Assembly: GCA_015295945.1 (NCBI GenBank)
Contig: DVED01000035.1
Span: 1 to 36,799, forward strand
Direction: 5' to 3'
From: Oscillatoriales cyanobacterium M59_W2019_021
GTDB taxonomy: Bacteria; Cyanobacteriota; Cyanobacteriia; Cyanobacteriales; Geitlerinemataceae
DNA: 36,799 nucleotides
Positions 1 to 36,799 of this stretch are shown here, piece after piece. Both the position numbers and the translations under genes were made by a program. Positions within the stretch are counted from its first letter, which is position 1. Each line of letters starts with the position of its first letter. The notes under the pieces were generated by a model that saw only the letters and a list, made by a program, of their open reading frames with translations, did no database searches and was not told where the DNA came from.

Positions 1-619
1 TTAATTCCAAGATCGGACGGAACGATCGCCGATGTAAGTCAGAAACACCGTACTGTTGTAACGCTTGGCGGTGTTTTGCCGTACCGTAACCCTTATTTCT
101 CGCTAAATCGTATTGGGGATATTCGGCAGCTAAATTGGTTATCAGTTCGTCGCGCCACACTTTGGCGACGATGCTGGCGGCAGCGATGGCGATGGAGTTG
201 CCATCGCCCCCCACGATCGTCTGCTGGGAAATATTTAAGTCAGAAATTGGTTGATTCCCATCAATGAAACACATCGAGGGAGCGGGATTTAATTGGAGAA
301 TCGCGCGTCGCATTGCCAGCAAACTGGCTTGGAGGATATTGAGGCGATCGATTTCCGCCACCGTTGCCACCCCAATTTGACAGTCGATCGCCCGATCGCG
401 AATTTCTCCCACTAAGATTTGTCGCCGCTTGGGACTGAGCTTCTTACTATCGGTCACCCCCAATGCTGCCAACTCCAACTCCGCCTCCGGTGATAGCAAT
501 ACGGCTGCCGCTACCACCGGACCGAACCAAGCGCCCCGTCCCACCTCGTCCACTCCGGCAGTATCGGAAACCGTCTCAACTCGATCGAGTCGAGACGGCG
601 ACGGCACCTTACTCGCCAC
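1..619 (-). CDS. rnhB: Ribonuclease HII, 3' end cut by the window edge
   Basis: RNase HII nicks RNA-DNA hybrids at embedded ribonucleotides in the cytoplasm. The visible 206 residues contain the family's core: AGVDEVGRGAWFGP (acidic pair near residues 24-25), VTDSKKLS (near 57), FIDGN (near 120) and AAASIVAKVWRD (near 157). These are the positions of the DEDD catalytic set. The reading frame is still open at base 1 (last residues ILEL), so only the final residues are missing. The chosen start is GTG at 619, the first start codon in frame near the usual N-terminal length. It overlaps the 3' end of rne by 11 nt in another frame, which suggests translational coupling. A GTG further in (VPSPSR) is a less likely alternative. 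Family assignment is secure; the start is inferred. Confidence 0.93.
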   Translation of the reverse strand, partial: MASKVPSPSRLDRVETVSDTAGVDEVGRGAWFGPVVAAAVLLSPEAELELAALGVTDSKKLSPKRRQILVGEIRDRAIDCQIGVATVAEIDRLNILQASLLAMRRAILQLNPAPSMCFIDGNQPISDLNISQQTIVGGDGNSIAIAAASIVAKVWRDELITNLAAEYPQYDLARNKGYGTAKHRQALQQYGVSDLHRRSFRPILEL

Positions 620-2687
620 TGGCAGAAGAACGACGGCGGCGGCGGCGAACGAGGGTGTGTCCGTTGGCAGGCTCGGCTTCGGCTTCGGGTTCCGCGTCGG
701 TTTCGGTGTCCGCTTCCGCCGTGCTGTCCTTCACGGGTTCCACTTCTATAACGCGCTTGACGATCGGCTCGACAAACGATCGCACCTCGGACTCCTCGGC
801 AACTGAAGGGGTAAACCCGTCATCGGAATCCGGCATTTCTTCCAATTCCACCGCCTTCGTATCCGGGGATTGCAGTCCATTGGAAGCTTCTCCGGGAAGG
901 ACAATAGAAATAATCGCGCGTGCCGGATTTTTCAGCGGTCGATCGAGCTTCACCAAGGGCGAAACCCCCATCCAAGCATAAATATCTTGCTCTTCCGGCG
1001 TCATTTCGATCGTCACCATTTCCGGTGGTTCTTTGGGTTCGATCGACTCTCGCTGCGGTAACTTCGTCCGGTCTTTACGCGGGCGATCGACCTCCCCAGA
1101 CGCCGCGTAATCGTCATCTAAATTGGGATTGAGACCGATAATCCGGTTCTCCATCGAGGGAATGGGCATCGATGTTATCGGTTTCGGCAAGGAATCGCCG
1201 GGAATCGGTCGAGGCGTCCCCCCCGCATCGGGAACCAAACGGCGGCGGCGGCGGCGGCGAGAACCGCCGCCATCGCCCAATTCTTGATAGCTGGGATGGT
1301 GGATCAGATCCAACTCTTGTAAATCGCTGGCAGCATCCAGTTCCAAACCCTCTTCCAAATTTTCCCGTACTGGAGTCGGTAAGGTGGCTTTGACTCGGGT
1401 TTCGATCGCTCGGGGTTCGGGAACCCGCACTTCCGTTGTTTCGATCGCAGCTTCTCCCGGCAGTGCCACCACGTGTCCCAATCCGCCGCAGGCGGAGCAA
1501 GGACGGCTGAAGAGTTCGTAGATATTTTGTCCCTGGCGCTTGCGGGTCAGTTCCACCAATCCCAATTCCGAAAGTTGGGCGATTTGCGGTCGGGCTTTGT
1601 CTTGGCGCAGGGCTTTGTTGAATTGCTCCAAAACCTGCAACTGATCGCGCCGGGAGTCCATATCGATGAAGTCCACGATAATCACCCCGGCAATATTGCG
1701 CAGGCGCAACTGGCGGGCGATTTCCGTTGCCGCTTCGCAGTTCGTCCACAGCACCGTTTCCCGAGCGGTTGCCGATCGCGTAAACGATCCGGAGTTGACA
1801 TCAATGACGGTTAAAGCTTCCGTCGGTTCGATGATCACGTAACCGCCAGAGGGCAAATCTACCCGAGGTTTCAAGGCTTCGCGAATGGCAGCGTTAACCC
1901 GGAAATACTCCAAAATGGCTTGGGGTTCGTTGTGGTGGTCGATGGAGACCCCCGGCGGCAGCTTGCCGTTATTCCAAGTCAGCAGGTGCTGTTTCACCCG
2001 TTTGAGTCCGCGATGGGAATCGACAACGATGCGGTTGACATCGGTGCTGTACATATCCCGCAACACGCGCTGGATGAAGTCATCGTCGCGATTGAGCAAA
2101 GCGGGGGCGCGAGTATTGCTGACTTCTTCTTGAATGCTTTCCCAGCGCCGTTGCAAGTATTCTAAATCTTCGATGATGGCATCTTCGCTCATGCCTTCGG
2201 CTTCGGTGCGCACCAGCAGCCCCATTCCGGCGGGTTTGACCAGGATTGCCAGCGCCCGCAGGCGGTTGCGTTCGGCTTCTTTGAGGATGCGCCGCGACAG
2301 GTGCACGCCTTTGCCGAAGGGCATGAGGACGAGATAGCGTCCGGGGAGAGTGATGTTGCCGGTGAGGCGAGGTCCTTTGTTCCCGGTGGGTTCTTTCATC
2401 ACCTGCACCAGGACTTTTTGTTGGGGGGCGACCAGTTCGGTAATGGCTCCGGCAGAGCGTTTCAGGCGCAGCGGACCGAGATCTGTGACGTGCATGAAGC
2501 CGTTGCGCTCGCTGTCGCCGATGTTGACGAAGGCGGCATCGATACCGGGGAGGACGTTTTCGACGACGCCCAGATAGATGTCGCCCACTTGATGGCTGCC
2601 GGTGGCGACGACGAGTTCTTGAATCTGATCTTCGGAAAAGACGGCAGAAATGCGATGCTGCTCTGCGATGATAATTTGTTTAGACAT
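609..2687 (-). CDS. rne: Ribonuclease E (cyanobacterial RNase E/G)
   Basis: Single-strand endoribonuclease that starts mRNA decay and processing. The 692-residue protein has the S1 RNA-binding domain (about 36-120), the catalytic RNase H/DNase I-like core with metal-binding aspartates in VIDVNSGSF (D296) and VDFIDMDSRR (D339/D342), and a zinc-link CSACGGLG (C397, C400). The C-terminal third is acidic, proline-rich and probably disordered. It contains one internal arginine run (near 480) and ends in RRRRRRSSA (681-689). In cyanobacteria that conserved nonapeptide recruits polynucleotide phosphorylase, so an RNase E-PNPase assembly is expected. The start MSKQIIIAEQ is typical for the family. 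The long leader upstream fits the known autoregulation of rne through its 5' UTR, but this was not demonstrated here. Confidence 0.97.
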   Translation of the reverse strand: MSKQIIIAEQHRISAVFSEDQIQELVVATGSHQVGDIYLGVVENVLPGIDAAFVNIGDSERNGFMHVTDLGPLRLKRSAGAITELVAPQQKVLVQVMKEPTGNKGPRLTGNITLPGRYLVLMPFGKGVHLSRRILKEAERNRLRALAILVKPAGMGLLVRTEAEGMSEDAIIEDLEYLQRRWESIQEEVSNTRAPALLNRDDDFIQRVLRDMYSTDVNRIVVDSHRGLKRVKQHLLTWNNGKLPPGVSIDHHNEPQAILEYFRVNAAIREALKPRVDLPSGGYVIIEPTEALTVIDVNSGSFTRSATARETVLWTNCEAATEIARQLRLRNIAGVIIVDFIDMDSRRDQLQVLEQFNKALRQDKARPQIAQLSELGLVELTRKRQGQNIYELFSRPCSACGGLGHVVALPGEAAIETTEVRVPEPRAIETRVKATLPTPVRENLEEGLELDAASDLQELDLIHHPSYQELGDGGGSRRRRRRRLVPDAGGTPRPIPGDSLPKPITSMPIPSMENRIIGLNPNLDDDYAASGEVDRPRKDRTKLPQRESIEPKEPPEMVTIEMTPEEQDIYAWMGVSPLVKLDRPLKNPARAIISIVLPGEASNGLQSPDTKAVELEEMPDSDDGFTPSVAEESEVRSFVEPIVKRVIEVEPVKDSTAEADTETDAEPEAEAEPANGHTLVRRRRRRSSASGE

Positions 2688-3486
2688 TCATTCAATTTCC
2701 TCAAAACTGGAATTGGGCGAGAGGTACTGCGGTGAAACGCACCTCTGGCTGTGGAGATCGCGCGCGATCGCCGAGTGGGGCGGGCATGGGGTCGATATCC
2801 CTCGAATCCAACGAAGTCCGGACAGGTTGAGCGATACTCCACGTGGAGCCGCTACGCGAAGGTCATCTCAATTCGGCAGTCTAGCATCATTGGCTTGACC
2901 CCTTGGATGACTCGCACCCTCCCGTCTTCGATGGGTTAAGATACTTGGCGTCTGGAATCGATCGATCCGTCCCACGACTTGAACTTGCCATTCACAATAA
3001 GCTGGATACCGAACCTCTAATTAAATCGGAACTGCGGAGAGCCTGACGGCGATCGCAGATAGAAAACACGGGGAAACACTTCCCTTGCTAACAGTGAGGC
3101 GAACATCGTCTTTTTCGCCAGGATAGGGCTTTCAAGAAGCGCGCTTGAGTTCGACCGCAACCCTTAAGGGACTACTTCGCACTGTCTGTTTAGACAAGGG
3201 TTGGAATTAAATCTGGTACTTTTGGGTACTTTGCTCTCTAACATAGCACATTGGCGGGGTGTGTGCGCCACCTCGATCGAGAAAAGCGCGATCGCCTCCC
3301 TCGCCTTCAGCTTTCAGCCGCCAGCCGTCAGCTTCAAACCCCGATCGAGCTGGCGATTTTCACGGCTTCAACCTCGTGGGGTTTGACGTGCCAACCTCCT
3401 CTTTGACGGCACGTCGATCGCTGTCAAAATGGAGTTTTGCGGCGATCGTCGCCGCTCTCTCTTTCTCCAGTAGGATAGCAGTTGCT
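2688..3486. other. Long non-coding stretch: rne leader plus degenerate sequence
   Basis: About 800 nt without a convincing gene. The rne-proximal part is the likely promoter and long 5' leader of rne (minus strand). It contains a dispersed hairpin repeat at 2834-2863, reported separately. Short open frames here have no recognisable protein signature. A low-complexity CAGC-rich patch (about 3305-3335) resembles simple repeats that cyanobacteria scatter between genes. I see no tRNA or recognisable structured RNA. Confidence 0.5.
2834..2863 (+). repeat. Dispersed hairpin repeat, copy A (rne leader)
   Basis: The sequence holds the perfect palindrome CTCCACGTGGAG followed by CCGCTACGCGAAGG. A second copy with the same layout (ATACTCC, short loop, GGAG, then CTACGCGAA) lies at 6791-6818. 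Both begin with ATACTCC. Related repeats containing CTACGCGAA are common in cyanobacterial genomes. Transcribed, the copy could fold as a small hairpin inside the rne leader. Confidence 0.6.
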
Positions 3487-4140
3487 ATGGCTTGGGATAT
3501 CCATCTCGAAATCACCGATCCAGAGGTTTACGTCCGGCAACTGCCGACGATCATCAAACACGTTCCCCATGCCAAAGATTATAAGATTCAATGGCGGCTA
3601 GCTCGGTTAGAAAATTTCCATCTCCTCCATGTCGTTTGGGAGTCGGGAAGTACCTATATCGGGTTCGGAAGAACATCATATTACCCATCGACATTTGTGT
3701 ATTACTCAGCCCAGACCCGATATCGTTCGACTGAAACACACCCCGTACAGTGCCCTTTCCAATTATATCGATGAAGCCCGATTTTTAAGCGAACTCAGTA
3801 AATATTTAGACGAGCCGATCGAACGTCCTCAATTCGTGCAAATCTTCGATCAAAATAGTGTCTACGGTCGATCGATCAACTGGTAATCACCCTTTGGAAT
3901 CTCATCGAAACGAACGGACATCCCGTCGCTATTCAAAACTTAGAAATTGCCATTTTTTCATCCCTGGTTCAAGGTCCGTTTTACGAGAAAAAAGATCTAT
4001 CGACGGCAAAAGCTTCCGAAGTTTCGATCGCCCGCGTTCGCGAGACGGCAGACTACATCAAAACTCACTTAAAAGCCGATCTCACCATTCCCCAAATCGC
4101 TGCTGCCATGCAGTGTAGCAGCCGATCTTTGCAAACAGTT
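3487..4140 (+). pseudogene. AraC-family regulator remnant (frameshifted, truncated)
   Basis: Three consecutive reading frames give one continuous-looking protein. Frame one from ATG 3487 reads MAWDIHLEITDPEVYVRQLP to about LLHVVWE (near 3640). The next frame covers EHHITHRHLCITQ to RSINW (about 3678-3886). A third frame covers NLIETNGHPVAIQNLEIAIF and the helix-turn-helix start ETADYIKTHLKADL, IPQIAAAMQCSSRSLQ (about 3895-4137). The last segment is the first half of an AraC-type DNA-binding domain, and it stops abruptly at 4140 where homology to the HNH gene on the other strand begins. Codon use looks like host DNA. This is therefore probably a former transcription regulator that lost frame at least twice and lost its C-terminus. 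Family assignment rests on the HTH segment; frameshift positions are approximate. Confidence 0.72.
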
Positions 4141-4594
4141 GGATGTAGGAGTTGCGGGGGGTTCCGGCTTGGAAGTCGGTGTGGGTTGCCAAGTGCAAAA
4201 TGGGATACACCAGGGTTTGGTGTTGGGCGAAGAGGTTGTCGCGGGTGAAGTCTTCGTTGAGAAATGCCGTACCGTCTCCCAAGGTTTGGGAAATAGTTGC
4301 CAGTTCTACGGGTTGAATCATAGAACCTTCCAAGCGAAAGTGTGTGTGCCAAGCATCTCTGCGAGGATGAAAAAATCGCACGAGTTCTCCCGTTCTCCAT
4401 ACAATCGACCCTAGATCGCTTCCTTTCTGAAGATTGCAAAACGTACAGGCACAAGCCAAATTATCGGCTGTAGTCGCTCCGCCGTGTTTGGCGCTGATAA
4501 TGTGGTCAACGTGACATCCCGATACTCGATCGGTTTCTGCAATCAAACAGTATTCGCATTCTGGGTGAGGACAAAGGCAAAACAGGCAACCCAA
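4082..4594 (-). CDS. HNH endonuclease, possibly degenerate at both ends
   Basis: A 170-residue HNH-type nuclease-like protein. The core reads CEYC, then HVDHIISAKHGG, then NLACACTFCNLQKGSDL, giving the paired CxxC zinc-binding knuckles and the HNH histidine/asparagine pattern. FHPRRDAWHTHF follows, as in the common cyanobacterial stand-alone HNH family. Two oddities stand out. No ATG or GTG precedes the core: the only start is TTG 4594, next to a CTGCCTTCTGCC-type low-complexity tract. And the last 18 or so residues (LFAKIGCYTAWQQRFGEW) are antisense to the AraC remnant, so the native C-terminus was replaced by read-through across a junction at about 4141. It could be functional with a chimeric tail, or a decaying gene. 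Confidence 0.75.
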   Translation of the reverse strand: MGCLFCLCPHPECEYCLIAETDRVSGCHVDHIISAKHGGATTADNLACACTFCNLQKGSDLGSIVWRTGELVRFFHPRRDAWHTHFRLEGSMIQPVELATISQTLGDGTAFLNEDFTRDNLFAQHQTLVYPILHLATHTDFQAGTPRNSYIQLFAKIGCYTAWQQRFGEW

Positions 4595-4651
4595 ACCGTT
4601 TTCCCTTCTGCCCTCTGCCTTCTGCCGACACCACCGCCATGGGAACGAACT

Positions 4652-5434
4652 TTAAAACTCCAACACGGGCCAATCCGGTTGGCGATCGTAATGGGTCATA
4701 TCGTCAAATTTGCGAAGTTCGGCGCGTTGTATCCAAATTTCTTGGGAGGTGTCCAGCCATCTATGATTTAGATCGGCGAGGGATTGACTCAACCGATCGC
4801 GATCGAGATCTGGTGGGATTTCGCCCCAATATCCCAACGTCACGTGGGCGGTAAAGTGATATTGCTGTTCGATTCCCAACTCGATCAACTTAGCGTTTTG
4901 ATAAATTGCCCGCCGCAATTGGACGATGCGATCGTAGGATTGTTCGTCTTTGGGAACCAAACACACGCCGATGGCACGAGTCATCACCATAAAGCCGATA
5001 ATTTGCCAGCGGATGGGGGTGCGACTGGTGACGGCAGTTTCGCACTGACGGAAGGTGTCGGCAATGCGATCGCGCAATAATCCCTCGAATTCGGGATTTT
5101 GGGCGGCATCTCGGTAGGCGCTATCCCAAATTAAATCGGCGATGGTGAGGTGCAAGCTGTCGGGAGGCAACGCCACGAAGAGATGGGAACCGCAAATCTC
5201 CAGGAGTTGGCGCCCGCAGGTCTTGAGATCGGCGTAAAATTCGTCGTTGGCACGATCGTCTTGCCAGGGGGGAGTAATGACGCTGTAGCCGGGAAAGGGG
5301 GCGGCTTGTCGGACTCCGTTGGGGTTCGGCACGAACTTTGGAGATTCCTGAATGTGTTGGAATTTCGCCGCGTAGGCATCGGGTAGCGTCATCTGCACGA
5401 CCCGTTTGAGATAACTTTGATACGTATCGTCCAA
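4652..5434 (-). CDS. DUF1868-type 2H phosphoesterase
   Basis: A 260-residue cytoplasmic protein with the two H-x-T motifs of the 2H phosphoesterase superfamily: SLHLTIADLI (H95/T97) and FTAHVTLGYWGE (H197/T199). Such enzymes act on 2',3'-cyclic phosphates or 2'-5' linked RNA ends; the substrate of this subfamily is unknown to me. The N-terminus DDTYQSYLKRV and HIQESPKF are features I associate with the DUF1868 family in cyanobacteria. The first codon is TTG at 5434. An in-frame stop lies shortly upstream, and no ATG is available before VVQMTLP, so the TTG start is favoured. It is divergent from holA, with about 165 nt between the two starts. Confidence 0.82.
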   Translation of the reverse strand: MDDTYQSYLKRVVQMTLPDAYAAKFQHIQESPKFVPNPNGVRQAAPFPGYSVITPPWQDDRANDEFYADLKTCGRQLLEICGSHLFVALPPDSLHLTIADLIWDSAYRDAAQNPEFEGLLRDRIADTFRQCETAVTSRTPIRWQIIGFMVMTRAIGVCLVPKDEQSYDRIVQLRRAIYQNAKLIELGIEQQYHFTAHVTLGYWGEIPPDLDRDRLSQSLADLNHRWLDTSQEIWIQRAELRKFDDMTHYDRQPDWPVLEF

Positions 5435-5599
5435 TTTCGATCGCCTCTTCCTGATAGTTTCTGCTTTGCGAGAGAGACGGCTGCCATCCCCGACGCGCGA
5501 TCAATCGAATACATCGATAATCCAAAAGGGGTAGCAACGTCTTCCTTATTGATTGTAAAACTCGACTGCAACCGCGATCCCAAAATCCGCGAACCGATT

Positions 5600-6592
5600 A
5601 TGCCAATTTACGTTTACTGGGGAGAAGACGATTTTGCCCTCGATTTAGCGGTGCGGTCTTTGCGCGATCGTACCCTCGATCCCGCTTGGGGATCGTTCAA
5701 TTTTGACAAAATTACGCCCGATCGATCGGATGCTGCCATCGCGGCGTTAAATCAGGCGATGACTCCGCCATTTGGCTCGGGGGGACGGTTGGTCTGGTTG
5801 GTGGATGCGACGGTATGCCAACACTGTGCGGCGGAACTGCTGGCGGAGTTGGAACGGACGGTGCGATCGATCCCCGACTCCACGGTGTTGCTGCTGACCC
5901 TTCGCAACAAGCCAGACGGTCGCCTCAAATCTAGCAAGCTGCTGAAGGAGGTGGCGAAGGAGTATCGGGAATTTGCCCCCATTCCCCCCTGGAAAACCGA
6001 CGAGTTGGAGAAACGGGTGCGGCAGGTGGCGGCGGAGGTGGGGGTGAAGTTAACGGCTGCGGCGGTGGCGTGTTTGGCGGAGTCGGTGGGGAACAACTCG
6101 CGGCAACTGTACGGGGAGTTGGAAAAGTTGCGCCTGTACGCGGGAGATTCCCAGCAACCGATCGAGATGGAAACGGTGGAGCGATTGGTTAGCGTTACCA
6201 CCCAAAATAGCTTGAAACTCGCCGATGCCATCCGCACGGGAAATACGGGAACGGCGCTTTCTTTGGTGGCGGATTTGCTCGATGGCAACGAAGCGGCGAT
6301 TAAGATTGCGGTGACGCTGACGAGTAAATTTAGAACCTGGCTGTGGGTGAAACTGATGGTCGAACGAGGAGAACGGGACGATCGTAAAATTGCCGAAGCG
6401 GCGGAAATTAGCAATCCCAAACGCCTCTTTTTCTTTCGCCAAGAAGTGCAATCTTTAACCCTGGCACAACTGCAACAAACCCTACCGATTTTGCTGGATT
6501 TGGAATTCAATCTCAAACGCGGTGCGGACGAGCGATCGATCTTGCAAACCAAAGTTATCGAATTGTGTCAGATCTGTCGATCGGGTCGGTAA
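5600..6592 (+). CDS. holA: DNA polymerase III subunit delta
   Basis: The delta subunit opens the beta sliding clamp within the clamp-loader complex. The 330-residue product begins MPIYVYWGEDDFALDLAVRSL, matching the usual 'YxxxGeddf' N-terminus of cyanobacterial HolA. LLLTLRNKPDGRLKSSKLLKE, LAESVGNNSRQLYGELEKL and the C-terminal helical region LLDGNEAAIKI follow. The open frame extends 61 codons upstream, but ATG 5600 aligns with the family start. No catalytic ATPase motifs are expected in delta and none are seen. It appears monocistronic: upstream is the divergent phosphoesterase gene, downstream a repeat-rich gap. Confidence 0.93.
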   Translation: MPIYVYWGEDDFALDLAVRSLRDRTLDPAWGSFNFDKITPDRSDAAIAALNQAMTPPFGSGGRLVWLVDATVCQHCAAELLAELERTVRSIPDSTVLLLTLRNKPDGRLKSSKLLKEVAKEYREFAPIPPWKTDELEKRVRQVAAEVGVKLTAAAVACLAESVGNNSRQLYGELEKLRLYAGDSQQPIEMETVERLVSVTTQNSLKLADAIRTGNTGTALSLVADLLDGNEAAIKIAVTLTSKFRTWLWVKLMVERGERDDRKIAEAAEISNPKRLFFFRQEVQSLTLAQLQQTLPILLDLEFNLKRGADERSILQTKVIELCQICRSGR

Positions 6593-6612
6593 AGCAATGT
6601 TATTTTCAGGAT

Positions 6613-6713
6613 TAGGGGTTTGGGGTTGGTTAGTTGTTAGTTGCTAGTTGTTAGTTGTTTATCTCCCCCTGCTGCCCCTGCTCCCCCTGCCTCCCCTGCT
6701 CCCCCTGCTCTCT
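6613..6713 (+). repeat. Composite low-complexity intergenic repeat, copy 1
   Basis: It consists of TTTGGGG-type heptamer sequence, then TTAGTTGTTAGTTGCTAGTTG short repeats, then a run of CCCCTGCT/CCCCCTGC units. The same module order on the same strand recurs near 10310, 12650 and 20050. The run also provides spurious in-frame extension upstream of the Rieske gene. Confidence 0.75.
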
Positions 6714-6723
6714 ATTGCCTGAC

Positions 6724-8097
6724 ATGACAATTTCCGAAACAATTACCAATCCGCAAAACCCCGTCGAGTCCCATCGAGAAACCGAGGATGATACTCCTTT
6801 GGAGTCACTACGCGAACGCCCTTATAACGTCCGCGATTTCTGGTATCCGGTGGTTTTCCTCCAAGACTTTCTCCCCGATCGTCCCTATGGATTTTCCATT
6901 TACGATGAAAGTTACGTTTTGTTTGTCAATTCGGCGGGGGAATTGGAATGTTTGCGTGATCGCTGTCCCCATCGATCGGCGAAACTATCCGACGGCAAAC
7001 TCATCGACGGCAAAATTGAATGTCTCTACCACGGCTGGCAGTTTGGCAAAGGGGGAGAATGCCTGCACATTCCCCAGTTAAGCGAAGGGGGAACGATTCC
7101 CAAGGCTGCTTGTGCGCGATCGTTTCCCGTAGCGGTTCGTCAGGGTTTGGTTTGGATTTGGTTGGGAAATCCGCAAGCGGCAAATGCGGAGGAGATTTCA
7201 ACGTTAGAAGTGTTGGAAACACCGGGAGTGGTGAGTTCCGATTATCTAGTCGATCTTCCCTACGATCGCACCTATCTCATCGAGAATGTCATCGATCCGG
7301 CACACGTCAATATCAGCCACGATCACAGCGAACCTGGGGTGAAAAAAGAAGACGCGCAACCGCTGGAAATGGAAATTCTGGAACGTTCGGGACGGGGTAT
7401 TTTCACGCGCTATCGGGGAATGCGAAATCCTAACGATCGCTGGAAATATCTCGATTTTGTGGCGCAAAATTTAGTTCACTACCGCTTGAGCGAAGGTATT
7501 CCCCATTTTATCTTCGGGTTGGGATTATATTCGTTGCCTTTGGGAAAAGGGCGCTGTCGGTTATTCGTTCGCCGCTACAGTAACGCTCAAAATTGGCAAC
7601 TCAAATACAAACCTCGTTGGATGGAACACCTGCGGCAAAGTCAGGTGTTGGAGGAAGATTTACCCCAAATTGTGGGACAGCAGGAAGAAGTCTCACGTTC
7701 CGGAGAATCGTTGAAGTCGCTGTATTTACCCTTAAAAACGTCCGATGCCTTGGTAGTTGAATATCGCAAATGGTTGGACGAATTCGGGGAAACTCTGCCG
7801 TTTTACGAAGGATACGAAACGTCTCGGGACTTGAGTTGTGCTTCGGAAACCGTTTCTCTCGATCGCTTCTCCCGACATACTCAAAATTGTTCTTCTTGTT
7901 CTCAAACGTACCACAATTTGGAAATGCTAAAACGAGGGGCGATTGCCGTATCTATTATCTTAGCAGCCGTGGCGATCGTTCTCGACGATCCGAGGGCAGA
8001 AGTCGCGATCGTTCTGGTGGCTTTAGCCAGTGTAGCGGCGGCAACTCTAATTCAAAAGCTGAAAACCCATTTCGAGCGATCGTACCAACGTTTTTAA
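6724..8097 (+). CDS. Rieske oxygenase of the PaO/Tic55/PTC52 group
   Basis: A membrane-associated non-haem oxygenase of 457 residues. The Rieske [2Fe-2S] motif is CPHR (C81, H83) followed by CLYHGW (C100, H103). The mononuclear iron site is NVIDPAHVNISHDHS (D191, H194, H199). HTQNCSSCSQTYH (C389, C392) is the redox CxxC typical of plant PaO/Tic55/PTC52 proteins, a known thioredoxin target. Two hydrophobic helices (about 405-420 and 427-442) anchor the C-terminus. Plant relatives act on chlorophyll derivatives or in chloroplast envelope redox chemistry; the substrate here is unknown. The start is ATG 6724 (MTISETITN); longer frames would translate the CCCCTGC repeat. A dispersed hairpin repeat is embedded in the N-terminal coding region (6791-6818). 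Confidence 0.92.
   Translation: MTISETITNPQNPVESHRETEDDTPLESLRERPYNVRDFWYPVVFLQDFLPDRPYGFSIYDESYVLFVNSAGELECLRDRCPHRSAKLSDGKLIDGKIECLYHGWQFGKGGECLHIPQLSEGGTIPKAACARSFPVAVRQGLVWIWLGNPQAANAEEISTLEVLETPGVVSSDYLVDLPYDRTYLIENVIDPAHVNISHDHSEPGVKKEDAQPLEMEILERSGRGIFTRYRGMRNPNDRWKYLDFVAQNLVHYRLSEGIPHFIFGLGLYSLPLGKGRCRLFVRRYSNAQNWQLKYKPRWMEHLRQSQVLEEDLPQIVGQQEEVSRSGESLKSLYLPLKTSDALVVEYRKWLDEFGETLPFYEGYETSRDLSCASETVSLDRFSRHTQNCSSCSQTYHNLEMLKRGAIAVSIILAAVAIVLDDPRAEVAIVLVALASVAAATLIQKLKTHFERSYQRF
6791..6818 (+). repeat. Dispersed hairpin repeat, copy B, inside the Rieske gene
   Basis: ATACTCC-TTT-GGAGT forms a small hairpin followed by CACTACGCGAACG. It matches copy A at 2834-2863 in order and in most bases. 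It encodes DTPLESLRERP in the variable N-terminal region before the Rieske domain, so it was tolerated or captured as coding sequence. Confidence 0.6.
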
Positions 8098-8112
8098 GGA
8101 AGATTTATCATC

Positions 8113-9009
8113 ATGAAATATGTTAAATGCAACCTTTGCGGGAGCGACAACTATACAATTTTGTTTGAAAAAGAGGTCGCTCAAGTCAATCAAATTGTTC
8201 GATGCAATGTCTGCAATTTAATGTATGCGAATCCTAGAGAAAAAGATGCCGATGTAGTTTCAATTGAAAAATACACTCCCGAATTTGTTTTATCCCAGAT
8301 CGATAATCGGAAAACCCAAAGGGCAGACAAGGAAGCGCTCAAGGTTAGAGATTACGAAACAACAAAGTTGTTTTTAAATCAAAACTTCAACTCACAAAAA
8401 GCTAAACTGGTTGAAATCGGAAGTGGGCTGGGTTATTTAGCGAATTTTTTCCAGCAAGATGGCTGGGATGTTGTTGGAGTTGAACCCAATACAGGGATGT
8501 GTAAATATGCAGAACGAGAGTTTGGTTTAAAGGTGATTTCAACGACAATCGAAAAATCGGGAATTGCAGCTAATTCCGTGGATGTCGTTCTCACGATCCA
8601 TACGATCGAACACGTTCCCGATCCTTGTGGCACTTTCCAGGAAGTATATCGAATTTTAAAACCTGGAGGAATATTTGTTCTAGAAACTCCGCGCTATGAT
8701 ACGTTAATGTTTAAAATTATGCAAGAAAGGGAAAGAAGTTTGCGCTGCGATGGTCATATTTACTTTTTTACGCACAAAACTCTAACTCAAATGGCTCAAA
8801 AAACACACTTTGAAGTGCTGAAAATTGATGATGTTGGACGGTCAATGACCGTGGATAGGCTATTTTATAATTTGGGAGTGGTTAGCAAGAGTTCAAAAAT
8901 TCAAAAATCTCTGAATTCGATCGCCCAGAAATTTCATCTCAATCAAATGTGGATATATCTCAATCTGCAGGATATGCAGCGTGTATATTTAACGAAGCCT
9001 AACTCTTAG
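8113..9009 (+). CDS. Class I SAM-dependent methyltransferase with zinc ribbon
   Basis: A 298-residue protein. The N-terminus has CNLC and CNVC pairs (C6, C9, C31, C34), the putative zinc-binding domain that precedes many sugar or small-molecule methyltransferases. The Rossmann core follows: VEIGSGLGYLANFF (motif I, about 100-113), VVGVEPN (120-126), DVVLTIHTIEHVPDP (157-171) and LKPGGIFVLETPR. The target is not identifiable from sequence. A good AAGGA ribosome-binding site precedes ATG 8113, 15 nt after the Rieske gene, so co-transcription is possible. The gene is clearly richer in A+T and in AAA/TTT codons than its neighbours, and its 3' end abuts a truncated gene. Both fit horizontal acquisition. 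Confidence 0.88.
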   Translation: MKYVKCNLCGSDNYTILFEKEVAQVNQIVRCNVCNLMYANPREKDADVVSIEKYTPEFVLSQIDNRKTQRADKEALKVRDYETTKLFLNQNFNSQKAKLVEIGSGLGYLANFFQQDGWDVVGVEPNTGMCKYAEREFGLKVISTTIEKSGIAANSVDVVLTIHTIEHVPDPCGTFQEVYRILKPGGIFVLETPRYDTLMFKIMQERERSLRCDGHIYFFTHKTLTQMAQKTHFEVLKIDDVGRSMTVDRLFYNLGVVSKSSKIQKSLNSIAQKFHLNQMWIYLNLQDMQRVYLTKPNS

Positions 9010-9189
9010 CGCTGAGTCGAGGTAAATTGCCAAAACCAAGAGATTGTTCTTCTCGAGCGTTTCCGCTCGAAAATGAGTGTAGCTGCGATCGGGAATTTGT
9101 GAAAAAAAGCCGATGGTTTCTACGAGGGTGATGCCAAAGTCGGATTTGATGTTTTCGATCGTAAATTGACTGTATGGGATGAAATCCAA
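9010..9189 (-). pseudogene. 5' stub of a cyanobacterial conserved hypothetical gene
   Basis: Reading the minus strand from TTG 9189 gives DFIPYSQFTIENIKSDFGIT, LVETIGFFSQIP and then LLVLAIYLDSALR before a stop just inside the methyltransferase 3' end. This resembles the first 60 or so residues of a protein family abundant in cyanobacteria (IPYSQFTL, then LALAINTEKARSE, annotated hypothetical or nuclease-like), whose members are about 200 residues long. The remainder is absent, so this is read as a truncated remnant. The family match is from memory and needs a search. Confidence 0.45.
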
Positions 9190-9397
9190 TGACAGGCAGG
9201 GATGGAAAAAATTGGATTAACGTACGATAAGTAGTCACAGCTACGCCCTAAACTTAAATTACCACAACCCAAAAAGCCCGTCAATTCGTTCCCTAAATGA
9301 CCCTATTCTCAATTAAATCGGGCAAAAATGGGGGAAAATCGATCGAAGAGGGAGTTGGCGACACGAAGATCGATACGAAAAATGAGTCGCTGGTATT

Positions 9398-10285
9398 CTA
9401 CTTCTCGAAGTCAGCAGCACTGTTAACATTTTCGACCGTTAACTCAGAGCAGGTGCGCTTGAGCAATCCCGCCAAAACTTTGCCGGGACCCACTTCGATC
9501 GCCCGTTCGATGCCCTCTTGCGGCAAGCGCAGACAGATTTCCCGCCACCGCACTGAACCCGTCATTTGCCGCATCAGGCGGTCTTTCAGTGCCTTCCCTT
9601 CAGTAGCGGGTTCCGGTTCCACGTTTGACAGTACGGGAACGGCGGTATCGGCAAAGGAAACCGCCTCTAAAACCTGCTGGAACTCCAAAGCGGCAGGCGC
9701 CATTAACGGGGAGTGGAAGGCGCCGGAAACGTTCAATTTCACCGCACGTTTGGCTTTCACCGAGTTGAGAATCTCGTCTACGGCGGCGGGAGTGCCGGAA
9801 ATGACCACTTGTTCGGCACTGTTATCGTTGGCTAAAACCACGCCTTCAGTTTGTTGAATTCGAGCTTCCAATTGCGGGCGATCGAACTTCATCAGCGCTG
9901 CCATTTGTCCGCCTGCCGCGCCGTCCATCAATTCCGATCGCCGCTTGACCAATCGCAGTCCCGTCTCGAAGTCGAACGCACCTGCCGCGTACAGCGCGAC
10001 ATACTCGCCTAAGCTATGACCCGCCACGAGATCTGTTTTTTCTCCTTTTTTTCGTAACAAATCGACGAGAATGCTTTCCACGACGTACAAACACGGTTGA
10101 GTGTAGAGCGTCCGCGCCAGTTTTTCCTCCTCACTTTGGCAGACTTCTAACACCGACCAACCGAGAATTTCTTCGGCGCGATCGAACTTCGCTTTCGCCT
10201 CGGGAAATTCAACGAGATCGACACCCATGCCGAGCGCTTGAGAACCTTGTCCGGGAAAAACCCATGCTGTTTTTTGATTGGTCAT
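9398..10285 (-). CDS. fabD: Malonyl-CoA:ACP transacylase
   Basis: FabD transfers malonyl from CoA to acyl carrier protein, feeding fatty acid elongation in the cytoplasm. With ATG 10285 the protein has 295 residues. It shows the N-terminal FPGQGSQ, the nucleophile elbow GHSLGEYVAL (S91), the catalytic histidine in SGAFHSPLM (H191) and VEVGPGKVLAGL-like IEVGPGKVLAGLLKR near the end. An ATG seven codons upstream (10306) is in frame, but both ATGs lie in a TCATTTGTC/TTTTGTCATTGG repeat, so the exact start is uncertain. MTNQKTAWVFPGQGSQ fits family length. It is the last gene of the plsX-fabH-fabD cluster. Confidence 0.95.
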   Translation of the reverse strand: MTNQKTAWVFPGQGSQALGMGVDLVEFPEAKAKFDRAEEILGWSVLEVCQSEEEKLARTLYTQPCLYVVESILVDLLRKKGEKTDLVAGHSLGEYVALYAAGAFDFETGLRLVKRRSELMDGAAGGQMAALMKFDRPQLEARIQQTEGVVLANDNSAEQVVISGTPAAVDEILNSVKAKRAVKLNVSGAFHSPLMAPAALEFQQVLEAVSFADTAVPVLSNVEPEPATEGKALKDRLMRQMTGSVRWREICLRLPQEGIERAIEVGPGKVLAGLLKRTCSELTVENVNSAADFEK

Positions 10286-10412
10286 TTGTCTTTTGTCATT
10301 GGTCATTTGGGGTTTGGGGTTTGGAATTTTAGATTTTAGATTGAGGGTTGGTATCTATGACCCCTAACTAACAACTAGTTACGGGTCACTGTTTTCTTCC
10401 CCTGCTCCCCCT
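10279..10412 (+). repeat. Composite low-complexity intergenic repeat, copy 2
   Basis: It contains TCATTTGTC/TTTTGTCATTGG units, then TTTGGGG heptamers, ATTTTAGA repeats, CTAACTAACAACTAG, and finally CCCCTGCTCCCCCTGCC. The order matches copies near 6613 and 20049. It occupies the fabH-fabD gap and supplies the possible start codons of fabD. Confidence 0.75.
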
Positions 10413-10421
10413 GCCTTCTAT

Positions 10422-11411
10422 TTACTGTCCCCATTCCAGAATGGCAGCGCCCCAGGTGAGACCCGCACCGAAACCGGAGATGGCGAGGAGGTCGCCGGGT
10501 TGGATTTTGCCTTGGCGGACGGCTTCGTCGAGGACGAGGGGAATGGAGGCGGCGGAGGTGTTGCCGTAGTTGCCGAGGTTGCTGAGAACTTTTTCGTCGG
10601 GAATATTCAGGCGTTTGGCAACGGCGTCGAGGATGCGCTGGTTGGCTTGGTGCAATAATAACCAATTGAGGCGATCGCTCGTCAAGTTAGCGCGGAACAG
10701 GGCTTTTTCCACCACTTCCGGCACTTTTTTAACGGCAAATTTGTAGACTTCCTGACCGCTCATGATAATCGGCAAATACTGACCGCGTGCGACGGTAATA
10801 TTGTCGATCAGCGGACGGGGTTGGGACTGGTATGCCACGTTGAGACAGCCATTTTGTGTGCCGTCGCTGCACATTTCAAACCCCAAGAGGCGATCGCGAT
10901 CGCTCGCTTGCAGCACCACCGCGCCGGCACCGTCGCCGAATAGCACGCAGGTCCGGCGATCGTCCCAATCCACCCATCGCGACAGGATATCCGCTCCCAC
11001 CAATAACACGTTGCGGTAGACTCCCGTGCGAATGAATTGAGAAGCCGTGACCAACCCGAAGACGAACCCGGAACAGGCGGCGGTGAGGTCGAAAGCGACG
11101 GCACGGGTTGCCCCCAATTGCGCTTGCACTTGGCTGGCACTGCCAAACAAATCGTCGGCGGTAGAGGTAGCCAGCACGATCAAATCGATATCCGCTGCCG
11201 TCAGACCCGCCATGGCGATCGCTTTTTCCCCCGCCTCCGTGGCTAAGGAAGCCAGAGATCGATCGGGCGCGGCGATCCGACGTTCGCGAATTCCTGTCCG
11301 CGACGAAATCCACTCGTCTGATGTCTCTACTAACTGGCTGAGTTGGTGGTTATTCAGAGAGGTGGAGGGAACCGCTGCCCCACATCCGGCGATCGCAATG
11401 CCAATAGTCAT
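10422..11411 (-). CDS. fabH: 3-oxoacyl-ACP synthase III (KAS III)
   Basis: FabH condenses acetyl-CoA with malonyl-ACP to start fatty acid synthesis. The 329-residue protein has the complete Cys-His-Asn triad: TAACSGF (C113), LLLHQANQRI (H254) and NYGNTSAAS (N284). The early DEWISSRTGIRERRI and the C-terminal GFGAGLTWGAAILEW are also family hallmarks. The start MTIGIAIAGCGAAVPS is typical. It lies 113 nt downstream of plsX and upstream of fabD on the same strand, an operon order common in cyanobacteria and other bacteria. Confidence 0.97.
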   Translation of the reverse strand: MTIGIAIAGCGAAVPSTSLNNHQLSQLVETSDEWISSRTGIRERRIAAPDRSLASLATEAGEKAIAMAGLTAADIDLIVLATSTADDLFGSASQVQAQLGATRAVAFDLTAACSGFVFGLVTASQFIRTGVYRNVLLVGADILSRWVDWDDRRTCVLFGDGAGAVVLQASDRDRLLGFEMCSDGTQNGCLNVAYQSQPRPLIDNITVARGQYLPIIMSGQEVYKFAVKKVPEVVEKALFRANLTSDRLNWLLLHQANQRILDAVAKRLNIPDEKVLSNLGNYGNTSAASIPLVLDEAVRQGKIQPGDLLAISGFGAGLTWGAAILEWGQ

Positions 11412-11524
11412 TCTCGTTTTCGTCCTTGATATGCTGTATCCTTTGTCAGTCGTCGCGTTTACCCGTGCTAGCTATTATGCGTTCCCCATCGCGACTGACG
11501 GACGGACAGCATCGCCACACATCC

Positions 11525-12562
11525 CTACTGACCGCTAGCAGCAGATTCCTCCAGGGTTTGCGAGTGGCTTTCTTGCAGGTGTTCGATGACGCGGTTTTCG
11601 ATGGCATCTTTGGCTAAGCGTACGGCATTGGCGATAATGGGGGCGTGGGAACTGCCGTGACCGATGATGCAAACTCCGGCAACGCCCAACAGCAAACCGC
11701 CACCGTGTTCGACATAATCGATTTTTTGGCGAATCCGCTTGATACTGGGGGCGAGGAGGTTGCGATCGATCCTGCTGGCGGCATCGGCTTCCAGTTCCGT
11801 CTGGCACACTTGCAACATCGATTCGCCCACGGCTTCGGCAAATTTAATCAAGACGTTGCCCACAAAGCCATCGCAGACGATGACGTCGAACTGACCGGAT
11901 AGTACGTCTCGCCCTTCGGCATTGCCGATGAAGTGAATGCGAGAATTTTCCTGTAACAATTGGTAGGTGCGAACGGCTAATTCGTTGCCTTTGGAGGGTT
12001 CTTCGCCAATATTCAACAACCCAACGCGCGGTTTCTCAATTCCCAGTGCGTACTGGCTGTAGATGGTTCCCATCCAAGCAAACTGCTCGAGAAACTTGGG
12101 ACGGCAATCGACATTCGCGCCGACATCCAAGATCAAAACCGGGCGATTGGGTGTCATACTAGGCAGAACCGCACCAATTGCCGGGCGATCGATGCCGCGC
12201 AATCTTCCCAGGCGCAATAACGCTGCCGCCATAGAAGCCCCGGAGTGACCCGCAGAAACCACGGCATCCGCTCGTTGCTGCTTCACCAAGTCCATTGCCA
12301 CATTGATCGAGGCTTTCGGCTTGCGCTTAAGGGCGCTCAGCGGTTCCTCGTGCATGTCTACGAAGCCTTCGGCAGGAACGATCTCGATATCCGTCCGATG
12401 CGTGTATTTTTTCAGGGAGGTTTCCACCGCATCGGCGTCGCCCACTAGCAGGATATCGACATCGAATGATTCCTTGGCTTTCAAGGCTCCCGCGACGATT
12501 TCATCGGGTGCGTAGTCGCCCCCCATTGCGTCTATTGCAATTCTTGCCCTTTTGGCTCCCAT
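11525..12562 (-). CDS. plsX: Phosphate acyltransferase PlsX
   Basis: PlsX converts acyl-ACP to acyl-phosphate, the donor for glycerol-3-phosphate acylation by PlsY, linking fatty acid synthesis to phospholipids. The 345-residue protein starts MGAKRARIAIDAMGGDYAPD and contains AVVSAGHSGASMAAAL, ILDVGANVDCRP, LLNIGEEPSKGN and IVCDGFVGNVLIKFAEA. All are characteristic of the family. The amphipathic C-terminal region is slightly longer than in E. coli. It is the first gene of the plsX-fabH-fabD cluster, so the promoter should lie between 12563 and about 12700, shared with the divergent dacB. Confidence 0.97.
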   Translation of the reverse strand: MGAKRARIAIDAMGGDYAPDEIVAGALKAKESFDVDILLVGDADAVETSLKKYTHRTDIEIVPAEGFVDMHEEPLSALKRKPKASINVAMDLVKQQRADAVVSAGHSGASMAAALLRLGRLRGIDRPAIGAVLPSMTPNRPVLILDVGANVDCRPKFLEQFAWMGTIYSQYALGIEKPRVGLLNIGEEPSKGNELAVRTYQLLQENSRIHFIGNAEGRDVLSGQFDVIVCDGFVGNVLIKFAEAVGESMLQVCQTELEADAASRIDRNLLAPSIKRIRQKIDYVEHGGGLLLGVAGVCIIGHGSSHAPIIANAVRLAKDAIENRVIEHLQESHSQTLEESAASGQ

Positions 12563-12649
12563 CGATCGAATTATGTATAAACCTTCAAAATTCTACCAGA
12601 AGGCTTACGCCAGCAACGATACCCTGATCGGATTTATGATATTTTGGCT

Positions 12650-12800
12650 AGTGGTTTGGAGTTTGGGGTTGGTCATGGGTAATAGGTAATTGTCTTGGGA
12701 AATTGCTCCACGGAAATCCCAAGACCGCATTTCCCGCTGGCAAACATCTTCTTCCCCTGCTCAAGACTGCTCAAGACTGCTTTTTTCGCCTTCTGCCTTC
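12650..12800 (+). repeat. Composite low-complexity intergenic repeat, copy 3 (divergent)
   Basis: It holds GGTTTGGAGTTTGGGG heptamers, then GGTCATGGGTAATAGGTAAT, then unrelated sequence, then TTCTTCCCCTGC, a doubled CTCAAGACTG, and GCCTTCTGCCTTC. This is a weaker version of the module seen at 6613, 10279 and 20049. It lies between plsX and dacB. Confidence 0.55.
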
Positions 12801-12810
12801 AAGAACGATC

Positions 12811-14142
12811 GTGCTAGATTTACTAAGTTCGGGGTTAATTTCGCTGGGTCTACCGATGATGGGCGTCGAGGCTCAATCGGTGGAGACGTTTGCGCTACTG
12901 GCGGCGGGGAAAGGATGGACGATCCCCACCGTGCCGGAGTCGGAACTCGAAACCATCGTGGACGACTACTTGGAACAACTGGAAATCCAAGGCAAACTGG
13001 TCGCCGATCAAGGGATTTGGATTCAGTCGGGGGTGCAAACTCCGATCGATCGCCGGGGGACGATTCCCCGTCCGGCAGCGTCGATTACCAAGATCGCCAC
13101 CACCTTAACCGCCTTGAAACATTGGGAGATCGATCGCCAATTTGAAACCCTGTTTAGCGCTCGCGGAACGGTGGAAAATGGGGTCGTTCGGGGCGATTTG
13201 GTGGTAACGGGGGGGAGCGACCCGCTGTTCGTGTGGAAAGAGGCGATCGCGGTGGGAAATACCCTGGAAAAGATGGGAATTCGCCGTGTCACCGGAGATT
13301 TAATCGTCACCGGAACGTTTGCCCTCCATTTCGAGACCGACGCACAAGCGGCGGGTCAACGCCTGAAAGAAGCCCTCAATTCGGAGGAATGGTCGCCGGA
13401 AGTCCAAGCCGAGTACGACAAGTTACCGCCGGGAACCCCCAAACCAAATCTTAAAATCGAAGGCACGGTACGACGTACCCACCCCGAATCCGACCGTCCC
13501 AACCCATTCCGCCGCCAGCCGGAAACCGTGCCGTTATTGCGCCATCAATCTTTACCTCTGGTCGGTTTGCTCAAGGAAATGAACGTCCACAGCAACAATG
13601 ACATGGCGCAAATGTTCGCCGATGCCCTCGGCGGTGCGGCTGTGGTTGCCGAAACCGCCGCCCGCGAAGCGGGTTTCCCCCGTGCCGAAATCCAACTGAT
13701 TAACGGGTCGGGATTGGGGCAAGAGAACCAGATTTCCCCTCGGGCGGCGTGTGCCATGTTCGTTGCCATCCAGCGCCATTTACTGCCCCTGGGAATGAAC
13801 GTCGGCGATGTGTTCCCGGTGATGGGTCGCGATATCGGCACGCTGGAAGATCGGACGATGCCTGCGGCGTCGGCGGTGAAGACGGGGACGCTGTGGGATG
13901 TCAGTGCGTTGGTAGGGGTTTTGCCCACGCGCGATCGCGGATTGGTGTGGTTCGCCATCGTCAACGGCGGCGGCGATTACGTGGAAAGCTTCCGCGCCCG
14001 TCAAGATTCGTTACTCCACGCCCTGCAAAAACACTGGGGCGGCAAGCCCCGACGGTTTCCCCCCCTGGCAACCACCCCGACGACCACCGACCTCGAGCGG
14101 TTCGGGGCGATCGAGCGCAATCAAATTCTTTGGGGCGGGTAA
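12811..14142 (+). CDS. dacB: D-alanyl-D-alanine carboxypeptidase (PBP4 type, S13)
   Basis: A periplasmic peptidase that trims or cleaves peptidoglycan crosslinks. Active-site motifs are SITK (S91/K94), SNN in NVHSNNDMAQ (S261/N263) and KTG (357-359), in the order and spacing of class C penicillin-binding proteins. The preferred start is GTG 12811, giving MLDLLSSGLISLGLPMMGVE, a hydrophobic signal-like N-terminus similar to other cyanobacterial homologues. An upstream ATG at 12703 is in frame but translates a low-complexity repeat. The product has 443 residues. The catalytic domain appears complete, including DRGLVWFAIVNGG. Confidence 0.9.
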   Translation: MLDLLSSGLISLGLPMMGVEAQSVETFALLAAGKGWTIPTVPESELETIVDDYLEQLEIQGKLVADQGIWIQSGVQTPIDRRGTIPRPAASITKIATTLTALKHWEIDRQFETLFSARGTVENGVVRGDLVVTGGSDPLFVWKEAIAVGNTLEKMGIRRVTGDLIVTGTFALHFETDAQAAGQRLKEALNSEEWSPEVQAEYDKLPPGTPKPNLKIEGTVRRTHPESDRPNPFRRQPETVPLLRHQSLPLVGLLKEMNVHSNNDMAQMFADALGGAAVVAETAAREAGFPRAEIQLINGSGLGQENQISPRAACAMFVAIQRHLLPLGMNVGDVFPVMGRDIGTLEDRTMPAASAVKTGTLWDVSALVGVLPTRDRGLVWFAIVNGGGDYVESFRARQDSLLHALQKHWGGKPRRFPPLATTPTTTDLERFGAIERNQILWGG

Positions 14143-14146
14143 TAAC

Positions 14147-14280
14147 ATTTCGACGATCGGTTCGCCAAAATGAGACAGATCGTTATCGTAGGGCATCCAA
14201 TATAAAATTACCCAAGAATGACGCTCTTGATCGGGAGAAAATTTAGGTTTTGCAGCGTTGATTGAATGACAATTTATCAC
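14147..14280 (-). pseudogene. Possible N-terminal remnant of a clostripain-like peptidase
   Basis: From ATG 14280 the minus strand reads INAAKPKFSPDQERHSWVIL, then YWMPYDNDLSHFGEPIVEML, before running into sequence antisense to dacB. WVILYWMPYDNDLS is reminiscent of the N-terminal strand of C11 (clostripain-type) peptidases. Nothing else of such a gene is present. It could be a remnant left at the 3' side of dacB, or coincidence. Confidence 0.25.
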
Positions 14281-14392
14281 TCCAACTCAACCCGCAGAAC
14301 CGAGCAAAATAGAGCGGAAAAACTGTCGTCGTTTCACGATCTTGCTAATCTCAATTTAAACAGTCAATTCGAGCGTTCAAATCGAATTCCAA

Positions 14393-15046
14393 TTAATCGG
14401 GAATCAACGCTTGGTTGGGATTGGGGAATCCGTAAATGATTTGGTTTCTCATCGTTCCCTTATACTCGTCGCGATGACCGTGAATCCGCAAACAGTCTTG
14501 TTCCGAGTTAAATACTTCGAGTAAATAAGGTGGAGTCAGCCAGAAAACACACCAAGCAAAGCGATCGAGACTGACTTGTAACTTGACGCCGTAGGCAACA
14601 ATACCTCGAAATCGATCGCTCTGTAACTCCCGAGATTTCTGGTAGTCGGCAATTTCCGATCGCCACAAATAAAAGGGTTTGGGGGTCAGCTTTGCCAGTG
14701 CGTTCTCCACTGCCTTTTCGCCTCGATCTTTCTCCCGCTTGACAAGTTCGCTGCCAAAGACCAAACCCGCACTGTTGGAGTTTCCCAGCAAAGAGAGCAA
14801 CCAAGAGGGATGGGGATTGTTGACAGAAATCGCTTGACCCAAAGAACCCACGCTGGTCATCCAGGCAAAAACAATCAGATACGTGTTGGTGTGCGGGTAG
14901 TTAAAAATCGCACCGTTGACGATCTGCCCGAACTGACATAGCGGATCTTCGCTGAGACTAAAGATTTCATCGAATAGATTTTCACTGCGATCGATAGGCT
15001 TCAAACCTTTCGTGCGGTATCCATCAAAAATATCAAACTTTAACAT
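14393..15046 (-). CDS. Unrecognised protein, 217 residues
   Basis: I do not recognise a family. The frame is well supported: an AAGGATAAA ribosome-binding site sits directly before ATG 15046, and composition matches coding sequence. The protein is soluble-looking with several aromatic-rich segments (YPHTNTYLIVFAWMTSVGSL, RFAWCVFWLTPPYLLEVF, NQIIYGFPNPNQ). It has a charged middle (KREKDRGEKAVENALAKL) and two weakly hydrophobic stretches that do not look like confident membrane helices. It stands alone, divergent from the lipoprotein gene at 15316, with about 270 nt of AT-rich DNA between them. No function is proposed. Confidence 0.65.
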   Translation of the reverse strand: MLKFDIFDGYRTKGLKPIDRSENLFDEIFSLSEDPLCQFGQIVNGAIFNYPHTNTYLIVFAWMTSVGSLGQAISVNNPHPSWLLSLLGNSNSAGLVFGSELVKREKDRGEKAVENALAKLTPKPFYLWRSEIADYQKSRELQSDRFRGIVAYGVKLQVSLDRFAWCVFWLTPPYLLEVFNSEQDCLRIHGHRDEYKGTMRNQIIYGFPNPNQALIPD

Positions 15047-15110
15047 TTTATCCTTAACCGCACCAGCACCTGGATAATTCCAGTATAACCGAAAGCACTT
15101 TACCTTTCTC

Positions 15111-15129
15111 TTAAATTCATAAAATTTAA
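15111..15129. promoter_or_regulatory. AT-rich inverted repeat in divergent promoter region
   Basis: TTAAATT-CATAA-AATTTAA is a perfect 7-bp inverted repeat with a 5-bp spacer, 65 nt upstream of the unknown minus-strand gene and about 190 nt upstream of the lipoprotein gene. Its shape fits a dimeric repressor operator, but AT-rich palindromes also arise by chance. Confidence 0.3.
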
Positions 15130-15315
15130 AGAAAATTCGAGTTCAGTCTAAAAACATCATTTTCGTTGATTCGCACTCATCAGTTTAGCGGTTTTTCGAT
15201 AGCCTATCCAGAAATGGCAATCAACGAGCAGATCGGTTAGACTAAGAGATATTGCCACCCAGACGGCGATCAATGCTGGAAGCGAAAACTCAGTCATTCA
15301 ATTACAAAACTCAAA

Positions 15316-17355
15316 ATGTTTTTTCCATATTTCACCTTCAAACCTCCATTCAATACTGTTAATGTTTTGAAGTTGGGTAGTTTTATCGTTCTCATTTTAT
15401 TAACCTCATCGTGTCGATCGGCAAACTCTAATACTAACACTCCAAAAACTCCGTCACCTCCTCAAACTTCCCGAAGCGAAATTTCCATTTCTTCTAAATC
15501 CGGAAAATTAGTTGGGGGAGAAACTATCGCCATCTCTGGATCGAGTTTTCTGCAAAGTGAGGCAGGAGTCGATAAAAGATCCCTCGGGATTGGTTTAGCC
15601 GGCATCAACGATTACTCCCCCCAATTCCCCTTTTTAGATCAGTTTAAAGTTTCGCGAAAATGGATTTCCCAGCAAGAGGGAAAAGACTGGGGAGATGGAG
15701 ATCCCTTAGATTTAGACGATCGCGGATGGGTAAAATCTTTAAAACCCGGTCAAAGTGCCGATCGAATTTTAATTAACGTTAAAGACAAACACTGGCCCTT
15801 CAAGCGGTATGTAGTCCGCTATGAAGGTTCGGGAAAAATGACCTACGGTCGCAATGCGATCCAAGATGAAAGTGCTTCCAGTCCGAATCGGGATGTTATT
15901 GAAGTCAATCCCGAACGTGGCAGTATGACCGTATTAACCATTACCGAAACCGATCCGAACGACTACATTCGTAATATTACCGTCGTTCCCGAAGAGTACC
16001 TTGACGAATACGATCGCGGTGAAATTTTCAACCCGCTGTTTCTCCAGGTTATCGATAAATTTCGCGCGATTCGATTTATGGATTGGATGCGAACCAATCA
16101 TTCCGAACAATCCGAATGGCGCGATCGACCGAAAGTGGAGGATTTAGATTATCGCTACGCCGGAGTTCCTATAGAAATTATGGTCGCCTTAGCTAATAAA
16201 ATTCATGCCGATCCATGGTTTAATATGCCGCATTTAGCTACGGAAGAATATATGCAAGAATTTGCAAAATACGTGCGCGACAATCTCGATCCCGATTTAA
16301 CGGTATACGTCGAACACTCCAATGAAGTTTGGAATTGGGGTTTCGAGCAAGCTCAATATGCCAATAAAACCGGTCGCCAACGGTGGGCAGTTAATGGCGA
16401 TCCGGAAAAAGCACCGGGGAATTCTTATATGCAGTGGCACGGCATGAGAACGGCACAAATGTGCGATATTTGGAAAGGGGTCTTTGCCGGACAAACCCAT
16501 CGAGTGCATTGTACGTTAGGCATCCAAAAAGGCTGGGAAGGACTCGAACAAGGAGCTTTAAATTGTCCGAAGTGGGTTGAAGAAGGGAACGAAGCGTGTT
16601 ACAAGCACGGTATCGATTCGATCGCCATCACTACCTACTTTTCCGGATGTTTGAACGGGAAAAAGAATGATGAAGAAGCGACGGCGATCGTGCGTTCCTG
16701 GTTTTCCGAACCCGATGGTGGGTTGACAAAAGGGATGGAGCAAATCGAAAATGCCGCTCATTTTCCCTGTAAAAATACATCTTCTGGCGACGATTTTTCT
16801 TATCACAAACAAGTTGCCGATGAGTACGAACTGCAACTGCTCGCTTACGAAGGCGGTCAACATATTACGGGAAACAGTCATCCCACTCAAAATGACGAAG
16901 ATTTTATTAAATTCCACATTGGACTCAATCGCGATGCGCGAATGTACGATCGCTATCAAGAAATGTTAAATAACTGGAAAAATAGCGGGGGTGCGTTGAT
17001 GATGCACTTTGTGGATATTGCAACGCCTAGCAAATTTGGCAGTTGGGGTGCACTGGAATATCTGACACAAGGCAGCAGTCCTAAATACGATGCATTAGTT
17101 GACTTTAACGATCGCACGGAATGCTGGTGGCAAGGATGCGGACGTTTGGCAACCGCCCAAGATAAAAATGCGTTGAAACCGAAAAAGATTTCCGTAAAAA
17201 TTGGCGATCGCCCCTGTCGCGATTTGCGCGTTGTCGGCGACGATCGACTCATTTGCACCACGCCTAAAGGTGAGGCATTAGGCAGCGTAAATGTCACCGT
17301 CGAGGTGGAGGGAAAAACCATCGACTTACCCGAGGGTTTTACCTATGTTGAGTAA
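15316..17355 (+). CDS. Glycoside-hydrolase-like lipoprotein with split TIG domain
   Basis: A 679-residue exported protein. Residues 15-33 form a signal sequence ending LILLTSSC, a plausible lipobox with C33, followed by a Ser/Thr/Pro linker. Residues 56-80 (ISISSKSGKLVGGETIAISG, then SSFLQ) look like the first strands of an IPT/TIG immunoglobulin-like domain. Residues 623-679 (GDRPCRDLRVVGDDRLICTT, GSVNVTVEV, LPEGFTYVE) look like its remaining strands. Together they make about 82 residues, one normal TIG domain. Between them lies an approximately 540-residue domain resembling clan GH-A glycosidase or 'cellulose-binding' proteins, with VYVEHSNEVWNW (E337, candidate acid/base) and LLAYEGGQH (E512, candidate nucleophile). 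No ribosome-binding site is obvious. Polysaccharide binding or hydrolysis at the cell surface is inferred. Confidence 0.75.
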   Translation: MFFPYFTFKPPFNTVNVLKLGSFIVLILLTSSCRSANSNTNTPKTPSPPQTSRSEISISSKSGKLVGGETIAISGSSFLQSEAGVDKRSLGIGLAGINDYSPQFPFLDQFKVSRKWISQQEGKDWGDGDPLDLDDRGWVKSLKPGQSADRILINVKDKHWPFKRYVVRYEGSGKMTYGRNAIQDESASSPNRDVIEVNPERGSMTVLTITETDPNDYIRNITVVPEEYLDEYDRGEIFNPLFLQVIDKFRAIRFMDWMRTNHSEQSEWRDRPKVEDLDYRYAGVPIEIMVALANKIHADPWFNMPHLATEEYMQEFAKYVRDNLDPDLTVYVEHSNEVWNWGFEQAQYANKTGRQRWAVNGDPEKAPGNSYMQWHGMRTAQMCDIWKGVFAGQTHRVHCTLGIQKGWEGLEQGALNCPKWVEEGNEACYKHGIDSIAITTYFSGCLNGKKNDEEATAIVRSWFSEPDGGLTKGMEQIENAAHFPCKNTSSGDDFSYHKQVADEYELQLLAYEGGQHITGNSHPTQNDEDFIKFHIGLNRDARMYDRYQEMLNNWKNSGGALMMHFVDIATPSKFGSWGALEYLTQGSSPKYDALVDFNDRTECWWQGCGRLATAQDKNALKPKKISVKIGDRPCRDLRVVGDDRLICTTPKGEALGSVNVTVEVEGKTIDLPEGFTYVE

Positions 17356-17459
17356 GTTACCTTGAAGTTCGAGCTAGCTATCGTGCAAATAATTGTATCA
17401 AAAATGGCGATTTCCGAAATTTTGCGGTACTTTCAACAGAATTATAAATAAGGAGTCCA

Positions 17460-17648
17460 ATGGCGATCGCACCATTATTCGGGAGTGAAATGACTCTGTA
17501 TCGAGAGCGATCGCCCTGGCATTCGTTAGCACTTGCTATCAGGGGAGAGCGCAATGATTTTAATTCGAGATATTGTCAAACAAACTTTAACAAGTGGTTA
17601 TTTGAGTGCGGATGCGGAGGCACAACTGCGCCAATTACTTGCCGATAA
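17460..17648 (+). CDS. Possible small ORF, 62 residues, overlapping the next gene
   Basis: ATG 17460 is preceded by AAGGAG four bases upstream, the best ribosome-binding site in this gap. The frame runs 62 codons (MAIAPLFGSEMTLYRERSPW, ending GGTTAPITCR) and overlaps the start of the 68-residue gene in another frame. The sequence has no family resemblance. It might be a leader whose translation couples to the next gene, or noise. Confidence 0.25.
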   Translation: MAIAPLFGSEMTLYRERSPWHSLALAIRGERNDFNSRYCQTNFNKWLFECGCGGTTAPITCR

Positions 17649-17760
17649 ATATGATCGAAAAGATTTCAATGCTTTTATAGCGTTGCAGTTTGCTGTTGCC
17701 GAAGGTCGCGTCAAGCAAGAATCTCGAGAAACACTTTGCAAAACTCAACGTGAAGTTTGA
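17554..17760 (+). CDS. Small conserved cyanobacterial protein, 68 residues
   Basis: ATG 17554 follows a GGGGAGAG ribosome-binding site. The product starts MILIRDIVKQTLTSGYLSAD and contains QLRQLLADKYDRKDFNAFIAL and an EGRVKQESRE tail. It resembles short hypothetical proteins common in cyanobacteria (RDIVKQALxxGYLTxxAExQLRQLL pattern). It is predicted soluble and mostly helical. Function is unknown. Confidence 0.7.
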   Translation: MILIRDIVKQTLTSGYLSADAEAQLRQLLADKYDRKDFNAFIALQFAVAEGRVKQESRETLCKTQREV

Positions 17761-17786
17761 GAACTAACATTTTACGGGAGATAAAT

Positions 17787-17879
17787 ATGTTAAGGGGTAC
17801 AGCTTTCTTGCCTACCCCTATCGCAAATTTGAGATCGAATAAGTTACCGCGATTTAAATATTATCGGGATAAAAAATGA
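17787..17879 (+). CDS. Possible small peptide ORF, 30 residues
   Basis: ATG 17787 has a GGGAG sequence at good spacing and follows the 68-residue gene by 26 nt. It encodes a basic peptide beginning MLRGTAFLPTPIANLRSNKL and ending in RFKYYRDKK. Its start region also forms an AGGGGTA/TACCCCT stem (about 17792-17819) that could act as a terminator-like hairpin for the upstream gene, so the ORF may be incidental. Confidence 0.3.
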   Translation: MLRGTAFLPTPIANLRSNKLPRFKYYRDKK

Positions 17880-17890
17880 GATATCAATCA

Positions 17891-18196
17891 CTATTTACCC
17901 CCGTAATAAAACGCGATTTCTTTTTCCTTTAACGGTGCAAAATCGGCTTCGACTAGCTGGCGATCGAGTTCTTCTTGAGGAAGGTGTTTCGCGCCGATGC
18001 GGACGATGCGAGATCGCATGGTATTGCTAACGCCACTGCGCTGGCGATTGCCTTCCAATGCCATCACTTGATGGTATAATTTTAATTTGGCTGGGGGAAT
18101 GGGGGAGCCGTCGAGATCGATACCTTCGGCGATAGCGCGATCAACAGCATCCGCACCGGTTTTGGATTCTGGTGCTGTGTTAGTTTCCGCAGACAT
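17891..18196 (-). CDS. Conserved cyanobacterial hypothetical protein, 101 residues
   Basis: With ATG 18196 (GGGAG eight bases upstream) the protein begins MSAETNTAPESKTG. A longer in-frame start at 18238 lacks such a site. The conserved block is AKLKLYHQVMALEGNRQRSG, then SNTMRSRIVRIGAKHLPQEE and ADFAPLKEKEIAFYYGGK. I have the impression of a family widespread in cyanobacteria but cannot name it. The acidic, Ala-rich N-terminus is probably flexible. It is about 90 nt downstream of the methyltransferase-glycosyltransferase gene on the same strand, so the two may be co-transcribed. Confidence 0.75.
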   Translation of the reverse strand: MSAETNTAPESKTGADAVDRAIAEGIDLDGSPIPPAKLKLYHQVMALEGNRQRSGVSNTMRSRIVRIGAKHLPQEELDRQLVEADFAPLKEKEIAFYYGGK

Positions 18197-18287
18197 GGTT
18201 AAACTCCCGTTTAATTGCATGGAATTCAGGCTATTCATTTATTAAGACAGATTGGGGAAAAATTCACAAGAGGCATACGAGGATCGC

Positions 18288-19985
18288 TCAGTTCAATTGA
18301 AAGATTTGGGGAACGCGATCGCGCAAATCTCGAGTTAGCTCAGGCAGGCGATCATACATTTCTAAGTACCAATGGTAACGCTGGCGATAGTGCTGGCAAA
18401 GGAGGCGATTTCGCTTCACCCATTCATAGGCATTTTGAGCGAGTTTTCGCCGCCAAGATGCTCGATCGATCAGTTGTTTGAACTTCACTTCAAAGTCTTC
18501 GAGCGAGCGATATAAAAGTCCAGTTTCTCCATCGATAATCGACCGCTCGTACACCGTTGGACTGGCAAGAACGGCTACCCCGTGCTTCGCACATTCAATA
18601 AACTTTAAATCAGATTTCATGCGGTTGAATTCCGTATCGTTTAGCGGTAAAATCGATAAATCGCACTCGTGCAAAATTTCGTGATAGCGATCGTAATCGC
18701 ACAGCGGCTCGAAGGTTTTATGGGGGGTTGTCAGCGCGTCGTAAAATCGACGATCGTAGATGATAGTTGCTCGCACCCGATCGCCAAATTCCTCTAAAAC
18801 TCGATTAATTACTTCCATCAAAGGTTTCCAATCAGCTTCCCGGTTGATCGCCCCGAAAAAGAGCGTTGCCGGAGCCTCATCGTCATACACTCGTTGATCG
18901 GGTAGAGCCAGAACTTGATTGGGAAAAATCTTAACGTGAGGGTTAAACTGGCGCAGGAAATCCGCCAGCGGTTCTGTTGACGTTTGAATGCAATGACAAC
19001 TGCGAAACACAATAAAGTCATGCTCGAGATGCTCTTTCCAAAAGCGAGGATCGTCGTCAATTTCGGCGATGGTTAAATATCCGAAACGCAGTAAAGTTCT
19101 TTGCTTTTCAATGGCATTTTGCAAGTCCCATCGATCGCGCTGCCAAATGAAGACTTTAGCTTCGTCAGGACGTGCCGATCTCAAATCGGCGCTTTGGACT
19201 TGAGATAGAGTTCTCACGCCAGGAATGGTCTTTAATAATCGATCGGGTTGGTAAACGCGCACGGTATCCGAAGCGATGGTCGAAATTAACAGCGTTTGCA
19301 CCAACAATTTGCGAGGAAGCTGTGAGGATTTAATCGCCCGTACGATATAGCGAGAAACTTGTGTTTGTCGGGCGAATTTTTCGGCGTCGAGTTGCCATTC
19401 TTTCACTAGAAGTGCGATCGCCTGCCAAAATTCCTGCCACGCCGGTGTGGCCTCGCCCTCCGGGTGAATCTCAAACACCTGCAAACCCGAATTCTCAAAC
19501 AGTTGGGGCAGGCGATCAAACGTCAAAACCTGCCGACATTTTCCCCAGAGCGGATTATCGGTTGCCTCGTCCTCCCAGTTTCCCCGAAATAACCCCTGTA
19601 AAACTTGCCAATACTGAAAATTCGGCAAATCGGCGATCGCCACTCCCTCGGATTTTAACCCGGCGGCGTGGCGTTTCAGGAGAGATGCCGGATCGTCGAG
19701 AAACGCCAACACGCCATTGTAGATAATGCAGTCAATATTGCCCCAAACCTCCCCAAACAGGCGATCGTCGATGGAGTCCGCCTTTCCCACCCACACCCGA
19801 TCACAAAATCGAGCAGCTTCTCGTGCCGCTTCCCAGTCCGCTTCTACTCCCAGGTAGGTACAGTGCGGGTTAATCGACTGATGACGTCGTGCCAACTCCC
19901 CCTTTCCACAACCGAACTCGACAATAGATCGAGCATCGGCAGGGATTGCTTCGAGTAATCTTTCCCAGGATGGGGACATCGGCAC
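18288..19985 (-). CDS. Methyltransferase-glycosyltransferase fusion protein
   Basis: A 565-residue two-domain protein. Residues about 15-220 are a class I SAM methyltransferase: IVEFGCGKGELARRHQ (motif I, 21-36), YLGVEAD, CIIYNGVLAFLDDPASLLKR and a post-core LPQLFENSGLQVFEI. Residues about 270-565 resemble a GT4/GT-B glycosyltransferase-like fold: FFGAINREADWKPLMEVINR, DRVRATIIYDRRFYDAL, a central CDLSILPLNDTEFNRMKSDL, then FIECAKHGVAVLASPTVYER and the end of the GT-B pattern. The start is GTG 19985, or ATG 19979 two codons later. A role in surface polysaccharide or glycolipid modification is inferred; substrates are unknown. Confidence 0.82.
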   Translation of the reverse strand: MPMSPSWERLLEAIPADARSIVEFGCGKGELARRHQSINPHCTYLGVEADWEAAREAARFCDRVWVGKADSIDDRLFGEVWGNIDCIIYNGVLAFLDDPASLLKRHAAGLKSEGVAIADLPNFQYWQVLQGLFRGNWEDEATDNPLWGKCRQVLTFDRLPQLFENSGLQVFEIHPEGEATPAWQEFWQAIALLVKEWQLDAEKFARQTQVSRYIVRAIKSSQLPRKLLVQTLLISTIASDTVRVYQPDRLLKTIPGVRTLSQVQSADLRSARPDEAKVFIWQRDRWDLQNAIEKQRTLLRFGYLTIAEIDDDPRFWKEHLEHDFIVFRSCHCIQTSTEPLADFLRQFNPHVKIFPNQVLALPDQRVYDDEAPATLFFGAINREADWKPLMEVINRVLEEFGDRVRATIIYDRRFYDALTTPHKTFEPLCDYDRYHEILHECDLSILPLNDTEFNRMKSDLKFIECAKHGVAVLASPTVYERSIIDGETGLLYRSLEDFEVKFKQLIDRASWRRKLAQNAYEWVKRNRLLCQHYRQRYHWYLEMYDRLPELTRDLRDRVPQIFQLN

Positions 19986-20048
19986 ATCGGAAACAGAGGA
20001 CTAGAGGCGATCGAGAATCGATCTGCCCGATTTTTCATCTTCTCATTT

Positions 20049-20165
20049 ATTTGGAGTTTGGGGTTTGGAGTTTGGGGTTTGGGGTTTGGGGTTGGTCATT
20101 GCTAGTTGCGCTTTCGCTTTCTTCTCCCCCTGCCTCCCCTGCTCCCTCTGCTCCCTCTACTCCCC
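20049..20165 (+). repeat. Composite low-complexity intergenic repeat, copy 4
   Basis: A tandem array of TTTGGAG/TTTGGGG heptamers, then GGTCATTGCTAGTTG, CGCTTTCGCTTTC, and a run of CCCCTGCC/CCCCTGCT/CCCTCTGCT units. It shares strand and module order with the copies at 6613 and 10279. It sits between two divergently transcribed genes. Confidence 0.75.
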
Positions 20166-20231
20166 CAGCCCTGAAGCCTTTTGCTATACAATTGCATGGA
20201 CTGCGATCGATCCGTATATCCCCACAGACTG

Positions 20232-20759
20232 ATGCCCCGCCAAACACCGCTTTTCCGCTTCCGCCGCCGTTCTCCCTTTATCCTGCTAACCCTCCTAATC
20301 CTGTGGAGTTTCTGTATCGGTTGGGCGCTGTCTCAAGCCGCACAGGGGCAACTTCCCCCCACGCCACCCGCCATCGGCACCGTCGATCCCACCCCTCCCA
20401 ACTATCGAGTTGGCGAGCAATTGTACGTCGAACACTGCGGAAGCTGTCACGTTGCCCTACCGCCTGCTGTGATGCCGACCACCACTTGGCGAGATCTGCT
20501 GTTGGACGAACAACACTACGGCACGCAAATCGAAGTGATGATGAGCCCCCAAATTCACATCGTTTGGGATTACTTGCAAATCTTTTCCCGTCCCACTGAC
20601 GACGGAGAAGAAACCCCCTATCGGTTAGAGCAATCTCGTTACTTCAACGCCCTGCATCCCGACGTGGAAATCGATCGCCCGGTGACCGTCCAAAGCTGCA
20701 CCGCCTGCCATCCCCAAGCCCCTCAATTTGACTTCCGCACCTTAACGGACAAATATTAA
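20232..20759 (+). CDS. Membrane-anchored diheme cytochrome c family protein
   Basis: A 175-residue electron-transfer protein facing the periplasm or thylakoid lumen. An Arg-rich N-terminus and hydrophobic helix (about 15-32, FILLTLLILWSFCIGWAL) form an uncleaved anchor or signal. Two haem-binding motifs follow, CGSCH (69-73) and CTACH (156-160), with candidate axial histidines between them (DEQHYG, PQIHIVWD). This matches the cyanobacterial 'diheme cytochrome c' family of unknown partner. ATG 20232 (MPRQTPLFRF) is preferred; an upstream in-frame ATG lies in repeat-derived sequence. Confidence 0.85.
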   Translation: MPRQTPLFRFRRRSPFILLTLLILWSFCIGWALSQAAQGQLPPTPPAIGTVDPTPPNYRVGEQLYVEHCGSCHVALPPAVMPTTTWRDLLLDEQHYGTQIEVMMSPQIHIVWDYLQIFSRPTDDGEETPYRLEQSRYFNALHPDVEIDRPVTVQSCTACHPQAPQFDFRTLTDKY

Positions 20760-20816
20760 GTAATAAGTAATAAGTAATAAATGTTTTTGACCCATTACCC
20801 ATTACCCATTACCGAC
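20757..20816 (+). repeat. Short tandem repeats TAATAAG and CCATTAC
   Basis: AAGTAATAAGTAATAAGTAA is followed shortly by CCCATTACCCATTACCCATT. The two units are near-complementary (TAATAAG-like against CCATTAC-like), so a transcript could fold back. This is an intergenic simple repeat at the 3' side of the cytochrome gene, of the kind scattered in cyanobacterial genomes. Confidence 0.7.
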
Positions 20817-20844
20817 CCCTGTCCGATGACGGACTGACATTAAA

Positions 20845-21498
20845 CTAGCGATCTTGAAGCTGTCCGTTGGCGTTAAATAAGAAACTGCTATCGAGATCGG
20901 TAGCCGTTTGTCCTTGAGGACTGCTCCAATTGAAAATCGCGAATGCCGCACTGGCGATCGCGGCAACCACGGCAAATACCATCCCCCCCCGTAAAGCTCG
21001 CACCTGGTTTTCCATTTGCTGCATGTACTTCCGCGCCATGTGCGTCCGCGTATCCAGGTGATTCAGTCGGGCATCTAACTCTTTAATCGGGGCGAGGTTC
21101 TCGTCGTTGGAACCCGTCCATTCTTGCAAAATCGCGCTCACTTTTTCCTCCAACTCGGTTTTGAGGCGATCAAACTGCTCTTCGTTGTTACGATCGCGTT
21201 GCAATTGGTCGCGAACGCCAGCCAGTTCGCTGCGAATTTCCGATAACCTCGACTCCATGAGGGCTTCGAGTTCCAGACAGCGTTGCTCGAACCGTTTCTC
21301 AATGCGATCGGTCTCTTCGAGATGAGTTTGAGCTTTGGCGGCGTACTCCTGCATTTGCTGGTAGGTGCGCCCGAAATCTTCAAACTGGGAAGGAATGCGA
21401 GCCAAACCTTCGAGAACCCCGAAGGATTTTTCCAAGTGGGTTTGCAGGGTTGCTAATTCTTGCTCGATATTTTCTAGCTCGTTAAGATGTTTGCCCAT
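20845..21498 (-). CDS. Coiled-coil protein with C-terminal membrane helix
   Basis: With ATG 21498 the product has 217 residues and begins MGKHLNELENIEQELATLQT. Residues 1-165 or so are rich in Glu, Leu, Gln and Arg with heptad spacing and form an extended coiled coil. A single hydrophobic helix (about 171-189, GGMVFAVVAAIASAAFAIF) near the C-terminus anchors it, leaving a 28-residue tail. The frame continues upstream of 21498 without family-like sequence. It is the last gene of the phototaxis cluster, 80 nt after the receiver gene. A structural or localisation role at the membrane with the signalling complex is inference from position only. Confidence 0.7.
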   Translation of the reverse strand: MGKHLNELENIEQELATLQTHLEKSFGVLEGLARIPSQFEDFGRTYQQMQEYAAKAQTHLEETDRIEKRFEQRCLELEALMESRLSEIRSELAGVRDQLQRDRNNEEQFDRLKTELEEKVSAILQEWTGSNDENLAPIKELDARLNHLDTRTHMARKYMQQMENQVRALRGGMVFAVVAAIASAAFAIFNWSSPQGQTATDLDSSFLFNANGQLQDR

Positions 21499-21578
21499 TG
21501 TATTTGCATCCTTATTTTCTGTAAAAGTCTTTAACGTTTGCCGAACTTGCCAGGTCGGAAGTTCCCGGAGAGGGAAAA

Positions 21579-22586
21579 TTACCGCGTTAATGCCCGATCG
21601 AAACCGCGTTGTACCGCATCGATCTGAGTTCCCAGAGCCAGACACGTCTGGCTAAAGTGCCGCAAGCGACGGATTCGCCACAGCGCCTTCAAGGTTTGCG
21701 CGGTAGTAGACTCCGCACCGAACAGGCGTTCGGCTTCGGCGATGAGCAACGGCAATCCCTCATCGCTATCGAACGGACTCTCGACGGGGGTCAGCCAAGT
21801 AAAAGCGTCTTCGGGTTTCAATTGCGCCCCTTCTCGGTAAAAGAAGAGCAGATCCTCCATCGACAAGCCTTGTTTGGTTGCCTCTTTGAATCCGAAGCGC
21901 AAATATTGGAATGCCGAAAGGGTATGCCCTTGGTTGCGGTGGGACAGCACTCCGGCTAAGTACAAGGCACTGAGATTGGTGGGGTGTTGTCGCAGGTACC
22001 CAGTCAAGCCAGCGCACAACTGGCTTTCGGCTTCTGACGATCGCGTGCGACTGACGAACTCAACCAGTGCCTGACCGTCAAACCGATCGAGCAGCAGGGG
22101 CAACTCCGGATCGAGTTGTGCTGGATCGATCGCCGCCGACGGTTCCTCCTGACCGGAGCTTCCGTCATTTGAGGACACTCGCGCCATCATTTTGTCGAAC
22201 AGTCCCGGTCCCATTTGGCTGTAACCTTTGTAAACCGAGCGAATGGTGTTGGCGACATCTTCGGCGGCGGTATTTTTGAGCAGATAGCCTTTGGCTCCGG
22301 CGCGAATGGCGTTGGAGAGGTAGGTTTCGCTGTCGTACCCGCTCAACACGATGACTTTGGTGTCGGGAAAACGCTGGCAGATAATTCCGGTAGCGGCAAT
22401 CCCGTCCATCCCCGGCATCTGGATATCGAGGAGGACGATATCCGGGCTGAGGCTTTCCACTTGCTCGATCGCGGTTTGGCTGTCGTGAGCCGTTCCCACC
22501 ACTTCGAGATCGGGTTCTTTCTCTAACCAATTTTGCAAGACTTGGCAGAGAATCGCTTGGTCATCGACTAGTAAGATCCGAATCAT
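21579..22586 (-). CDS. Response regulator lacking an HTH, helical C-terminal domain
   Basis: A 335-residue protein. Residues 1-120 are a NarL-like receiver: acidic pocket D8/D9, phosphoacceptor D54 in IVLLDIQMPGMDG, LSGYDSE and K104 in GYLLKNTAAED. The usual LuxR helix-turn-helix is absent. After a linker (GYSQMGPGLFDKMMARV) there is an approximately 190-residue helical region with TPR-like features (LTGYLRQHPTNLSALYLAGV, SAFQYLRFGFKEATKQGL). The output is therefore probably protein interaction rather than DNA binding. It lies 53 nt downstream of the PixL-type kinase gene and is probably phosphorylated by it. A PixE/PilG-like motility role is inferred. Confidence 0.82.
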   Translation of the reverse strand: MIRILLVDDQAILCQVLQNWLEKEPDLEVVGTAHDSQTAIEQVESLSPDIVLLDIQMPGMDGIAATGIICQRFPDTKVIVLSGYDSETYLSNAIRAGAKGYLLKNTAAEDVANTIRSVYKGYSQMGPGLFDKMMARVSSNDGSSGQEEPSAAIDPAQLDPELPLLLDRFDGQALVEFVSRTRSSEAESQLCAGLTGYLRQHPTNLSALYLAGVLSHRNQGHTLSAFQYLRFGFKEATKQGLSMEDLLFFYREGAQLKPEDAFTWLTPVESPFDSDEGLPLLIAEAERLFGAESTTAQTLKALWRIRRLRHFSQTCLALGTQIDAVQRGFDRALTR

Positions 22587-22639
22587 GATTCATCTTTTGG
22601 GGTACTCGTGGTATTGTTGTTAACCGATCGCCCGATCGC

Positions 22640-25600
22640 CTAAGCGGTGGCGGGTTCGCGGGTGACGGTTTCCAGGGTTTGGAGCAGCGTTTGCTCGTTA
22701 TACGGTTTGGAAAAATAGGCGGTAGCGCCCAAACTCAATGCCAGTTGGCGGTGTTTGTTCCCCGTCCGGGAGGTGAGCATCACCACGGGCAGATCCTTGA
22801 ACGTGTCCTGAGCCTTGATTTGGGCTAAAAAGCCGTATCCGTCGAGGCGCGGCATTTCGATATCGCAAATTGCCGCTCGCACGTTCAAGCCGTTGCCGAG
22901 TTTGTCCAACGCATCTTGACCATCTCGAGCTTGTTCGACGAGATATCCGGCTTTTTCCAGGGTGAGTGCCAGGAAACGACGGACGTTGATAGAGTCGTCC
23001 ACGATCAAAATTGTTTGTCGTTGAGAGAGCGAAAGGTTGGGAGCGGTCTCCGGGACGGGCAGTAGAATTTTGGGCGGGACATCCGGGGCGGGGGGCATCG
23101 GCGATCGTTTCGGGTTGGCAACCCGCTCCAGGAATTCGGGAACGTTGACCAGGGGAACGACGCGACCGTTGCCCAAGATGGTGCAACCGGAAAAACCGGG
23201 GGGGAGGGGGAAGGCGCCTTCTACCTGGCGAATAGCAACTTCTCGATCGCCCCAGCAGCGATTGACGGCAATTGCCACGGGTCGATCGCCGCGATCGACG
23301 ATCAAGGCGGTGGGAATGCCGATGGTGGGCGGGGTTTCCAGTTCCGCTGGCGGATTGGGGCAGCGAAACTCCAGCCAGCGTTCGGGACGCACCAAGGGCA
23401 GTTCTGCGCCATCCCAGCGCAACACCTCGCTGCCGTCGGCTCCACGGGCAACTGTCGAGAGCGGCGAAACGATCTCGCGCACGGTGTCGGCGGGAAATGC
23501 CATCAGCATCCCGCTGCTTTCTGCGATTAGCACCCGTGTCACCGAGAGGGTAAAGGGTAGCCACAGGGTAAAGGTGGTTCCCTCGCCCGGTTGGGTCTCC
23601 ACTTGTATTTCGCCGCGCACCTGTTTGAGGTTGTTGCGGACGACATCCATGCCGACCCCCCGACCGGATAAATCGCTCACTTTTTCTTTGGTACTGAAAC
23701 CGGGCTCGAAGATCAGCGACAGCAAGTCGCGATCGCTGGCGGCATCGAGCAAGTCGGCATCCAGTCCCATTTCCACGGCGCGATCGCGGATTTTCTCCAC
23801 GGGAATGCCGCCGCCATCGTCGCGGAGGATAATTTGCGTGCGGTTGCTGTGATGGCTGGCGCGAATTTCGATCGTCCCCCGTTCCGGTTTGCCCCGTTCC
23901 CGCCGGGTTTGGGGATCTTCGATGCCGTGGTCGAAGGCATTGCGCAGCAAGTGCATCAGCGGATCGTGCAACTGTTCCAAAATGTTGCGATCAACGAGGG
24001 TCGTCCCCCCCGAAATTTTTAAGTCTACGGGTTTGCCGTATTGCAAGCTCAACTCGCGCAACGCTCGGGGAAAGCGATCGACGATATCGGACAGGGGACG
24101 CATCCGCACCCGATCGAGGTTGGCTTGCAGTTGTTTGATGGTTTTATTCAGGTTGTGGGTGGTTTGCTCCGTCTCGTTGGCGCTCAGTTCCAAGTCCCCG
24201 GTCACTTCCTGGATTTGGACGACGGTTTCCATCACTTCCACCAACCGCAGGTGAGCGTCGTTATAGCGATCGAGTTCCAGCAAGTCGAATTCGGGCAGGG
24301 CATCGTCCCGGTCGAACGATGCCATCGGCGACCCTTCCCGAGGGGAGACGCGGTGCTGAGACTGCGCCAGAGTTTTATTGCTCTCCAATTGCAGTTGGGC
24401 TGTGCTGTGTTCGAGCAGCTGTACCCGCCGACTCAGGGAAGCGATCAAACCGCGCAGCCGGGAAAACTGCACGTCGAGACCGTTGCGCTCGATAATCAGT
24501 TCGGCGAGCAAGTCGTTGAGTTGTTCCAAACGCTTGACCGACACCCGCACCGTGGCATCCGCATTGTCCGACTCGGGGGCAGCGGGCGCGATTTCGGGTT
24601 CTCGCTCTAAACTCGCCAGATCCACCCCTTCGAGTTCTTCGGGGGGGATCTCCGGTGCGGCAGCGGGCGGTTGCCCAACGGCAAGGGCGAACGGTTCGTC
24701 CGGGGAGAAGCCGTTCTCGCCGGAAGCGGCGAGGAAATTCTCGAGAACGGTTTCGTCGTCTTCGTTTGAGGGATCTTCATCCCACTCGCTCTCGACGGTA
24801 GCTGCGATCGGTTCTTCAGAGTCGGCGATGGTTTCTGAGGCGGGAACGATTTCCTGGGTTGGGGCAACCTCGAGATCGTCCCAATTCTCGATCGCGTCCC
24901 CAGAGAGATCTTTCTCCCATTGCGCGAACGGATCTTCCCAGGTTACCATCTCCGGAGTGGGGATCTCTTCCGGTAAAGGTTCGACGGCATCTGCCCCCGT
25001 TACCATTGTTGCCGGAGGAAGGTCTTTTTCGAGTAACTCGAAAGGATCTTCCCAGGTTGCCATTGAGGGCGCGGGGGTTTCTTCTGGCAAAGGTTCGACC
25101 GACTCTTCCCCGGTTCCCATCGCTGCCGGAGGGAGGTCTTTTTCGAGTAACTCGAAGGGATCTTCCCAAGTTTCGATCGCCGGAGCGGGTGTGCCTCCAG
25201 CAATTGCCGTCGGCAGTAAGTCGAATTGTCCGGTGAGGATCAGCGCTTGCGATCGCCGCCACGCCGACAACGCCTCCCGAGCGATATCTTCCACCCGAGT
25301 GGGTTCGGCATGCAACCGCGCCGTCACCGACTCGCACAGTTGGTAGAACGCCTCGATTTGCAGCATTTCGCCCAACCCGCCCAATTCTTGCGCCAAAATT
25401 GCTACTTCTTCTGGCAAGCAAGGTTTTTCTGGGTTGGCGAGAACCGACTCCAGCCGTTCCAAGCAGCCTTCCACCTCGGTTTCAAACAGCAAGAAAATCA
25501 CATCCTGTCCGTCTTCGGGCATGAGGACGGAACTGGCGTCTTCTTCCTGGGGAGCGCCCAATTGCTCGGAGAGGCGATCGAAAATCGGTGCGGCGCGTTC

Positions 25601-25978
25601 GAGCAGTTCGGGACAGTCGAAGCTAGATGGGTTGCCGGGGAACAGAGATTCGCGATCGATCTCGATGGTTTCCCCCAGACAGTCTACTGCCGCCAGCAGC
25701 AGCCGCTCGAGTTCGCCGTCGATTTCCACTGAATTTTTCTGAATCTTCAGCACCTTAAAGGAATCTTCCAAGCGGTGAGCGAACTGACTCAACACTTGAA
25801 ACCCCATCATCCCCGCGCCCCCTTTGATCGAGTGAGCGGCGCGCAAGGCGGCGTTAATTTCTTCGGCATCGACGCGGCGACTGGCTAACCCCAGCAGCGC
25901 CGATTCTAAGGTTTGCAAATACTCCTGAGCTTCGTCGAGAAACTGGAGTTTGATTTCGAGTTCTTTGTCTTGTGACAT
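22640..25978 (-). CDS. pixL: CheA-type hybrid histidine kinase, PixL-like
   Basis: A 1112-residue cytoplasmic kinase for phototaxis or pilus control. Domains in order: HPt with RAAHSIKGGAGMMGF (H49); a second HPt-like fold (about 155-245) whose motif LAQELGGLGEMLQ lacks the histidine; an acidic linker with three 38-residue tandem repeats around WEDPF (270-358); a dimerisation region starting VSVKRLEQLNDLLAELI; an HATPase with LLRNAFDHGIEDP, DDGGGIPVEKI and GRGVGMDVVRNN; a CheW-like domain; and a C-terminal receiver (ILIVDDSINVRRF, AICDIEMPRLDG, SKPY). This layout equals Synechocystis PixL/PilL. It is 15 nt downstream of the second receptor gene in the same operon. CheW and the receptors are expected to gate its activity. 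Confidence 0.92.
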   Translation of the reverse strand: MSQDKELEIKLQFLDEAQEYLQTLESALLGLASRRVDAEEINAALRAAHSIKGGAGMMGFQVLSQFAHRLEDSFKVLKIQKNSVEIDGELERLLLAAVDCLGETIEIDRESLFPGNPSSFDCPELLERAAPIFDRLSEQLGAPQEEDASSVLMPEDGQDVIFLLFETEVEGCLERLESVLANPEKPCLPEEVAILAQELGGLGEMLQIEAFYQLCESVTARLHAEPTRVEDIAREALSAWRRSQALILTGQFDLLPTAIAGGTPAPAIETWEDPFELLEKDLPPAAMGTGEESVEPLPEETPAPSMATWEDPFELLEKDLPPATMVTGADAVEPLPEEIPTPEMVTWEDPFAQWEKDLSGDAIENWDDLEVAPTQEIVPASETIADSEEPIAATVESEWDEDPSNEDDETVLENFLAASGENGFSPDEPFALAVGQPPAAAPEIPPEELEGVDLASLEREPEIAPAAPESDNADATVRVSVKRLEQLNDLLAELIIERNGLDVQFSRLRGLIASLSRRVQLLEHSTAQLQLESNKTLAQSQHRVSPREGSPMASFDRDDALPEFDLLELDRYNDAHLRLVEVMETVVQIQEVTGDLELSANETEQTTHNLNKTIKQLQANLDRVRMRPLSDIVDRFPRALRELSLQYGKPVDLKISGGTTLVDRNILEQLHDPLMHLLRNAFDHGIEDPQTRRERGKPERGTIEIRASHHSNRTQIILRDDGGGIPVEKIRDRAVEMGLDADLLDAASDRDLLSLIFEPGFSTKEKVSDLSGRGVGMDVVRNNLKQVRGEIQVETQPGEGTTFTLWLPFTLSVTRVLIAESSGMLMAFPADTVREIVSPLSTVARGADGSEVLRWDGAELPLVRPERWLEFRCPNPPAELETPPTIGIPTALIVDRGDRPVAIAVNRCWGDREVAIRQVEGAFPLPPGFSGCTILGNGRVVPLVNVPEFLERVANPKRSPMPPAPDVPPKILLPVPETAPNLSLSQRQTILIVDDSINVRRFLALTLEKAGYLVEQARDGQDALDKLGNGLNVRAAICDIEMPRLDGYGFLAQIKAQDTFKDLPVVMLTSRTGNKHRQLALSLGATAYFSKPYNEQTLLQTLETVTREPATA
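24905..25171 (-). repeat. 114-bp tandem repeat in the pixL linker, 2.3 copies
   Basis: Units start at protein residues 270, 308 and 346. Each begins TWEDPF, followed by ELLEKDLPP (AQWEKDL in the last) and VEPLPEE. The period is 38 codons. The DNA is also conserved: GGTCTTTTTCGAGTAACTCG occurs at 25021 and again at 25135 (plus-strand reading). Confidence 0.85.
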
Positions 25979-25993
25979 TTGTTTCTACTCCAG

Positions 25994-28900
25994 TTACGAA
26001 TCAACTTTGAACGTCCCCACCGAGGTCTGCAATTGTTGGGCGATTTCCACCGTCTGCCGCAGGTTTTCGGAAACGTGGCTCGAGGCATCGGCGGTGCGCG
26101 TCGAAACCTGGGCGATGGCTTTCATCAAATTGGAGACGGTTTCGGAGGTCTGCACCTGGGAAACCGTCGAGTCGGAGATCGATCGCACCAACTCGTCGAT
26201 TTGCCGGGACACCTGCACGATTTGCGACAAGCTCTGTTTGGCATTTTCCACCAGGTGCGTCCCTTCCACCACCTGAGCGGTACTCTGCTCCATGGCTTCC
26301 ACCACCTGCGCCGTTTCCAATTGGATGTTTTCCACGATCCGTTCGATTTCTTTGGTGGCGTTGGCGGAACGAGCGGCGAGTTCGCCCACCTCTTCGGCAA
26401 CCACCGCGAACCCCTGACCCTCTTCTCCGGCACGAGCGGCTTCGATCCCGGCGTTGATCGCCAGCAGGTTAGTTTGCAAGGCGATTTGGTCGATCAGGGA
26501 GACCACCTTAGAAATTTGTTGGGAGGATTCCCCGAGCTGTTTCACTTTTTTCGCCGTGCTGGCAACGGTTTCCCGCAGGTTCAAGATATTCGCCACCGTC
26601 CGATCCATTGCTACCCCTCCCGATTCGGCGGTATTCGATGCCATCTTCGCCACCTCGGCGGCTCGGCGGGCGTTTTGCGCCACTGCTTGGATCGATCGGG
26701 TCATCTCCTCCACGGAATCCAGGGTGCGGGTGGTTTCGGCGGCTTGTTGCAGCGCTTCTTCGGTGAGTTGGCGCATGGCGGTTTCGTTTTCCCCCAGTGC
26801 CGAGTTCACCTGGCTGGCGGAGGTTTTCACCTGGGTGACGATTTGCCGCAAACTTTCGATAATCGAGTTGAAAAAGTCGGCGACGGTGCCGATGTCTCCG
26901 GCAGTGACGTCGGCGCGGACGGTTAAATCTCCCCGCGAGGCGCCTTCGACTTCGTCGAGCAAGGTGAGTAGCTGCATTTGCAGGGATTCTTTTTGTTTCC
27001 GCTGTTCTTCCGAGAGGGCTTCAGCTTCCAGGCGAGCTTGTTCCCGTCCGGCGAATAATTCCGCTTGCTCGAGGGCAAAGCCGACTTGGGTGGAAATTTG
27101 CCGGAATAGTTCGATTTCGGTGTCTTCCCAGTTGCGGGTTCCGGCGCAGTGGTGGGCGCACAGCAACCCGACCAACTTGTCATCGTAGATGATCGGAGCG
27201 ACGATGCTGGCGCGGATTTGAAAGCCTTCGAGGATGTCGCGGTGGCAGTCGGTCAGCCCTTCGGCGTCGATGTCGTTCATCGCCCGCACGCGACCGTTGC
27301 GGTAGCGATCGATCAGTCCTTCGCGGAAGGGATCTTCGACGGTTTCTCCCAAGATTTTGCGCCAGCGCCCGACAACGGATTCGGCGATAATCGTCCCGTG
27401 CCAGTTGTCGTGGAATTGGTAGACGATAACCCGATCGGTGTTCAGGGCAGCGCGCAGTCGATCGACGGCAGTTTGCAGGATTTCGTCTTTTTGTAGCGAT
27501 CGCCGCATTTGCGAGACGATTTCGTTAACCAGTTGAGATCGCGCGGTGGCGGCGGTTTGCCGATCGAGCAAGTCTTTCACCCGTTCCACCAAGTTGTTGA
27601 AGCTGTGGGCGAGGGTGCGGGTTTCGGCGGTTCCGGCGACTTCGGCGCGGGTGTCGAGATCTCCGCTCGCCACGCGATCGCTGGCATCGACCAGGCGATC
27701 GATGGGTTTGACCACTTGGCGGGCGATGGCGGCGACAATCGCGGTGACGACCGCGCCCACCGCCAGGAACATCCCGGCGAACAGCAATCCAGCGTTGCGT
27801 CCGGCGGCGGCAATTTCGGCTTCGCTGACGGAAACGGCGATCGCCCAGTTGCTATCGGGAATCGTCCCCAGAAGGTACAGCCGACCTTGGTGGGTGAATT
27901 GGGTTTCGAGAATCTCGAATTTTTGGTCTTCGTGCTGCACGCGACGGACGTTGACGGGAAATCCCGCTTCGCGGATCGCTTTTTTCAGATTGTCTCCGCC
28001 AAAACGCACCAGTTTTACTAGATCGCTCGCCCGTTGGGCAACGGTTTCTCCACCGAGAACTTCGTTGAGTTGCATGACTTGATTGCCTTTCAAGGTGGCA
28101 AAAGGAATCGCCTGTTCTCCGGCGGAAATCCCTAGCACCTGAGCTTCCTCTGAAGCAAACTGGACGGAATCATCAACTAAGTGCAGAACGTGGTGAAAAT
28201 CGGTGGCGGGAATCACGGCTTTCACCACCCCCAGAAAGGTCTGAGATGGGGGATCGACGATCGCACTGGTGATGTTTAGAGAGAAGGTATTTGCCGATAC
28301 GTCAAATTCGGGAATTAATTCCTGCTGCCGTCCGGTTTGGGTATTTTGCCACCAGGATTCGTCGCTTTGCACGAAATCGGACGGACGGCTGCTGTAAGCC
28401 AGGTTGAAACCGTGTTTGTCGGTGAAGAATAGCTCGGCGATCTCTCCAACTGCGGCAACTCGCTTGAGATAATCGTTGAGGGCTTGGTTGGGTTTGAGCA
28501 GTAAGGTGTTGGCAAACTGCTTTTCCAAGTCTTCGGTAGCCGCAGTGTCGAGCGCTTCGGTTTTCACTCGTTCGATCGCTGCTCGCGCCTCTTCGATGAC
28601 CAGGGGATTGGTCGCCACCAGCTCGGGCAGTTCGTCAACTTGTTCGAGCCACTCGCTGGCGGCTTCGCTGCCGATGAGGACTTGACCGCTCAATTGTTGG
28701 CGCGCCCGCTCGATGGCTTTTTGGGCGGTTAAGCTGTAGCCCAAGATCCCGGCAAGACCGAGGGGAATCAGAACGCCGGGGAGAATGCGCACCAGCAACT
28801 GACGGCGCAGCGTTTGACCCTGCCATTTGACCTCGGTGTGGGGGATCGATCGCCACATCATCTGTCCGCGCTTTGGGGAGGCGTCCTCGGCGGGATCGTC

Positions 28901-29029
28901 AAGGCGGGCAGATTGGGCAATTTCGCGATCTACAGCGTCTGAAGGGATCGCCAGCAAGTTTTCAGAAGAGCGATGACCGTTGCCATTGGCGGGATCGTCG
29001 GTGAGATGGAAGTCGATTTTGGGTGTCAT
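25994..29029 (-). CDS. pixJ2: Methyl-accepting receptor with GAF domain, PixJ2-like
   Basis: A 1011-residue transmembrane receptor. It has a cytoplasmic N-tail, TM1 (about 82-101), an extracytoplasmic dCache-like sensor (about 105-410), TM2 (about 413-436), a HAMP domain ([20 protein letters not shown]), a GAF domain (about 505-660), and a signalling coiled coil with the hairpin [20 protein letters not shown]. The GAF retains the cyanobacteriochrome-style [10 protein letters not shown] (C595/H596). However, the aspartate-containing motif is EDPF instead of DPCF, so the second cysteine is missing and Glu replaces the usual Asp. Chromophore binding is therefore doubtful. It lies between the PixJ1-like receptor and PixL, matching the Synechocystis pixJ1-pixJ2-pixL order. 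ATG 29029 gives [13 protein letters not shown]. Confidence 0.88.
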
Positions 29030-29106
29030 GGGAGTGTCTCGATTGCGGTTCGTGTGAAATGGATGGATTGTAGGCAGATGAACTTTAAGGCGGTTGCCGT
29101 TCGGCG

Positions 29107-31968
29107 TTAAGCGCTGACTTTGAACGTGCCGACGGAGGTTTGCAGTTCTCGGGCAATCTCCACCGTCTGCCGTAGAGTTTCGGAAACTTGGCGGGAGGAA
29201 TCGGAGGTGCGCTCGGAAACCTTTGCGATTTCTTGCATCAGGGCAGAAACCACTTGCGAGGTCTCGGCTTGAGAAACGGTGGTGCCGGAAATCGACTGCA
29301 CCAACTCGTCGATCTGCTGGGAAACTCCCACAAGTTGCCCGAAGCTCTGTTTGGCATCGTCTACCAGGCGTGCGCCTTCGGCGACCTGCTCGGTGCTTTG
29401 CTCCATGGCGGTCACCACCTGCTTGGTTTCCCGCTGGATGTTTTCCAAAATCTGCTCGATTTCCTGGGTAGCATTGGCCGATTTCGTTGCCAGTTGACCG
29501 ACTTCTTCGGCAACCACGGCAAAGCCTCGGGCTTCTTCCCCGGCGCGAGCGGCTTCCAATCCGGCGTTGATTGCCAGGACGTTGGTTTGCAGCGACAGTT
29601 CGTTAATCGACGACACCACTTTGGCAATTTGCCGCGAGGAATCGCCCAATTGTTTCACTTTCTTGGCGGTTTCGCCGATGGTCATCCGCAGGTTGGAGAT
29701 TTTATGCGCCATGGCTTCGATGGCAATGCCGCCGGATTGCGCCGTGTTGGAGGCGGTGCGGGCGACGTCTGCCGCTTGGCTGGCGCGTTGGGCGACCTCT
29801 TGCATCGATCGAGTCATCCGTTCGACGGCATCGAGGGTGCGGGTGGTTTCCTCGGCTTGCTGGAGGGCTTCGCTCGCCAGTTGGCGGATGGCGACTTCGT
29901 TTTCGCCTAGGGACGAATTCACTTCCAGGGTGGATTGTTTGACTTGGGTGACGATCTGCCGCAAACTTTCGACGATCGAGTTGAAAAAGTCGGCAACCGT
30001 GCCGATTTCCCCTTCGGTGACGTCGGCACGCACGGTCAGATCTCCCAGGGCTGCCCCTTCAATATCTTCGAGCAGGTCGAGGAGTTGGCGGCGCAGGCTT
30101 TCCTGTTGTTGCTGTCGTTCGGCGGACAGGGCTTCGGCTTGCAGGCGGGCTTGTTCCCGTCCGGCAAACAGGTTGGCTTGTTCCAGGGCGAACCCGAGTT
30201 GGATGGCGACTTGACGCGCTAGGTCGATGTCGGCTTCCGACCAAGTGCGGGGTGCGGAGCATTGATGCACCACCAACAAGCCTAAGAGTTTGCTCTCGAC
30301 TAAAATGGGGGCGACTAAGTTGGCTTTGACGCCGAAGGGTTTGAGTTGGTTTTGGTGGCACTCGGTGAGTCCGGCGCGATCGATGTCTTCGGTGGCTTTG
30401 ACGCGACCTTGCTGGTACCGTTGGACGTAGTCTTTAGCAAAACAGGGATCGGCAATGCGAGCGTTTAAGGCGACGGGCCAACCGGGGGCGACGGATTCGG
30501 CGACGATCGTCCCCTGCCAGTTTTCGTCGAATCGGTACACCAAGGTGCGATCGGCGGCTAAGGCTTCTCGCAGACCGACCAGTGCCGCTTCCTTCATCCC
30601 ATCGGTGTCGGTCGCTCGGCGCAAGCTGGCGGTAATTTGGTTGAGTTGGCGGGCGCGTTCGGTTTCGGCACGTTGGCGCTGGGTTTGGGCAACCAGGAGA
30701 TCGGCCATTTGGTTGAAGGTTCCCGCCAGTTGTCCGACTTCATCTCGGGCAAAACCCCGCGCCCGCAATTGCCAATCGCCCCGCGCAAAACCTTCGGCAA
30801 TTTGTTGTAGTTTTTGAATGGGGTTGACGATCGATCGTCCCAACAAGGTCGCCAAAAGGAGATCGGCGCAGATGGCGAGGAGGGCAACGAGCAGTTGCAG
30901 TTTTAAGCTATTGCCCAACAGTCGATTCAAGGCGACTTCCGGCGTCCCTCGCACCAATACCGCCACGGGATTGTTGTTGATGTCGCTCAGGGCTTGGGCT
31001 GCCATGGTGTAGGTTTGGTTGCCGACGCCGACGCGCCGGGTGACGATTTCGCCCGAGGCGGTCGTGGCGTCTGCGAGTAAGCTGGTATCGGCGATCGGGG
31101 CGTCGGCAACTGGCTCGGCAGCCCCTCGGGGATCGTCGTCGAGGGCAGTGACCAGGCGGTATTCCCCGGAGGGTTGGTAGCTGTAAATGGCGCTATATCC
31201 GCCTTGAAACCGTTCGACGGTTTTTTCCACGATGGGGGATTTGACCAGATCTCCGGAAACCAACACCCCGAGGACGGCTTGGGTTTGGGGATCGCGAACG
31301 GGAGTAAAGGTATAGCGGATCGGCAAGTCGGCGTCGGGCAGTCCGTCGGGCAGGGGAGGCGACTCCCGTTGCAATTCGGCTCGAGTGACGATGGCGCTGG
31401 TTTTGAGCTGGCGGGGATTGTTGAGGACTTGCGCCACCCAGTTGTTGGGGTTGAATTCTTCTCCAGTGCGATCGGCGTTGGCATTGGCAATAATGCGCGA
31501 GTCCGCACCGACTAAGGTGGCGTATTCGATATTCCGCGCTTGGATTTCGTTGCGGAGAATTTGCTTCACTCGCTCTCGGATCTCGGGGGTTAACGCTCGA
31601 TCTTCGGCAGCCGCTTTCGCCGCTTCGATGATGGCGGCGTTATCGGACTGTCCCCGAAACCCAAACCCCATTTGATCGATTTTAATATCGTAGTGAACCT
31701 GGGCGATCGCCAGTTCCGATCGGGCTTGGTTCAGGAGTTGGGTGCGTCCTCCGGCGACGATCAGCCACGATCCCACTCCCACCAGACCGACGATGGAAAT
31801 GGCTTCGGAGGCCAACAAACCGACGAGTTGCTTGCGCTTGACGGGCAGGTTTTCAAACCACTGCCACAGGGGAGATGGGGAGGCGGGATGGGAAGTGCGA
31901 TCGGAAATGGGGCGAGTCTCCAAGGCGGGATCTTGTGCCTTGAGCCGTGGATGCAAGTCAATGGTCAT
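29107..31968 (-). CDS. pixJ1: Phototaxis receptor with DXCF-type GAF, PixJ1-like
   Basis: With ATG 31968 ([14 protein letters not shown]) the receptor has 953 residues. It has TM1 (about 48-72), an extracytoplasmic sensor region, TM2 (about 357-377), HAMP ([20 protein letters not shown]), GAF (about 445-600) and a methyl-accepting signalling domain ([20 protein letters not shown]). The GAF carries ADPCFAKDY (D507, C509) and [10 protein letters not shown] (C537, H538). The two cysteines are exactly 28 residues apart, as C494 and C522 are in TePixJ. D507 is 30 before C537, as D291 is to C321 in AnPixJ. These are the landmarks of DXCF cyanobacteriochromes, usually blue/green sensing. Light reception for phototaxis via PixI/PixL is the likely role; bilin binding is inferred. 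The longer upstream frame (to 32046) has no family-like sequence. Confidence 0.9.
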
Positions 31969-32097
31969 AGTACATAAGCCGGGGTAACGGTTAAAGGAAA
32001 TGAAGAACGATCCCACAACCCGACATCGAGTTGAGGTCGATCGCATTTGTGCCTACAAGGGGTAGGTCAACTGTCGATGGGTGAAAGTCTGGGAAAT

Positions 32098-32598
32098 TTA
32101 GGTGCCGTGCAATAAAGGCGAGTGCAAGATCGCCGACACATCTAGCACCCACAATCGTTCTGGATGTCCGACGCAGCCGCGCGCGTAGGGGGCGATCTCC
32201 GGGCTGGCAGAAGCGGGCAGGGGACTGAGTTGTTCGTTGCTCAGTCGTACCATGCCTTCGATTTCTGGCACGACCAATCCGGCAGCCACCCCACCGACGC
32301 GCACCAGGACGGTGTTGTAGTTTTGGGCTTTGAACGCCCAAGCTGGAAACTGTAAAAGTTGGGGCAGGTCGATCGCCCATAACACTCGACTGCGCCGCTC
32401 GATCAAACCCAACAGGTATGGCGGTAAGTTGGGCATGGGCGTTAAGTGCGGCACGGGGATGACGACCGCTTCTTGCAAGTATCGCAGGGAAAGAATTGCC
32501 GGAGTGCGGTCATCGAGCCGCACTTTGAGGTAAGGGTGTCCGGCGGCTTTTTTGGAGAAGGAACGGCGAGAGGCGAGGAGAGCAGAGGAAGAGTTCAT
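32098..32598 (-). CDS. pixI: CheW-like adaptor, PixI-like
   Basis: A 166-residue adaptor that couples receptors to the CheA kinase. Conserved CheW features are YLKVRLDDRTPAILSLRYLQ, VVIPVPHLTPMPNLPPYLLG (the usual 'PMPN.P..l.Gl' segment), RSRVLWAIDLPQLL and GLVVPEIEGMVRL. The Ser/Ala/Arg-rich N-tail is probably flexible. ATG 32598 (MNSSSALLASRR) is chosen over TTG 32613 because it directly follows the pixH stop by four bases, implying translational coupling. Confidence 0.9.
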   Translation of the reverse strand: MNSSSALLASRRSFSKKAAGHPYLKVRLDDRTPAILSLRYLQEAVVIPVPHLTPMPNLPPYLLGLIERRSRVLWAIDLPQLLQFPAWAFKAQNYNTVLVRVGGVAAGLVVPEIEGMVRLSNEQLSPLPASASPEIAPYARGCVGHPERLWVLDVSAILHSPLLHGT

Positions 32599-32602
32599 GA
32601 GC

Positions 32603-32965
32603 TTAGGCGGCAACCGATTTGACCGCTCGAATTAATTGTTCTCGAGTAAAGGGTTTGGTGATGTACGCATCGGCACCTTGCTTCATCCCCCACAAGCGAT
32701 CGATTTCTTGATTTTTAGACGAGCAAATGACGATGGGAATTTTTTGGGTTTCGGGGGTTTGTTTCAGTTTTCGGCACAATTCAAATCCACTCATTCCCGG
32801 CATGACCACATCGGTGACGATCGCGTCCGGTTGTTTTTCAGTGGCTAAATTTAAGGCTTCTTGGGCGCCGATGGCGCTGATGACGCTATAGCCACTTTCT
32901 CGGAGATAGTGACTCATGAGTTCGCGTTCGGAAGGGGTGTCTTCAACAATTAAAATCGTAGTCAT
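32603..32965 (-). CDS. pixH: CheY-like receiver, PixH-like
   Basis: A 120-residue stand-alone receiver. TILIVEDTPSERELM supplies the acidic pocket, AIVTDVVMPGMSGFELC the phosphoacceptor D52, ICSSKNQE the switch Ser/Thr, and AYITKPFTREQL the lysine. It has no output domain. It probably shuttles phosphate from PixL to the pilus machinery or acts as a phosphate sink. Upstream in-frame ATGs (MSVTLMTT, MSSELVM) are possible starts; MTTILIVED fits receiver length best. It is coupled to pixI by a four-base gap. Confidence 0.92.
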   Translation of the reverse strand: MTTILIVEDTPSERELMSHYLRESGYSVISAIGAQEALNLATEKQPDAIVTDVVMPGMSGFELCRKLKQTPETQKIPIVICSSKNQEIDRLWGMKQGADAYITKPFTREQLIRAVKSVAA

Positions 32966-33137
32966 TAAAGTTACGCTCATAACAAGTTCGCTTGACAATT
33001 TAGGTGTTCTGTCTGCGGAGAATGTCCTGTGGGTCGGGCAATTCCCTCGCGTTGGGCTTTAACGGGGTTTAGCGCGAGAAACGATCGCCTCTTAAGTGGG
33101 CTGACGTTGCGTTGGCAACTGCCATCGTTTCTCGGGG

Positions 33138-34142
33138 TTAGGGTAAGTGTTTGAGAACGACATCGGTTAATTGTTCTTTGGTAAACGGTTTGGTTAAATA
33201 GTCTGACGCTCGCACGAGTTTGGCTTTGGCGCGATCGATAAATCCGGTGTTGCCCGTCACCATGACAATCGGGATTTTTTTGAACAACGGATGCCGTCTT
33301 AAGAGGGAACACAGTTCGTATCCATCTAATTTGGGCATCTCTACATCGAGCAAGACGATATCGGGTTTATGGCGGACGATTTGCATCAAAGCTTTTACCG
33401 GATCGTCGATGGCGAGGACGGAAAAGCGATCGTCATCTAAGTAGCTGCGAATCACCCGGACGATACTGGGATTGTCGTCGATGCAGGCAATGGTATAAGC
33501 CCGAGAACTCACTGAGCTATTTGGCTCGTCGATCGAGGGGTGATAAGCGGAGATTGCAGGAGATTGCAGGGAAACTGACGGAACGGTGGGAGCGGGAGGC
33601 GAACTCCAAATCGCTCGATCGGGTGGAAGTTGAGTCTCGGATGGCAAACTTTGGGTGCTTTGATAGGAGCGGGTTAAAGAGAGCAAATCCAGGTAACAAA
33701 ACTTCGGTAAGCGTTCCATTTCGTCGGATTCAACCGACGCGCGATCGATTCGATCGACTAACAACAAAGACCCGATCGTTTCTCTGGCTAAATCCCGAAC
33801 GAGCAGAGCCGCTCGCTCGCTGGAAAGGTAGTTTTGTCGCACTAGCCAGCAAATCGCTTGATAGTCGGGATTGGGAATGGAAACATTGGGGTCGAATAAC
33901 CGCGATCGCAACGGTTCTCGCAGGGAATGATACAGGGTGGAAAGATAGCGACTCAAATGGCGGTCGAGCCGATCGAAGGGTTCGATCGAACTGAAGGCAT
34001 GGACGAGTTTTCCAGCTTCCATGTGGAGCGACCAAGAGGTGGATGCGCTGGAAATTCGCAAACAACCTTTTAGGTCACTATGGATAACTTCAGACAACCA
34101 ATTTGGAAGATGAATCTTTTGAGAATAGGGATAGGCAGTCAT
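33138..34142 (-). CDS. pixG: PatA-type response regulator, PixG-like
   Basis: A 334-residue regulator. The N-terminal PATAN/DUF4388-like region (about 8-155) has KGCLRISSASTSWSLHMEAG, LVHAFSSIEPFDRLDRHLSR and WLVRQNYLSSERAALLVRDL, typical of PatA/PixG proteins. A Ser/Pro-rich linker (about 160-213) follows, then a C-terminal receiver: TIACIDDNPSIVRVI, D266 in IVLLDVEMPKLDG, VTGNTG and YLTKPF. In Synechocystis the equivalent first gene, pixG, is needed for positive phototaxis and PatA proteins act on motility or cell pattern. It is the first gene of this operon. The gap of about 170 nt to pixH contains no other gene. Confidence 0.9.
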   Translation of the reverse strand: MTAYPYSQKIHLPNWLSEVIHSDLKGCLRISSASTSWSLHMEAGKLVHAFSSIEPFDRLDRHLSRYLSTLYHSLREPLRSRLFDPNVSIPNPDYQAICWLVRQNYLSSERAALLVRDLARETIGSLLLVDRIDRASVESDEMERLPKFCYLDLLSLTRSYQSTQSLPSETQLPPDRAIWSSPPAPTVPSVSLQSPAISAYHPSIDEPNSSVSSRAYTIACIDDNPSIVRVIRSYLDDDRFSVLAIDDPVKALMQIVRHKPDIVLLDVEMPKLDGYELCSLLRRHPLFKKIPIVMVTGNTGFIDRAKAKLVRASDYLTKPFTKEQLTDVVLKHLP

Positions 34143-34242
34143 AATAAAATTCTCTGCTTCTCTCGACGGGTTGTGAATCGAAAATCTGAAAGTTCCCTTG
34201 CCTAAAATGGCAAAACGATAAACTTAAACTCAGGGATTCCGT

Positions 34243-34290
34243 ATTATTACGTAAGTTGCTGACTCGCCTTTTTTTTGATTGCGTAATAAT
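34243..34290. promoter_or_regulatory. 9-bp inverted repeat upstream of the pix operon
   Basis: ATTATTACG (34243-34251) and CGTAATAAT (34282-34290) are perfect inverted repeats about 100 nt upstream of the first pix gene, separated by 30 nt containing a T8 run. They could be paired operator half-sites or a transcript hairpin. I cannot tell which. Confidence 0.35.
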
Positions 34291-34362
34291 GCGGATAAGA
34301 CTTTTTTTCCCGAAACAATGTTGGTAGAAATTTAACAGAAATATTTGGGGCGAATAGTACTT

Positions 34363-34566
34363 TTATAAAATCTTTAAGTTCGCGATCGCTTCGCTTGATA
34401 TCAGCTTTACAATCCCAGCGAAGACCAACCGATCGAGAATTTTAACCGTCAGACCCCGCTCTAGGAGCGAAACTTCCGACATCGGACTTCTTTCCAATTT
34501 CAGCAAAACGAGTCCAACGAACTTGGCAATCTCTCGATCGCTCGCACTTTGTAGTGAGGGATACAC
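34363..34566 (-). CDS. Possible short gene or remnant, 67 residues
   Basis: GTG 34566 opens a frame reading SASDREIAKFVGLVLLKLER, then SLLERGLTVKILDRLVFAGI, then AIANLKIL and a stop. Composition and hydrophobic periodicity look protein-like and the codons match the host, but no family is recognised. Upstream sequence includes a CCTTCTGCCTTTTGC low-complexity tract and no good ribosome-binding site, so it may be the surviving end of a larger gene. Confidence 0.35.
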   Translation of the reverse strand: MYPSLQSASDREIAKFVGLVLLKLERSPMSEVSLLERGLTVKILDRLVFAGIVKLISSEAIANLKIL

Positions 34567-35391
34567 TTATAGCAAAAGGCAGAAGGAAAAAGGTTGACCG
34601 GTCTGGGTTTTCAGTTTTGCCGTTGTCCTGACACATACTGATACAGATACCCAGATCGAGTCCGTAGGGGATCGATCTGTTTCGGGTGAAGGTGGAGCGT
34701 GGGCGATGGAAAGTGCGGTTGCCTTTTCGCTAGAAATACGACCTCCCCACGATCGACGCAGTAAAATTGGGTAAAACGCGGTGAAATAGCCGTAATAAGT
34801 ATAAATAACAGTCTATTTTCGAGAAGTGGCTGAATTCTATCTGAGGATTCTTGGAAACTTGACTTTGGGATGCTCGCCTCTGAGTCCTAACTCATGCTAT
34901 GTTAAGAAGCGTGAATGACAGCCGCCACCGGACTGCTGACTTTTTTCCTAGCTTCAAAGTCTCAAATGTTCGTACCAAGAACCATAGAAGCCTTCCGGGC
35001 AGGAGTTGAACAAAAGATAGGAATTAGAAATCACTTCGTTTTAAAAAGATACAAATCATAAATCACTGCCCTAGGACAGCAAGTCGCCAACTCGATCCGT
35101 CTAAACTTCCCAAGTATCGGAACTTCAGCCTTTTAAGTTGGGTCTCAATCCTCAATCGCTTCAATTTGAGTGTCACGACGGATACTTTGTCCGGTTTTCG
35201 AGTTTGTTAGGGTGAAACAGAAAGAATACGGGATGTTTGGGGCGTACGAACGAGGTGTTACCGGCGATCGTTTCTCGAGTGGGGATTGTAAATTAAGGGT
35301 GAGGGGGAACGCCAGCGTGCAATTCCATAATTATTAAATAAAGGTAAAATTATTCTAAAGTCTAAGAAAGGTGTGCTAGGAGAAGAGAACT
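34567..35391. other. Long gene-free stretch, possible small RNA inside
   Basis: About 820 nt without a credible ORF on either strand. A candidate structured transcript at 34861-34961 is listed separately. The last 70 nt before 35392 are AT-rich (ATAATTATTAAATAAAGG, then TAAAATTATTC) and probably hold the DUF1815 promoter. Otherwise I see nothing assignable. Confidence 0.5.
34861..34961 (+). ncRNA. Candidate structured small RNA (speculative)
   Basis: GACTTTG (34861-34867) and CAAAGTC (34955-34961) could close a long stem. Inside is a perfect hairpin TGAGT-CCTA-ACTCA (34881-34894). A weak CAGC/GCTG stem (34919-34938) is followed two bases later by TTTTTT, resembling an intrinsic terminator. 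No known RNA family was recognised. Confidence 0.22.
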
Positions 35392-35727
35392 ATGTTTGTC
35401 AGACTCGCGGAACAACACCGCCTATTCGTTCAAGATTTAGTCACGAACCTTCAGGCTTTAGCAATCGTGCTAGAGCGTAGAGGGTATTTGGCGTCCTGTT
35501 ATACCTGCGGCGGGCAGAAAAACAGCGCTTCGTTTATGGTGAGTCTGGGAGACGATCACCTGATCCGATTTCTGGTGTCGGATTACGGAATCACCTGGAC
35601 GGAAATGCGCGACGATCGCGAACTGATGAAACTCGAAGGGGCCGAAGCGATCGCCCAACTTCAGGAACTCGCCAATTTAGTCAAATATCAAATCGATCCC
35701 GCCGCGCAGCGAGCCACAACCAGCTAG
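35392..35727 (+). CDS. DUF1815 family protein
   Basis: A 111-residue protein essentially matching the cyanobacteria-specific DUF1815 family: FVQDLVTNLQALAIVLERRG, YLASCYTCGG, FMVSLGDDHLIRFLVSDYGI and WTEMRDDRELMKLEGAEAIA. A YTCGG cysteine pair (CYTC) is conserved. An AGGAG ribosome-binding site lies about nine bases before ATG 35392, and an AT-rich promoter-like region precedes it. Function is unknown. Confidence 0.92.
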   Translation: MFVRLAEQHRLFVQDLVTNLQALAIVLERRGYLASCYTCGGQKNSASFMVSLGDDHLIRFLVSDYGITWTEMRDDRELMKLEGAEAIAQLQELANLVKYQIDPAAQRATTS

Positions 35728-35785
35728 TCGAGTTAAAATAGTGGATGACCTCGATGTCCTTTATCCACCACTGGCTTAAACTGAC

Positions 35786-36673
35786 GTGTATTCGCTCGCT
35801 GTATCCGAAAGCTCGTGGCAACATAACTTCGTCGAAACGAACCGCATCCGACTCCACTGCGTTTCCCAAGGAGAAGGAGAATTGGTGCTATTGTTGCACG
35901 GGTTTCCCGAATTTTGGTATTCCTGGCGCTATCAAATTCCCGCCCTCGCTCGCTATTTTAAAGTGGTCGTTCCCGATTTGCGCGGCTACAACGACTCCGA
36001 TAAACCCGATAGCGGCTACGACTTAGACACCCTGAGCGCCGATATCCGAGGATTGATCGAAGCCTTGGGCTATCAAAGCGCTCATATTGTCGGTCACGAT
36101 TGGGGTGGCGCGATCGCGTGGCATCTGGCGCAAAAATTTCCCCTCATGCTCGATCGACTGGCAATTCTCAATGCTCCCCATCCCCATCAATTCGTGCAAG
36201 AACTGACAGGCAATCTCGATCGACTGCGCCGCAATTGGTACGTCCTGGCGTTGCAAATACCGGGAATTCCGGAATGGCTGCGGCAACAGAACCTCAAAGA
36301 GTTTGTCAAAGATTTGTTCCGAGAACGCGCCGTTCGCAAAGGCGCTTTCAGTCAGGAAGATACGTCTCTCTACCAAGCCGCACTGGAAAAACCCGGCGTT
36401 TTAGCAGCTCTCTCCAACTATTACCGCCAATTTCTCTCGCCGCAAAATTGGTTGTTCGACTGGGGAAAATCCCCCGTTCCCATCGAGGTTCCCACCTTGG
36501 TGTTGTGGGGACAGGAGGATTCTCTCTTGGGTCAGCAATTCACCGAAGGTTTGGAAAAACTGATCCGCGCGCCGTTTAAACTGCGCTTGATCCCTCAATG
36601 CGGTCACTGGATTCAGCAAGAAGTGCCGCAAACTGTCAATCGGGAGTTGTTGAACTTTTTACGGCGTTCGTAA
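35786..36673 (+). CDS. Alpha/beta hydrolase, epoxide-hydrolase-like
   Basis: A 295-residue cytoplasmic hydrolase. LLLHGFPEFWYSWR (38-48) provides the HGFP oxyanion loop. GHDWGGAIAW supplies the aspartate nucleophile D105, as in epoxide hydrolases and haloalkane dehalogenases, rather than a serine. WGQEDSLL carries the acid, and QCGHWIQQE the catalytic H274. Cap-domain tyrosines (NWYVLALQIPGIPEWL, LSNYYRQF) fit epoxide hydrolases. The start is GTG 35786 (YSLAVSESSWQHNFVETN), 58 nt after the DUF1815 gene on the same strand, so the two may share a transcript. The natural substrate is unknown. Confidence 0.9.
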   Translation: MYSLAVSESSWQHNFVETNRIRLHCVSQGEGELVLLLHGFPEFWYSWRYQIPALARYFKVVVPDLRGYNDSDKPDSGYDLDTLSADIRGLIEALGYQSAHIVGHDWGGAIAWHLAQKFPLMLDRLAILNAPHPHQFVQELTGNLDRLRRNWYVLALQIPGIPEWLRQQNLKEFVKDLFRERAVRKGAFSQEDTSLYQAALEKPGVLAALSNYYRQFLSPQNWLFDWGKSPVPIEVPTLVLWGQEDSLLGQQFTEGLEKLIRAPFKLRLIPQCGHWIQQEVPQTVNRELLNFLRRS

Positions 36674-36681
36674 ACGGATGA

Positions 36682-36791
36682 TTTTGCAAGCACCTGTGGA
36701 TGTGAAGGTCGATCGACCCTCAAAAAGTGACTCTAACCCTGACTGGCTCTGGGTTTCCGGGTTTGGAAATGCCTGGGAGGTGCTTGCAAAA
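36682..36791. repeat. 110-bp element with perfect 14-bp terminal inverted repeats
   Basis: TTTTGCAAGCACCT (36682-36695) and AGGTGCTTGCAAAA (36778-36791) are exact reverse complements. The 82-nt interior has no ORF of note; it includes the palindrome GGTCGATCGACC and TCTGGGTTTCCGGGTTTGG. No clear target-site duplication is visible at the flanks. It fits a MITE-like element or a long-range hairpin downstream of the hydrolase gene. Confidence 0.6.
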
Positions 36792-36799
36792 CCTGGAAA

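Follow-up and report, generated by a model that had tools for sequence, protein, structure and literature searches.

A probable blue/green DXCF cyanobacteriochrome receptor of the PixJ lineage in a pix-type gene cluster of an Oscillatoriales cyanobacterium

The receptor gene and its cluster

The window analysed here, a stretch of 36,799 nucleotides from Oscillatoriales cyanobacterium M59_W2019_021, carries a pix-type cluster between positions 22640 and 34142. All of its genes lie on a single strand and, according to their Pfam matches, are ordered pixG-like, pixH-like, pixI-like, receptor, second GAF-MCP receptor and pixL-like CheA (Table 1). The PixL-like kinase scores 1088–1092 bits against the PixL proteins of Stenomitos (L063) and of an Oscillatoriophycideae MAG (L068), and the PixG-like regulator scores 290–292 bits against its counterparts at the same two loci. 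Stenomitos and other cyanobacteria have comparable clusters, whose PixL and PixG are close relatives. The PixG, PixH, PixI and PixL homologues that characterize the surroundings of a PixJ/tax1 receptor are thus all present and, as judged from its genes, the cluster corresponds to the tax1 type known from Synechocystis (PMC5812497).

Table 1. Positions of the genes and motifs discussed in the text
Feature	Position	Strand	Basis or remarks
PixL-like CheA hybrid kinase (Hpt, dimerisation, HATPase, CheW, receiver)	22640..25978	(-)	Pfam
Second GAF-MCP receptor (PixJ2 position)	25994..29029	(-)	Pfam; alignment to TePixJ
PixJ1-like methyl-accepting receptor, probable photoreceptor	29107..31968	(-)	Translations; Pfam HAMP, GAF and MCPsignal on the 979-aa reading
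GAF domain of the receptor, DXCF cyanobacteriochrome type	30145..30657	(-)	TePixJ identity; AF2 model; trees
C537-H538	30355..30360	(-)	Equivalent to TePixJ C522-H523
D-P-C-F motif (D507 and C509)	30439..30450	(-)	Equivalent to TePixJ D492 and C494; alignment without gaps
PixI-like CheW	32098..32613	(-)	Pfam CheW
PixH-like CheY receiver	32603..32998	(-)	Pfam Response_reg
PixG-like response regulator (N-terminal DUF4388 match, C-terminal receiver)	33138..34142	(-)	Pfam DUF4388, Response_reg

Synechocystis PixJ1 (TaxD1), compared here by its published description (PMC5812497), is likewise a CBCR-MCP protein encoded within a pixG-H-I-J-L type cluster, tax1 (pix). SyPixJ1 has two GAF domains, only the second of which binds PCB (PMC5812497), whereas the receptor in the window has one GAF domain and is followed by a second GAF-MCP gene. 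Two further genes follow pixL on the minus strand: 21579–22586 encodes a response regulator for which Pfam gave no output domain, and 20845–21645 a protein with only sub-cut-off Pfam matches. A search of NCBIfam gave only general MCP and response regulator matches, all below the cut-offs.

The receptor consists of an N-terminal membrane and periplasmic part, a HAMP domain, one GAF domain and an MCP signalling domain. HAMP and MCPsignal lie downstream of the membrane segments; the domains were assigned by Pfam and the membrane segments from hydrophobic stretches of the translation. The longest open reading frame begins upstream, at 32046, and encodes 979 amino acids; the ATG at 31968 is a plausible start and is counted as residue 1 throughout, except where the longest reading is named. 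In that longest reading, residues 48–470, covering the N-terminal and HAMP part, share 53% identity with a paralogue encoded elsewhere in this genome (G000:C184:26355–27710), so the receptor may have arisen by joining a sensor half common to both proteins to a GAF-MCP half.

Elsewhere in the genome there are two haem oxygenases, three matches to ferredoxin-dependent bilin reductases and three PilT-family ATPases above the curated cut-off. Two of the bilin reductase genes are adjacent (G000:C14:15857–17302) and the third lies on contig C154, a set that would fit phycoerythrobilin synthesis besides PcyA.

The GAF domain and its relation to TePixJ

Translation of the minus strand over 29107–31968 gives two segments, of 13 and 14 residues, that contain the D-P-C-F and C-H motifs reported in the earlier note. 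D507 is encoded by 30448–30450, C509 by 30442–30444 and C537 by 30358–30360, with H538 following directly. The spacing between C509 and C537 is 28 residues and that between D507 and C537 is 30, confirming the codons and distances originally given. The comparisons made at the time also hold: C494 and C522 of TePixJ, again 28 apart, are the two PVB linkage sites (PMC6955287), and the Asp-to-Cys spacing of AnPixJ, counted from its PDB sequence, is 30. Because the whole GAF domain is homologous to that of TePixJ, the motif match is far beyond chance and reflects homology. By analogy with TePixJ, C537 is predicted to hold the bilin permanently by a thioether to its A ring, and C509 to form a second, photolabile one at C10.

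TePixJ of Thermosynechococcus elongatus (PDB 3VV4, 4FOF, 4GLQ, 6PRU) is the best PDB match of the receptor GAF (phmmer, E 1.9e-46, 161 bits), with 74 of 150 residues identical (49%) in an ungapped alignment. It is also an MCP-type protein, with the same GAF fold, DPCF and C-H motifs at identical spacings and the same main pocket residues. Of the linkage and contact sites listed for TePixJ (PMC6955287), the six residues D492, C494, C522, H523, Q526 and N535 are all kept. Apart from the 49% identity of the GAF domain, the differences are LFGLL to LLGLL, a helix Leu to Phe, and the replacement by D513 and Y514 of H498 and W499, the residues bonded to the B-ring propionate in TePixJ (PMC6955287). 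Since position 498 is variable in the TePixJ clade defined below and Tyr occupies position 499 in 37 of its 41 rows, this Asp/Tyr pair appears typical of the clade and gives no sign of loss.

An AlphaFold2 model of the GAF domain, built from 50 related domains, has a mean pLDDT of 93.1. The top Foldseek match of the model was TePixJ 4FOF, and superposition on TePixJ 4GLQ gave an rmsd of 0.9 A over 144 columns and a TM score of 0.94 by target length. As the model was built without bilin, it points to a fold compatible with bilin binding rather than to a bound bilin. With this qualification, the domain has the bilin-type GAF fold and pocket of a DXCF cyanobacteriochrome, together with a canonical Cys at the A-ring site, followed by His (members of this class have His or Tyr), and a D-X-C-F Cys 28 residues before it. 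Assignment to the DXCIP cyanobacteriochromes, which have a D-X-C-I-P motif and no canonical Cys, was ruled out by the presence of the canonical Cys and by the DPCF motif.

The position of the domain among its relatives was determined with two trees. In the first (111 rows), the DXCF and Cys-His columns had been removed, so that the placement is independent of the motif columns; the receptor GAF fell within a 45-row TePixJ group (SH-aLRT 94). The smallest clade holding both it and TePixJ comprises 41 rows. All four of D, C494, F and C522 are kept in 41/41 of these rows and in 16/70 of the rows outside the clade, although some of the related loci were fetched with patterns including DPCFAKDY and ECHQNQLK, which inflates motif conservation within the clade; rows obtained by genome search are free of this bias. 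In the second, careful tree of 60 rows, the corresponding 36-row set had a support of 93/94, and the receptor GAF paired with a relative from Zarconia (96/83).

In both trees, then, the receptor GAF sits among DXCF domains, apart from red/green and non-bilin GAFs. Membership of a clade of non-bilin MCP GAFs, the placement named in the earlier note as contrary to its reading, is ruled out by the two trees and the pocket residues; when the trees were built, the domain grouped with TePixJ instead. The nearest tree relative belongs to a PixJ pair of Zarconia navalis LEGE 11467 (L061), and its GAF is 63% identical to that of the receptor. As in the window, this locus has two tandem GAF-MCP genes before a PixL-like gene. 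DPCF is intact in the second Zarconia receptor; in the window, the second receptor lacks the DXCF cysteine.

Could the GAF domain have lost its bilin, leaving the cysteines as a relic and the N-terminal domain, detecting an extracellular cue, as the receptor's only sensor? Loss of this kind does happen, in that the GAF of a full-length homologue from a related genome (L033, 47% identical) lacks both motif cysteines and has apparently lost bilin binding. The N-terminal half that the receptor has in common with the C184 paralogue would also suit such a role. However, the six TePixJ linkage and contact residues are intact, the domain groups with fully conserved DXCF domains and the genome contains bilin synthesis genes, and we regard this explanation as highly improbable.

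Two side observations were made during the comparison. A DPCF GAF of the PixJ lineage (L080:3468–3932) also occurs on a contig of a Chloroflexaceae-labelled MAG; this contig is probably cyanobacterial and misbinned. The first GAFs of some receptor arrays (L043, L045, L073 and L076) have D-X-C-I and carry Asp, Glu or Lys where the canonical Cys would be, and by sequence resemble the DXCIP group. Such DXCIP domains have been described as binding bilin through the DXC cysteine (PMC5578081), and the use of these first GAFs as a non-bilin control was therefore dropped.

Residues bearing on the colour pair

The earlier note had taken the Leu of KLLGLL as a replacement of the usual Trp of LWGLL, hinting at altered colour or lost binding. 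Neither part was borne out. In the 41-row TePixJ clade, Trp is found at this position in 0/41 rows and Leu, the commonest state, in 18/41, and TePixJ itself has Phe (LFGLL). Loss of bilin binding can therefore not be deduced from KLLGLL, and bilin binding within the PixJ lineage should not be judged by the LWGLL Trp.

For red/green colour tuning, it is instead the WXDXXL Trp that counts (PMC11284453). In the receptor GAF, the position of this Trp (W655 of NpR6012g4) is occupied by Ile, as in TePixJ, and that of the Leu by Phe. The absence of the WXDXXL Trp rules out a red/green (XRG) type. The XRG domains AnPixJg2, NpR6012g4 and Slr1393g3 share with the receptor the GAF bilin fold, the Asp motif and the canonical Cys-His; they differ in having WXDXXL and no second Cys, and they lie outside its clade.

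DXCF proteins usually convert PCB to PVB and are typically blue/green, with photoproducts ranging from teal to orange (PMC5578081). A Phe on beta2 has been tied to teal photoproducts (PMC5578081, PMC5240096), and the receptor GAF has Ile at this position. Together with the Ile at the WXDXXL Trp position, as in TePixJ, this speaks for a green product like that of TePixJ. His follows the canonical Cys both here and in the PVB-binding TePixJ, whereas 11/41 relatives in the clade have Tyr in its place. Because of this His and the beta2 Ile, a blue/green pair is our best guess for the receptor GAF, held with moderate confidence.

That the receptor is a dual-cysteine bilin sensor of this lineage but with another colour pair, for example blue/orange (PCB not turned into PVB) or blue/teal, seems unlikely. 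It would be in keeping with the variation in photoproduct colour among DXCF members (PMC5578081), with the replacement of H498 and W499 and with a helix position that is Phe here and Leu in TePixJ; against it stand the beta2 Ile, in place of the Phe tied to teal, and the His following the canonical Cys. Given the same helix difference, the exact colour of the blue/green receptor may still differ from that of TePixJ.

The neighbouring receptor and the proposed role

The second GAF-MCP receptor has a different motif. Near 27325–27335 its GAF domain reads VEDP-FREG, a one-residue gap removing the DXCF cysteine. The canonical Cys-His is kept (D-C-H), and TePixJ Q526 and N535 are replaced by I and S. 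In the second tree this domain groups weakly (85/76) with the first GAFs of PixJ-like proteins from Leptolyngbyaceae and others. The gap is common to these first GAFs, and the loss of the cysteine may therefore be old.

With the canonical Cys-His present and the DXCF cysteine missing (DP-F), the second receptor could be a bilin sensor with a single cysteine and a colour pair shifted to the red. We tentatively raise the possibility that the adjacent genes form a two-colour pair, with the first receptor dual-cysteine and blue/green. A literature search for pixJ1 together with pixJ2 gave no match.

The earlier proposal of a PixJ-type DXCF receptor is supported: the sequence and pocket residues, the modelled fold, the trees, the neighbouring genes and the genes for bilin synthesis all point the same way. 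We consider it very probable that the receptor is a dual-cysteine, phycoviolobilin-binding blue/green DXCF cyanobacteriochrome of the PixJ lineage serving pilus-driven phototaxis; its bilin binding, photocycle, colours and signal output are modelled on TePixJ and SyPixJ1. By this analogy, C537 would attach phycocyanobilin through the A ring, and C509 would form a second thioether at C10; with the bilin isomerised to phycoviolobilin, the dark state would absorb blue light. Such light would isomerise C15=C16 and break the C509 link, producing a green-absorbing form. The change would travel through helices to the MCP domain and control a relay from PixL (CheA) to PixH and PixG (CheY-like), which would bias type IV pilus activity and hence phototaxis.

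Since it is very like TePixJ and lies in a matching light-taxis cluster, the receptor most likely helps the cell to steer by blue and green light. It is a well-supported addition to a characterized photoreceptor family, and is ordinary save for the possible two-colour pairing; nothing at the locus but the second receptor is even mildly unusual. If the pairing is real, both receptors would feed the same PixL kinase and direction would be set by the colour ratio. A dual-cysteine receptor beside a single-cysteine neighbour would be a natural pair for testing the effect of the second cysteine on colour in phototaxis.
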